Assembly (NCBI GenBank): GCA_905181785.1
Contig: CAJIZC010000029.1
Coordinates: forward strand, 1-50,251
Direction of reading: 5' to 3'
Source of the DNA: an uncultured Candidatus Poseidoniales archaeon
GTDB lineage: Archaea > Thermoplasmatota > Poseidoniia > Poseidoniales > Poseidoniaceae
DNA length: 50,251 nt
Under the pieces are notes generated by a model. The model saw only the letters and a program-made list of their open reading frames with translations. It had not been told where the DNA came from and ran no database searches. Both the position numbers and the translations under genes were made by a program. Below are positions 1-50,251 of this stretch, in pieces. How positions within the stretch are numbered: position 1 is the stretch's first letter; each line of letters begins with the position of its first letter.

Positions 1-2268
1 GTGCTTGTTTTTGATCAAAACACCATCCAGCCCTATGATTTGGGCCAGTCCTACCGCTCCTCGTATGAGCAGATCCCCTCCACTGAATCTGCGCTCGGTT
101 CTTTTTCGTTCCACTGGAAGGTACCCGCTTCAATCTCACAAAAAACATGGTACATTGTTTTCGATAACCTCGACCACGATGGCGACCAAGGCATGGGTGA
201 TTTAGGCGGCAACGATAGCCGTGCAAGCCTTAGCGTCGAAGCCATCTCTGAAGGCTATTGGACGCCGTTCCACGACTTGATTGCCATGGGACCAGACGAG
301 TATCAAACCCTGCTTTCAGGTGACGACCTGGTGCTTGATGCAGGCACAACAATTGTCGTCAGTGCATGGTCGCTGGAAGGCCAAGGGGATGTTTACCTCC
401 AAACTCAGAGCATGAACTCGCTCTACACCTCTGGTGGGGTTGGCACACTTTCCATCACCGGTGGCTCTTTGCAATCCGTACAAGGGTCCTCTTCTTTCAC
501 ATGGATTGTGCCAAACGAACTCGACGGCGAGGCGTTGGTGATTGTGGCCGATAACACCGACACCCCAGTTGGTGGCGCCAATGGTCAAGATCCGGTGAGG
601 ATGACAGTGCGGGTTGAATTGGCTCCAACCCTCAATCCAACGATCAACAGCAACAGCAACGGAACAACAACCATTGGTTCTTCAGTTTCGTTTGACGCAA
701 TGTCGACTCCAAACAGGCTCAATCAAATTGAATCAGCGCTGTGGGATTTTGACGCTCTTGTTGATGCAGATGACGATGGAACCGCAAACAACGACGCCGA
801 TGGCACTGGCTGGGACGCTGAAGCGTCTTGGCCGACACCGGGTGAACGAACGGTGACCTTGTGGGTGACGTCGCCGACGGGTCAAATGGCCTCGACCACC
901 ACCATGGTGGATGTCCAAGACGTCATCGATCCTGTAGCGCGCATTGGCGGCAACGGTCAACCTGTTGCTAGCGGATGGCGCTTGCTGGTGAACACCCCGC
1001 TGAGCTTGAATTGCGATTCGAGCGGTGACGACCATGAAATCGCATTGTGCTCGTGGAACCTCGACGGATCACCTTACGGCCAAAACTCTACAATTCTTCT
1101 TTCATGGCCTTCGATTGGCACCCATGAAGTTTCGCTTACGGTTACCGATGCTTCAGGCAACATCAACACCAGCGTTACCACCGTTGTGGTTGTGGACAAC
1201 ACCTTGCCTGTGTTGCAGCAAAGCAGCCTCAATGTTCTTCCCGCAAGCGGGATGATCGACCAAGCCATCACGTGCTCAGTCAGTGCAAACGATCCGTTTG
1301 ATGATACCATCGCTCTGCGCTACCATTGGGACTTGAACCCCGAACTGGACAGCGATGGCAACGGCGACGAGCGCGACGACCCTGACCGAATTGGCAGTCG
1401 AGCCGACCTCACCTTCAAGCAGGCCGGAACCTACACCGTCGTCGTGACGGTGTTTGACCCTTCAAACAACTCCGATAGTCACGCTTTCACCATCAAGGTG
1501 GGCGAACCGACTGAGGAAGGCAGCATTGCGGGACTGTTGCTGATGGTCTTGTTCATTGGTACCTTAACGATGGGCATCGCTCTTGTTGGCCACAGACGTT
1601 GGCAGCACGGGGTTGCGGTCGAGTTGCTCATTGGGCGTGGCTTAAGCGCCCCAGAAGCCAAAGCCCACATCGCTCAGGTTGTTGACTCCCGCAAAACTCC
1701 ACTCTTTGCCCCAGCCATCGTACTGGCGGGCCTAGACGTCGGTGATGTGACGCCTACGTCGGTCAAGGAAGAAGAAGCCAAGGCGGCAGAACTCGAATCG
1801 ATTTACGGAGGTGGGCAAATGGCTCAACCTTCATCTGCATTTGCGCCACCAACCGCAAGCCCTTCCTTTAGCGCTGGAAGCCAAGCAGCAGCAGCCGACG
1901 CTATGGCGCTGTTGAACGATGAGGCGCCGCTTGAGCAACCAACACCCCTGCAAACCAAACCAGATTTCGCTGACGATCTTATGCCCGCTGAAGCGCCTCA
2001 AACCGTCGTCAAGAGCGGTGGGGTCCAACTCCCTCAAGGCATGGAGGCACCAGCACCAGTTCAGGACAAACACGACGGAGGAGGGGCGGAGTCAAACCCC
2101 GTTCCAACGACAGCACCAACACCTGCGCTTGTGCCAGAAACAAAACCTGCAACTTCACTGACCTGCCAGGCTTGCAATGCCGCTTTCTCTGTCACTTTAC
2201 CCGATGGGGTCAAGCAAGCGGTTGTTGCTTGCCCAGCGTGCAACGTCGACAACATTGTCAATGCTTAA
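1..2268 (+). CDS. PKD-repeat surface protein with cytoplasmic zinc ribbon (5' partial)
   Basis: The reading frame is open from base 1, so the true start and any signal peptide probably lie upstream; the GTG at base 1 need not be the start. The visible 755 residues are mostly extracellular beta-sandwich. PKD-like units lie at about residues 215-305, 315-400 and 405-500, recognisable by Asp/Asn-rich turns and endings such as VTVFDPSNN and TVTDASGN. One hydrophobic helix (about 507-530) is followed by a basic stop-transfer HRRW. The tail of about 220 residues, presumably cytoplasmic, is rich in Pro, Ala and Gln. It ends in a two-knuckle zinc ribbon, CQAC and CPAC, near residues 722-746. PKD proteins usually mediate adhesion or polymer binding at the cell surface; the ligand is unknown. 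The fold calls are by eye. Confidence 0.8.
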   Translation: MLVFDQNTIQPYDLGQSYRSSYEQIPSTESALGSFSFHWKVPASISQKTWYIVFDNLDHDGDQGMGDLGGNDSRASLSVEAISEGYWTPFHDLIAMGPDEYQTLLSGDDLVLDAGTTIVVSAWSLEGQGDVYLQTQSMNSLYTSGGVGTLSITGGSLQSVQGSSSFTWIVPNELDGEALVIVADNTDTPVGGANGQDPVRMTVRVELAPTLNPTINSNSNGTTTIGSSVSFDAMSTPNRLNQIESALWDFDALVDADDDGTANNDADGTGWDAEASWPTPGERTVTLWVTSPTGQMASTTTMVDVQDVIDPVARIGGNGQPVASGWRLLVNTPLSLNCDSSGDDHEIALCSWNLDGSPYGQNSTILLSWPSIGTHEVSLTVTDASGNINTSVTTVVVVDNTLPVLQQSSLNVLPASGMIDQAITCSVSANDPFDDTIALRYHWDLNPELDSDGNGDERDDPDRIGSRADLTFKQAGTYTVVVTVFDPSNNSDSHAFTIKVGEPTEEGSIAGLLLMVLFIGTLTMGIALVGHRRWQHGVAVELLIGRGLSAPEAKAHIAQVVDSRKTPLFAPAIVLAGLDVGDVTPTSVKEEEAKAAELESIYGGGQMAQPSSAFAPPTASPSFSAGSQAAAADAMALLNDEAPLEQPTPLQTKPDFADDLMPAEAPQTVVKSGGVQLPQGMEAPAPVQDKHDGGGAESNPVPTTAPTPALVPETKPATSLTCQACNAAFSVTLPDGVKQAVVACPACNVDNIVNA

Positions 2269-2343
2269 TCGCCCTCGTCAGACCCGTTGAATTCGAATCA
2301 CGAAGGGGATGGGTTCTCATAGTGGCCCTGCTTCCTCAGAATC

Positions 2344-5300
2344 ATGGATGAGGTTGCCGTTCGGGTCCTACGAGCAGGCTTGCCTCAGAAAAGGGACCCT
2401 CGCCGCATGGCTGTGTTCATGGTCATCCTGATGTTTGCCTCCATCGCTCAACCCGTTGAGGCTGATTTGTCAGTCTCTCGCGATGACTTTGGCGTGCTCG
2501 ATGCGCTCGAAGAAACGCTTCGTTCAAGAACAGCAAGTGGAGAAGGAGAATTGGCGACTGAAGAGGCGCTCTCAGCCTTAAACGCCGTTGATTTGAACGC
2601 TCGGCCGCTTAACGCCAACGACGCTCTGAGCGAATCGAGCGCCTACCTCAACAACGTCACGCTACGCGACAGCACCCCGTTTGAGGTCGATCACCCGCGA
2701 CCGTACGAATTTCTAATCGACACCTCGACCCAGCCCAATGGCTGGCCCTACAACTTGTTCGAAACGTTGTTTTCTGTCAGCAGCCTCGGTCTTGACAACC
2801 CCCTCGGCGTGGGCATTAACACCTATGCAGTCTACGTGAACTTCTCGTCGAGGGACGACGGTCCATCCTACGAGGCTTGGCAAGAAGGGACCTTCACAGG
2901 TGAACTTCTGGTCGGGACTGATTTGGTCTTGTTCAACAACTACATCGACATCGATGGCGATGGCGGCGATGACCTCTCTGTTGGGTTGACCATTCAAGGC
3001 ATCGTTACCCAAGGCGATGGCTTTGGAATTGAGCTTGGCGATTGCGTCGTGGTCCCGAGCCCCGGCCCCGGCGTTCCTGCAGTAACCGTGCCCTGCGTCG
3101 AAGAAGTGTGGGTGCGGCCAACCTTCCAATGGTCGGTCACTGCCCTCGATCAGGACGACCCATTGTGGAACGATTTGGCGAACTTAGAGGTCAGTTTAAT
3201 GAAAGGCCTCGCCTTCGATTTGACGCTCGAAGATTCCGAATCCTATGCGATTGTCATCGATACCCAATTCACGCAACCTCCCCACCAGTACACCCTTTCT
3301 GTCGGCCTTCAACGAATGACTTTTTCAGTGAATGCCCTCGTCACTGACACCCTTGGTTTTGTCACATCGCTCTTGGGGGGGACCTTCAACTCCACTGACC
3401 TCAGCCTCACTGCTATCTCTGCGCCTTACGCCATCCGTGTGTCCAACCCGGATGCACCAGGTGATAACCGCCAAACGGATTGTGAAGACGAATCTTACTT
3501 TGATCCAATCGAGGACCACCTCGCAAGGAGCGACGATCACAAGTGTGGCCTCGGCGTCGGCGTTGGCTTCATCCGTTTCGATGGGTATGGAAGTGGGAGT
3601 GCCGCTCCAGTGTTGGAAACAGCATACATCGATGTGGGCTTCCACCCCGAAAAGGGTGAAACACGCCTGCCTGAAGAAGTTGACATCACGCTCAGAAACG
3701 ACAACCTCGGGCAAAACTCATTCGACACAGTGGAAATCTATTCTGACGTCGGTGTGGATTTGTACCTGCATTACTTTGAAGATCGCTCCAACACGGAGGA
3801 AGGGGACTTCCCGTTCGGAAACATCACTGATTCACGCAGTTGGATTCGAGGGCTACCCTCCGGTACCATGCCAACCGAAGAAATCAACGCCATTTTCACA
3901 ATGATCGGAGAGGCACCGGGCAGCCAAGGCTTCCCAGGGGACCTTCCAACGCGCCTTTCGCTCATCATTGCAATCAAGAATTTCACCGCCGATACCACGA
4001 GCAACGTCAACGACCCCACCCTCCCCATTAACCCCGCATCACCGCCGAACACCCTCATCGCGATTGCGGCAACAGAGTCAATCGACCGCCTTGAATACAA
4101 ATCGACCTTCATGAGGGGTGGCTATGAAGCCGATCGATCTTCACTTGAGATGGTCATCGACAACGTACCAAACGTCATCATTATCGAAGGCAGTTTCCAG
4201 ATTCCTGAAAGTGGGTTAAGCCGCGTCAACTTCGACAACCCCAACCTCAACTCGATCGCACAACTGTTTGATAACGCCTTACTCACCATCATCGAAGTGA
4301 TTTTGGATGTGGGCGACATTGTCAATGGCCTGCCTGAATCGATTGTCGGAACAGCGGGTTCTGAAGGCGGCGTCGTATCCTTGCATTGCCGAAACCAAGT
4401 TCGACAAACCCTGCCAAGTTCGGTGCGCGCTCCAATGGCGATTGGCCAAGTCACCTTCTCAATCTCCAGCAGCGACAACCCTTGGTTGCCAGAACTCGAC
4501 CATATTCTTCTCTCTGAAGACACCGAAATCACATCCGTTAACGGGCGGCTCGGCCCGATTGCCCCGCTTGTACCGGTCGCCATGAGCGCTCGAATAGGAG
4601 GCATTTCCGATGTGGAACATTCCTACGACCCAATCAACGACATCCGCCAGATGGAGCTGCGAGGTATCGAAGGCGGGCCACTTTTGATTGGCCACATGCG
4701 CCACAACGACGGCGATCTCACAACAGCCACGCGCCAATCAGCAACGGTCTCAAACCGACCAAGCACGTTCAACCTGACTCAAACTTCTGAAGCGATGACC
4801 TATTCAGCAAGCGATCCGATTGGCACCATTACCTACGGCGGCGAGAGCCCCAACCAACGCAACGCAATTCGCTTGAAGGGCCTCCCTGCGTCATTCTCAT
4901 TGGTGTTAGGTGACACCGTTGGCTACGTGGCAAACCAGCCAATGGAATCGATTGAGATTCAGATGACAAACGCCACTGTGCCCCTCACCATGGACGGGGA
5001 CCACTTCCGGTTCTGGGTCAACGAGGACATCGGGGAAGCAAGCCTAAGCGTCGCTATTTCGGAAGTCACAAGCATTCAGAGGCTCTCTCCGTTGGAGCCC
5101 GGATCAACCGGTCCCGAAGGCAATTCGAGGGTCGAAATGACCCGCGCTCAATCAGCGCCATTCAACATTATGTTGGAAGATGAAAGCCAATACACAGACC
5201 GGTTCAAAGGCATGAATGGACGCATTGCCATCAACCCTCTGCCCGCCGACATTACCATTGCTTACCCGAGTGCAGTGGATTCCACAGGCCTTGAATTACC

Positions 5301-7047
5301 AACCTTCGATGAAGGCGATGGCGTTGAAGCACTTTCCTTTTTCTTGGGTGATTTGGTTGACTTTGGTTCCGTTGTCAACGACCTCATCTATGGCATGACT
5401 GTGGATTTGGGTGGCGTTGCTACGGACGAAAACAACATGTCGCTCGGAATTGACCTCGTGACTGGTGAAGCGTTCAACCTCACCGCAGATGTACGCAAAG
5501 GATCCAATGTGAATGCTGAACCAACATGGGTTCACGGGGTTGCGGCAGAATTTATGGAAGCCACACCAGTGACCTTCAACTACAGCCGAATGCCAACCTT
5601 CACCTTGACAGGGCGAGAAATCGTCGACGGGATTCTTGCTGATTACAAGGTCACAGCAGCAGAAGCACCCGCCTTCATCGAAGCGCTCGAAAATGCAAAT
5701 GTATCCTATGCGAACATTGCAGCAGCCATTCTTGCAGACGGAGTTGTGCTCGACAACGAGCTGATCGGCGTCAACACCACTTCATGGGCAGAACAGGGCA
5801 TCTCGGTGGAACTGCGGCGCTCTTGGCACATCAAAACCTGGATGCCAAGCCTGCCTTCGGGCCGTATTTTCCTTGAATATGACTTCCGAATGATCAACGA
5901 AATCCCAGTGTATGAAGTGGATTTGGCCATGGACGGCTGGCAACCGCTGCGCGAGCAATTCAGCTTGATCATCAACGGAATGGAAGGCCGCGACACACAA
6001 CTGATTATCGATGGGATGGACACTTCGCAACCAAACAACATCATTGCCAATGCAGTCTTCTCGACTCAAGACAACCTCACCGTCCCTCGGGTCTCCATCG
6101 ACATGACCTACGATTTGGGCACCCGTCTGGATTCAGCCCACGCTGTGCTCATCGATCGGCGAGCACAAACTCGCGTCGAAGCACTGATCATTGGGGTTCC
6201 ACAATCAACTGACTTCTCGGCCACGGTGGGCGATATCTTCCTGATCAACGTCACAGTCCCTGCTGAATACCAAACAGCAGGGGGTTATTCTGCGGATTCC
6301 CTGATGATTCAACAAATGCGCTACATCGACGACCAGTGGTGGCCGGCTACCGCTTTCATGCGCAACCTTCCTGGAGAAATGCGTCTGGCTGCTCAACCTG
6401 AGAAGCAATTCGACATCCGAGCGGACATTGCCTTCCAAGGCATGATGACCCTCGATTACCGATCGAACACCGAAAACATGGATCTCTACCTCGAAGCAAG
6501 TGGCCGTGCGGTTGACACAAAGGGCGATGTGCTGATGCTTGCAGAGGGCTTGCCCAAGACCTTCGTGATGGAAGCAACGGACGATTGGGGCATGAGCATC
6601 AAATCTGACGGCGAGGGTGTTGAGCGAGTCTACATCAAGCAAACCAACGTGCCTTCGGCACCGGGTGTGACCCTCGAACGCGTCGAAGTGGTCGGTGAAA
6701 ACTTACAATCAGCCACCATCCACGTCTACACTGGACCCTTCCAATACCCGATCATTGTGCTCGATGACATTACAAACGGGCGAATCATTGCCAGCGCAGA
6801 AGTGAGCGTTGAACCCGGATACTACGTGCCACTTGTGGACGACTGGAAGTTCGAAGGGCGAGGCGTTCTGCTCGATACCCAATTCACCGGCATTATCCCA
6901 ACAGCATCTTCGATTGGTGTCAATGGAATGGTCACTGATCTTTCACTCATCGGCACGCTCTCAGGGGGCGCCGTGGAAACACGTCACGTGCTCCTCGTTG
7001 AACCTGTGACGTCCATGATTGCCAGCGGGCTGGCTATGATTTTCTAA
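2344..7047 (+). CDS. Giant secreted protein of unknown function (1567 aa)
   Basis: I do not recognise this family. The N-terminus has a basic stretch (QKRDPRR), then a hydrophobic segment at about residues 23-36 and a likely cleavage site after QPVEA, so the protein is probably exported. ATG at 2407 (MAVFMVIL) is an alternative start that still leaves a signal peptide. The mature part is acidic, rich in Asn, Thr, Ile and Val, and has few cysteines. It looks like a long series of beta-strands without an obvious repeat. There is no clear C-terminal anchor; the end (MIASGLAMIF) is only mildly hydrophobic. The next gene starts 10 bases downstream and is likely co-transcribed; it encodes a membrane protein that could be a partner. 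A role at the cell envelope is inferred from export and context only. Confidence 0.75.
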   Translation: MDEVAVRVLRAGLPQKRDPRRMAVFMVILMFASIAQPVEADLSVSRDDFGVLDALEETLRSRTASGEGELATEEALSALNAVDLNARPLNANDALSESSAYLNNVTLRDSTPFEVDHPRPYEFLIDTSTQPNGWPYNLFETLFSVSSLGLDNPLGVGINTYAVYVNFSSRDDGPSYEAWQEGTFTGELLVGTDLVLFNNYIDIDGDGGDDLSVGLTIQGIVTQGDGFGIELGDCVVVPSPGPGVPAVTVPCVEEVWVRPTFQWSVTALDQDDPLWNDLANLEVSLMKGLAFDLTLEDSESYAIVIDTQFTQPPHQYTLSVGLQRMTFSVNALVTDTLGFVTSLLGGTFNSTDLSLTAISAPYAIRVSNPDAPGDNRQTDCEDESYFDPIEDHLARSDDHKCGLGVGVGFIRFDGYGSGSAAPVLETAYIDVGFHPEKGETRLPEEVDITLRNDNLGQNSFDTVEIYSDVGVDLYLHYFEDRSNTEEGDFPFGNITDSRSWIRGLPSGTMPTEEINAIFTMIGEAPGSQGFPGDLPTRLSLIIAIKNFTADTTSNVNDPTLPINPASPPNTLIAIAATESIDRLEYKSTFMRGGYEADRSSLEMVIDNVPNVIIIEGSFQIPESGLSRVNFDNPNLNSIAQLFDNALLTIIEVILDVGDIVNGLPESIVGTAGSEGGVVSLHCRNQVRQTLPSSVRAPMAIGQVTFSISSSDNPWLPELDHILLSEDTEITSVNGRLGPIAPLVPVAMSARIGGISDVEHSYDPINDIRQMELRGIEGGPLLIGHMRHNDGDLTTATRQSATVSNRPSTFNLTQTSEAMTYSASDPIGTITYGGESPNQRNAIRLKGLPASFSLVLGDTVGYVANQPMESIEIQMTNATVPLTMDGDHFRFWVNEDIGEASLSVAISEVTSIQRLSPLEPGSTGPEGNSRVEMTRAQSAPFNIMLEDESQYTDRFKGMNGRIAINPLPADITIAYPSAVDSTGLELPTFDEGDGVEALSFFLGDLVDFGSVVNDLIYGMTVDLGGVATDENNMSLGIDLVTGEAFNLTADVRKGSNVNAEPTWVHGVAAEFMEATPVTFNYSRMPTFTLTGREIVDGILADYKVTAAEAPAFIEALENANVSYANIAAAILADGVVLDNELIGVNTTSWAEQGISVELRRSWHIKTWMPSLPSGRIFLEYDFRMINEIPVYEVDLAMDGWQPLREQFSLIINGMEGRDTQLIIDGMDTSQPNNIIANAVFSTQDNLTVPRVSIDMTYDLGTRLDSAHAVLIDRRAQTRVEALIIGVPQSTDFSATVGDIFLINVTVPAEYQTAGGYSADSLMIQQMRYIDDQWWPATAFMRNLPGEMRLAAQPEKQFDIRADIAFQGMMTLDYRSNTENMDLYLEASGRAVDTKGDVLMLAEGLPKTFVMEATDDWGMSIKSDGEGVERVYIKQTNVPSAPGVTLERVEVVGENLQSATIHVYTGPFQYPIIVLDDITNGRIIASAEVSVEPGYYVPLVDDWKFEGRGVLLDTQFTGIIPTASSIGVNGMVTDLSLIGTLSGGAVETRHVLLVEPVTSMIASGLAMIF

Positions 7048-7057
7048 GGTGAATGAA

Positions 7058-7711
7058 ATGAGCCAACGACGTCAGATCCCAATCGGTGAGGATGGGGAGA
7101 TGTTGGTTCATGAAGATGATATTTACGAGGGCAACGCCACTGGCTTACTCGACATTGCCTCACTCACTGTGGACGACGACATGGCGGAGACGATGGCGGA
7201 TGTCCGAAGGGCAAAGGCCGCAGTTGATTCACTGGGGCAGAAAATTTCCTCTCGACAAGTCGCCCTTGCAGGCATTGTCTTGATGATGTTCTTCGGCGTT
7301 ATGATCAGCAGTTGGTACTGGGTATTGCCCAGGGATGCAGTCAACGTCGAAACCCAATACATGCAACGCGGGGGCCACCTCATGATGTCCGAAATTCACA
7401 ACACGGGAAGCCGTGCCATCACCGACGTGATGGTGCAAGTTCATTTTGAAGCAGCGAATGGAAGCGAGGTGTACCAATCCATGCAAATTGAAGTTGATTT
7501 AATCGATGCGCATTCCTCAATTGCCGGCGATGACTTGGAAATGCTTGTTGTTGGCTATACGGTTTGGGAGGATTACCTCATCACCATCGAAATGGAATGG
7601 ACCGATTACAACGGTGTCGATCAGCGTGAAACCTGGGAACATGAAGTTGGTTATTGGGCCACTGAAATTTTCATGGACAGGGCCGACCGCTCAATCTGGC
7701 CTCTCGATTAA
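7058..7711 (+). CDS. Single-pass membrane protein of unknown function
   Basis: 217 residues when started at ATG 7058 (MSQRRQIPIG), which has an AAGGTGA-like ribosome binding site overlapping the upstream stop. An in-frame GTG at 7049 would add three residues. About 65 acidic N-terminal residues are followed by one strong membrane helix near residues 67-90 (GIVLMMFFGVMISSWYW). A beta-rich C-terminal domain of about 125 residues contains the pattern IHNTGSRAITDVMV, common in small beta-sandwich domains that decorate exported proteins. The N-terminus is presumably inside and the C-terminal domain outside. The gap to the preceding giant exported protein is only 10 bases, which suggests an operon and perhaps a shared complex. 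Function unknown. Confidence 0.75.
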   Translation: MSQRRQIPIGEDGEMLVHEDDIYEGNATGLLDIASLTVDDDMAETMADVRRAKAAVDSLGQKISSRQVALAGIVLMMFFGVMISSWYWVLPRDAVNVETQYMQRGGHLMMSEIHNTGSRAITDVMVQVHFEAANGSEVYQSMQIEVDLIDAHSSIAGDDLEMLVVGYTVWEDYLITIEMEWTDYNGVDQRETWEHEVGYWATEIFMDRADRSIWPLD

Positions 7712-7765
7712 GCCAGATTCTGTTCTGAACCGTGTTCAGCAGACCCCAAGCGATAAAGCACGGCG

Positions 7766-10700
7766 ATGGAAGGCCAAATCATGCAAGCACGCCGTACGGT
7801 GTCAGGGGCGTGGTTTTTGGTCGCGCTGTTTGTCTTGCAGAGTACCCTTTCAACCCTTGATTTCAACGATGCTCCTTCGGGGGGACCGTTGCAAAATGAC
7901 GACGGTGTCGAATGGGTCCAGTTTGACCTTGTTGACGGCGTTTATGCCGATGCAGTTGGCGTTTTTGATGAGGGCGAGGGCGGCGAACAAAGGCAGATTA
8001 CCGCAGACACCCGAATCGGGTTGTTCGATGCAAACGGACTCCACCTCGACCGTCCGATGCCGAGCGCTTGGTTGCAAGGGCGAACAGATTTGCGCCTTGT
8101 CTTGGTTGATTATACGGTTGAACTCCAACAGGTTCGATCGGAAATCGAGAACCTTCAGGGCGTAACAGTTCGTGAGTTTATATCGCCTTCAGGATTGATC
8201 CTTCAAGGGACCCCATCTGCTCTCGAAGCAGCGGTCCAAACTGAAGGGGTTGCGGCACAGCACCTTGTCCCGCTGGGTTTGCTCCTCGATGACGCCGTGC
8301 TTGATGTCCTCCTGTTGGAAGATGGAATCGAGTCGCTCCAAGGCGAAGTGATGCGAATTGAAGGTTGGCGAACCATGGAAGGGCCGGTTGACGGTGTTTC
8401 ATTCATCGACGCATCAGGCGCTTCGCTGACCCAGAACCTGGCCGAAGTGGTGCCGCTTGCGTTTGAGGAACAACGAACATGGGACGAAGGGCGCTATGAA
8501 GGGACCTTGGCGAGTTTAGAATTGTTGACGCTGATGGCCCAACCTTCACTCAGGTCGTTTCAATTCAACCCATCGTTTACCACTTACAACGACAACGCCC
8601 GCAGCCACATGAAAGTGAGCAGCATGACGAATTACTTCACGACAGACCTCGACGGTTCAGGCCAAATTGTCGCCGTTGCAGATTCCGGTTTAGATGAAGA
8701 CCACGGCGATTTTGGAACCCGTGTTGTTGGTAACAACGACGTGATTGGCGACGGATCAACCGCTGACAAACACTCGGGTCACGGCACGCACGTGTCATGC
8801 ACAGTGCTTGGCGACGGGGCGCAGGGAGGCTATGCGGGCGTTGCTCCAGAGGCAGAATTATTCTTCCAAGCCATGGAAAACGACAACACTGGAAACTTCC
8901 AATCGCCTTCTCTGAATTACTTGCTCAATTCGGCGTATTCAGCTGGAGCGAGAACCCACACCAACTCATGGGGGTCTTCACAGGCCAGCGACCACGGCAA
9001 GTACACTTCATCGGCAGAGGACATTGACGATCGAGCCAATTACTACGACAGGTATTACAACGGACGAGACGGTCTGACAATCCTGTTTGCAGCTGGCAAC
9101 GATGGACCAAATACAGGCACAGTTGGAGCGCCTGCGACAGCCAAGAACATCCTTTCAGTCGGCAATCATCAGAATCGCTATTCGGGTTCACCTGACACCA
9201 TCATGTCCGGTTCCTCGCGAGGCCCGACCGATGATGGAAGGATCAAGCCAGACCTCATTGCCCCCGGTGGTTATGTGCGCTCATGCCGAGCAGCTGAGGC
9301 GACGGACACTGGAAGTTCAACTTGGAGCAGCACCTACTACCTCGAGTACACTGGGACTTCCATGGCAACCCCCAATGCAGCAGGGGTCGCAACAATGATT
9401 CGCGAATACCTCGAAGAAATCGCCCAACGGCCTTCGCCGCAAGGTGCGCTTGTCAAGGCGCTGATGGTGCTGGGAGCGACAGACCTTGGTTCAAGGGATA
9501 TTCCAAACGACAACGAAGGTTGGGGGAAAGTCAACTTGCGAGAAACGCTTGCCCCTTCCTCTGGTCAAGGCATTTGGGTTGATGACCGCTCAGTGGTTTC
9601 GGCAACAGGAAACAGCAAGAGTTACACATTCAACATCACTCAATCCAATGGTGGTTTCAAAACCGTGCTTGCATGGTCGGATGAGCGTGGATCGACCTTC
9701 GCCTCCAAGCAACTCGTCAACAACCTCGATTTGGAAGTCACCTCGCCCTCCGGTCTGGTTTACCTCGGCAATGATTTTGCCAACGGCCGGTCGACTACAG
9801 GTGGCTCGAGCGACACCTTGAACAACCTCGAAGTGATTCTCTTGGATTCAGCTGAGGTTGGCATTTGGACGGTCAAGGTCAAGGACACCTTCCACGGCGG
9901 CAGCACAGCACAACCATTCGCTATTGCTGTTCGAGGCCATGGCGTCAACGACCTGCGCCCGGACCCGGAATTCCTCATTGATGAATTTGTGATGTCCGTT
10001 GAAATCCCTCAAGTTGGCGATCAACTGCAATTGACCACCAAGGTGTTCAACATCGGCAACGTCAAGGCGGACTTCTTTGACATCGAATTCAGGGTCGACA
10101 ACACCCTTATCGACACCAAAAACACCGACATAGGTGCCGGTTCAACAAAAACTCAGGTGTGGTATTGGACGCCACAAGATTCGGGACAAGCGACCCTTTC
10201 CTTCATCATTGATCCTGATGATGAGGTCGAAGAAATCCTCGAAAACAACAATCGCCATGATGTGATTGTTGATGTCACTGCTCCGGGCGTCAAACTGCTT
10301 GCAACCCCACAGCAGCAACTTCTGTTGAACACCAGCGCCTCCACCACCTCCTGGACCGTTTCGCTCACCAACACCGCACTCATCGCCACAAACGCCAGCA
10401 TGAGCACCAACGGCGTGACCAACACGGATACAGGCCAATCCGAGTCGTGGTACGTCGGTGCCACTGAATCAAACTTCTCTTTGGAAGGTCAAGATTCTGC
10501 CAACATCACCGTCACGCTTGTCCATCCAACACCGCCAACACCCGGATCTTATCGCATCAACTTGCTCGGTCTTGACGTCGACAACGGCGTCACCTACCCT
10601 TACCATCTTGATTTCATTGTTCCTGAATTGGCAAATTTGAGGCTTGAATACGATTACCAAATCGTGCCTGTTTCCCCGAGCAGTCCCACTTCCATGGACA

Positions 10701-12313
10701 TCCGCTTGTTCAACATTGGCAACGCCAACATTGGGTACGATCTCTTCCTCCAAGCGCCCGCAGGGTGGTCGGCTGGCTTCGATGATTTAGCCAGTGAACC
10801 CGGTGCCACCTCTGGTTCAACCGGACTCATTGACCAAGACACTCAACGAACCATCGGCATGTCGTTCACACCACCGCAAGTGATGACCGGGGCCGGGGCG
10901 GAGCGCATCGTACAACTCACAGCCATTTCTCAAACCGAGATTCAAGACAGTTGGGTGTTCCAAATCCCAATCAAGGTCGAAGAAATTCGAACCGTTGACA
11001 TTGACTTGGAAACAAACCTCGGGACTCTTCGCCCAGATTCAACCTTCAGCATGATGTTCTCAGTCGAACACAGAGGCAACATTGACCTCAACTTGACGCC
11101 CTCTTTTGAGTTGCCAACCGGATGGAGCATCACTTCCGGGCTTGATGTTCTTGAGTTGAATTGGGCTTCAACACAAAACATTCTGATTGGCGTAGAGGGC
11201 GACGGAACAGGACGGTCAGGCGATGTGAAATTCCATCTTGATTCAGGTTCCGACCGAGCCACTTGGGTCGGCCAATTCGAGGTGGAGGTACTTCCACTAC
11301 CGACGCTGCAATTTGTCAGCCTTGTGCTCGAAGACGGTACGAGTTGGACCAACCCGCTTGGGCCCGGATCTCACCCTTCTGGCCAACCCTTGGTGTTCAC
11401 GTGGCTCGCCAGCAATGAAGCAGATGTTGAATGGAGTCCAGAAGTTTCTCTTTCGCTTGACCAAGGTTTGTTTGGCGAATGCCTCGATGTTGGTACCATC
11501 GGTTACAACGATGTCGCACCTGTGGTGTGCACCATTTTGATTCCAGCCAGCATGGCACCGCTCAGCGAACCATCATTCAGCGTGACCCTCCTTGGCAACG
11601 GGGTCGAGCGAACCGAACAGGTCGGCCTTTACGTGGCCAGCGTGATGGACGCCTCTTGGGTCCAAGAGCGAACCGTTCCGTTCCAAACAGGGTCCGAATC
11701 GATGCTTGAAGTGACCTTGACCAACACGGGGAATTCCGCTTTTATCCACCAGCTGAAGGTTGAAGCAAGCAAAGACTGGAGCGCTTCCATCGACGGCAAT
11801 GACATCGCAGATTTACAACCGGGTCAATCGATGACAGTCCGGCTGCTGGTTGAAGCGACTCGCCCCGGTGACGGCAGCATTGAGCTGAGCCTTGTTGAAT
11901 CCTCTACAGTTTTGACACCAGCAGTGACGCTCAGCGTTGAATCACAAGGGGAGCCAACAGCCACCTCGGGTGGCAGCCTCCCCATCGGTGTGCTTGGTCC
12001 GGTGGTGTTTTTGCTCCTCGCCGGCGCCTTGGTGTTCTTGATCATGAGGAAATCCCGAACTGAACAGAACCATGCCTCCCTTCTTCCGCTCGCAGGCGCT
12101 GCACCTGCCAACCCACCTCAACTTCAACAAGCACCAGCCATCGAGCCTGGTCCAATGTGCTGGTCGTGCCGCCAAACCATACAGGGACCAATGCAAGGGT
12201 GCCCGGGCTGTGGCGCTCGCTACCATCGAGGCGGAGCCAATGGTTGCTCATCAGGGTCGTTGGAAACATGCGCAAACTGCTCGGCGAGTGCTTCCACCTT
12301 CGTGTTGGCATGA
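7766..12313 (+). CDS. Giant membrane-anchored S8 subtilisin-like protease with zinc-ribbon tail
   Basis: A serine endopeptidase of the subtilase (S8) family, expected to degrade protein outside the cell. All catalytic motifs are present: Asp306 in AVADSGLDEDH, His339 in SGHGTHVS, oxyanion Asn445 in AAGNDGP, and Ser532 in GTSMATP. An N-terminal signal segment (AWFLVALFVLQSTLS) precedes a propeptide-like region of about 240 residues. After the catalytic domain comes a jelly-roll region like that of KP-43-type subtilases (about 610-730). CARDB/NEW3-type beta-sandwich repeats follow, for example near 740-840 with the ending EILENNN. One membrane helix lies at about 1406-1430. The C-terminus carries CWSC, CPGC and CANC knuckles, a cytoplasmic zinc ribbon. 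At 1515 residues it is far longer than typical subtilases of 300-500. ATG 7781 (MQARR) is an alternative start. Confidence 0.9.
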   Translation: MEGQIMQARRTVSGAWFLVALFVLQSTLSTLDFNDAPSGGPLQNDDGVEWVQFDLVDGVYADAVGVFDEGEGGEQRQITADTRIGLFDANGLHLDRPMPSAWLQGRTDLRLVLVDYTVELQQVRSEIENLQGVTVREFISPSGLILQGTPSALEAAVQTEGVAAQHLVPLGLLLDDAVLDVLLLEDGIESLQGEVMRIEGWRTMEGPVDGVSFIDASGASLTQNLAEVVPLAFEEQRTWDEGRYEGTLASLELLTLMAQPSLRSFQFNPSFTTYNDNARSHMKVSSMTNYFTTDLDGSGQIVAVADSGLDEDHGDFGTRVVGNNDVIGDGSTADKHSGHGTHVSCTVLGDGAQGGYAGVAPEAELFFQAMENDNTGNFQSPSLNYLLNSAYSAGARTHTNSWGSSQASDHGKYTSSAEDIDDRANYYDRYYNGRDGLTILFAAGNDGPNTGTVGAPATAKNILSVGNHQNRYSGSPDTIMSGSSRGPTDDGRIKPDLIAPGGYVRSCRAAEATDTGSSTWSSTYYLEYTGTSMATPNAAGVATMIREYLEEIAQRPSPQGALVKALMVLGATDLGSRDIPNDNEGWGKVNLRETLAPSSGQGIWVDDRSVVSATGNSKSYTFNITQSNGGFKTVLAWSDERGSTFASKQLVNNLDLEVTSPSGLVYLGNDFANGRSTTGGSSDTLNNLEVILLDSAEVGIWTVKVKDTFHGGSTAQPFAIAVRGHGVNDLRPDPEFLIDEFVMSVEIPQVGDQLQLTTKVFNIGNVKADFFDIEFRVDNTLIDTKNTDIGAGSTKTQVWYWTPQDSGQATLSFIIDPDDEVEEILENNNRHDVIVDVTAPGVKLLATPQQQLLLNTSASTTSWTVSLTNTALIATNASMSTNGVTNTDTGQSESWYVGATESNFSLEGQDSANITVTLVHPTPPTPGSYRINLLGLDVDNGVTYPYHLDFIVPELANLRLEYDYQIVPVSPSSPTSMDIRLFNIGNANIGYDLFLQAPAGWSAGFDDLASEPGATSGSTGLIDQDTQRTIGMSFTPPQVMTGAGAERIVQLTAISQTEIQDSWVFQIPIKVEEIRTVDIDLETNLGTLRPDSTFSMMFSVEHRGNIDLNLTPSFELPTGWSITSGLDVLELNWASTQNILIGVEGDGTGRSGDVKFHLDSGSDRATWVGQFEVEVLPLPTLQFVSLVLEDGTSWTNPLGPGSHPSGQPLVFTWLASNEADVEWSPEVSLSLDQGLFGECLDVGTIGYNDVAPVVCTILIPASMAPLSEPSFSVTLLGNGVERTEQVGLYVASVMDASWVQERTVPFQTGSESMLEVTLTNTGNSAFIHQLKVEASKDWSASIDGNDIADLQPGQSMTVRLLVEATRPGDGSIELSLVESSTVLTPAVTLSVESQGEPTATSGGSLPIGVLGPVVFLLLAGALVFLIMRKSRTEQNHASLLPLAGAAPANPPQLQQAPAIEPGPMCWSCRQTIQGPMQGCPGCGARYHRGGANGCSSGSLETCANCSASASTFVLA

Positions 12314-12370
12314 GCACTTTCGTAGGCTGATGCACATCAGTGGGGAGCCTTTTGATACTAAGGCTTCGAC

Positions 12371-12389
12371 CGGGGGTCATGGACCCCCG
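12371..12389. repeat. Perfect inverted repeat centred on a start codon
   Basis: Eight bases (CGGGGGTC, 12371-12378) and their exact reverse complement (12382-12389) flank the ATG at 12379-12381. In mRNA this would form a GC-rich stem with the start codon as the whole loop. Such a structure could hide the codon or the G-rich sequence just before it, the likely ribosome contact. The symmetry is plain in the sequence; a regulatory role is inference. Confidence 0.55.
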
Positions 12390-15291
12390 TCAAGAATCAA
12401 CCAAGCACGCATCACGCCGTGCACTTTTCCTCGTCGGTTTGCTGATGCTTTCAGTGGTCCCGACGCTTGCGCCAATCGTAAGCGCAGACGAGGCTCGCGA
12501 CGCAAGCATCACCATCCAAACATCCCCGCCAAACGGTCAAGATGTCAACCCCGGGGAATCGGGCGAATACACCGTCCGAATTTACAACACAGGATCCAAC
12601 CCAATCACTGTCAGCCTCTCAACAAACGAGGAACAAACCCAAGAATGCGGTGCTTACTCTTCCACGATCATCCAAATCCCTGGCCCAATTGAATCCGGGG
12701 ATTACGGTGAGACAACCATGAACGTAACGCTCACCACCACTGCAGAAGGCAGCTGCGACACCACCATCACCGCTACCGCCACTGAACAAGCCACACCACC
12801 AGACACGCCTGGTCAACCTGCAACCGAAACAAAAACGGTGACAACAACCGCTGGCGATGGCTCCGGAAGCGCTGTGTTCGGCGTTGAAGTAACCATGCCT
12901 TCGACCTCCAAAACATGGGGAGGGCAATCGGTGATCGAATACGATGTTGAAGTTGAAAACACCGGCCAAACCAACGAAACAATTGCTCTTTCAGTCGCGG
13001 AAACCGACGGAAGCGGATGCCAAAACGCGGACGACCTCGTGGTTGAATTGGATGAAGAATCAGTCAATCTTGACCAAAACGAATCGGTGACAGTGATCGT
13101 TTCAATCGAAGTTCCAGACGGGCAAGCCGCAGACAAATACTGCTGGGAAGTGACCGGCGTCGTGACAAGCGACCCAACACAGAATGCAAGCGATTCCGAA
13201 GAATTTGACTTGATTGTTCCAGTTCTAAAGGAATGCGATATGACCCTTTCAAAATCAACCATCACCGTCGACCCGGGTGCAGAAGGTACCTTGACGGCAA
13301 CCCTGACCAACGAAGGCAACAGCGATTGGTCAGTGACCATGGGCAAGTCTTCCTCTCCAGCCAGCCGCTCAACATGGGTCAGTTTTGACGGCGCTTCTTC
13401 GGGACTGCTCCCCTATGATGACGGCGATGGCACCCGTTCGTTTGACCTCAAGGTCAGCCCGGATGACTCGGTCACCGCAGGTGTTGAATCGGTCATCAGC
13501 ATTCTTGGCAAAGACGGTTCACAGGTGAAGTGCAGTAAGGAATTGCGCGTCAAAGTGGGCCAATCTTACGGTGGTAGCATATCGCTTGCACAGTCCCTGT
13601 TGTCCAACATCGAACCCGGCAGCAACGGCACAACAACCCTGACCATCACCAACGATGGAAACGGAGCAGACACCCTGCGCGTTTCAGCTTCCAGCCCACC
13701 TTCTGGTTGGTCTGTCCGTTTGGACGCATCAACGGTCAGCGTCGGTTCCAAGCATGGCTCAGAAAAGAGCAGCGATGTAAACGTCATCATCGATGTACCG
13801 ATCAACGCTCTCGCTACCGAAGAAGTTGACTTGACCTTCTCAGTCCTTCCTTCAAGCGGCGGTGCCGCCTATGATGAAGTGGTGCTGCGAGTGACCGTAA
13901 AAGCCGTTCACGGCATGGAAGCTCAAGCCCCCGCTACCGACCAAACAGGCCGGTCAGGCAGTGAAGTTCGCTTCCCAATCACCATCGAAAACCTTGGGAA
14001 CGTCAAGGACAGTTTCCGTTGCTCAGTCATGCAGCAAACTGCAACACCTGCTTGGGGCATCCACTATGAAGATGCAAATGGGGTTCAGTTTGTGGACATT
14101 GAAATCGAACCACGATCCACAATGAATGTGTTCCTCGTGGTCAGCGTGGATGGAGAAGAGGAACTCGCTTACACCAGAATCACCTCGAGAATCACCAATC
14201 GCGGAGACAGCAGCACAGCTGATGCAGACGGCGACGGTGTACCAGACAATCAGCGAGAATTCGAATTCTTAGCGATTCTTTCGGATCGAAACTTCGCCAT
14301 GGATGTGCGGTTGGTGGATGGCGGAATTGATCAGCGATCAGGCACCGCAGTGCTCCCACCATCTGGCAGCCAAACCTACGGCCTATGGATCCAAAACACA
14401 GGCGATGGTAACGATGAAGCGGTGTTTGATTTGTCCGGATTACAAGGCATTGCAACACGGCAATTGACCCTCTATGGTTTGCCTGTTGAAGGGCCAGTTA
14501 GCGTACCCGTTGGCTATGGAATCTGGGACTTTACGAATCAAACGTTCCTGCTCGATGTCAACAATGTCCCCGTGACTTCACCAACCAAGAACGGGGCTGA
14601 AACCATCATGGTGGGGCTTCCCGTTTACTCCAACCAATCCCACGAGGCACGCCCGTTCAAGCTCTACATGGAACTTGAATTGAGCGTCAACCCAAGCGCC
14701 AACACCGGTCAAGGTGGCGTGCTTGATTTGACGGTCACCAGCGTTTCAAATGCGGCGAACCGCTCGGGCCATATTTCCATCACCCTCGACGTCCAGATTG
14801 TTTACGAATTGGATTTCCAAACGGAAGGCTTGGACACTGAAATCACACTCACATACCCCGGTAAATTGGAGTTCACCGTCAACCTCACCAACACTGGAAA
14901 CACCAGGGCAGAAGTGTTAATTTTCGCATCCGAGAGTTTCCGCGGATGGAACGTCGGGCTCGACAGTTATTCGAGCGATTCAGACTGCTCCACAAGCGGC
15001 TCGGAATTCACCTGTTGGATCGATGTTGGAGAAACAATCACCATCGATGCAGTCATCCGTCCTCCGTATTCTGCAGAAATTGAAGACACCTTCAAATTTA
15101 CAATTTCTGCCCAACCAATTGAAACCGGTGTTGTCGACCGTGAAAACATCGAATTCGAAGTGCTCGGTCAACCCTCTAAGGGTCTGTTCGGCCTTGGTTT
15201 AAGCGAGGAAGCGAGGGGTTCGATTGGAATCGGCTTGCTTGTTCTGATCGGTGCCTCACTCTTGTTTTCGCTCAGAAGCAAGAAGAATTGA
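12379..15291 (+). CDS. Exported CARDB/NEW3-type repeat protein, C-terminal membrane anchor
   Basis: 970 residues from ATG 12379 (MDPRQESTKH). A GTG at 12340 in frame would add 13 residues, but signal-peptide spacing favours the ATG. The signal peptide is ALFLVGLLMLSVVPTLAPIVSA. The rest is tandem beta-sandwich domains of about 100-120 residues with the recurrent phrase N(T/E/L)GN, as in NTGQTNETI, NEGNSDWSV, NDGNGADTL, NLGNVKDSF, NTGDGNDEA and NTGNTRAEV. This is characteristic of NEW3/CARDB-type domains. A likely calcium loop, DADGDGVPDNQ, lies near residue 621. The C-terminus is one membrane helix (GIGLLVLIGASLLFSL) followed by RSKKN, a typical anchor without the zinc ribbon of its neighbours. 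Probably a cell-envelope or adhesion protein; partner unknown. Confidence 0.82.
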   Translation: MDPRQESTKHASRRALFLVGLLMLSVVPTLAPIVSADEARDASITIQTSPPNGQDVNPGESGEYTVRIYNTGSNPITVSLSTNEEQTQECGAYSSTIIQIPGPIESGDYGETTMNVTLTTTAEGSCDTTITATATEQATPPDTPGQPATETKTVTTTAGDGSGSAVFGVEVTMPSTSKTWGGQSVIEYDVEVENTGQTNETIALSVAETDGSGCQNADDLVVELDEESVNLDQNESVTVIVSIEVPDGQAADKYCWEVTGVVTSDPTQNASDSEEFDLIVPVLKECDMTLSKSTITVDPGAEGTLTATLTNEGNSDWSVTMGKSSSPASRSTWVSFDGASSGLLPYDDGDGTRSFDLKVSPDDSVTAGVESVISILGKDGSQVKCSKELRVKVGQSYGGSISLAQSLLSNIEPGSNGTTTLTITNDGNGADTLRVSASSPPSGWSVRLDASTVSVGSKHGSEKSSDVNVIIDVPINALATEEVDLTFSVLPSSGGAAYDEVVLRVTVKAVHGMEAQAPATDQTGRSGSEVRFPITIENLGNVKDSFRCSVMQQTATPAWGIHYEDANGVQFVDIEIEPRSTMNVFLVVSVDGEEELAYTRITSRITNRGDSSTADADGDGVPDNQREFEFLAILSDRNFAMDVRLVDGGIDQRSGTAVLPPSGSQTYGLWIQNTGDGNDEAVFDLSGLQGIATRQLTLYGLPVEGPVSVPVGYGIWDFTNQTFLLDVNNVPVTSPTKNGAETIMVGLPVYSNQSHEARPFKLYMELELSVNPSANTGQGGVLDLTVTSVSNAANRSGHISITLDVQIVYELDFQTEGLDTEITLTYPGKLEFTVNLTNTGNTRAEVLIFASESFRGWNVGLDSYSSDSDCSTSGSEFTCWIDVGETITIDAVIRPPYSAEIEDTFKFTISAQPIETGVVDRENIEFEVLGQPSKGLFGLGLSEEARGSIGIGLLVLIGASLLFSLRSKKN

Positions 15292-15494
15292 TTTTCTTCA
15301 CGATTTGGCGAATCACCCCCTCCCTTGGTGCAGATTTGATTTCGCCCAAAGATTCGAACAGCAAACGACTTCGCAGTGGCCCTGTTTCTTGCATGCAATA
15401 AAACGCACCCTCACGAGTCGGATTTGGGAACGCTTATGTGGGTCCCTCAAGTCGAGTCAAATGCGAAGCGTATGCTTTGCAACAGGGTGAACAT
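15292..15494 (+). promoter_or_regulatory. Leader/promoter region of the complex I operon
   Basis: This 203-base non-coding stretch separates the surface-protein genes from nuoA. A TATA-like GCAATAAAACG lies at 15395-15405, which would put transcription start near 15425-15430 and leave a leader of about 65-70 bases. An AGGGTGA ribosome binding site (15484-15490) sits four bases before the nuoA ATG. The TATA assignment is by eye and weak. Confidence 0.35.
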
Positions 15495-15968
15495 ATGTCC
15501 GGACTTGAATCAGTGCCGAGCGCTTACTTGTCAATCGGGTTTTTGACAATCCTCGGCATCATCATGCCACTGACAAATTTTCTCATCACTTGGGTCGTTC
15601 GTCCCCGTGTTGATCCGGCTCGCCCCCACATCACCCGCTCCTATCTTCTCGAAGGCTATGAGCGCGATCACAGCCTCTACCCTCGCCGATTGACGACCTT
15701 CGAGTGCGGCAGTGAACCCGTCGGCGATGCAATGATTCAATTCCATTTCCAATATTACTGGTACGCCATCATCTTCCTTGTGTTCGATGTGGCGTTCATG
15801 TTCATGGTGCTTGGCGGCATGGTGGCATCAGATGCAACCGCTCAAGGTGCACCAGCAGGTGCAGTGGACGAAGCCATTGGGGCTTTGACCGTTCTCGCAG
15901 TCTTCTTCGCAACGATGTCGCTTGGCGTCTGGTACGTGTTCCGTAAGCGAGGTCGCATTTACATTTGA
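15495..15968 (+). CDS. nuoA: NADH-quinone oxidoreductase-like complex I subunit A
   Basis: A membrane subunit of the proton-pumping arm of complex I; its first loop lies near the quinone site. The family signature is present as FECGSEPVGDA followed by FHFQYYWYAIIFLVFDVAFMF. There are three membrane helices, near residues 10-32, 85-108 and 127-148. The start at ATG 15495 (MSGLESVPS) is chosen because AGGGTGA precedes it directly; an in-frame GTG at 15438 would add 19 polar residues with no support. At 157 residues it is slightly longer than usual (about 120-145). The conserved acidic residue after FD is replaced (FDVAFMF rather than FDVE). First gene of a 12-gene operon. Confidence 0.93.
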   Translation: MSGLESVPSAYLSIGFLTILGIIMPLTNFLITWVVRPRVDPARPHITRSYLLEGYERDHSLYPRRLTTFECGSEPVGDAMIQFHFQYYWYAIIFLVFDVAFMFMVLGGMVASDATAQGAPAGAVDEAIGALTVLAVFFATMSLGVWYVFRKRGRIYI

Positions 15969-15978
15969 GGTGGATATT

Positions 15979-16572
15979 ATGGCAGAAGCAGGAGAAAATT
16001 TTGCAGCATTCAACAGCCGCGCACTCGTCGAGATGGTCGGCGGTGTTACCGATGAAGCACTAAAGGCGACGCGGATCAAGAAGTTCCTCGGCGTGCTTGC
16101 CGGGCGCTACTTCAACTGGGCAGGGCGCAAGTCACTGTTCACCCTCCACTTGGGCATCAAGTGCTGCGCCATCGAAATGGCCGCTGCCGCAACACCTCGA
16201 TTTGACGGTGACCGCTTCGGGGTCCTCTTCCGTTCCTCGCCTCGTCAATCCGATGTGCTGTTAATCAACGGCCCAATCACGAAGAAATTCGCTGACAAAG
16301 TGGTCCGTTTGTGGGAGCAAATGCCAGAGCCAAAATACTGCATTGCAATGGGCGAATGCGCAATTTCCGGTGGACCTTACTTCCAATCTTACAACATCCT
16401 CGAAGGCGTTGACACGGTCATTCCGGTCGACGTCTACATCCCAGGATGCCCACCTCGCCCCGAGGCGCTCATCGACGGATTCGGTTTGCTTCGTGAGAAG
16501 ATCATCCGAATTGGTGGTGCACCAAGCGCTGATCGCATGAGCGAGAAGCCAATGATTGTGGGAGAGGACTGA
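15979..16572 (+). CDS. nuoB: Complex I subunit B, carrier of 4Fe-4S cluster N2
   Basis: This subunit holds the terminal 4Fe-4S cluster N2, which passes electrons to quinone at the junction with subunits D and H. The four expected cysteine ligands appear as adjacent Cys-Cys in KCCAIEM, one Cys in MGECAISGG and one in PGCPPRPEALIDG. The start at ATG 15979 (MAEAGENFAAF) follows TGAGGTGG, where the nuoA stop runs straight into the ribosome binding site. An in-frame start at 15922 lies inside nuoA and is rejected. 197 residues is normal for the family. Ten bases separate it from nuoA and two from nuoC, so translation is probably coupled. Confidence 0.96.
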   Translation: MAEAGENFAAFNSRALVEMVGGVTDEALKATRIKKFLGVLAGRYFNWAGRKSLFTLHLGIKCCAIEMAAAATPRFDGDRFGVLFRSSPRQSDVLLINGPITKKFADKVVRLWEQMPEPKYCIAMGECAISGGPYFQSYNILEGVDTVIPVDVYIPGCPPRPEALIDGFGLLREKIIRIGGAPSADRMSEKPMIVGED

Positions 16573-16574
16573 AC

Positions 16575-17228
16575 ATGGGCACAAGCATCACGCTCGAACA
16601 GAACACCTCCGCTGCAGAAGCTTGCTTGGAGGCGATCAACGGTCGCTTCGAAGGCACCGGCATTACGGCCTCCATCGAACGCCACAGCAACGCAAAGAAG
16701 TACGCCTTCATCCGCCTTAACTGCCCTCCACAACACTGGCTTGCACTGGCAAAATGGATGCGCCACGACCTCAACGTCAACTACTGCTCAATGGTCACAG
16801 GAACACACTTTCCCGACGGGCCTGATGAACGAGGTTGGGAAGTCGCCTACCACTTCCTGCGCCAACCGATTGAAGATCAAAAGCCAAACACCTACAACGT
16901 CATGGTCGCTGAAGAACTGAAAGGCATGGACATTCCCATGGAATTCGAAGTCTTCATGCCCTTGCCGCAAGGCGACACACCAAGCGTTCCATCCATTCAG
17001 TCGATTTGGGTCGGCGCAGATTGGAATGAAAAGGAAACTTGGGACTTGGTCGGAATTCGATTCGAAGGCCATGAAAACATGCACCGTGTGTTGAACCCTC
17101 ACGACAGCCCAGAAGGGTTCCACCCGTTGCAGAAGCAACACAAACTCCGATATCACGATCACAACGAAATGTACGATGACGCTCAAGGCTTCATGCGAAA
17201 ACCAGCGGACGAGGGCCGTGTTAAGTGA
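16575..17228 (+). CDS. nuoC: Complex I subunit C (30 kDa-like)
   Basis: A peripheral structural subunit of the Q-module. The C-terminal half carries the family signature as VPSIQSIWVGADWNEKETWD, followed by LVGIRFEGHENMHRVLNP. The canonical version reads W-x-ERE-x-D-x-x-GI-x-FxGHP, so this copy has Asn-Glu-Lys-Glu in place of ERE and GHEN in place of GHP. 217 residues. It starts two bases after the nuoB stop and ends ten bases before nuoD. It is separate from nuoD, unlike bacteria with a fused NuoCD. Confidence 0.9.
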   Translation: MGTSITLEQNTSAAEACLEAINGRFEGTGITASIERHSNAKKYAFIRLNCPPQHWLALAKWMRHDLNVNYCSMVTGTHFPDGPDERGWEVAYHFLRQPIEDQKPNTYNVMVAEELKGMDIPMEFEVFMPLPQGDTPSVPSIQSIWVGADWNEKETWDLVGIRFEGHENMHRVLNPHDSPEGFHPLQKQHKLRYHDHNEMYDDAQGFMRKPADEGRVK

Positions 17229-17237
17229 GGGATTGTT

Positions 17238-18377
17238 ATGGCACAAATGTGGATTACAATGGGGCCTCAACACCCAATGACGCACGGCTTGTGGACGCTT
17301 CGAGTGAAGGTTGACGGTGAGACCGTTGTCGACACCGAAGCCGAACTCGGCTACATCCATCGCGGCGTAGAGAAAATCTGCGAAGCACGAGATTTCACCC
17401 AAGTGACGCCTTACTGCGACCGCTTGTGTTACGTCAGCGCCATGACGTGGGCGAACTCCTACATCTACGCTGCAGAAGACCTGCTCGAAGCAGATGTTCC
17501 AGAGCGGGCCGAATACATTCGCCTGATTTCAGCCGAACTTCAACGCCTTGCTTCCCACTTGATGTGGCTGGGCGCCTTTGGCCCCGATATTGGAAACTTG
17601 ACCTTGATGACCTGGTGCATGCGGGACCGTGAGATGTTCCTCGATTTGCTGCAAGAACTCGGTGGTTCGAGGATGCATTACAACTACCCACGGGTGGGCG
17701 GCGTGAAGCGAGACATGCCAATCGGCTTTGCCGACCGTGTGATTGCAAAAACAAAGTTATTCGAAAAGCGAATTGATGAATACGAAATGATGCTCGACGA
17801 ATCCACCATCTGGTTGGTCCGCTTGCAAGGCGTCGGCTACGCCAACGCTGCAGAAATGGTTGACGCAGGTGTCTCTGGGCCAAACGTCCGTGCTGCTGGC
17901 GTCAACTACGACGTCCGATGGGCGCATCCGTATTCCGTCTACGACGAAGTCGACTGGGAGCCTGCGGTTGAAAAGCCAACTTCAGTCAAAGGAGCCGACT
18001 GCTATGACCGCTACCGAGTCCGCATGGAAGAAATGCGTCAATCCTGCCGCATGGTCCTCGACGCCCTCAACAAAATCCCTGGCGGCATGAACACAAATTA
18101 CGCCAGCGGTGATGAAATGATCCTCACCAAAGCCCCAACACGCGCTCCAGAAGGCGCAACCGGGTTCAGCAACTACGAATGCACGCGAGGCGCATCTCAA
18201 TTCTACATCCAAGGTGGCGGCGAAGGACGAGGAAAGAACCCTTACCGGCTTTCCATCCGTTCCCCAATGTTCATCACCATTCCATTCGTTGCAAAGACGA
18301 TGATTGGCTACAAGATTGCAGATATTCCTGCCATCATGGGAAGTTTTGACCCATGCATTGGAGAAACCGACCGTTGA
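17238..18377 (+). CDS. nuoD: Complex I subunit D (49 kDa-like), quinone-site subunit
   Basis: Forms the quinone-binding chamber together with NuoB and NuoH and descends from the large subunit of NiFe hydrogenases. Visible family motifs are GPQHPMTHG (the conserved His pair near the quinone head group), LGYIHRGVEK, and the C-terminal FDPCIGETDR, matching the usual FDP-x-x-G-x-x-DR. The Cys pairs that bind NiFe in hydrogenases are absent, as expected for a true complex I. GAFGPDIGNLT and RVGGVKRD are also conserved. 379 residues is normal. It is preceded by TGAGGGATTGTT, where the nuoC stop overlaps the ribosome binding site. Confidence 0.95.
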   Translation: MAQMWITMGPQHPMTHGLWTLRVKVDGETVVDTEAELGYIHRGVEKICEARDFTQVTPYCDRLCYVSAMTWANSYIYAAEDLLEADVPERAEYIRLISAELQRLASHLMWLGAFGPDIGNLTLMTWCMRDREMFLDLLQELGGSRMHYNYPRVGGVKRDMPIGFADRVIAKTKLFEKRIDEYEMMLDESTIWLVRLQGVGYANAAEMVDAGVSGPNVRAAGVNYDVRWAHPYSVYDEVDWEPAVEKPTSVKGADCYDRYRVRMEEMRQSCRMVLDALNKIPGGMNTNYASGDEMILTKAPTRAPEGATGFSNYECTRGASQFYIQGGGEGRGKNPYRLSIRSPMFITIPFVAKTMIGYKIADIPAIMGSFDPCIGETDR

Positions 18378-18387
18378 GGTGATTGTT

Positions 18388-19905
18388 ATGAATGACATCT
18401 ACGACCTACGAAGCATCTTTTTGGGCGAAGACGCCCCTGTCAGGAAACTTGTTGTTTCCGCTCTCGAGGGCACACCCCTCGAAGAAAGCGCAGGTTCCAT
18501 CGCCTTCGCTGCCGGCACATTTGCTGTTGTCAACATCGTCTTTTTGATGCTGTTTTTCAGCCAATTCGCAATTCTTTGGATTGAGCGAAAGGCCGTAGCT
18601 CGGATGAACGATCGCCGGGGCGCAACGACCGCTCTGCGCTCCTTGTGGGTTGGTGAAAACGGCGTGACTGCGGGCGAATGGTGGAAGATGCTACCGTTTG
18701 GCGCAGGCGTCCCTATTGGAGCCCTCAACAAGTTCCTCAACAAAAAATTCGGCAACCGGGATGAAAAGTTCCCAACCGTTGACCGGGTCAACAACCGCTC
18801 ATGGATGGGCTATTCCATCTTCCCTGGTTTCTTCCAAAACGTCGCTGACGGCATGAAGTTCCTGCTCAAAGAGCACATGGTTCCACGCCGCGCTGACAAA
18901 CTCATTTTCGAAGTTTCACCGTTCTTGATTGTTTCTTCGACGCTTTTGATCCTTGGAATTATCCCGCTTTCAAGTGGCATTTATGCAACCAATCCGGACC
19001 TGTCCATTCTCTACGCCATTGCAATCTTTGGAATTGCGCCAATCGGTGTTTTCTTTGCCGGCTGGTCCTCCAACAACAAGTACACCCTGATTGGCGGCAT
19101 TCGTTCCGCTGCTCAACTGACGGCCTACGAGATTCCACTGTTGCTCACGCTTCTTTCCGTTGCTGTTCTTTCAGGCACCTTCAACATCATCGAAAGCATC
19201 CACTTCCAACACAGTGCAGGTGCATGGAACATATTCCTGATGCCAATGGGTGGAGCGTTGTTCCTCATCACCATGATTGCAGAAGTCGAGCGCGTTCCGT
19301 TTGACATGCCAGAAGCCGAAGCAGAACTCGTCGAAGGCTGGTGGACTGAATACGGCGGCATGCGATTTGGTATGCTGTTCATGGCAGAATACATCCGCAC
19401 CTATGCGGCGTGTTTCCTGTTCACTCACTTCTTCCTTGCAGGATGGCACCTCCCCTTCCAAGGCACCATCAGTCAAATCCCCGTTCTCGGCGATGCCTAC
19501 GTTCTGATTCCTGGCGCCATTGTTGTGCTCCTCAAGTCGTGGCTTGTGTTCCTTGTCGTGTTCGTTTGGGCTCGATTCTCCCTCGCTCGGATCCGCACCG
19601 ACCAAATCTTGGAATTCGGATGGCGCATGCTGCTGCCATTGTCGGTGGTCCAAGTCGTGCTTTCGACGCTCTACCGCTTGTTCTGGTTCGACCCATCTGG
19701 CCTGAGCGACACCGCAGCGGGTGGCAACGCTTGGATGATTCCAGGCCTTGAAATCCCGTTCCTCTTGCCGTTGCTGACCACGCTTGTGTGGTTGGGCATC
19801 TTCTTCTTGCTCTTGAACGATGAAGACAAAGACGCTGCTCCAGATCGAATGTACCATGTGTACACATTACAGCCCGCGGGAACGCACACTCCGGGAAAGG
19901 ACTGA
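18388..19905 (+). CDS. nuoH: Complex I subunit H with about 60-residue insertion
   Basis: A membrane subunit linking the quinone chamber to the antiporter-like arm. ATG 18388 (MNDIYDLRS) follows TTGAGGTGATTGTT and is a better start than an in-frame codon at 18304 inside nuoD. Family motifs seen are ERKAVARMNDRRG (66-78), FQNVADGMKFLLKE (149-162), and the later acidic loop RVPFDMPEAEAELVEGW, which is well conserved in NuoH. At 505 residues it is much longer than the usual 320-430. About 60 extra residues lie between RRG and the FQNVADG motif (about 79-146), containing VGENGVTAGEWWKML and ALNKFLNKKFGNRDEKF. In normal NuoH these motifs are only some 20 residues apart. This loop faces the cytoplasm next to the quinone entrance. 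A polar C-terminal tail is also present. Confidence 0.94.
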   Translation: MNDIYDLRSIFLGEDAPVRKLVVSALEGTPLEESAGSIAFAAGTFAVVNIVFLMLFFSQFAILWIERKAVARMNDRRGATTALRSLWVGENGVTAGEWWKMLPFGAGVPIGALNKFLNKKFGNRDEKFPTVDRVNNRSWMGYSIFPGFFQNVADGMKFLLKEHMVPRRADKLIFEVSPFLIVSSTLLILGIIPLSSGIYATNPDLSILYAIAIFGIAPIGVFFAGWSSNNKYTLIGGIRSAAQLTAYEIPLLLTLLSVAVLSGTFNIIESIHFQHSAGAWNIFLMPMGGALFLITMIAEVERVPFDMPEAEAELVEGWWTEYGGMRFGMLFMAEYIRTYAACFLFTHFFLAGWHLPFQGTISQIPVLGDAYVLIPGAIVVLLKSWLVFLVVFVWARFSLARIRTDQILEFGWRMLLPLSVVQVVLSTLYRLFWFDPSGLSDTAAGGNAWMIPGLEIPFLLPLLTTLVWLGIFFLLLNDEDKDAAPDRMYHVYTLQPAGTHTPGKD

Positions 19906-19916
19906 GGTGATTTAGA

Positions 19917-20900
19917 ATGCCAATGCATCCACACGCACGACCGAATTTTAGAAACCTATTTTGGTACCCGTTCAAGATTACCTTGATCACGGCCCTCCGA
20001 ACATTCCCTATTTTTGGAAAACTGTTCGGAAAGCGCCTCGCTATGGGCTACCACAACACCGAACACCCAGAATTTTTGAGCGATGGGGACAAAGTTCGCG
20101 CCAATAAAACATCAGAGTTCAACAACATTGAAAATCAACAGTTCGCACCTGACCGGGTCACATCGGACTTGTTCCCTACCTTGTGGAAACCTCAAACCGT
20201 ACAGTACCCGTACGAACGACTTGAGGAAATGGAGCCTTGGCTCTTCGTTCCCGGGAACTACAACGGGCGCATTGGTGTCATTTGGGAAACCTGCACCGCC
20301 TGTAAGATGTGCGTGAACATCTGCCCGAACGACTGCCTTCACATGACCACAGAACTGCGCGTTGACGTGCTCGACAATGCAGAAGGAGAACACGAAGGGC
20401 TCGGCGCCGAACTCGAAGTGGGCGGCCATGCTGCAATGCTTCAACCAGAAGTCGTAGCAACCCTCGAAGATTTCAACCTTGCAACGGCACACACCGACAC
20501 GCCAAACGAGTGGCGCTTCGCAGAAGTTCTCGACCTCTCTGGCAGCACAGCAACCGTGCGCTGGAACGACTCCGGAGAAGAAATGGAAGTCGAACAAAGC
20601 GAACTTCGTGTGGCTGATGATCAAATCGTTTCAGGACGCATCGACCTCGGTCGCTGCATGTTCTGTGGCTTGTGCATGGAGTCCTGTGGATTCACGTCCT
20701 TCTTCATGACCAACGAATACGACGGAATGTCCGGATTCACTCGACAAGAACTGTGGTTTGACGCCAGTCGGACCCGTGTGCTCCCTGGTGTTCACCAAGA
20801 AGCCGTTGATACCGAACTCGCCAAGCGAGCCAACAAAGAGCGAGACAAGCGAGCCAAAAAGGCCGCTCGTGCCGCAAAGGCCGCCGAGGAGAGTGCTTGA
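19917..20900 (+). CDS. nuoI: Complex I subunit I (two 4Fe-4S clusters) with a large insert
   Basis: Carries the two 4Fe-4S clusters N6a and N6b that feed N2. Cluster motif one is C126-x2-C129-x2-C132-x3-C136-Pro. Motif two is C247-x2-C250-x2-C253-x3-C257, but followed by Gly instead of the usual Pro (CMESCGF). In standard NuoI the two motifs start about 40 residues apart; here the distance is 121. The extra segment of about 80 residues (about 145-240) is acidic and contains TATVRWNDSGEEMEVEQSEL, which resembles a small SH3-like beta-barrel strand pair. The C-terminus is a Lys/Ala/Arg-rich helix. The start at ATG 19917 follows TGAGGTGATTTAGA. Total length is 327 residues against a usual 130-220. 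Confidence 0.93.
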   Translation: MPMHPHARPNFRNLFWYPFKITLITALRTFPIFGKLFGKRLAMGYHNTEHPEFLSDGDKVRANKTSEFNNIENQQFAPDRVTSDLFPTLWKPQTVQYPYERLEEMEPWLFVPGNYNGRIGVIWETCTACKMCVNICPNDCLHMTTELRVDVLDNAEGEHEGLGAELEVGGHAAMLQPEVVATLEDFNLATAHTDTPNEWRFAEVLDLSGSTATVRWNDSGEEMEVEQSELRVADDQIVSGRIDLGRCMFCGLCMESCGFTSFFMTNEYDGMSGFTRQELWFDASRTRVLPGVHQEAVDTELAKRANKERDKRAKKAARAAKAAEESA

Positions 20901-20901
20901 G

Positions 20902-21177
20902 ATGGACGTTGCACACATCGCAGAACTTGGTGTGTTCTTCTTGTTCGCTACAATTGCGCTTGGTGGGGCATTGGGCCTCATTCTCGCTCAACGAGTGGCT
21001 CATTCTATGCTTTCCTTGATCTTCAGTTTCATGGCAGTGTCCGGAATTTTCATCTTACTCGGTGCGGAATTCCTCGCAGCGATTCAAATCCTTGTCTACC
21101 TTGCAAGCGTTGGGCTTGTGGTGCTGTTCGGTATCATGCTGACGCGCCGGCAAATCCTTGAGGAGGATTTCGAATGA
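20902..21177 (+). CDS. nuoJ: Complex I subunit J, N-terminal half
   Basis: 91 residues with three membrane helices (GVFFLFATIALGGALGLIL, AHSMLSLIFSFMAVSGIFIL and AIQILVYLASVGLVVLFGIML). They correspond to helices 1-3 of ordinary NuoJ, including the conserved Gly/Val-rich third helix that contains the pi-bulge region in known structures. It ends with RRQILEEDFE, where a full NuoJ would continue. The start ATG at 20902 overlaps the nuoI stop region (TTGAGATGG). The last four bases overlap the next gene as ATGA, so the two halves are probably translated in a coupled way. Confidence 0.9.
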   Translation: MDVAHIAELGVFFLFATIALGGALGLILAQRVAHSMLSLIFSFMAVSGIFILLGAEFLAAIQILVYLASVGLVVLFGIMLTRRQILEEDFE

Positions 21178-21443
21178 AAGTCCTCTCTCTCGCCACCCGA
21201 ATGGGCTTACTTGCCCTCGGAATGATTCTCGTCTCCGTGCTCAGCGCCGACGCCGTTTGGGCCGATGCAAGTGAAGATGAACCAAGCACGAGCGGTCTAG
21301 CTGATGCTTTGCTCACCGATTGGGCCCTGCCTCTGTTGGTCCTTGGTGTCTTGATGTCCATTGCCATGATTGGTGCTGCTTACCTCGTTCGCGATGAACG
21401 AATGGAGAATCTATTGTGGGAGTTTGGAGGTGAAGAAGAATGA
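21174..21443 (+). CDS. nuoJ: Complex I subunit J, C-terminal half
   Basis: 89 residues with two membrane helices (GLLALGMILVSVLSADAVW and LPLLVLGVLMSIAMIGAAYL), matching helices 4 and 5 of NuoJ. The start ATG overlaps the stop of the preceding half (ATGA at 21174-21177). It has its own strong ribosome binding site, AGGAGG at 21161-21166, seven bases upstream. That arrangement argues for a genuine split gene rather than a sequencing frameshift. The end again overlaps nuoK by ATGA. Similarity to NuoJ is by position and topology; the sequence itself is too short to be decisive. Confidence 0.82.
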   Translation: MKVLSLATRMGLLALGMILVSVLSADAVWADASEDEPSTSGLADALLTDWALPLLVLGVLMSIAMIGAAYLVRDERMENLLWEFGGEEE

Positions 21444-21742
21444 TCGATCCAGCATTGGTATCCGGGCTTTCCGCTCTTATGTTTGTTATTGGTCTCGGCG
21501 GGGCGTTCACACGAAAGAACGCCATTATTGTCCTTATGTGCATCGAATTGATGCTCAACGCTGCAAACATGCAGTTTGCCGCAGCAGCCGTCTACCACGG
21601 CGATACAACCGGGTGGGTCTACACAATTTTTGCTATTGCCATTGCGGCCAGCGAAGTTGCCATAGGATTGGCGATCTTCTTGGCCATGTATGGACAGCAC
21701 GACACGATTTCATTGGACGATGTGGCCGTCCTCAAGAACTGA
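21440..21742 (+). CDS. nuoK: Complex I subunit K
   Basis: A small membrane subunit homologous to MrpC, with 100 residues and three helices. The hallmark glutamate of helix 2 is present in LMCIELMLNAANM, and the second conserved glutamate of helix 3 in AASEVAIGLAIFL. Both lie on the proton path. It overlaps nuoJ2 by four bases and has the ribosome binding site GGAGGTGA ahead of the ATG. Length and motifs are standard. Confidence 0.95.
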   Translation: MIDPALVSGLSALMFVIGLGGAFTRKNAIIVLMCIELMLNAANMQFAAAAVYHGDTTGWVYTIFAIAIAASEVAIGLAIFLAMYGQHDTISLDDVAVLKN

Positions 21743-21748
21743 GGTGAG

Positions 21749-24019
21749 ATGATGGCAGGTTCTACACTTTCAGAAATCGCAACCCCCGAAATCACTGAGT
21801 TGGCACCACTCATTGTGCTGTTGCCAATGATTGCGTTCGCAGTCATTCTCTTCCTCGGACGGGTCTTCAATGGCAACCCAACTTGGAAAAACACCGTCAA
21901 AGAAGGAGGCATCATTGCGCTCGGGGTTATGGGCGCTGTGCTCGTGCTTTCGCTTCTCCTTATTGCCGACTTTATCGGCTCCGTTCAAGCAGGCCATGAT
22001 TCAGTGTTCCACTGGTTCACCTCTGGCGTGTGGGACGGAACATCCGCAGGCGTGAGCACCGACAAGTTCGGCTTTGGCCTGTACGTCGATCACATCACTG
22101 TGATGTTGTTGTTTGTTGCTGCGTTCCTGTGCCTGTTGATCAACGTCTTCAGCATTGGTTACATGAACACAGATCCAATCAACGACAATCGAAACCACCG
22201 CTTTTACGCAGAATTCACGTTGTTCTGCTCTGGTATGCTGGGCATGGTTTTGGCCGATTCTTTCCTTTGGTTGTTCATCTTCTGGGAAATTATGGGTCTA
22301 TGTTCCTACTTGCTCATTGGATTCTACTACGAACGCCCAAGCGCCGCATACGCCGCAAAGAAGGCGTTCTTGACCACTCGCGTTGGGGATGTGTTCCTGA
22401 TGATTGGTCTCGTGATGCTGTGGGATTTGTTCGGTTCGCTTGATTACACCGTCGTGTTTGATTCAGCCAACATCGAACATGTTGCCGAACATTCAGCTGG
22501 AACCCTTCAATGGGCGCTTGGTTTGATGTTCATTGGTGCGGTCGGTAAGTCCGCTCAATTCCCACTTCACGTTTGGCTGCCGGATGCCATGGAAGGACCG
22601 ACGCCTGTTTCCGCTCTTATTCACGCTGCGACCATGGTCAATGCAGGTTTGTACCTCGTCGCTCGTATGTTCCCGTTCTTCGGTGCAGAAGCGCTTCACG
22701 GCGACCTTGCAGACTTGGCTTACATCATTGCCGTCGTCGGTGGTATTACCGCCGTGATGGCCGCTGCTATCGCCTTTGTTCAGATGGACCTCAAGAAGGT
22801 CTTGGCGTATTCAACAATGAGTCAACTCGCCTACATCTTTACTGGTCTTGGTTGCGCCCTGTACTTGGCCAACACGCTTGACTGGCATCACAACGAAAAA
22901 GATCACTACATCGTCATCGTTGCTTTCGGCGCTGCTTTATTCCACCTGTTCAACCACGCGATGGCCAAAGGAATGTTGTTCATGGCCAGCGGTTCAGTGA
23001 TTCACGAAGTGCACCATGCACACCACCACTTGCACCACCATGACGACCATGGTGACGGCCACGGGGATGATCATCACGACGAGGAATTCGATGCACAATC
23101 CATGGAGAACATGGGCGGCCTGGCTTCCAAGATGCCAATCACCGCTACCGCTATGCTCGTAGGTTCTGCTTCCATCATGGGGCTCCCACTCATCGGCGGC
23201 TTCTGGTCCAAGGAAGGCATCATCGCCAACGCTTGGCGAGTTGCCCAAGACGATCCTCGCTTCCTCCTGCCCGCTATGTGCGTGCTGATTGGTGCTGGGA
23301 TGACCGGGTTCTACATGTCACGAATGTGGCTCAAGACTTTCGCTGGCAAGCCAAACAACGAGGTTGCAGCGCACGTCGGTCCAACCAACATTTGGATCAA
23401 GACACCGCTGTTCATCCTCACCTTCGTCAGCCTCTCCTCAGTCTTCTTGGCTGGTATGGGCTTCACGCATTGGGCTCCAGATGAAAACTATGCGTTTATG
23501 CAAGAGAAATCCCTTGTTGACGGCATCATCTACGAAATGCAACACGCCTTTGCGAATTCAGATGCCTACTTCTTCATCATCACCTACATTGCAATTGCAA
23601 TGGGTGCGGTGGCAGGCCCTGGCCTTGCTATGGCCCTCTACGGCGGGAAACTCGAGGACGGCGAATCCGCTAAACCATGGATGACGCCGGTCATCAGCCT
23701 CAACGCATGGGTCATGAATCGCTTCAACTTCGACAACAGCGCCTTTGCAGAATCAACGCTTGCCGTGGCGCTCCAAAACCGATTGTACATCGATCACTAC
23801 TACGACATGGCCATGGTCAAGATCGTGGCAGGACTCTCCAATAAGGTCGCACAAGCGGATTCAGATGTCATTGATGGAACCATCAAAACCATCGAGACAG
23901 GCTCTCAATCCTTGTCGACCGCCGTTCGCTCTTTGACAACAGGGTCGGCTCGAGATTACATCCTGATGGTCGCCGTTGGTATGTTGGCGATTTTCATGCT
24001 CGTATGGGGGGTGGCTTGA
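21749..24019 (+). CDS. nuoL: Complex I antiporter-like subunit L with His-rich loop
   Basis: The distal proton-pumping subunit of the membrane arm, of the Mrp antiporter family. Motifs seen include FFWEIMGLCSYLLIGF-like (FIFWEIMGLCSYLLIG), the KSAQFPLHVWLPDAMEGPTPVSALIHAATMV region with the key lysine and HAAT loop, and LAYSTMSQLAYI. After GSVIHE there is an unusual loop at about residues 419-447 with 13 histidines and many aspartates (HHAHHHLHHHDDHGDGHGDD). Ordinary NuoL has only a short HxMHH...D there. The C-terminus contains the expected long amphipathic region ending in another helix. Two adjacent ATGs (21749, 21752) follow GAGGTGAG. 756 residues is slightly above average. Confidence 0.95.
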   Translation: MMAGSTLSEIATPEITELAPLIVLLPMIAFAVILFLGRVFNGNPTWKNTVKEGGIIALGVMGAVLVLSLLLIADFIGSVQAGHDSVFHWFTSGVWDGTSAGVSTDKFGFGLYVDHITVMLLFVAAFLCLLINVFSIGYMNTDPINDNRNHRFYAEFTLFCSGMLGMVLADSFLWLFIFWEIMGLCSYLLIGFYYERPSAAYAAKKAFLTTRVGDVFLMIGLVMLWDLFGSLDYTVVFDSANIEHVAEHSAGTLQWALGLMFIGAVGKSAQFPLHVWLPDAMEGPTPVSALIHAATMVNAGLYLVARMFPFFGAEALHGDLADLAYIIAVVGGITAVMAAAIAFVQMDLKKVLAYSTMSQLAYIFTGLGCALYLANTLDWHHNEKDHYIVIVAFGAALFHLFNHAMAKGMLFMASGSVIHEVHHAHHHLHHHDDHGDGHGDDHHDEEFDAQSMENMGGLASKMPITATAMLVGSASIMGLPLIGGFWSKEGIIANAWRVAQDDPRFLLPAMCVLIGAGMTGFYMSRMWLKTFAGKPNNEVAAHVGPTNIWIKTPLFILTFVSLSSVFLAGMGFTHWAPDENYAFMQEKSLVDGIIYEMQHAFANSDAYFFIITYIAIAMGAVAGPGLAMALYGGKLEDGESAKPWMTPVISLNAWVMNRFNFDNSAFAESTLAVALQNRLYIDHYYDMAMVKIVAGLSNKVAQADSDVIDGTIKTIETGSQSLSTAVRSLTTGSARDYILMVAVGMLAIFMLVWGVA

Positions 24020-25666
24020 TTGTTCGAAGCTGGTACAGATTGGATTTCGATGCAACTTGTTGGGTTCCCAGTGGTCGCAGGTATCGTCCTGTTGGCCTTT
24101 GTCGCTAACGCAAAGAAATCGGCTCATGAAAAATTGAACAACCCAATCCGAATGGCGAGCTTTGCCTTCTCGCTTGGCTTGTTTGCATACACCACCGCCA
24201 TGTTCTTCGACGCATTTGCGGACATCACAACCTCTGGTCTTGCGTTCAACGATTACAAGTTCCAAGATTCCTACGAATGGTTCCCTGCACTGGGCATTCA
24301 CTGGACCGTTGGTTTGGATGCCCTGTCGTTCCCAATGGTTTGGTTGACCACCTTCTTACTCCCGGTGACCATCATTGCAACCTGGCATGAGAAAAACGGA
24401 GCAACCTACTTCCCAACGCTTTTGCTCATGGGCGGTGCTCTCATTGGTGTCTTTGTTTCACTCGACCTGTTCATGTTCTACGTCTTCTGGGAACTGACAT
24501 TGATTCCAATGTTCTTCTTGATCCTCAACTGGGGCGGCAAGGACCGAAAGTATGCTTCTCAGAAGTTCTTCATCTACACCTTCACGGCGTCGGTTGTGAT
24601 GCTGTTGGGCCTTGTTACCCTGTACTTGATGCAACCCGAGCAAATTGGCGCGGGCGGAAAGTACGGCACCATGACCGGGCGAACCTTCGACATCCCAACC
24701 CTTGTTGAACACGCAACAGCAGCCAACCAAAACGGATGGTTCCTCGGTGAAAGCATGCAGAAGGTGCTCTTCGTTATGCTCATGCTTGGTTTCCTCGTCA
24801 AGTTGCCAGCGGTTCCATTCCACACTTGGCTGCCCGATGCTCACGTTCAGGCCCCTACCGGTGGCTCGATGCTGCTTGCTGGTGTCATGCTCAAGATGGG
24901 CGCATACGGTATGTTCCGTTTGCCGCTGAGCATGTTCCCTCATGCGCTGCAACACTTCCAACTTGCCTTGATGATCTTCGGTATGGTTTCCCTTGTTTGG
25001 GGCGCTATCGTTTGTTTGGGTCAAACCAACCTCAAGAAAATGGTCGCTTACTCCTCTGTGTCTCACATGGGTGTCATCCTCATCGGTATCGCAACCATGC
25101 AACCAATGGGCTGGGCTGCTGCTTTGTTCATGATGTTCGCTCACGGCATCATCAGCCCAATGCTGTTTGCAGTGTGTGGCGCTTTCAAGCATCACTACCA
25201 CAGCATGGAGATCGGCGCTATGCGCGGCATGGCAAAGCACTCGCCATGGCTTGCAACGTCGATGATGTTCGCCTGGATGGCTTCACTTGGGCTCCCATTG
25301 CTCGCAGGCTTCGTCGCTGAATTGATGATGTTCATCGCTTTGTGGTACTTCATTGACCTCCAAGGATGGAGCGTTTTGTGGATGGTTGGACCGGCCTTGG
25401 TGTTGGCGCTCACTGCAGCATACTACCTCTGGTCGATGCAACGCACAATCTTCGAAGGTGGCGATGAAACTCAACCACCGGCTTCCCTCAACGGTGATGT
25501 TGTTCCTGACATCACCAACGAAGAGAAAATGGCCATGTTGATCCTAGCAGCCTTCACGATCTTGTTCGGTGTCATGCCGTGGATTGGCCTTGACATGATG
25601 GACGATTACTGCAGGACGTTCTTCGAGCACATGATTTCGAATGGCATCTTCAAGGGAGGTGCCTGA
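24020..25666 (+). CDS. nuoM: Complex I antiporter-like subunit M
   Basis: The middle antiporter-like proton pump of the membrane arm. The start is a TTG at 24020 directly abutting the nuoL stop, with a G-rich ribosome binding site (GGGGGTGG) about six bases before; the first in-frame ATG would be at 24050 (MQLVGFPV). Family motifs include FYVFWELTLIPMFFLI with the conserved glutamate, VKLPAVPFHTWLPDAHVQAP with the conserved lysine, and MVAYSSVSHMG. About 14 membrane helices are expected and the hydrophobic pattern agrees. 548 residues. Confidence 0.95.
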   Translation: MFEAGTDWISMQLVGFPVVAGIVLLAFVANAKKSAHEKLNNPIRMASFAFSLGLFAYTTAMFFDAFADITTSGLAFNDYKFQDSYEWFPALGIHWTVGLDALSFPMVWLTTFLLPVTIIATWHEKNGATYFPTLLLMGGALIGVFVSLDLFMFYVFWELTLIPMFFLILNWGGKDRKYASQKFFIYTFTASVVMLLGLVTLYLMQPEQIGAGGKYGTMTGRTFDIPTLVEHATAANQNGWFLGESMQKVLFVMLMLGFLVKLPAVPFHTWLPDAHVQAPTGGSMLLAGVMLKMGAYGMFRLPLSMFPHALQHFQLALMIFGMVSLVWGAIVCLGQTNLKKMVAYSSVSHMGVILIGIATMQPMGWAAALFMMFAHGIISPMLFAVCGAFKHHYHSMEIGAMRGMAKHSPWLATSMMFAWMASLGLPLLAGFVAELMMFIALWYFIDLQGWSVLWMVGPALVLALTAAYYLWSMQRTIFEGGDETQPPASLNGDVVPDITNEEKMAMLILAAFTILFGVMPWIGLDMMDDYCRTFFEHMISNGIFKGGA

Positions 25667-25667
25667 T

Positions 25668-27368
25668 ATGGAAACAACACAAGCATTCAGCTCTGAGTTC
25701 TACACCGCTTTGTTGCCAGAATTGATGCTGTTTGCAGGTCTTCTTGCGCTCATCATAATCCCAAACCTCGGAAAGGGAACGTTCAGAATCCCTGGCACAC
25801 AAATCCGTTTGCCCTGGTTCATGGGCGGCGAGCGTTACGCCCTCACCAGCAACCCGCACCTACCGGCATGGATCGCAACGATCACCCTCACAGGAGCGTT
25901 CTTGGCAGTCGGTGACTCACTTCGAGGCGGCATTGATTCATTGCTCGTGATGAGCAGCGATGCTGATGAAGCCAAAGAATTGCTCATGATTAACGGCTTT
26001 AGTCGCGTCTTCGAACTGATCTTCTTCGGTGCTTTGGCGCTTGCATCCTTTGCCAGCATGAACCGCTTGAAGGTTGAAGGCATCGGGGCTAAACTCGATG
26101 TTGAAAAGTTGTACAACAACCGTCGACAAGCCGACTTCTACATCCTGATGCTCACTTGTGGCCTCGGTATGTCTGTCGTCGCCCTTGCACAGGACCTGTT
26201 TGTTCTGTTCATCGGTTTGGAACTGGCTTCGTTTTCCACCTACGTGCTTGTGGCTTTCCTGAAGGAAACCAAAGCAGGTGCTGAAGCCGGAATGAAGTAC
26301 TTCATCGTCGGATCGGTCGCCTCTGGTGTTGGCCTGTATGGCCTTTCCATGCTCTACCTGTGGGCGGGTTCACTGCAATTCGATGTGCTTGCAGCCACCT
26401 TCGCAACCTCTGGCACAGAACCGCTGCCGCTCATCGGTATCGGTTTCGTCCTTGTCGGGTTTGGATTCAAGGTCAGCGCAGCGCCGTTCCACTTTGCAGC
26501 GCCTGATGCTTACGCCGGAGCCAGCAGCCCAGTTGCTGGCGTTCTGGCAACGGCAAGCAAGGCCATGGGCATGGTCGGATTGATCCGCATGCTGCTCATT
26601 GTTGCAGCCCCTGAATCTTCTGAAGGCTCTGCAGTGTGGCTCGTTTGCCTCGGTGCTCTAGCAGCCTTAACCATGACATGGGGTAACCTCGCAGCGCTTG
26701 GCAGCACCAACCCCAAGCGAATGTTGGCCTACTCTTCTGTCGCCCACGCCGGTTACATGCTTGCAGGCCTCACCGCCGTTGGTGCGTGGACATGGGATCC
26801 AAGTTTCGCCGGTCAAGAAGGTGAAGCAGCCTTGATGGTCTTAACCGCTCTTTTGTTCCACATGGTTGTCCTTGTGGCGTTCAAACTCGGTGCCTTCCTC
26901 GTGCTCTCGATCTTGGAATCCGATGGCGATGCCTCCCGCTTGTCCTCACTTGGTGGTCTAGCCAAGCGAGAACCCCTGCTCGCCTTTGGCATGTTCATCT
27001 TCATGATTTCACTTGCAGGTGTTCCACCAATGGCAGGATTCCTTTCCAAGTTGATGGTCATCATGGGTATTGTCAACGTCGGTGTTGGTACTGGAGCCGA
27101 ATCGCTCAGCGATTTCCATTGGGTCTGGTGGCTTGCACTGTTGATGGTGTTGAACTCCGCCGTGTCGGTGTTCTACTACCTTCGAGTGGCAGTCGTGATG
27201 TTCTTCGACGCACCAGAAGAAGGCCGAGAAGGTCCTTTGCCATCAGGCTGGCAAGTGCGAACCTCAATCTTCGCCTGTGTCTTGGTAACCATCCTCGTTG
27301 GAATCTTTGGGGATTCCATCCTCGAGATGTGTCGCAGCGCAGCCGAGAGCTTGACCACCAACTGGTGA
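25668..27368 (+). CDS. nuoN: Complex I antiporter-like subunit N
   Basis: The antiporter-like subunit nearest the quinone module and the last gene of the operon. ATG 25668 (METTQAFSSEF) follows AAGGGAGGTGCCTGAT; a start at 25641 inside nuoM is rejected. Motifs include LFIGLELASFSTYVLVAF with the conserved glutamate, GFKVSAAPFHFAAPDAYAGA with the conserved lysine, and MLAYSSVAHAGYML. LAGVPPMAGFLSKL is typical for the C-terminal half. 566 residues. No nuoE, nuoF or nuoG follows; the next gene is a translation factor after a hairpin. Confidence 0.95.
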   Translation: METTQAFSSEFYTALLPELMLFAGLLALIIIPNLGKGTFRIPGTQIRLPWFMGGERYALTSNPHLPAWIATITLTGAFLAVGDSLRGGIDSLLVMSSDADEAKELLMINGFSRVFELIFFGALALASFASMNRLKVEGIGAKLDVEKLYNNRRQADFYILMLTCGLGMSVVALAQDLFVLFIGLELASFSTYVLVAFLKETKAGAEAGMKYFIVGSVASGVGLYGLSMLYLWAGSLQFDVLAATFATSGTEPLPLIGIGFVLVGFGFKVSAAPFHFAAPDAYAGASSPVAGVLATASKAMGMVGLIRMLLIVAAPESSEGSAVWLVCLGALAALTMTWGNLAALGSTNPKRMLAYSSVAHAGYMLAGLTAVGAWTWDPSFAGQEGEAALMVLTALLFHMVVLVAFKLGAFLVLSILESDGDASRLSSLGGLAKREPLLAFGMFIFMISLAGVPPMAGFLSKLMVIMGIVNVGVGTGAESLSDFHWVWWLALLMVLNSAVSVFYYLRVAVVMFFDAPEEGREGPLPSGWQVRTSIFACVLVTILVGIFGDSILEMCRSAAESLTTNW

Positions 27369-27381
27369 AACGCAACAGGCG

Positions 27382-27417
27382 ACCCACTGAGGGCCATTCA
27401 AGGCCCTATCAGTGGGT
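27382..27417 (+). terminator. Stem-loop after the complex I operon
   Basis: ACCCACTGAGGGCC (27382-27395) pairs with GGCCC (27402-27406) and TCAGTGGGT (27409-27417), leaving a six-base loop and a two-base bulge. The stem has 14 pairs and begins 13 bases after the nuoN stop. There is no clear T-run behind it, so it may protect the 3' end of the mRNA rather than end transcription by itself. Confidence 0.6.
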
Positions 27418-27464
27418 GCTGTATTCAAGAAGGGTAGACCGCAGGACATCATAGGTGCAACCGT

Positions 27465-28181
27465 ATGGGTCGTCGTCGTGAAGAAAAAGTGGATGTTGAA
27501 GAACTCGCTCGGCTTGAATCGTCGGAAGGTTCCTCAGCAGGCAAAATTCGCGTAAAGATGCCCAACAAAAAAGTCAATGAAATGTTCGCTCTGGCTGAAC
27601 AAATTCTTGGCGGCCGCCGTGTCACTGTTCTCTGTGCTGACGGGGAAACCCGCATGGCACGAATTCCAGGGAAGATGCGACGTCGCCAATGGGTCCGTGA
27701 AGGTGATTTGATCATCGTCTGGCCTTGGGATTTCCAAGACGCAAAGGCGGATGTCAAGCACCGTTACACCAAAACTCAATCCATGTACCTCTCAAGAAAA
27801 GGCGTTCTTCCTCCAGATGTCGACATCTTCGGCATGAACACAGCCGTGGACGAGGATGACGAGCACGACGATTTGTTCGGCACCATGGAGGATGAAGAAG
27901 ACGACCTTTTCGGTGCAGCGGATGAACCTGCAGATGAACCAACAGAAGGCGACGAAGACGACCTCTTTGGGGACGACGACGATGACGACGATTTGTTTGG
28001 CGACGCTGACGGTGAAGAAACAGAAACCACCTCGCAAGATTCATCCGAAGAACCAACGGAAGAAGAGGCCGCAGAACCAACTCCCGAAGAACCATTTGTC
28101 GCCGTTGAGGAATACCCATCTGAAGACGATGGTTCCGACGATGACGATGGTGAAGAAGACCTCGAAGACCTCTTTGGTTGA
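27465..28181 (+). CDS. eif1A: Translation initiation factor aIF1A with DDLFG-repeat acidic tail
   Basis: Binds the A-site of the small ribosomal subunit and helps start-codon selection and subunit joining. Residues 1-115 are the usual aIF1A: a basic N-terminus, an S1/OB-fold core (VTVLCADGETRMARIPGKMR) and GDLIIVWPWDF. Archaeal aIF1A is usually about 95-115 residues; this one is 238. The extra 120 residues are nearly all acidic and carry the motif DDLFG at 135-139, 146-150, 165-169 and 176-180, with EDLFG as the exact C-terminus (234-238). DIFG at 120-123 is a possible degenerate copy. In eukaryotic eIF1A a short acidic C-terminal tail binds eIF5B; a similar role here is inference. ATG 27465 follows AGGTG at 9-base spacing. 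Confidence 0.95.
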   Translation: MGRRREEKVDVEELARLESSEGSSAGKIRVKMPNKKVNEMFALAEQILGGRRVTVLCADGETRMARIPGKMRRRQWVREGDLIIVWPWDFQDAKADVKHRYTKTQSMYLSRKGVLPPDVDIFGMNTAVDEDDEHDDLFGTMEDEEDDLFGAADEPADEPTEGDEDDLFGDDDDDDDLFGDADGEETETTSQDSSEEPTEEEAAEPTPEEPFVAVEEYPSEDDGSDDDDGEEDLEDLFG

Positions 28182-28219
28182 ACCGATACAATTGGCCATG
28201 CATTCCCAAAGGTGATGTC

Positions 28220-29224
28220 ATGGTAAAGGACAATTGGGACGAACTTCACAACAACAAGCACAACCGATACAACCGTCGGAGTCGCAAAAAGAAGGGCGGC
28301 TCCAAATCGCAATCCCGCAATCTCGACGACGAATACGCCGAGTCTGAAGAAGACAAGTTCCTCAGCAACCTCGCCTCAAAGCAAAGCACCTACGGGTGGA
28401 TGAAGGAAGACCGTTACAAGCGAATGTTTCGCGACATTGAAACTAAAATTCAAGGCGCAATGGGTACGGGGACCTTCGATTGGGTTGATCGCAGGGTCTT
28501 CGACCAGGTGTTTGACCGATTGACCTTGATGTCGTTGTACAAACTCATGAAAACGGGCGTCATCGATACGTTGGATTACCCGATTGCTCGTGGCAAAGAA
28601 GCGCACGTGTTCCATGGAACTGACATCGACGGTAAGGAAGTGGCAGTCAAAATCTTCCACACCTCCAACGCCGTGTTCAAAAACCTCGTTCAGTACATCG
28701 AAGGGGACCCAAGGTTTGGAGGCCTTCGCCGAAGGCATCGGGATTTGGTGGATATTTGGGTGCGAAAAGAACACAGGAACCTCTCTCGTCTGGCTCGTTG
28801 GGGGTTGAACGTTCCAAAGCCACTTGGCATTCACAAGAACGTCTTGGTCATGGAATACCTTGGCCACGCTACAGGCTCCTCGCCGAAGTTGCGAGAAGTC
28901 CATGTCGAGGAACCAGAACCTGTGTTTGAAGACCTGCTCAATTTTTTGGCTGTGGCTTGGCAAAAAAGCAACCTTGTTCACGGTGACTTTTCACCGTTCA
29001 ACATCCTTTGGCATCGCGAAAGAGCCATTGTCATCGATGTCGGTCAAGCTGTCGTTCAAGGCCATCCCAAAGCAGAGGAGTTCCTGGTTCGAGACGTCAC
29101 TCGTCTTGTTGAATGGGCCAACAAAAACGGCATTGAAGTGACCTTGGCTGAGGCCATGTACGAGGTGTTGAACATGAACCTCGATCACGTCAAACAGATT
29201 GAGTTTGATGATGAAGAAGAGTGA
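28220..29224 (+). CDS. rio1: RIO1-type atypical serine kinase
   Basis: An ATPase/kinase acting late in small ribosomal subunit maturation. The nucleotide-binding loop is ARGKEAHVFHG (123-133), equivalent to the STGKEANVY of RIO1. The catalytic Lys144 lies in VAVKIF. The catalytic loop HGDFSPFN has Asp256 and Asn261, and the metal-binding Asp273 lies in IDVGQAV. The N-terminus (1-45) is a basic then acidic tail (RRSRKKKGG). The C-terminus ends DDEEE. ATG 28220 is chosen for the GGTGATGTC site; an earlier in-frame TTG at 28178 overlaps the aIF1A end. It follows aIF1A by 38 bases, and this pairing with a Dim2-like KH gene is a familiar archaeal neighbourhood. Confidence 0.95.
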   Translation: MVKDNWDELHNNKHNRYNRRSRKKKGGSKSQSRNLDDEYAESEEDKFLSNLASKQSTYGWMKEDRYKRMFRDIETKIQGAMGTGTFDWVDRRVFDQVFDRLTLMSLYKLMKTGVIDTLDYPIARGKEAHVFHGTDIDGKEVAVKIFHTSNAVFKNLVQYIEGDPRFGGLRRRHRDLVDIWVRKEHRNLSRLARWGLNVPKPLGIHKNVLVMEYLGHATGSSPKLREVHVEEPEPVFEDLLNFLAVAWQKSNLVHGDFSPFNILWHRERAIVIDVGQAVVQGHPKAEEFLVRDVTRLVEWANKNGIEVTLAEAMYEVLNMNLDHVKQIEFDDEEE

Positions 29225-29236
29225 TCACTCTTCTTC
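29213..29236. repeat. 24-base perfect palindrome spanning two convergent stop codons
   Basis: The ends of the RIO1 and KH genes abut with no base between them. The last four codons of each gene (three Glu codons and TGA) are identical, so the junction is a perfect palindrome with 12-base arms centred between 29224 and 29225. It may serve as a shared bidirectional terminator or a protein-binding site. The symmetry is directly visible; its use is inference. Confidence 0.6.
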
Positions 29237-29971
29237 CCAGTCGACTTGCTCATCTTCCGCCAAGATCATCATGGCTTCGACGGCTTCTGTGTCTTCTGGG
29301 TTCACTTGTGAGGCCTTCATCCGTCGCCCTCTGCGTTGAGACACATCAGCAAGGCCGGGGACCAAGTTCTCGAATCCGCCGGCGGCTGGAGCCGGTTCGT
29401 GCTTGATTTCAATGGTTTCGAGGCTGCGGTTGGTCAAGCGAGAGCGTCGTCGGTCCCGTTCGAGGAAGTTCAGCACCGTTCCGTGTTCAGCGCCACCAGC
29501 CAGCATTTCGATGGCTTGGCGTGCTGCAGCGAGGCCTTCTTCTTCACCGACCAGAACAACCGTGGAATTGTAAATGGTGATTTGCGTGTCGGTGAGGCCT
29601 TCGATCAGCTTGCGGATTTTTCCTTGGCTACCAATGATTCTTGCACGGATTCGCCGTTGCTGGTTGGAACGCTTGCCCACAAATGAGCGAATGTCGACGA
29701 GTTCGAAAAAGTGGTCGTCCTCAAGCAAACGGATGGCTGCTTTTGGAGCCATGCCTCTGCCAATGGCCTTGATGACGTCGGGGAACTTCATCGCCTTGAC
29801 AGGGTCGTATGTGCCCGGCTCGCCCCAAACCACCTCGACATCACCGGTTTCAGAATCGATGTTGAATGAGGTGCATCCTGCCGCATAGCGCAGGGACTTT
29901 GCAGTCGCCCCTTTCGCTCCGATCAGCACCGCGATGCGGTCCATTGGGACACGAGGTAAAGGCTGTCGCAT
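29225..29971 (-). CDS. Dim2/Pno1-like KH-domain RNA-binding protein
   Basis: An archaeal relative of Dim2 (Pno1), which binds the 3' end of small-subunit rRNA during its maturation and works with RIO kinases. It has two KH domains: KH1 with GAKG at 18-21 (VLIGAKGATAKSL) and KH2 with GSQG at 114-117 (ARIIGSQGKIRKLIEG). The second is followed by the family-typical AEHGTVLNFLERDRR. ATG 29971 (MRQPLPRVPMD) is the start; the open frame continues upstream into the neighbouring gene but without family similarity. The tail of about 60 residues is longer than usual, basic (RRGRRMKASQ) and then acidic, ending WEEE. It follows the surface-protein gene upstream on the same strand by 25 bases and is convergent with rio1. 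Confidence 0.92.
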   Translation of the reverse strand: MRQPLPRVPMDRIAVLIGAKGATAKSLRYAAGCTSFNIDSETGDVEVVWGEPGTYDPVKAMKFPDVIKAIGRGMAPKAAIRLLEDDHFFELVDIRSFVGKRSNQQRRIRARIIGSQGKIRKLIEGLTDTQITIYNSTVVLVGEEEGLAAARQAIEMLAGGAEHGTVLNFLERDRRRSRLTNRSLETIEIKHEPAPAAGGFENLVPGLADVSQRRGRRMKASQVNPEDTEAVEAMMILAEDEQVDWEEE

Positions 29972-29996
29972 GGATGAGGGTGCGGCCAACCTCTTT

Positions 29997-31817
29997 TCAA
30001 AGTCTTGTACGGCGCTGGAAGACGCCGATAGCCCCGCCGATGAACAGAAGCAAGAGCAAGGAAGGGGCAAACGAAGGAACCAATCCCGGTGAACCAATCG
30101 ATGCGCCGGTGACAACCAAGTGGTTGTTGTTGTTGCTTTCATCGTATTCATCGATGACGTTTAGGTAATCGATGACAAGGCGCAAATCATACTGACCGGT
30201 TTGGGGGACTGTGTAATTCCAAATGAGGGTCTCCGTGCTGTCGCCGAGGGTTCCTGAAGGCAACGTTCTGGCTTCCATCACGGTCCAACTTACGGAAGCA
30301 GTTCGGTCGGCTGGAGCTGACTCAAGCCGCACGACAATGCTGCCACCGTAATCTTGATTGCTCTCAAGTACGCTTGTGATGGTGACGTTCCCGGAGTTTT
30401 CTCCCGGGCGGACGATGAGACGGTCGAGGTTGGTTTGGGAGAGGTTCCATGACAAATCAAGGCCTGGAAGGATTTGGAAGGAACTCGGGTTGGACGCATA
30501 TTCATTTCCTGCTTGGTCGACAACAACCGCTCGGAACATCAAATGCTGCCGGGACTTGGTCGCCCAGTTGGAGAGCGCTACGGTGGCGTCCAAGCCCGTT
30601 ACGCCAAAGTCCAGCCAACGTCCTGACAAATCAGGTGTCTGGCCCACGCCGTTGGAATCGAATCCATACTGCATGTAGGAGGCGGTGAGGTCGAGTCCAG
30701 AGCCGTCATCTTGGGCATTGAAACTCACGTTCGCAGGGCCAACTCGGCTGGTTGTCAGTTCATCGACCACCCATCCGCTTGCTTCAGGTGCTGTTTGGTC
30801 GATTCGAATGGTGACTTGAGAGGTTGGACCCGTGTTGCCCGCTCTGTCAATCGAGCGGAACTGAACGGTGTGATTCCCTTCAGCGAACTCAAAGGTTGTT
30901 GAATCGGTTGTAACGGTCGACCAGGTCGTGCTATCGGTGCTGAACTGGCAGGATGCGACACCGCTGCCTTGGCCGTCATCGGCTGCTGTGATCAAGCCCG
31001 TAACGGTCACTGTGCCACTGTTCTGCCAATCATTGCCCGAGCCAACCGTGATCGTTCCAAGGCTTGGACCCGTACGGTCAATACCAATGAACATCGTTTC
31101 GCTCGAAGAGAGCCCTGAATCATCGTGGATGGTGAGGCGTGGGTTGTAGGTGCCTTCGTTCATGGCGCCGCTGGCCCAATCCCAGCCGTAATTCAAGGAA
31201 GAAGGCCCGTCGTTGGTTGGGGCACCAGGTCCTGGTGCATTGGCAAGCGTTGCGTAACTCAAGTCGTCATCGCTTGCGCCCCAGCGGAAGGCAATTGCTT
31301 CGTCAGCGTCAATGCTGAACCACGCTCTGTCGTTTGCTGAGTCCCCGCTGCCAACATCGGCGTTGAGGGCGGTGAAGATTGTAATCAGGGGCACTTGGTT
31401 TGCGATAGAAAAGGCGTCAGAAGTCACAACGACGCTCTCGTTGACGTCATCGTCCCAAGCCGTTGCTCGGAGGTTGTAGGAGCCGTTTGCATGTGCGGTG
31501 GTATCGAAGTAGGTCAACCATGGGACGCTGGTTAAGTTTGTGAGGCTCGTCCAAGAAGTACCATCTGCAGACAATTCAACCAGAATCGAGGAAACGTTTG
31601 CATCCCCGCTGAGTGAGAAGGTTAAGAGGTACTGGCCGGTGATCGAATCACCCGTAGATGGTCCGTTTGCAAAGCTCATCTGCAAGTCGGAAGAAGCCGA
31701 CATGGCCGTGTTTTCTTGCAAGTCCATCGGAGCAACATCACGGGCACTCCATAGGGGAGCAGCCACCATGCCCAACAGAAGAAGCACGAGCAACGATGTG
31801 ACCGCCGTCCTTCCCAT
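29997..31817 (-). CDS. Exported Ig-like surface protein with C-terminal membrane anchor
   Basis: 606 residues from ATG 31817 (MGRTAVTSLLVLLLL), preceded by AAGGGG; an in-frame TTG at 31847 with its own GGGGAG site is an equally short extension of ten residues. The signal peptide is TSLLVLLLLGMVAAPLWSA. The body contains several Ig-like beta-sandwich units with repeated phrases such as SIDRAGNTGPT, VVVDQAGNEYAS and IDQTAPEASG, typical of bacterial and archaeal Ig-like repeats. A CARDB-like unit precedes the end (LRLVIDYLNVIDEYDESNNNN). The C-terminus is a helix (APSLLLLLFIGGAIGVF) plus QRRTRL, a normal anchor. Function probably adhesion or envelope structure. Shares an operon-like layout with the downstream KH gene, although their functions seem unrelated. 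Confidence 0.82.
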   Translation of the reverse strand: MGRTAVTSLLVLLLLGMVAAPLWSARDVAPMDLQENTAMSASSDLQMSFANGPSTGDSITGQYLLTFSLSGDANVSSILVELSADGTSWTSLTNLTSVPWLTYFDTTAHANGSYNLRATAWDDDVNESVVVTSDAFSIANQVPLITIFTALNADVGSGDSANDRAWFSIDADEAIAFRWGASDDDLSYATLANAPGPGAPTNDGPSSLNYGWDWASGAMNEGTYNPRLTIHDDSGLSSSETMFIGIDRTGPSLGTITVGSGNDWQNSGTVTVTGLITAADDGQGSGVASCQFSTDSTTWSTVTTDSTTFEFAEGNHTVQFRSIDRAGNTGPTSQVTIRIDQTAPEASGWVVDELTTSRVGPANVSFNAQDDGSGLDLTASYMQYGFDSNGVGQTPDLSGRWLDFGVTGLDATVALSNWATKSRQHLMFRAVVVDQAGNEYASNPSSFQILPGLDLSWNLSQTNLDRLIVRPGENSGNVTITSVLESNQDYGGSIVVRLESAPADRTASVSWTVMEARTLPSGTLGDSTETLIWNYTVPQTGQYDLRLVIDYLNVIDEYDESNNNNHLVVTGASIGSPGLVPSFAPSLLLLLFIGGAIGVFQRRTRL

Positions 31818-32014
31818 GACCCCTTGACGGGCGAGGTTGTCCTTCAATGCTCCCCTATACCTTCTGTTCCAAGCCGCAGATTAACGCCTCTTCAGGAGGT
31901 TCCAATCGCTGAGGCATGGCGCACACTGGCAGATGCACAAGGCGCCTCATCCATGCGATTTTTTGGGTGTGTTTGAGATGGGTTCAAGTGCTTTGCAGGG
32001 CGTCCATCTTTTGT

Positions 32015-34831
32015 ATGGCGAACTCATGGAAGGCACTTGCTGCAATTCTCTTGCTCGGATTGGCCACCTTGCCCCTCAATGTTAGCGCAATCCAAGTGGG
32101 CGATATTCAGGCTTCAGCCGAAGGGGTTTCGTTTTCCCCATCCGCTCCTAAAGCAGGGGATACCGTCGAGATTTCACTCTCCCTTTACAACAGCGGGGGG
32201 AGCTACGCCACTGATGTCGAGTATACTTTTTACCGCAACGCACTCGGTTCTGATAACATCATCGAACAGGGCCGAACCGACATCGATTCGCAAACAGTCG
32301 AACAAGTTTCGACTCAATGGATCAACGTCGGTGAAGGTGAACACGAAGTTGTGATTCAGATTGAACACCCCCGTGACTCTGGAGTCATGGCTGATTTCTA
32401 TGTGCCATTCACCGTGACTGGCCTTCCCAACCTCAAGGTGACAACGCTTGAGGTTTCACCCTCGACCGGTATTTTTGCCGGCGATACGGTTACCCTCTCC
32501 ACACTCGTTCGAAACACTGGCAGCGAACCGGCAGCAGCGAGTACCCTCCATCTAGACTTACCCGGGAATGAAAATCAAGACCTCGCTACGCCGGAGTTGA
32601 GCGCTGATAATTCAACATGGGTCAACACGACCTTCATTGCTCCAGCAAGTGGAACTCACACCATCTATGCGACTCCAGACTATCAGTCGGTGGTCGAAGA
32701 ATCCTCAGAAGTGAACAAGCAGGAGAGCGTCGAGTTCCTTGTAGAAACTCGAATGGATGTCTATCACCAAGGTGAGATGACGGTTGAAATCGAAGAAGGG
32801 GCCCTCGAAGGTCCATGGGTCGTCACAGGACGCCTCGCCCGAACCAACGGAAGCGGGACCACCGAAGTTCCAATGTGGCTCGAAATCCCCGATGAGAACG
32901 GCGGGAAAGTCACCTCTGCCCCCTTCACGGTAACCCTGGCCGGAGAAGGCTATGCTGAGAAAGAATGGACGCACACGCTGACATCGAGCGATCTCAGTTC
33001 TCTTTCAGTTGGCCAACATCAAGTCACCGCTCAAATCGATCCGTTCGACAATGCGGCGTTCATTCAAGAGTCCCAAGACAACGATCGAACCACCACCTCT
33101 CTCTCGATTTTCCCAATCCCGGATGTCTTTGTTGATTCGATTGCAATCGCTTCAAGCCCGTCGGTAAATTCTGGTGAAAAAGTGACCTGGCGCGTCAGCA
33201 TGAGCAACAATGGAGCCATTCAAGTCTCAGGAAAACTCCACTACACGTGGGAGGGTGCTGAAGACACTTCACCTGTGATCTATCTTGATCCGGGCCAATT
33301 CAGAACATGGGAAGTTGAATTGACAACTTCGTTGGGCGCACACCAAGCGACGTTTGTTGCTGGTTGGGTCCCACTGGCTGGCAGTTGGGATTCAAACCCA
33401 CTGAACAGTGAAGCCAATGGGGTTGTTGCTGTTGAAGCAGAATTGCGCCTCGAATGGTGGCTTTCCTCCCTCAGCATTGTTGATGCGAACGCTGAACCCG
33501 CTTCTTCCCCCCTTGATGCAGGCGAAACCTACACCCTCGCCATTGACCTCACAAGCACCGAAACGGGGAGCCTGACCTTCGATTGCCTCGATGGCAACAA
33601 CGAGATGCTTGCCAACCTGAGCGCATCGGTTGAAACCCGTGGCGATCGTGTCTCTTTGACGTGTGATTTCGTTGCTTATGCACCGATTTCCACCGTTCGC
33701 CTTGTTCCTTCCGACCCAACGGTCACCTCAACCTTCACTCGAACATTCACCACAGTGCTCACCGATGCTGCTATCGAGGACCTGAACGACAACGCCGAAA
33801 TGGGCACGCTAAGCCTGATTGGTTTGGGAGCTCTTATCCTTCTCGGGGTCTTGGTGGTCGCCATCTTGATGACCCGTGACCGGGAAGAAGAAGTCGAGCG
33901 GGACATCTTTGATTACTGCCCTTCATGCGATGGGGAACTTGAGGGTGATGAAGATCGCTGCCCTCACTGTGCATTCAACCTCAAAAAGGCTCGAAAGCAA
34001 TTCCACGACTGCAATGAATGTGGTGAATCAATCCCAGATTTGCTTGATAACTGCGTTTACTGTGGTGCCGACCAAGACGTCGCTTCCTACTTCGAACAAC
34101 GCACGCGAAGGGAGCCAACGGTGAAGGAAATAGTATCCTTACCTGACCCAGAAGAAAACGAGGATGAGATCGTCACAGGAACCGAAGACTTCGCCCAAGC
34201 CGTCAAGGAGTTTGGATACGACGAAGACAACCTCGGAGAAGAGTGGGATGAAAACATTCTCAATGCAGAAGCAGAGGTTGAAGCCGCTTACGATCGTCGC
34301 AACGCGGAAGAAGTTGAGCGTGAGAACATGACTGAAGAAGAACTCGAAGCCTATGGCAACACGGTTACGACCACGCTCAGGGGCATGGACGAACTTGGTG
34401 CAGACGGCGTCGACATCGATGCCCTTCTGAAAGCCAAGGGTGAAGTGATCTCGCTCAAGGATGAGGGCGATGATGGTTCTGAACTCAGCGCCAGCGATGC
34501 AAAGATTCGCGGTCGCTTGTATGAGATTACAGGCGAGGATGGCATCATGCCTGGTGACAAGGTGCATGTTGGTATGCAAATGACTGACAACGCCCTTGCT
34601 GGTAATGAAGTGGCTGATGCAACAAGCGATTTCACAATGACCGAGGAAGAAGAAAAGCCGTTGACGGCCGACAACCCTGAGGCATCGAAGCCAAAGCAAT
34701 CCCGCCGCCGCGCTCCTCGCCGTAAGACTGCAGAAGAAGCAGCACCTGAGATGTCTGAATGTGGCGCTTGTGGTGCTGACTTGGCCATGGACGCCAAGGA
34801 ATGTGGCACGTGCGGTGCGAAGTTCGAGTGA
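32015..34831 (+). CDS. CARDB-repeat surface protein with cytoplasmic zinc ribbons
   Basis: 938 residues from ATG 32015 (MANSWKALAAILLLG); the frame is open further upstream but the signal peptide (ALAAILLLGLATLPLNVSA) fixes the start. The extracellular part has CARDB-like beta-sandwich repeats (NSGGSYATDVEYTF, NTGSEPAAASTLHLD and NNGAIQVSGKLHY). One membrane helix lies near 598-622 (SLIGLGALILLGVLVVAIL). Behind it, three zinc-ribbon knuckle pairs follow: CPSC/CPHC, CNEC/CVYC, and at the very C-terminus CGAC/CGTC. A long acidic linker of about 200 residues separates the second pair from the last. The tail is followed by basic residues (KPKQSRRRAPRRK) before the last ribbon. The cytoplasmic part is larger than in the other two zinc-tailed surface proteins of this window and may bind partners or nucleic acid; this is inference. 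Confidence 0.85.
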   Translation: MANSWKALAAILLLGLATLPLNVSAIQVGDIQASAEGVSFSPSAPKAGDTVEISLSLYNSGGSYATDVEYTFYRNALGSDNIIEQGRTDIDSQTVEQVSTQWINVGEGEHEVVIQIEHPRDSGVMADFYVPFTVTGLPNLKVTTLEVSPSTGIFAGDTVTLSTLVRNTGSEPAAASTLHLDLPGNENQDLATPELSADNSTWVNTTFIAPASGTHTIYATPDYQSVVEESSEVNKQESVEFLVETRMDVYHQGEMTVEIEEGALEGPWVVTGRLARTNGSGTTEVPMWLEIPDENGGKVTSAPFTVTLAGEGYAEKEWTHTLTSSDLSSLSVGQHQVTAQIDPFDNAAFIQESQDNDRTTTSLSIFPIPDVFVDSIAIASSPSVNSGEKVTWRVSMSNNGAIQVSGKLHYTWEGAEDTSPVIYLDPGQFRTWEVELTTSLGAHQATFVAGWVPLAGSWDSNPLNSEANGVVAVEAELRLEWWLSSLSIVDANAEPASSPLDAGETYTLAIDLTSTETGSLTFDCLDGNNEMLANLSASVETRGDRVSLTCDFVAYAPISTVRLVPSDPTVTSTFTRTFTTVLTDAAIEDLNDNAEMGTLSLIGLGALILLGVLVVAILMTRDREEEVERDIFDYCPSCDGELEGDEDRCPHCAFNLKKARKQFHDCNECGESIPDLLDNCVYCGADQDVASYFEQRTRREPTVKEIVSLPDPEENEDEIVTGTEDFAQAVKEFGYDEDNLGEEWDENILNAEAEVEAAYDRRNAEEVERENMTEEELEAYGNTVTTTLRGMDELGADGVDIDALLKAKGEVISLKDEGDDGSELSASDAKIRGRLYEITGEDGIMPGDKVHVGMQMTDNALAGNEVADATSDFTMTEEEEKPLTADNPEASKPKQSRRRAPRRKTAEEAAPEMSECGACGADLAMDAKECGTCGAKFE

Positions 34832-34992
34832 TCGTAGGAAGAGGGCGCCCGTCGGCTTTCATAGGGTACGTCACAGCTTTCGCTCGGCAGGTCCACACGT
34901 CATTCGGGCAAGGTAAGCCATGGCTTCTGCATCTTCAACCCCTCGGAAGAACCTGCACTGAATTGATATGCGAGGCGCGGCTGGCCTAGACG

Positions 34993-35538
34993 ATGAAGCG
35001 GTACCTTCTCCCTCTGGCGTTGGTTCTCACCGTGATGCTTTCAAGCACGGCAGGATGCATGGGCTTGATTCAAGCCCGTGAGAGCCTTGAAGCCATGCGC
35101 GGCGAAGCCAGTTCTTCAGTGACCGTTGAGAGCATTAGCCTCAGCCATGTCTTTGATTCGGTCGAGATTGAACCTTACATCAATTCTTCTTCCATTGAGG
35201 TAGGACCCGATTCTACAGAACTGGTCATCTATCGGAAAGTCACCATCACAGGCACGGACAGCGTTGCCTGCTTTGACGGTGGCATAACTCGGTATGTCCG
35301 CGCAACGCTGGTGGATCCAAACGGCGATACTCAATGGGAGTTGGATGAATGTGAAGATGTTCAACCAATCACGGTTACGATTCCCTCAGACCCAAGCCTC
35401 GCAATTGGGACTTGGACGCTCTCAGTCGAAGCTCGAGGCCTTGGCATTCCAGGAACAGCGGCTCAAGACACGTTTACGATAACCGTCAGTGTCCAAAACA
35501 CATGCACCATCTATCCACCGAGTGAAATCTGTGGATGA
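34993..35538 (+). CDS. Small lipoprotein of unknown function
   Basis: 181 residues. The N-terminus MKRYLLPLALVLTVMLSSTAGC is a signal peptide with a lipobox (STAGC, Cys22), so the protein is probably lipid-anchored outside the cell. The mature part is one beta-rich domain with three to four further cysteines (CFDGG, DECED, NTCTIYPPSEIC), perhaps disulfide-bonded. No family recognised. The 161 bases upstream hold a weak TATA-like TTGATATG near 34961 and otherwise nothing I can name. It converges on the Cas4-like gene with only two bases between the stop codons. Confidence 0.75.
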   Translation: MKRYLLPLALVLTVMLSSTAGCMGLIQARESLEAMRGEASSSVTVESISLSHVFDSVEIEPYINSSSIEVGPDSTELVIYRKVTITGTDSVACFDGGITRYVRATLVDPNGDTQWELDECEDVQPITVTIPSDPSLAIGTWTLSVEARGLGIPGTAAQDTFTITVSVQNTCTIYPPSEICG

Positions 35539-35540
35539 AC

Positions 35541-36737
35541 TCACACCAGTGATTCACTGCATGCGTAGCGACGCGAGCAGTTTCTGCACTTACCGGGTCG
35601 GTCGTGGTTGCGTTTGGCACCACCTTCAACCATCAAACGCTGGATTTCACTGATGCCGTTCAAGAGGTCCTGCTTAGCCTCAGCCGTCCAATCAATTTGG
35701 TGGAGGTTCTCCTGACCGTAACGAATCACTCCGTAAGGTGAGCTTTTCTTGGTGCTGACTTCGACAAGGTGCAAGTAAGCCAGGAGCTGCATCCGATGGG
35801 ACGGGTGTGGTGACCGCGGTACTTTGCCGGTTTTTTGTTCGACTGGAATGAACTCTCCGTCAACGATGACGATCTGATCTGGTCGCCCGCGAAGCCCTGT
35901 GACCTCGTCAATCAAGAGGTTGGTCGAAGCGTCATCATCCGAATAAGCGACCTCTGCATCAGAATCCAAATCCACATTTTTCCGAACCATTTCAAGAGCG
36001 TTTTCAGAAAGCAGAACACGTTGCAGTTGCCAGGAGGCAGCAAGGGTCCACCCCATTGCGGTGAGGAATAAAATGAAGGTCGCTTGAGATCGATTATCGG
36101 CACCAGCAAGCGCAATTGCGTGCAACACCAGAACGATGGCACCAAAGAATAAGGACACTTCAGTTCGCCCGGCTTCAAACCAGCCACCGATGAAGTTTTG
36201 ATGTTCAAACACCGGTTGTATTTCCTCATGCTCCTGAATAATTCGTGTTCGTGTTTGGGACACAGTTTCATTCCACCCCAACCAATTTCGCCACGGCAAG
36301 TACGTCGCAATTAACCCCGCTATCAACAGCATGAGGGCCCACAAGGTGAGGTATCGGGCAAGATCTATGGGCGTGCGGAGCACATCGTCGATGTAAGTGA
36401 AAGCAATTCCGTCGATGATGAAGGCAATCGTTACTGAAAACCACCACGTCCAAATGATGGTTGCGCGCCGCGCCTCGGATTTCTTTTCCCTGAAGGACTC
36501 CATTTGCTCGTGAATCTCTGCGTGTTTTTTGACGCCGGCCTCAATTGCCTCGCCTTGGCCAGAATTCCCTTCTCGGGACAGCGCCCATGACAACGGGCAA
36601 TATTCATGACGTTCCAAGTCGCTTGCGCTGAGGTTGAGCGCGTTGTTGTTTTCGTCCCTCCAAATCTCATCATTGTGCAAACTGGCTCCATAGGACCCGA
36701 TTTTGGAAGGATTTGAGCCCAACGAATCCTCTGCCAT
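35541..36737 (-). CDS. Cas4-like PD-(D/E)XK nuclease with inserted membrane helices
   Basis: A 398-residue protein with the pattern of Cas4/RecB-type iron-sulfur exonucleases. The conserved parts are Cys47 in HEYCPLSWAL, His72 in VKKHAEIH, Asp287 in GRPDQIV, Glu300 and Lys302 in VEQKTGK, Gln317 and Tyr321 in MQLLAYLHLVE, and a C-terminal C384-x2-C387-x5-C393. One Cys at the front and three at the back is the classic 4Fe-4S arrangement of this family. Between His72 and Asp287 lie about 200 residues with four hydrophobic segments (about 93-115, 129-147, 195-212 and 219-236), which split the nuclease core. No cas1, cas2 or CRISPR array is nearby. Cas4 proteins are typically about 160-220 residues, matching this protein without the insert. 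Substrate and role unknown; DNA repair or defence are options. Confidence 0.8.
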   Translation of the reverse strand: MAEDSLGSNPSKIGSYGASLHNDEIWRDENNNALNLSASDLERHEYCPLSWALSREGNSGQGEAIEAGVKKHAEIHEQMESFREKKSEARRATIIWTWWFSVTIAFIIDGIAFTYIDDVLRTPIDLARYLTLWALMLLIAGLIATYLPWRNWLGWNETVSQTRTRIIQEHEEIQPVFEHQNFIGGWFEAGRTEVSLFFGAIVLVLHAIALAGADNRSQATFILFLTAMGWTLAASWQLQRVLLSENALEMVRKNVDLDSDAEVAYSDDDASTNLLIDEVTGLRGRPDQIVIVDGEFIPVEQKTGKVPRSPHPSHRMQLLAYLHLVEVSTKKSSPYGVIRYGQENLHQIDWTAEAKQDLLNGISEIQRLMVEGGAKRNHDRPGKCRNCSRRYACSESLV

Positions 36738-36838
36738 GAACCTAAGTCGAGCGCCTTAGACTTGAGTTCTTCCACGATGTGAGTCGCTAATTTCATCCCA
36801 TTTCCTGCAAGGGCTTGGTTGCATTCGCTACGAAGCGG

Positions 36839-36847
36839 TTTAATATA
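36839..36847 (+). promoter_or_regulatory. TATA box of the ribosomal protein uS2 gene
   Basis: TTTAATATA preceded by purine-rich CGAAGCGG, which can serve as the BRE. The element lies about 35 bases before the uS2 ATG at 36881, predicting a transcript starting near 36870 with a short leader that includes GAGGT. Assignment by eye. Confidence 0.5.
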
Positions 36848-36880
36848 GGGTTCAAGTCGGGCGATTGCTGAGGTTTAGCA

Positions 36881-37489
36881 ATGTCCGAAGAAACTACCTT
36901 ACTCGTGCCCTTTGAATCCTATGAGGAAAACGCGGTGAACATCGGTACTCAACAAAAGAGTGCAGATATGGCCCGTTTCATCGAAACCGTTCGCGAAGAC
37001 GGTCTCTACCTCCTCGATGTCAACATGACCGACGCTCGAATCCGCTCCATTGCAGAATTCCTCAACCGGTATGATTCCCCTCGAATCATGGTTGTTTCCG
37101 CTCGGCAATACGGACAACGCCCAGCTCGTAAGTTTGCAGAAGCAATTGGCGCAAATGCGGCCGTTGGCCGTTTCATCCCAGGATCCTTGACCAATCCGGT
37201 CTTGCGCTCGTATGTGGAACCTGACATTCTGTTTGTCACTGACCCAGCCGCTGACCAACAAGCACTTCGTGAAGCTGTCAACTCTGGCTTGCCAATCGTC
37301 GGCATCGTCGACGCCAACAACAACCTCCGCAACGTCGATGTGGCGCTCCCTGCAAACAACAAGGGCCGCCGTTCGCTCGCTCTGATCTACTGGCTTTTGG
37401 CCCGTGAAGTGCTCAAGGCTCGTGAAGCAACCACCGACGAGGACTGGGCAGCAGCTCAAGACCTTGAAGACTGGCAATCCACCTTTTGA
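36881..37489 (+). CDS. rpsB: Small-subunit ribosomal protein uS2
   Basis: A structural protein of the small subunit near the 5' end of mRNA. It is the archaeal/eukaryotic type, with the typical LLVPFESYEENAVNIGTQQKS start, RFIPGSLTNPVL, PDILFVTDPAADQQALREA and the C-terminal LPIVGIVDANNNLRNVD. In many archaea the gene sits in the rpl13-rps9-rpoN-rpoK-eno cluster. Here it stands alone between a Cas4-like gene (divergent) and a dihydrouridine synthase gene (convergent). 202 residues is normal. Confidence 0.96.
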   Translation: MSEETTLLVPFESYEENAVNIGTQQKSADMARFIETVREDGLYLLDVNMTDARIRSIAEFLNRYDSPRIMVVSARQYGQRPARKFAEAIGANAAVGRFIPGSLTNPVLRSYVEPDILFVTDPAADQQALREAVNSGLPIVGIVDANNNLRNVDVALPANNKGRRSLALIYWLLAREVLKAREATTDEDWAAAQDLEDWQSTF

Positions 37490-37495
37490 GCAGGC

Positions 37496-38530
37496 TCACT
37501 CAGCGGGTTTACCCGCTAAGAACGAACTGATACCATCTGCGAACGCTTCTGGCGTTGGTGCACCATGCATGATGTTTCGAATTTTTTTCGCACCAGGCAG
37601 TCCTTTTGTGAACGCCACGGCATGACGTTGCATCCAGCGAGGTTGAAGCCCCGTCGTATGATTTGAAAATTCGATGTACTTGTCCCAGCACCAACGCCGT
37701 GAAGCAAACGACTGGCTTGTTACAGACCGTTCATACCATGCCTCAGCGTTGGCTTTGATCCACGGCAAATCTTCCTCTTTCATCCATCCGAGCCCGACTT
37801 TTATCTCGCCAAACACAGAAGGGCGGCCGATGGCGCCTCGTCCAACCATCAATCCAGCCGCACCTGTCACTTCCAGACAATCCTTGGCGCTCGCAGCATC
37901 CACAACATCACCGTTAGCAACGACAGGCACCTCGACGCCTTCGACGATGGCTTTGATTGAATTCCAGTCCGCTTCACCCGAATACCGCTGGCGAAGGGTT
38001 CGACCATGAACGCATAGGCGGGATGTTCCGATGCCTTCGAGCGCCTTACAAATTTCAAGAGCGTTATTTGCACCTTGTCCTGTTCCAAGCCTCATTTTGG
38101 CTGTGACTGGGACATCAACCCGTTCAATGATTCCATCAACCATGGCCACGAGGTTGTCAGGTTCCCCCATCAGTGCAGCTCCAGCACAGATTTTGGTGAC
38201 CTTTGGCGCTGGGCAACCAAAGTTGAGGTCGATGATGTCCGCAGTTGGGGCAAGCATTTCTGCTGCGGTTGCCATGTCGCCCGGGTCGCCTCCAAAAATT
38301 TGAGGTATGAATGGTATTTCCGTGGCATGGGATTCCATTTTCCGCCAAGACACCGCCGCTTCTCTGCTCAATGCGGTGCTGTTGGTGAATTCAGTGATGG
38401 TCACATCGGCTCCACAGGCCTTGGCTAACAACCTGAACGGCAAATCGGAAACGCCTGCCATCGGAGCCAAAAACAACGGCCGCGGTTCACCATCCCACGG
38501 TCCAGGTTTCGGTGCGATGTGCTGTGGCAT
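37496..38530 (-). CDS. dus: tRNA-dihydrouridine synthase
   Basis: Reduces uridine to dihydrouridine in the D-loop of tRNA using FMN and NADPH. The TIM-barrel start is FLAPMAGVSDLPFR. The catalytic Cys106 lies in NFGCPAPKV. AKMRLG supplies the conserved lysine, CVHGRTLRQRYSG the histidine and arginine, and VVANGDVVDA and GLMVGRGAIGRP the phosphate-binding loops. 344 residues, standard. ATG 38530 follows AGGTGAACAACA. The gene ahead on the same strand, a winged-helix protein, ends 11 bases before it, so the two are probably one operon. It converges with uS2, the stops being six bases apart. Confidence 0.94.
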   Translation of the reverse strand: MPQHIAPKPGPWDGEPRPLFLAPMAGVSDLPFRLLAKACGADVTITEFTNSTALSREAAVSWRKMESHATEIPFIPQIFGGDPGDMATAAEMLAPTADIIDLNFGCPAPKVTKICAGAALMGEPDNLVAMVDGIIERVDVPVTAKMRLGTGQGANNALEICKALEGIGTSRLCVHGRTLRQRYSGEADWNSIKAIVEGVEVPVVANGDVVDAASAKDCLEVTGAAGLMVGRGAIGRPSVFGEIKVGLGWMKEEDLPWIKANAEAWYERSVTSQSFASRRWCWDKYIEFSNHTTGLQPRWMQRHAVAFTKGLPGAKKIRNIMHGAPTPEAFADGISSFLAGKPAE

Positions 38531-38541
38531 TGTTGTTCACC

Positions 38542-39648
38542 TCATGCCTCGATTTGTTCCAAGAGTTCGCTCACCCTTCGCATCCTACGGAGCACGCGGT
38601 CAAGGCGATCGAGGACTTGTTGCGCAACGTCTTGAGGACGTTCGCCCGACATGCGATGACCCATTGGAAGTCGACCACCCAGGAGGTTTAACAGCAACAT
38701 TTGTTCAGTGGCATCGACCTGCTTCAAGGCACCATCAACATCCTCAACGGTGAGTTTTCCTTTCTTCAATTGCTTCAAAAGAGCTGACTGTTGTTTGGTG
38801 TTCAACAGCCGTTGGAATCCCCCCTTCTTGAGCATCCAATCTTCACCCCTTCGTTGGTGCTGTGCAATCATTGCCGCCCATAGAGCCACGCTGAGGCGGT
38901 CGATTCGAGCGACTCGCTCAACAGTCCCACTCGCTCGGAATCGTTCGAGTATTCTTCCAAGTCTTGCTTTTGGCCCATCGATCAGTTCTGCCGCTTCATC
39001 CAATGAAAGCGGTGCGTCGCGAGTGAGCAGCACCTCAAACAATTGAACCGATATTGAGGAAGCCTTGGCTTCCTTGCCAGGGCGTTCACCGAGCAGACCA
39101 AAATCCCCCATCCACTGTGAGAGTTCACTTGTCATTCCATCCTCGCGAAGAGGGCGGGCCTCAACCACGCCAAGAACGAGTGGAGGGGTGTCGCTTTCAG
39201 GTACCTCAAGGGCCATGCGCAAGGGTTGTCGATCCCATTGGTTTTCGATCAGGGCCAATCGCTGTCGAACGATGGTTTGGGTTTGAACCGTGAAAAATTC
39301 GATGGCATTGTGCAAAGATCCACCGCGCAGGTAGTAGCGACGCCATCCTTTACCTTCGTTCGTGTAGCCGACAAGCCCCGATTCGACCAAGCGAGAGAGG
39401 TGATGGTTCAATGAGGCTGGTGTTAAGGCCAACTCATCGGCCAGCATCTGTGCGTCCCAACTCGAAGTGGGCTGTGCAAACAGGAAATCTCGGAGCAGAC
39501 GATGCACGGGTCCCGCTCGTCCAAGATCGGCGGTTGCTTCACCTCGTTTGCGGACCAAGCACAAACTTTCGATGAACCACGCTACAAGCCCGTCGATGTC
39601 ACGCTCAGTCGTCGGGAGGGGGACCTCTTGAATTCGCACGCTGAACAT
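38542..39648 (-). CDS. Large winged-helix transcription regulator
   Basis: 368 residues when started at ATG 39648 (MFSVRIQEV). An open frame extends to 39786 but would overlap the next gene. A winged helix-turn-helix lies near residues 55-110: DAQMLADELALTPASLNHHLSRLVESGLV, then the wing GYTNEGKGWRRYYLRGG. This pattern matches the ArsR/MarR type. A second, weaker helix-turn-helix (DEAAELIDGPKARLGRILERFRASGTV) lies near 215-245. The remainder is helical, with a basic C-terminus (LDRLDRVLRRMRRVSELLEQ). No ligand domain recognised. It is the first gene of a pair with dus and the third of three regulator genes in a row, suggesting a local regulatory group. Targets unknown. Confidence 0.8.
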   Translation of the reverse strand: MFSVRIQEVPLPTTERDIDGLVAWFIESLCLVRKRGEATADLGRAGPVHRLLRDFLFAQPTSSWDAQMLADELALTPASLNHHLSRLVESGLVGYTNEGKGWRRYYLRGGSLHNAIEFFTVQTQTIVRQRLALIENQWDRQPLRMALEVPESDTPPLVLGVVEARPLREDGMTSELSQWMGDFGLLGERPGKEAKASSISVQLFEVLLTRDAPLSLDEAAELIDGPKARLGRILERFRASGTVERVARIDRLSVALWAAMIAQHQRRGEDWMLKKGGFQRLLNTKQQSALLKQLKKGKLTVEDVDGALKQVDATEQMLLLNLLGGRLPMGHRMSGERPQDVAQQVLDRLDRVLRRMRRVSELLEQIEA

Positions 39649-39734
39649 AGATGATGTGGCCCGACGAGGGCTTTTGAAGGCTATGCAGTAAATGGCGCTT
39701 GAGCGGCGAAAAATGAACTCGATGCCCGAAACGG

Positions 39735-40460
39735 TCAGCGCCGTTCGTCGTGCCAGTCGTAATCCACGGCCTTGGTACCGTGCCATTCAATGTCCATGTC
39801 GATGTGGGCCATCAATTCAATCCGGTCTTCACGAAGGATGCCTCTTCGCCGAAGAACCTTCACTGCAGAATGGGTTGTTGCCCTAGAGCGGCCTATACGC
39901 CGAGCCAATGCGGCTTGACTTCGGGGCACGCCTTCCTTGACGATGTCTTCGATGATCAACCGTTGGACGAGAGACAACCCGATTGGTAAAGCCGCCGCCG
40001 CCCGTTCCTGGTTGACGTTGATGCCACGGAAGATCTCAATTTGAGTCGGATCGCCTGCAAAGTAGCATGTGCGACCGTTGACCGGCAAGACGGTGACGCT
40101 CTTGCAGGTTTGTAACACATCCAAGTGATGGCGAAGGGTGCCGTTGGCTGCGCTCAAGGTCGATTGCAATTCCCGATAGCACAAGCCGGGGTGCTTTTCC
40201 AACGTGGAAAGAATTCGACGGCGGAGTGGATGTTCAAGCGCTCGGGCTTTGGTCGAAACACTGCCAGCCGCCATGCCGCCAACGGCGCTTGCTGCTGCGG
40301 CAAAACCCCCTGCGAGCCCAGCAACCCCTCCTGCTGCAGTCGCTAGCCCTGCGGCCAACCATGGACGCTGGCGAACCCATTGAGCAAGCAAAGGCATGAG
40401 TTGTGGTTGACCTTCTGGTTTGTTAAAGCATCCCTCAGGTGCTTGAACGGCATGGATCAA
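39735..40460 (-). CDS. Membrane-anchored tandem winged-helix regulator
   Basis: 241 residues from a TTG at 40460 that overlaps the stop of the upstream gene (TTGA); ATG 40397 (MPLLAQWVRQRPW) is the alternative and keeps all domains. A Gly/Ala-rich hydrophobic stretch at about residues 34-65 (AAGLATAAGGVAGLAGGF) looks like one or two membrane segments. HTH1 (LRRRILSTLEKHPGLCYREL) has the wHTH form used by thermophilic-archaeal and Thermoplasmata regulators. HTH2 (VQRLIIEDIVKEGVPRSQAALARRI) follows near 170-205. A membrane-bound DNA-binding protein could sense the envelope; this is inference. A short gap of 86 bases separates it from the next regulator. Confidence 0.78.
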   Translation of the reverse strand: MIHAVQAPEGCFNKPEGQPQLMPLLAQWVRQRPWLAAGLATAAGGVAGLAGGFAAAASAVGGMAAGSVSTKARALEHPLRRRILSTLEKHPGLCYRELQSTLSAANGTLRHHLDVLQTCKSVTVLPVNGRTCYFAGDPTQIEIFRGINVNQERAAAALPIGLSLVQRLIIEDIVKEGVPRSQAALARRIGRSRATTHSAVKVLRRRGILREDRIELMAHIDMDIEWHGTKAVDYDWHDERR

Positions 40461-40918
40461 TCTTCGGCCAGCAACATGCCAGCGTGAATTTTCAAATGAG
40501 CCACGAGGGGAGAGAGCAACCGTCCGCAGGTACGGCCGTGTTCGCTGAGCAAATAGGACACTCGAACGGGAGGGCCTTCCTCCACTTGACGATGAACCAA
40601 ACCCTCCTCCACCAAAAAGCGCAATTTATCGGATAAGGTACGCGAAGAGATGCCTTCCAAGAGGTTCTTCATTTGGTTGAATCGTCGAGGGCCAGCGATG
40701 TAGAGAGCGGTGAGTATTTCTGTTGTCCAGCGAGAACCAAACACGTGGAGGGCTTCCTCAGCACGGCGAACTTCCCAGTGAAGTGTGTTGGCTTGACCGC
40801 CGCCAGTTTGGGTGCCAAGAATGCTGCGAATATCACCGCCGCTTGTGATGGTTGCTTCGATTGAGGCGCGAACCGCTTGGTAATCTGTGCGAGGAATTTT
40901 CAGGGGTGGTGTCGACAT
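40457..40918 (-). CDS. HxlR-type winged-helix regulator
   Basis: 153 residues. The pattern WTTEILTALYIAGPRRFNQM, then ISSRTLSDKLRFLVEEGLV, then VRVSYLLSEHGR is that of HxlR-family regulators, where a winged helix ends in a wing that reads GPPVRVSY. The N-terminus (1-45) is Gly/Thr-rich and not part of the domain. HxlR proteins bind DNA as dimers and often control a divergent gene. Here a glycosyltransferase gene is divergent across a 159-base AT-rich spacer. First of three regulators on the minus strand; its stop overlaps the next start. Confidence 0.88.
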   Translation of the reverse strand: MSTPPLKIPRTDYQAVRASIEATITSGGDIRSILGTQTGGGQANTLHWEVRRAEEALHVFGSRWTTEILTALYIAGPRRFNQMKNLLEGISSRTLSDKLRFLVEEGLVHRQVEEGPPVRVSYLLSEHGRTCGRLLSPLVAHLKIHAGMLLAED

Positions 40919-41077
40919 TTCGCTTCCTCGTTTTGGGCCAAAGCCCTCACCTACTTAATTCCATTTTTACACCGATTTTGCAATTTTATTATTCACAGGG
41001 CTTCTCACTTCCTTTTTGAGGGATAGAAACCCCCCCTCGCAACTCATCTTCAAGAAGGGCAAACCCTTGGTTCAGCC
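40919..41077. promoter_or_regulatory. AT-rich divergent promoter region
   Basis: Located between the HxlR-type gene (minus) and a glycosyltransferase gene (plus). It holds several A/T runs, including TTTTTACACC and GCAATTTTATTATTC around 40964-40995. Read on the minus strand these give TATA-like AATAATAAAATTG and GTAAAAATGG. A C-tract (CCCCCCCTC, near 41031-41039) is also present. Operators cannot be named from the sequence. Confidence 0.35.
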
Positions 41078-42250
41078 ATGTCACAGGAGGTGCTGCTTGT
41101 CCGAGGTGGCGCTCTGGGCTCGAACACCGGCATTGGTGGTGCGCACCACGCCCTTGCCCAATCCCTTGCTTCTGGTGATGTGCCTGGATGGCGGTTGCAA
41201 GGTGTTGCAGAATACGATTTGGGATCGCGACCGACCGGGGTTCGCCGCCTCTTTTCTCGTTGGTTCCGACACCCCCGGGTCGTCAAATCTTTAGCCCAAA
41301 AAGGTCAACCAATCAATTTGATTCACATCACGGATCAAGAGCAGGCCCACTTGGTTCCAAAACATTCCAGCGTTCCTGTCGTCGTTACGGTGCACGATTT
41401 GTTTCATTTGTTTCCTCGTATGCTTCGCATCGGTGACACAACGGTCGAGGTGGGTGAAGCAAAACCCTCGATGATTCGTCGCAGAGATTTGAACAAACTC
41501 AAGCGAGGACTTGGGCGTGCAGACCTCTTGCTTTGCGATTCTCATGCCACATTGAAGGCTTGCAAGGAACATTTTCCAAACGTTGATTCCATATGGTTGC
41601 CCCTCGGCTTAGAGATGGCTCGTTTCGAACCACTCGACGGTAAAAACCACACCTCGTCGGGGCCTGCTGCGAACTTGGAGAAAGCCTGTCACCTGTTGAT
41701 CGTTGGGAGCCATGACCCGCGAAAGCGAATGGATTTCGTACTGAAGGTGCTCGGTTCGATGGATTCGTCTGTCAAGCAAGAACTGCACATTCATCACGTA
41801 GGCGGCGGAGCATCCCCTTCGGGTGGACCAACCACCTCAGATTTGGCTGCGCATCATTCAGTTGCCCACTTCCATGCGCATGGAGGTGACCTTTCAGATG
41901 CTGCTTTGATGGATTTACGCCACGCAAGCGAAGCCCTTTTGTTCCCAAGCGTCAGTGAAGGTTTCGGTTATCCACCCATCGAAGCGATGGCATCAGGCAC
42001 GCCGGTGTTGTGCGCTGACATGCCCTCTCACAACGAATTAATGCCTTCGGGCATGTGCTTACCAGCCAACGATTTACACGCTTGGCAAGAGGCGATCTTA
42101 GCGGTCCATGGAGCATGGAAAAAACGCACAGCCTTGCAGAATGAACACGTGTGGCCAACGCCCGATGAAGCGCTGATTGAGCATGCTAAAACCTTCAGCA
42201 TCGAAGTGTTCAATCAACGAACGGCTGAGGCTTACAATCGGTTGCTTTGA
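41078..42250 (+). CDS. GT4-family glycosyltransferase
   Basis: 390 residues, GT-B fold. The N-terminal half begins with the acceptor-side Rossmann pattern VLLVRGGALGSNTGIGGAHHAL. The donor half has LLIVGSHDPRKRMDFVLKVL and the GT4 signature SEGFGYPPIEAMASGTPV with the Glu-x7-Glu pair. Such retaining enzymes use nucleotide sugars (often GDP-mannose or UDP-glucose) for glycan or glycolipid assembly. Sugar and acceptor are not evident. A divergent HxlR-type regulator precedes it, and the next gene, a beta-oxidation enzyme, follows by 50 bases. Confidence 0.9.
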   Translation: MSQEVLLVRGGALGSNTGIGGAHHALAQSLASGDVPGWRLQGVAEYDLGSRPTGVRRLFSRWFRHPRVVKSLAQKGQPINLIHITDQEQAHLVPKHSSVPVVVTVHDLFHLFPRMLRIGDTTVEVGEAKPSMIRRRDLNKLKRGLGRADLLLCDSHATLKACKEHFPNVDSIWLPLGLEMARFEPLDGKNHTSSGPAANLEKACHLLIVGSHDPRKRMDFVLKVLGSMDSSVKQELHIHHVGGGASPSGGPTTSDLAAHHSVAHFHAHGGDLSDAALMDLRHASEALLFPSVSEGFGYPPIEAMASGTPVLCADMPSHNELMPSGMCLPANDLHAWQEAILAVHGAWKKRTALQNEHVWPTPDEALIEHAKTFSIEVFNQRTAEAYNRLL

Positions 42251-42300
42251 GCGGAGCGCAGGGCCGCATTGTTCATGTGCGATGCTCCATTCGCACAGCC

Positions 42301-44391
42301 ATGCAACCTATTCAGCGTGTGGCGATTGTTGGTGCAGGGAACATGGGTTCCGGCATTGCACAGAAAACGGCTCAGGAAGAATTCGACGTCCAAATGGTGG
42401 ACAGAGAGCAACAATGGGTTGACCGTGGACAAGGCATCATTCGGGATTTTCTTTCCGAAGCCGTGGAGCGGCGGATCTTTTCACCGGCTCAAGTGGATGC
42501 TATTCAAGGAAGAATCACAGGCGTGGTCGGTGTCGAAAACACCGCAGTCGATACCGATTTGGTGATCGAGGCCGTGTTCGAAGACTTCGACATTAAAGCA
42601 GCCGTATTCGCAACCCTTGATGCCGCATGTGGGCCCGAAACCATCCTTGCCTCAAACACCTCGTCGTTGTCGGTTAACGCCCTTGCTGAGGCAACAGGAC
42701 GGGCCGATCGCTTTGTTGGTCTGCACTTCTTTTACCATCCTGCAAAGAATCGTTTGGTTGAGGTAATTCCCGCAGCCTCGTCGAGTCCTGAAACAATTGA
42801 GAAGGTCGTTCAATACTGCAAGATGCTCGGTAAGGTCGTCATCGTGTGCGGGGATCGGCCTGGCTTTGTCGTCAATCGGTTTTTCGTACCGTGGCTCAAT
42901 GAAGCATGCCTTCTTTTGGAAGAGGGCGTCGCTACTGCAGCGCAAATTGACGCTGCTGCGCGCAAAGCATTCCGCATCGGACTTGGTCCATTTGGCTTGA
43001 TGAACCTCACTGGCCCACCCATTGCCTTGCATTCCACTGACTACCTTGCTGAGCAACTCCATACGCCCCGTTACGTTGGGGCTCAAAACCTCCGAGACCT
43101 CATCGAGGCCAACGAACAATGGGATGTTTCGGGCGATGAAACATACACGGAACAACAGTACGCAAGTGTGGCAGAACGCCTGTATGGGGTTGTCTTCGGT
43201 GTCGCAGCACAGATTGTCGAGGAAGGCGTCTGCACAATGGAAGACGTCGATCGAGGAGCCAAGGTTGGTCTTCGATGGGCGCGCGGTCCGTTTGAGATGA
43301 TGAATCGAGTTGGAATTCAAGAAGCCCACAAAATGGCATCAGCATACGCTGACCTCAGCGCAGAAAGCGATCCTCAACGGGCATGGGCTGTTCCTGCCTT
43401 CTTTACCGCCCAAGCCAATGCTGGCGATGCATGGAATTTCTCTTATGTCGACACCACAATCGAAGCTGGAGTTGCCACATTGACCATCAACCGACCTGAG
43501 GCCATGAACGCGCTCAATGAAACCGTCGTCAACCAACTCAATGCAGCGCTTGAAACCGTGAACGCCGATGAATCAGTTCACACCATCGTGCTCGATGGAG
43601 CAGGCAAAGCCTTTGTCGCCGGTGCAGATGTCAAATTCTTCGTCGATAAAATACGAGCTGACGCCATCCCCGATATTGTCACGTTCACAGCCAACGGCCA
43701 TGCGATGCTGGACAAATTAGAATCGTCCTCCAAAACCACCATTGCACTGACCACTGGCCTTGCGCTTGGCGGCGGATTGGAACTTGCCCTTGCTTGCGAT
43801 TACCGCATTGGTACACGCCGCACGCAATTCCGTTTCCCTGAAACTTCAATCGGTATTTACCCCGGATTGGGTGGATCCCAACGGCCGGCAAGAATTTGTG
43901 GGATTCCGGCAGCCCGCTGGTCTGTTCTTGCTGGAAATTTCATGGACGCTCAAACGGGCCATGATTTGGGCCTGTTGACTCATTTGGTCGACGTTGCAGC
44001 CGTTAACGGATGCGTTTCTCAGTTGGCATCTGCAGGTAAACCTGCCAACAAATACCCAGGGGCGCCCGCAAATCCAGCAAGTGCAGTCGCAACATTCGCA
44101 ACTTCGTTTTACAGCGATGCAAACATGGGCGCCATCATGCAAGGAACATGCCCCGAGGGCTTTGACGCTGAAGAGAAAGGCATAGCCCGTCAAATGAAAT
44201 CCCTCGCACGGGCAGCACCGATTGCACTCAACATGGCAAGCAATTTGATCGATGCAACTTCGACCACAACCCTGGCCGTTGGCTTGCAAATGGAACTCGA
44301 CCAGTTGACTGATATTTTCTCAACTGAAGACTCTTTGGAAGGACTCTCCGCGCTCATCGAAGGACGGAAGCCCGGATATCGAAACGCCTGA
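42301..44391 (+). CDS. Fused 3-hydroxyacyl-CoA dehydrogenase / enoyl-CoA hydratase
   Basis: Catalyses two consecutive steps of fatty-acid beta-oxidation, hydration of enoyl-CoA and NAD-dependent oxidation of the 3-hydroxyacyl-CoA. The N-terminal dehydrogenase (about 1-380) has VAIVGAGNMGSGIA and LHFFYHPAKNRLVEVIPA with the catalytic His. The C-terminal crotonase domain (about 383-696) has GAGKAFVAGADVKFF, ALGGGLELALACDYRI with a catalytic Glu, and PETSIGIYPGLGGSQR with the second. This dehydrogenase-first order is that of archaeal fused enzymes such as Msed_0399, and the reverse of bacterial FadB. ATG 42301 is chosen for Rossmann-fold spacing; a TTG at 42247 overlaps the upstream stop. 696 residues. 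Confidence 0.94.
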   Translation: MQPIQRVAIVGAGNMGSGIAQKTAQEEFDVQMVDREQQWVDRGQGIIRDFLSEAVERRIFSPAQVDAIQGRITGVVGVENTAVDTDLVIEAVFEDFDIKAAVFATLDAACGPETILASNTSSLSVNALAEATGRADRFVGLHFFYHPAKNRLVEVIPAASSSPETIEKVVQYCKMLGKVVIVCGDRPGFVVNRFFVPWLNEACLLLEEGVATAAQIDAAARKAFRIGLGPFGLMNLTGPPIALHSTDYLAEQLHTPRYVGAQNLRDLIEANEQWDVSGDETYTEQQYASVAERLYGVVFGVAAQIVEEGVCTMEDVDRGAKVGLRWARGPFEMMNRVGIQEAHKMASAYADLSAESDPQRAWAVPAFFTAQANAGDAWNFSYVDTTIEAGVATLTINRPEAMNALNETVVNQLNAALETVNADESVHTIVLDGAGKAFVAGADVKFFVDKIRADAIPDIVTFTANGHAMLDKLESSSKTTIALTTGLALGGGLELALACDYRIGTRRTQFRFPETSIGIYPGLGGSQRPARICGIPAARWSVLAGNFMDAQTGHDLGLLTHLVDVAAVNGCVSQLASAGKPANKYPGAPANPASAVATFATSFYSDANMGAIMQGTCPEGFDAEEKGIARQMKSLARAAPIALNMASNLIDATSTTTLAVGLQMELDQLTDIFSTEDSLEGLSALIEGRKPGYRNA

Positions 44392-45270
44392 TTTGGCCTT
44401 TTGTTCCCTTTTTAGTCCGTCTGAAAGGGTGCTTACGCGCATTGATGTTTCGAGATCATTCAACATGGCCAGCACGTACAGAGCTGTGTAATCGGCTGCT
44501 GGACATTCGATCTCAGAACGGACCAATTGAATGCAATAGGTGCCCTTTGTCTCTCGGCATCGCACGCTTGGTACCGCACCAAATACGTTCGGTTCAATGT
44601 GCCAATGCAAACCAGAATCTCCGCGAAGAGCAATAATTCCATCATCAAGAACATGAATACGGTGGGCGTTTGCTTTCAGGGTTTCATGGAGGAACCCAAG
44701 CGCCCTTCGTTCGTTGGCAGGAATGAATGAATCTTGAGATGTATGAATTCTTCGTGCCCTTAATCTCAGATTTAGGGCGTTTTTTATTCCGTAGTAACCA
44801 TGCCAAATTTCGAGGAAAAACCGAGTGGTGTCTTGGTCAATTCGTCCTTCAAGCAAACCGCGATTTTCATACGACACACCACCGCTCTCGTCAATCATCA
44901 TGTAAGGTGTCAAGGCTAGCCACTCCTCTTGAGTCAGCATTGATTCTGGTTTCAACGCCTTCGCTTCCAATTGGTGGACGAGGTTCGCTTCATTATGACC
45001 CATGCAGTGCATCATCAGGCCAACAACCTCATCTGGAAGCGCGACCAGTTCGACGTTTGCTTCCTCATCAGTGTCGATCCCTTCAACCAACGCCTCCATG
45101 TCCAATGCGAACGCTCCACTGTCAACACTTCTCTCACCGGTATCGGCATCGGCAGGCTGCAAATGGGCACTCCACCCTCGAGCCAGTTTGAGCCGGCGTG
45201 ACCGAGGCGGGGCCCATGCAAGGCACACCACGCAATTATGCGCAACGCACTCTGTGTATGGGACGGGCAT
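44320..45270 (-). CDS. Unrecognised protein of the E1-JAMM cassette
   Basis: 316 residues from ATG 45270 (MPVPYTECV), which follows the strong site AGGTGATTCAA; a GTG at 45279 directly after the upstream stop is possible. No family recognised. Near the N-terminus is a Cys cluster C8-x4-C13-x2-C16. Near the C-terminus lie LHWHIEPNVFGAVPSVRC and KGTYCIQLVRSEIEC, a His/Pro/Asn then Cys order that loosely recalls the HPN...C core of E2-like proteins; I regard that as weak. The last gene of a four-gene unit with E1-like and JAMM genes, so a role as substrate, carrier or partner of that system is inferred. Its 3' end overlaps the convergent beta-oxidation gene by 72 bases. Confidence 0.7.
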   Translation of the reverse strand: MPVPYTECVAHNCVVCLAWAPPRSRRLKLARGWSAHLQPADADTGERSVDSGAFALDMEALVEGIDTDEEANVELVALPDEVVGLMMHCMGHNEANLVHQLEAKALKPESMLTQEEWLALTPYMMIDESGGVSYENRGLLEGRIDQDTTRFFLEIWHGYYGIKNALNLRLRARRIHTSQDSFIPANERRALGFLHETLKANAHRIHVLDDGIIALRGDSGLHWHIEPNVFGAVPSVRCRETKGTYCIQLVRSEIECPAADYTALYVLAMLNDLETSMRVSTLSDGLKREQKAKSGVSISGLPSFDERGESFQRVFS

Positions 45271-45279
45271 TTGAATCAC

Positions 45280-45519
45280 CTAAGCATGTTCGTTTTGAAG
45301 TTCAATCATTCGATCAATCAGCACTTTGAAATCGAGCACTTCATTTGTTTCATGAGCGAATTCTATTCGGTTCCTGACCGCATCGAGAAATGCTTCTTCA
45401 GGCGCCTCACCAAGCAGCTCTTCAACCACATCAGAAAGGCTCCGACCCATGCCGAGGGCAACTGCGATTCGTGCCTTTCGACATTCTTCATCGTCCTTTG
45501 GCGTTCTTACGTTGGTCAT
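45280..45519 (-). CDS. Small helical protein of the E1-JAMM cassette
   Basis: 79 residues, start ATG 45519 overlapping the stop of the JAMM gene (ATGA) and preceded by GAGGTGAGAAC. It is predicted all-helical and acidic, with RKARIAVALGMGRSL followed by SDVVEELLGEAPEEAFLDAV, and ends QNEHA. There is no C-terminal Gly-Gly and no beta-grasp pattern, so it is not an obvious ubiquitin-like modifier. It could be a small adaptor or a target of the system. Function unknown. Confidence 0.7.
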   Translation of the reverse strand: MTNVRTPKDDEECRKARIAVALGMGRSLSDVVEELLGEAPEEAFLDAVRNRIEFAHETNEVLDFKVLIDRMIELQNEHA

Positions 45520-46073
45520 GTTCTCACCTCGTCGAGCGTTGCATGCCCAAACTGTTCGTAGAACGTCGACCATGGCGTAAGGGCTTCATCGGTCCACTGG
45601 CTCAAAGGGCCATCTTTCATGAGGCGTCGCTCGGGGAGCTCTTCGGTTGTCAAACTTTGATTCAAAGCCTGCTTGATCCCGGGTGCTCCAAGCACCAAGG
45701 CTCGTGAGACAATGCTTGCACCATTGGCAAGGCTGTTGGTGTCCGTACCGCTCCAATACGCATCAAAGCCTGGATGCGTGTGGGTCCAGACCTTGAATGG
45801 TGCAGCGCAACCAATCGGCGGTGAAAGCGCAACCCGACCCGGACTGCCCCAATCAATGGAGACGCTGTCCTCAGCGTCGATCAAGACAGAGGTCTCGAGA
45901 CCTGCGAGGTATGAAAACGCGTACACGACATCCCATCGTCCCATGAGCGCTGCGTTGGATTGAACCTCGAGCAGCCTCTCGTTGTCCACTTGCCTTGCTT
46001 CAGCCATAACGCACAGGCCTTCCCAATCAGCATCGCTTAACCCGAGTTGGTCTAATTCTGGGAGGAAAATCAA
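45516..46073 (-). CDS. JAMM/MPN+ domain isopeptidase-like metalloprotease
   Basis: 185 residues. The zinc motif is complete: His98-Thr-His100-Pro, seven residues, Ser108, two residues, Asp111 (HTHPGFDAYWSGTD). Spacing and wording match Rpn11 (HSHPGF...SGVD). Glu60 in LETSV is a candidate for the catalytic Glu. JAMM enzymes cut isopeptide bonds of ubiquitin-like conjugates or process modifier precursors. The start is a TTG at 46073 that overlaps the stop of the E1-like gene, with GAGGTGA four bases ahead; the next ATG would remove part of the N-terminal helix. The open frame upstream to 46250 lies in the E1-like gene and is rejected. Confidence 0.88.
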   Translation of the reverse strand: MIFLPELDQLGLSDADWEGLCVMAEARQVDNERLLEVQSNAALMGRWDVVYAFSYLAGLETSVLIDAEDSVSIDWGSPGRVALSPPIGCAAPFKVWTHTHPGFDAYWSGTDTNSLANGASIVSRALVLGAPGIKQALNQSLTTEELPERRLMKDGPLSQWTDEALTPWSTFYEQFGHATLDEVRT

Positions 46074-46714
46074 GCACTCACCTCGGAAACAGCAGGGAAA
46101 TTGAACGCTCCGTAGGTGAGTGAACCCATGGCCTGGACTGGAGGTTGGTGACCTCTTAGATGTTGAACAATCCACTGTGCGCCCAAAGCGGCAGCCACAG
46201 CGAATCCAAATTCGAGGTTTCCATCCTCGAGGGCGCCCGGGTGTTGGCAACTCATTGGTTCGTGATCGGGCGTCATGTGATTGACCAAAGCCTGTTGAGA
46301 TTCAGAACTCAACATCACGTAGCCATCGCCGCCGCAACGAAGGTCGAGCCAAGGGACATCAAGGGCGTGAACAAGCCGACGTGGCTCCGGTCGGTCGACG
46401 CAAACAATCACCATGTCATACCCTGCCAATTGACTTGCTTGTCGCAAATTCTCAGCTTGTGCACTGAGGATCACTTCGCTGGTTTCATCGCTCATCCTCG
46501 TGGCGAGCGCTTCGACCTTTTTCATGCCTAAATCCCCTTCCGTGTAGCGTTGATGGCCGAGGTTGCCTGCTTCAACAACATCGTCATCCATCAGCGTAAG
46601 TTGAGCCTTCATGCCCAGCCTTCGCAAGGCGGGAACCAACAGTTCAATCAAATTTGTACCGATGCCGCCTGCACCGATGATGGCGAGTTTTGGGGGTGCC
46701 TCTATAGTGTTCAC
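46070..46714 (-). CDS. E1/ThiF-like adenylating enzyme
   Basis: 214 residues of the MoeB/ThiF/E1 adenylation family, which activate the C-terminus of a ubiquitin-like protein with ATP. The nucleotide loop is GAGGIG (14-19), then DDDVVEAGNLGHQRY with the conserved Asp and Asn51, LGMKKVEALA with the ATP-contacting Lys, and VCVDRPE with Asp107. In MoeB the segment reads NLQRQ; here the Arg is replaced by His54 with Arg56 shortly after, which may alter ATP contacts. A candidate thiolating Cys is Cys156 in MSCQHPGA. The two CxxC zinc pairs of MoeB/UbaA are missing. The start is a GTG at 46714 with no ribosome binding site but TATA-like boxes about 25-35 bases ahead, so the mRNA may be leaderless. 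Followed by a JAMM gene with overlap. Confidence 0.87.
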   Translation of the reverse strand: MNTIEAPPKLAIIGAGGIGTNLIELLVPALRRLGMKAQLTLMDDDVVEAGNLGHQRYTEGDLGMKKVEALATRMSDETSEVILSAQAENLRQASQLAGYDMVIVCVDRPEPRRLVHALDVPWLDLRCGGDGYVMLSSESQQALVNHMTPDHEPMSCQHPGALEDGNLEFGFAVAAALGAQWIVQHLRGHQPPVQAMGSLTYGAFNFPAVSEVSA

Positions 46715-46730
46715 ACTGGCTAACAGCTCG

Positions 46731-46753
46731 ACTGTATATCAACGAAATATCAC
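46731..46753 (-). promoter_or_regulatory. Likely promoter of the E1-JAMM cassette
   Basis: Read on the minus strand, GTGATATTTCG and GTTGATATACAG offer two TATA-like boxes, centred about 34 and 23 bases ahead of the GTG start. The first overlaps the stop codon of the upstream glycosyltransferase gene. Such placement would give a transcript beginning at or within a few bases of the start codon. By eye only. Confidence 0.35.
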
Positions 46754-48036
46754 TGGCCGAGCAGATGTTCAAGCGCTTCAATTTGAACCTTCATTGAGAA
46801 GTGCGATTCCACATACGAGCGTCCAGCCTTAGCCCATGCGCCTCGAAGTTCAGGATCTTTAGCGTCCAAGTAGGCTCCTTTCCATGCACCAAGGTCGCCG
46901 CGTTTAATCAGTCGGCCCGAGTTGGCTTGGCTCATGGTGTTGGCAAATCCACCCTCATCGACCATGAGGGCCGGGACACCGATGGCCATTGCCTCAATGG
47001 GCGTGAGCCCGAACGGTTCCTTGTGAGCATGGCTGACCATGGCTCGAGCGCTTCGAATGAGGGACCTCAAGGCGAGGTGGGAAAGCCGCGGCATGCATGC
47101 AACCTCAACACCGAGCGAGGCTCCATACGCTACAAGAGCGGCCTTGTCCTCATCGCTGCCACCGCCCACTTGCGCTAAGCCAAGTCCAGTGTTCTTGAGG
47201 GATTCAACGGTTGACCATGCGCCTTTGACGTGGCTCACTTGGCCGACGGTGACCACGTAGTCTTTGGGATGTTCAGGAAGTTCAGCGTAGGCTGCATTCT
47301 CGCTCTTTGTCGCCTTCTTGGGCCACATCGAAAGGTCGATGACGTGCATGAGGTGCGTGGCTTCTGTCAGCCGTTGCTGTTCGTCTCTTATCGGAGGCTC
47401 ACCGTTTGCTTTGTTCGGATTGCTCGAAACGCCATACAATTCTGAAATCCATTGTTGAACCCAAGGGGAATTGCCTGAAATGGTGGCCATTGGCCGTTGA
47501 ATCAACCGGTTCACGAACCGCTGATCCCTTCTTCGTTGCTGAGCGAAGAGAAGTTTTGTCAACCAGAGAGGTCGTTTTAGCGTTCCGTCAAGCCTTCGGT
47601 GCAAGACGTCTTCATACAGCCATCGGGGCGGTTCGAGGCAGTGGTAATGCACGGGGAGACCAGCGGGGATGCTCGGTAAAATCTCAAGGGTCCCTCGGCA
47701 CACTGAAAGGTGGACTGCATCGTATTGTTCGAATGGGATATCGACGGATTGCCAGGCCTTCTCAGCTACTTTACTCGCCGATGCATTCACTTCGGCCCAT
47801 CCACCAGTTGGCCACTTTGGGGGCGCAGCCGCTTGATGCATTGTGACATCAGCGCCGTCCATCAATTCCATTGCTTCGGAAGAAAGATCAAGCGTTGCTA
47901 ATCCAACAGACCAACGTTCGTCGACGTTGCGCAAGAGTTGCAGCAGTTCCCGTTCAGCACCGCCTAAAGCGGCAAACGAAGCGCGAACGACAAGCACACG
48001 CAGGCGTTGTTTCGCCCCCTTCGATGCTGCTGCCAT
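46750..48036 (-). CDS. GT4-family glycosyltransferase
   Basis: 428 residues from ATG 48036 (MAAASKGAKQRLR), preceded by GAGGGTTGAG. The frame opens further to 48117 with ATG choices at 48117 and 48075, but these lie close to the divergent gmd start. GT-B fold: the N-terminal half has VLVVRASFAALGGAERELLQLL. The donor half has YVVTVGQVSHVKGAWSTVESL and the signature KEPFGLTPIEAMAIGVP with the Glu-x7-Glu pair. Sugar donor unknown, but the divergent gene makes a GDP-mannose derivative, so a GDP-deoxysugar is a reasonable guess. The stop lies 35 bases ahead of the E1-like gene on the same strand. Confidence 0.88.
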   Translation of the reverse strand: MAAASKGAKQRLRVLVVRASFAALGGAERELLQLLRNVDERWSVGLATLDLSSEAMELMDGADVTMHQAAAPPKWPTGGWAEVNASASKVAEKAWQSVDIPFEQYDAVHLSVCRGTLEILPSIPAGLPVHYHCLEPPRWLYEDVLHRRLDGTLKRPLWLTKLLFAQQRRRDQRFVNRLIQRPMATISGNSPWVQQWISELYGVSSNPNKANGEPPIRDEQQRLTEATHLMHVIDLSMWPKKATKSENAAYAELPEHPKDYVVTVGQVSHVKGAWSTVESLKNTGLGLAQVGGGSDEDKAALVAYGASLGVEVACMPRLSHLALRSLIRSARAMVSHAHKEPFGLTPIEAMAIGVPALMVDEGGFANTMSQANSGRLIKRGDLGAWKGAYLDAKDPELRGAWAKAGRSYVESHFSMKVQIEALEHLLGQ

Positions 48037-48152
48037 GCTTCGCTCAACCCTCGACCACCCTTCAAAGCCACCCATCTTTGGTAAATCCAACCGCAAGTTC
48101 GAACAAATCGAAGACACGACCGATTCAAAAAGGGAGATACCTACCGCAAGCC

Positions 48153-49217
48153 ATGAGCGGCAAAACAGCGATGGTCACCGGTATCACCGGCCAAGACGGT
48201 TCTTACCTTGCGGAACTCTTGCTCGATAAGGGCTACGAAGTCTACGGATTGGTGCGCCGTGTGTCCCAACCAACCTCGGGTCGAAGCCTCATCAACCACT
48301 TGTTAACCAACGAAAAATTCCACCTCGTCAACGGCGACTTAGCCGATCAAAACTCCATTGACAATGCTGTGGCACAGTCCCAACCTGATGAATTCTACAA
48401 CCTTGGGGCTATGTCCTTTGTTCCCGAATCGTGGCGCTCTCCTATGATGACCGCTGACATCACCGGCCTTGGCGCTCTTCGCTGCCTTGAAGCAATTCGT
48501 AAGCACGCACCCACATGCCGCTTCTACCAAGCCGGTTCCTCAGAACAATACGGTAAGGTGCGAGATGTGCCTCAAACAGAAGACACACCCTTCCACCCAC
48601 GCTCACCCTATGGCTGCGCTAAGGTGTTCGCTTTCGAAATCACCCGAAACTACCGGGAATCCTACGATATGTTTGCCTGCACTGGCATCCTCTTCAACCA
48701 CGAAAGCCCACGCCGTGGTCTTGAATTCGTAACCCGCAAGGTGACGATGACGGCAGCTCGTATCGCTGCAGGATTCGATGAATGCCTTTGGATTGGCAAC
48801 GTCGATGCCAAGCGCGACTGGGGCTTTGCCGGCGACTACGTCGAGATGCAATGGCGCATGCTTCAGCAAGATGAACCCGGCGACTACGTTGTTGCAACAG
48901 GCCGCACCCACAGCGTTCGGGACATGATTACACTCGCATTCAGCCACGTTGGCATGAACCTCGTTTGGTCAGGTGAGGGTGTTGACACCATCGCGACAGA
49001 CCAAAATGGAAACGTTCGCGTTCGCACCAACCCCAAGTTCTTCCGCCCTGCAGAAGTTGACTTGTTGATTGGCGACCCTGCTCTGGCTGAGAAGGAACTC
49101 GGCTGGGTGCCTGGTACCTCGTTTGAGGAACTCGTGCAAATGATGGTTGACTCTGATGTGTCCATTGTGGAAGAAGCAGTGAAAGGTGGATACGCTCCAC
49201 CAATTCCACCAGAGTGA
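48153..49217 (+). CDS. gmd: GDP-mannose 4,6-dehydratase
   Basis: Converts GDP-mannose to GDP-4-keto-6-deoxymannose, the precursor of GDP-fucose, GDP-rhamnose and related sugars. It is a short-chain dehydrogenase with NADP loop VTGITGQDGSYLAELLL. The catalytic Tyr/Lys pair is in SPYGCAK, with SSEQYGKV supplying the Ser/Glu. Family-typical motifs are NHESPRRGLEFVTRKV, RDWGFAGDYVEMQW and FRPAEVDLLIGDP. 354 residues from ATG 48153, with AGGGAG at 48131. Start signals upstream to 47871 are not used. The downstream gene (49234) follows by 16 bases and may be in the same transcript. Confidence 0.94.
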   Translation: MSGKTAMVTGITGQDGSYLAELLLDKGYEVYGLVRRVSQPTSGRSLINHLLTNEKFHLVNGDLADQNSIDNAVAQSQPDEFYNLGAMSFVPESWRSPMMTADITGLGALRCLEAIRKHAPTCRFYQAGSSEQYGKVRDVPQTEDTPFHPRSPYGCAKVFAFEITRNYRESYDMFACTGILFNHESPRRGLEFVTRKVTMTAARIAAGFDECLWIGNVDAKRDWGFAGDYVEMQWRMLQQDEPGDYVVATGRTHSVRDMITLAFSHVGMNLVWSGEGVDTIATDQNGNVRVRTNPKFFRPAEVDLLIGDPALAEKELGWVPGTSFEELVQMMVDSDVSIVEEAVKGGYAPPIPPE

Positions 49218-49233
49218 TGAAGGAGGCCACACG

Positions 49234-49842
49234 ATGGCGCTCCCAGTCTTGTACTCATTTCGTCGATGCCCATACGCCATGCGCGCTCGGATGTCGATTG
49301 TCCGTATGAACTTCCAAGTGGAACTCCGAGAAGTCATCCTTCGAGATCGGCCTGAACACATGATGGAAGTGTCTCCTAAGGGCACCGTTCCTGTTTTGCT
49401 GTTGGAGGACGGTACGGTGATTGAAGAGAGCCTTGAGATCATGCAGCACGTCTTGGACTGGTCGTTGAGCGAAGAAGAACAGCATTGGATTTCACGCAAC
49501 GATGATGAATTCAAGTACCATCTTGACCGCTACAAGTATCCAAACCGCTACGAAGATGTGGATGAAGTTGAGCAACGCACCTTTGCCTCGGCTTACCTGA
49601 TGGATTTGGATCAGCGATTGGACACAGAACCCTCAATCAGTGAGGCATTGAGCGATGCCTTGTTCCCATTCGTTCGGCAGTTTGCAAATCACGATCGGGA
49701 TTGGTTTGATGCGCAGCCATGGAGCCATGTGCTTGGTTGGTTAACAGACAACCTCGAAAGTGAGGCGTTCAAGTTGTGCATGAAGAAGCATAAGCAGTGG
49801 ATTGATGGGGACGCTGTTGTTCAGTTCCCGAGCAACCGATAG
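49234..49842 (+). CDS. Glutathione S-transferase-like / thioredoxin-fold protein
   Basis: 202 residues. The N-terminal thioredoxin-fold domain starts LPVLYSFRRCPYAMRARMS, with the CPYA active site also found in GST-like proteins such as bacterial Grx2/YibF relatives. It continues with SPKGTVPVLLLEDGTVIEESLEIM, including the cis-Pro and the ES motif that binds the thiol peptide. The C-terminal half is helical, as in GSTs. Archaea usually do not make glutathione, so the thiol substrate is unclear and the gene may have come from bacteria. ATG 49234 follows AAGGAGG at ideal spacing. Confidence 0.88.
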   Translation: MALPVLYSFRRCPYAMRARMSIVRMNFQVELREVILRDRPEHMMEVSPKGTVPVLLLEDGTVIEESLEIMQHVLDWSLSEEEQHWISRNDDEFKYHLDRYKYPNRYEDVDEVEQRTFASAYLMDLDQRLDTEPSISEALSDALFPFVRQFANHDRDWFDAQPWSHVLGWLTDNLESEAFKLCMKKHKQWIDGDAVVQFPSNR

Positions 49843-50090
49843 AGCACTTCGAGCCAATGCAATCGGTAGGGACGAATAGAACCGACTGCAAACCCTAGTG
49901 TGCAAACCGATTGTGTGCAAGGGTGTTTAGCACAACCCCGCATGAAGATAAGTAAACCACTTATTCACTTCAATAGTTCAACCAAGCCAATAGAAATCAG
50001 GGTAGCCATTGGCGTCAGTCCCTTTGTGGCTGTGTAAGTGACTGCAACCGGCTATTATTTTATTTAGGAAAATCTTTGCTATGCCATACA
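49843..50090. other. Intergenic region with short repeats
   Basis: About 250 bases without a gene. It contains TGCAAACC twice (49887-49894, 49901-49908) and GTGTGCAA twice (49898-49905, 49913-49920), 14-15 bases apart. There is also a 7-base inverted pair AATCGGT/ACCGATT (49861-49867, 49906-49912). An AT-rich TATA-like stretch, TATTATTTTATTTAGG, lies at 50053-50068, ahead of the next gene and suitable for a nearly leaderless start at 50091. Confidence 0.4.
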
Positions 50091-50251
50091 ATGGCTGTCA
50101 TCCAGTGTCCACATTGCAGCCTAGAGGTGGAATTGGATGTTGGGGGGTCAGGACTCTTTGATTGCCCGCATTGCGGGGAAGAATTTCAATGGGGGGAAAT
50201 TGATGAGGAAATTGATCATAACATATTCACTTGGTTGGACTGGGCAGCGTC
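50091..50251 (+). CDS. Zinc-ribbon protein (3' partial)
   Basis: The frame starts at ATG 50091 (MAVIQCPHCSLEVELD) and runs to the window edge, giving 53 residues. The first 40 form a small zinc ribbon: CPHC then, after 18 residues, CPHC again, with the wording FDCPHCGEEFQWGE. This kind of ribbon often heads membrane proteins of unknown function in this lineage. An acidic segment (EIDEEIDH) follows. Rest not visible. Confidence 0.75.
   Translation, partial: MAVIQCPHCSLEVELDVGGSGLFDCPHCGEEFQWGEIDEEIDHNIFTWLDWAA

Follow-up and report, generated by a model that had tools for sequence, protein, structure and literature searches.

Type 6e bacterial multi-Ubl/E1-JAB operons, in the passages devoted to them by Iyer, Burroughs and Aravind 2006 (PMC1779556), encode one to three ubiquitin-like (Ubl) repeats in one gene, an E1-like protein usually fused to JAB and sometimes an E2/RWD-like domain fused to the Ubl; the same passages report them from proteobacteria, cyanobacteria and some actinobacteria (PMC1779556). 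Among archaea, sections of the published accounts describe an operon of Caldiarchaeum subterraneum that encodes an archaeal ubiquitin, a deubiquitinase of JAMM type by which its precursor is processed, and an E1-like enzyme (PMC5654768, PMC6043591), as well as the SAMP/UbaA/HvJAMM1 system of Haloferax, in which an archaeal Ubl occurs with a JAMM protease (PMC4443979). PRTRC modules are plasmid-borne and comprise ThiF, JAB, Prok-E2_D, Prok_Ub and ParB. Conjugation in the SAMP system reportedly proceeds without a canonical E2; SAMPs are ThiS/MoaD-like single proteins and UbaA serves sulfur transfer too. Our literature search found no description of an E1-JAMM-p79/Ubl system in Poseidoniales, and we rate the system presented here as a variant of the known prokaryotic Ubl-E1-JAB operons.

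The window, a stretch of 50,251 nucleotides, comes from a genome of Candidatus Poseidoniales (Marine Group II). A sequence-only reading of this DNA had proposed a coupled four-gene run from 46714 to 44320. All four open frames were found at these positions on the minus strand, together with the described junctions (overlaps TTGA and ATGA, then a 9-base gap) and the motifs GAGGTGA, GAGGTGA and AGGTGA before the three internal starts. We consider it probable that the cassette belongs to a reversible protein-modification system of the ubiquitin-like type, supplying its E1, its JAMM protease and two accessory proteins. Its features are as follows.

46070 to 46714, minus strand: E1/ThiF-like adenylating enzyme, 214 aa, GTG start (PF00899, E 2.3e-19)
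46247 to 46249, minus strand: Cys156 codon of E1, SCQ motif, candidate thioester or acyl-carrying cysteine (putative function; invariant in 16/16)
45516 to 46073, minus strand: JAMM/JAB isopeptidase, 185 aa, TTG start, 4-base overlap with E1
45741 to 45782, minus strand: JAMM motif HTHPGFDAYWSGTD (HxHx7SxxD), H98, H100, S108 and D111 invariant in 17/17, E60 upstream
45280 to 45519, minus strand: p79, 79 aa, ATG start, 4-base overlap with JAMM; homologue adjoins JAMM in 78/80 loci
44320 to 45270, minus strand: p316, 316 aa, ATG start, with an N-terminal Cys-rich stretch and a C-terminal CI-GD domain; candidate Ubl-carrying protein
44371 to 44718, minus strand: CI-GD domain of p316, about residues 185-300 (family alignments and leave-out profile)
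44533 to 44535, minus strand: Cys246 codon of p316, invariant CI-GD cysteine (13/13 and 21/21 aligned)

The idea of a fixed four-gene cassette had to be replaced by that of a three-gene core, E1-JAMM-p79, with a variable fourth gene. The trio recurs in 80 loci, counted as loci from named records, with a JAMM identity of 38-86%, which indicates that the arrangement exceeds chance. E1 lies directly before JAMM in 79 of these loci and the remaining locus is cut by a contig edge; the proposed survey of relatives thus found the two genes adjacent in 79/79 loci where the contig allowed the check. The p79 gene directly follows JAMM in 78/80 loci, the other two being at contig ends. The last four bases are ATGA, TTGA or GTGA for 78/79 E1 genes and 77/78 JAMM genes, and in a 40-locus set E1 and JAMM form a single frame in six loci. 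A p316-type domain was found at most 3 kb downstream in 11/80 loci, or downstream in 17/80 when adding a looser group to which a leave-out check gives no support. The chromosomal flanks of the cassette are largely the same in genera 1-3. Some cassette copies adjoin a phage-type single-subunit RNA polymerase gene, and genes for TFIIB-type zinc ribbons were seen near some cassettes.

The E1 displays the traits of the ThiF/E1 superfamily, namely GxGGxG with conserved Asp, Gln and Lys and a match to PF00899 over the cut-off. The residues GxGGI, D43, D45, Q55, K66, D107 and C156 are invariant in 16/16 aligned relatives and the final Gly of the GxGGxG nucleotide-binding loop is kept in at least 90% of aligned rows. 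The earlier remarks that this E1 has His54 and lacks CxxC pairs both proved correct; His54 is kept in at least 90% of 16 rows, just short of strict invariance. As claimed, the protease has an intact JAMM motif, HTHPGFDAYWSGTD, and E60, H98, H100, S108 and D111 do not vary in 17/17 aligned relatives. The window JAMM falls below the threshold of Pfam Prok-JAB (E 0.03) and only 9/17 of its relatives match this model at E 0.1. Searched against the PDB, the JAMM profile recovered the deubiquitinases AMSH-LP, STAMBP, sst2 and Caldiarchaeum Rpn11 (best E 0.0017). Of the two proteins previously left unrecognised, p79 remains so: it is a conserved small protein, mostly helical as judged by eye only, with no match in Pfam, NCBIfam, PADLOC or PHROG.

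The sequence-only reading had recognised no ubiquitin-like gene, which holds for the window but not for the genome. The suggested genome search for ubiquitin-like proteins with Gly-Gly recovered a tandem pair on another contig (G000:C6:16663-17079; E 1.7e-22 and 2.0e-23), both domains of which present GG. Each Ubl unit spans about 69 residues. In relatives, Ubl domains are found beside E1, fused to E1 or in arrays: 14/40 loci contain one, just before E1 in eight, doubly fused to the E1 N-terminus in three and downstream in three. None lies near the chromosomal cassette in the genus-1 genomes examined. GG is found near the end of 67/74 non-identical Ubl domains (7/74 are without it), and residues follow Gly-Gly in 17/17 unfused Gly-Gly-type Ubl genes whose ends were listed. 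Tandem repeats with residues past Gly-Gly call for a protease.

The Ubl resembles ubiquitin by sequence profile and predicted fold. No scanned Ubl exceeded the cut-off of the Pfam Ub models. Against the PDB, the best 22 of 60 listed rows for the Ubl profile consisted solely of ubiquitins and polyubiquitins, aligned in register as far as Gly76. The E-values of polyubiquitins are inflated by their repeats; single ubiquitins reached only E 0.055-0.82 against the Ubl profile, the best being an engineered variant, and 1/100 shuffled ubiquitins equalled ubiquitin. An AlphaFold model of a relative's Ubl (L228; pLDDT 86.5) presents the order strand-strand-helix-strand-strand-helix-strand, such that a beta-grasp fold in ubiquitin order is predicted for this protein. 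Its best Foldseek match is ubiquitin (E 5.5e-3, probability 0.99, TM 0.51 by query length) and none of its matches reaches E 0.001.

We coined the label CI-GD for the C-terminal domain of p316. Contrary to the earlier view of p316 as an unrecognised protein, it can be placed in a family of Cys-containing domains: a profile built without p316 detects the domain in the window copy (residues 179-292 of a 319-aa frame) with E 3.7e-14. Strong relatives of p316 (E below 1e-14) are confined to the window's genus g1, the next best having E 8.7e-12 (g5). Cys246 is conserved in all 13 rows of one alignment and in all 21 rows of another whose rows were selected with a motif permitting C or S; among 70 domains found by profile, the residue is Cys wherever the column is filled. 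A low-confidence model of p316 (pLDDT 43.8) suggests the order helix, strands, Cys246, helix. CI-GD domains occur in 104/193 genomes of the order, most of which possess two or three matches; the window's genome encodes a p316 paralogue at G000:C5:89314-89700. In one locus (L148), a Ubl is fused with a CI-GD domain, detected at E 3.2e-4 by a profile excluding this protein, in a single product of 360 aa; the genes that come next encode ThiF, JAMM and a protein of 79 aa.

The distribution of these components is also consistent with a common system. Among the 193 genomes, JAMM is present in 95, Ubl in 92 and CI-GD in 104; the three are jointly present in 85 and jointly absent in 85. JAMM and Ubl are associated with a Fisher P of 2e-36 that is uncorrected for kinship between genomes. 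One or two components are present in 23 genomes, for which gaps in the MAGs could account.

These observations suggest a cycle of five steps. First, JAMM would release single Ubls by cutting after Gly-Gly, both within the tandem precursor and before its C-terminal tail. Second, E1 would adenylate the C-terminal Gly of the Ubl with ATP and may hold the Ubl on Cys156. Third, a CI-GD protein (p316 or the paralogue) may act as transfer enzyme and take over the Ubl on its invariant cysteine. Fourth, it would be joined to lysines of substrates, possibly in the transcription machinery. Fifth, JAMM would take it off again. A constant partnership with E1 or JAMM is assumed for p79. The transfer step is proposed because of the invariant cysteine, the one fusion of modest score (L148) and the co-occurrence.

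Alternatively, p316 and the other CI-GD proteins could be substrates, receptors or regulators of the Ubl system, such as transcription-related zinc proteins, with E1 acting alone or with p79. This is quite possible, and it is compatible with steps 1, 2 and 5. None of four tests of sequence or fold similarity supported p316 as an E2. The comparison with E2 families that had been proposed earlier showed no E2 similarity: the CI-GD profile gave a probability of 0.3% against Prok-E2_D (4 sequences) and of 0.2-0.3% against two typed E2 sequences, values equalled by 5/60 shuffles in the latter case. Among the 50 Foldseek matches listed for the poor model of p316, none is named E2 and all have E above 0.7. 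Several CI-GD members also present N-terminal CxxC pairs, TFIIB-type genes lie near some cassettes as mentioned above and the p316 gene usually sits apart from the cassette. However, the conservation of one cysteine across the 70 domains and the position of the L148 fusion directly before E1 and JAMM speak against this alternative.

A role in defence against viruses, in a system akin to CBASS Cap2-Cap3, Bil or 6A-MBL that would attach the Ubl to virus or host proteins upon infection, appears unlikely. It is consistent with the presence of the system in about half of the genomes, with the phage-type polymerase gene beside some copies and with partial matches of the E1 to the PADLOC E1-E2 and BilD models and to NCBIfam 6A-MBL cap2_3. 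CBASS Cap2-Cap3 and Bil share E1 and JAB proteins with our system; in contrast to theirs, the 214-aa Poseidoniales E1 has no E2 part and aligns with no more of the models than their E1 portion. In addition, PADLOC matched none of JAMM, p79 and p316, the flanks are largely unchanged in genera 1-3 and the Ubl gene lies beside an rpoP-cluster gene in 10/15 loci.

The sequence-only reading had proposed conjugation or sulfur transfer, and we retain conjugation as the likely use. In a sulfur-carrier system, E1 would activate the Ubl for thiocarboxylation like ThiF-ThiS or MoeB-MoaD and JAMM would merely mature the precursor. Sulfur carriers are matured by JAMM in other systems, the E1 possesses one invariant Cys and two ThiF models recognise all 16 aligned E1s with E-values no higher than 1e-3, the window E1 being under every listed ThiF/MoeB/UbaA cut-off in the NCBIfam scan. 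We nevertheless find this explanation quite unlikely because the same genome encodes a separate ThiS/MoaD-type protein, on contig C21 rather than next door to the cassette, and a separate ThiF-rhodanese E1, and because the Ubl is in tandem with residues past Gly-Gly. The Ubl occurs in tandem arrays and is found together with a Cys domain family, and among the 50 Foldseek matches listed of 447 for the Ubl none is named ThiS or MoaD, most being ubiquitin kin. The cassette E1 has no rhodanese match in the Pfam scan, and the grouping that would have refuted the earlier reading did not appear: cassette E1s stand apart from the ThiF-rhodanese E1 of the window's genome (94/94, midpoint root). Unlike SAMP/UbaA/HvJAMM1, the Poseidoniales system dedicates a separate E1 to a tandem Ubl of its own and couples this E1 with JAMM.

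The suspected kinship to PRTRC-type and other ThiF-JAB cassettes is supported by E1 model, plasmid and tree comparisons. The closest outside E1 sequences that we found are those of PRTRC, in which an E1 likewise occurs with JAB and a small Ub-like protein. An origin as a plasmid module of PRTRC type that diverged, moved into the chromosome and serves plasmid maintenance would fit the 134 plasmid-collection records matching the E1 (24 of 25 listed places are named PRTRC ThiF, 28-34% identity) and PRTRC_ThiF as best NCBIfam match of the window E1, matched by 16/16 aligned E1s, but it is very unlikely given an E1 score of 61 bits against a cut-off of 144.75, no Pfam match to Prok_Ub or Prok-E2_D, probabilities of 0.3% for the Ubl against two PRTRC-C proteins and for CI-GD against the four Prok-E2_D proteins, another gene order and largely constant flanks on a chromosome.

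A conjugation system remains our preferred reading. It resembles type 6e operons, as their published passages present them, in its Ubl repeats, its E1 with JAB and the fusion of a Cys domain to the Ubl, a likeness at the level of gene organisation. In contrast to the type 6e operons of those passages, it is archaeal, its third gene p79 is constant, its Ubl has no Pfam match over the cut-off and its CI-GD domain has no demonstrated E2/RWD likeness. The Caldiarchaeum subterraneum operon, in the sections describing it, includes E2-like and small-RING proteins, none of which we recognised in the Poseidoniales system. A bolder conjecture, which we regard as rather improbable, is a complete ubiquitin-type pathway that evolved in Poseidoniales apart from the eukaryote-like one. 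Its precursors would resemble polyubiquitin, its E1 would be minimal and coupled to a JAMM protein as deconjugase, and the CI-GD family would be a new class of cysteine transfer enzymes distinct from UBC, some of which have an N-terminal zinc ribbon and could be E2 and E3 in one. The substrates of this pathway might be in the transcription apparatus, as hinted by the rpoP and TFIIB-type neighbours.

The scanned Ubls and CI-GD proteins have no Pfam match over the cut-off, such that annotation relying on Pfam likely leaves these genes hypothetical. Poseidoniales are very common ocean archaea. If our reading is true, a widespread archaeal order of the ocean would own a reversible ubiquitin-like tagging system whose modifiers are encoded in tandem, something best known from eukaryotes. 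This would provide a small, order-specific case for the origin of ubiquitin pathways and for what archaea tag, and a case for asking whether a non-UBC cysteine domain can carry a modifier.

The sequence-only reading had placed four coupled genes in the window, and all four open frames were confirmed at these positions:

46714-46070, minus strand: E1/ThiF-like enzyme
46073-45516, minus strand: JAMM protease
45519-45280, minus strand: 79-residue protein (p79)
45270-44320, minus strand: 316-residue protein (p316)

The predicted junctions (TTGA and ATGA overlaps, then a 9-base gap) were also recovered, as was the AGGTGA stretch upstream of every internal start. We then asked how far this order is kept among 80 named loci, retained from 119 confirmed relatives and including the Marine Group II chromosome CM001443.1. 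E1 lies directly 5' of JAMM in 79 of the 80 loci and p79 directly 3' of JAMM in 78; the remaining one and two cases, respectively, are contig edges. The E1 gene closes with ATGA, TTGA or GTGA in 78/79 loci, and the JAMM gene does so in 77/78, a pattern that, read from these terminal bases, appears as in coupled genes. E1 and JAMM even form a single frame in 6 loci of a smaller set of 40. A p316-type gene is found downstream of the cassette in 11/80 loci, or in 17/80 with a looser group of ~340-aa proteins (L069, L070, L075), on which six of these loci (L217-L222) rest solely. JAMM relatives were detected in 95 of the 193 genomes of the order. The window's own genome measures 1.66 Mb and is 79.75% complete. 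Most of the 80 relatives are labelled Candidatus Poseidoniales, Poseidoniaceae, Poseidonia or Euryarchaeota, with one Thermoplasmatota and one Rhodobiaceae. The latter, a contig labelled Rhodobiaceae bacterium MAG (L193), carries the cassette with a JAMM 53% identical to the window's and is probably a misbinned Poseidoniales contig. At L058 (genome G022, contig C6) the p316 relative is broken into two frames, through either real decay or an assembly error; a second E1-JAMM-p79 set is located on contig C7 of the same genome.

The E1 matched PF00899 (E 2.3e-19), and its top NCBIfam model was PRTRC_ThiF at 61 bits, below the cut-off of 144.75. All 16 aligned E1s matched PRTRC_ThiF and two ThiF models (E 1e-3 or better) and share GxGGI, D43, D45, Q55, K66, D107 and Cys156 without exception. 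In a midpoint-rooted tree of 21 rows, these 16 sequences separate from four PRTRC ThiFs and the ThiF-rhodanese protein of the window's genome (94/94, just below the starred level, with 11 of the 18 inner branches drawn open). Since that genome encodes a separate ThiS/MoaD-type protein along with the ThiF-rhodanese protein, a classic sulfur or SAMP-type path probably exists apart from the cassette. The JAMM protease, described as intact from the sequence, indeed presents the full metal site, as do all 17 aligned JAMMs. Its profile matched AMSH-type deubiquitinases, Caldiarchaeum Rpn11 and 26S Rpn11 in the PDB (best E 0.0017); no JAMM relative was found in the virus collection. In Pfam, NCBIfam, PADLOC and PHROGs, neither p79 nor p316 had a noteworthy match; the one Pfam line for p316 stood at E 0.1.

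Directly 5' of E1, relatives encode a protein of 72-105 aa, which led to a ubiquitin-like family (Ubl) whose domain spans ~69 residues and typically ends like VPGLVGG followed by at least one further residue. Ubl was present in 14/40 loci: directly before E1 in eight, as a double N-terminal fusion to E1 in three, and downstream in three. Two copies are fused onto the E1 N-terminus in L071-L073. With 15 of these domains as queries, Ubl was identified in 92/193 genomes of the order and, in the window's genome, as a tandem pair (contig C6, 16663-17079) whose frame ends PQLVGGAQEASC; the sequence-only reading had proposed looking there for Gly-Gly-ending ubiquitin-like proteins. Phylum-wide, Ubl was found in 65 of 389 genomes, every one from this order. 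Three genera (g1-g3) possess arrays of two to four domains; among the genes compared, identity between the repeats of one gene ranges from 32 to 83%. The domain ends in Ala-Gly in place of Gly-Gly in L144 (G022, contig C2), L080, L081 and L090.

Several comparisons relate this family to ubiquitin. The best 22 of 60 PDB matches listed for the Ubl profile were ubiquitin or polyubiquitin, with the final Gly of Ubl aligned to Gly76. Polyubiquitin scored better because its repeats add up; single ubiquitins reached E 0.055-0.82 against the Ubl profile. The Ubl-ubiquitin profile comparison outscored 99 of 100 shuffles. An AlphaFold model of one Ubl domain from L228 (pLDDT 86.5) presents the strand and helix order of ubiquitin, and Foldseek ranked ubiquitin on top (E 5.5e-3, probability 0.99), none of the matches reaching E 0.001. 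Most of the best 50 of 447 Foldseek matches were ubiquitin, SUMO, ISG15, FAT10, NEDD8 or their kin; the few others among these 50 include Bqt4 and Chp1-Tas3. No Pfam model exceeded its cut-off for the scanned Ubls, the nearest ubiquitin-like one being Rad60-SLD (E 0.011, one Ubl). Identity with PRTRC protein C was unsupported (0.3% in a profile comparison with two PRTRC-C sequences), and we found no literature linking PRTRC with ubiquitin-like proteins.

At its C-terminus, p316 carries a domain of a family that we call CI-GD, for the Cys-Ile and Gly-Asp conserved in it. A profile built without the p316 rows recovered the window's p316 with E 3.7e-14. CI-GD was detected in 104/193 genomes, mostly with 2-3 matches each and in open frames of mostly ~210 to 850 aa; the window's genome encodes p316 and a second member (contig C5, 89314-89700). 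One Cys and one Asp are constant across 70 profile-found sequences, a set that may contain some of the ~340-aa group; the Cys invariance of an earlier alignment was partly by choice, its rows having been selected with a motif permitting Cys or Ser. Several members present CxxC pairs N-terminally. In L148, Ubl and CI-GD occur in a single protein, and the genes after it encode ThiF, JAMM and a 79-aa product. The CI-GD part of this fusion scored E 3.2e-4 with a profile lacking that protein, so the link between Ubl and CI-GD is sound but not strong (E 1.5e-3 with the p316 rows also removed). The leave-out profile did not recover the ~340-aa proteins of L069, L070 and L075 (E 0.019-0.16). Two further frames scored E < 0.01 with it: 5745-6683 of L143 (G181, contig C27), near a Ubl gene, and 144-1331 of L088, just 5' of an E1-JAMM pair. 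As for p316 being an E2, this was supported by none of the PDB search, the Foldseek search with a poor AlphaFold model, the Prok-E2_D comparison or the comparison with E2 sequences. In the last of these, made with two E2 sequences, the E2 cysteine aligned in register with that of CI-GD and 5 of 60 shuffles gave an equal score; this alignment offers no more than a lead.

JAMM, Ubl and CI-GD (cut-offs 0.001, 0.01 and 0.001) are all present in 85/193 genomes and all absent in another 85, with one or two found in 23, counts that, like the Fisher tests and the shared flanks, ignore kinship. This joint presence and absence ties the parts into one system. Genus g4 gave no positive for any of the three, with at least eight genomes negative in each search, which suggests whole-system loss in one genus.

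Ubl is followed by a member of one small-protein cluster (RNA polymerase subunit P, Rpb12-like) in 10/15 loci, including that of the window's genome (L129, contig C6), whose copy matched PF03604 (RNA polymerase 7-kDa subunit, E 1.5e-6); the 15 loci are 20 minus five showing no Ubl, probably frames missed by a simple gene caller. In most of these ten loci, a clamp-loader-like AAA gene also follows the tandem Ubl gene. Near the cassette, a TFIIB-type zinc ribbon (PF08271) was above cut-off in L096 and below it in L081 (E 1.2e-6) and L071 (E 6.8e-4). Members of the TFIIB-type cluster also occur near the cassette in L080, L083, L084, L087, L088 and L090, the L087 protein giving no Pfam PF08271 match. 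A gene clustering with phage-type single-subunit RNA polymerases (the L091 copy matched when tested) was identified in L071 (G124, contig C4), L091 (G130, contig C20) and L094 (G176, contig C6), where it adjoins the Ubl, CI-GD, E1 and JAMM set. Genome G130 possesses a second, ordinary E1-JAMM-p79 set on contig C17, and the virus collection held no relative of the L091 CI-GD protein. These polymerase-linked sets may represent a virus or mobile element with its own copy, or misbinned contigs. The window's genome also encodes two proteasome subunits.

According to Iyer et al. 2006 (PMC1779556), some bacterial operons combine an E1 and a JAB with a Ubl present as one to three repeats, the Ubl being sometimes fused to an E2/RWD-like domain. 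The gene layout is alike in Poseidoniales, whose system thus appears to be a variant of this kind of operon. For one single-cell genome of Marine Group II, excerpts of Grau-Bove et al. (PMC4327156) mention UCH and RING genes and contain no description of the E1-JAMM-Ubl system. Among the matches listed for ubiquitin together with Poseidoniales, marine group II or Thermoplasmatota, none describes it in the title or the opening of the abstract, in a search that covered mostly open-access literature.

The best reading of the cassette and Ubl is a reversible ubiquitin-like system. E1 would activate Ubl and JAMM would mature it and later remove it, roles assigned because of their intact motifs and gene coupling. 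CI-GD proteins may transfer Ubl, given their invariant Cys, the fusion and the co-occurrence. In Haloferax, a TATA-binding protein has been reported as Ubl-modified, according to an excerpt of PMC4895103. From the neighbouring genes, our guess is that the transcription machinery may be a substrate of the Poseidoniales system.
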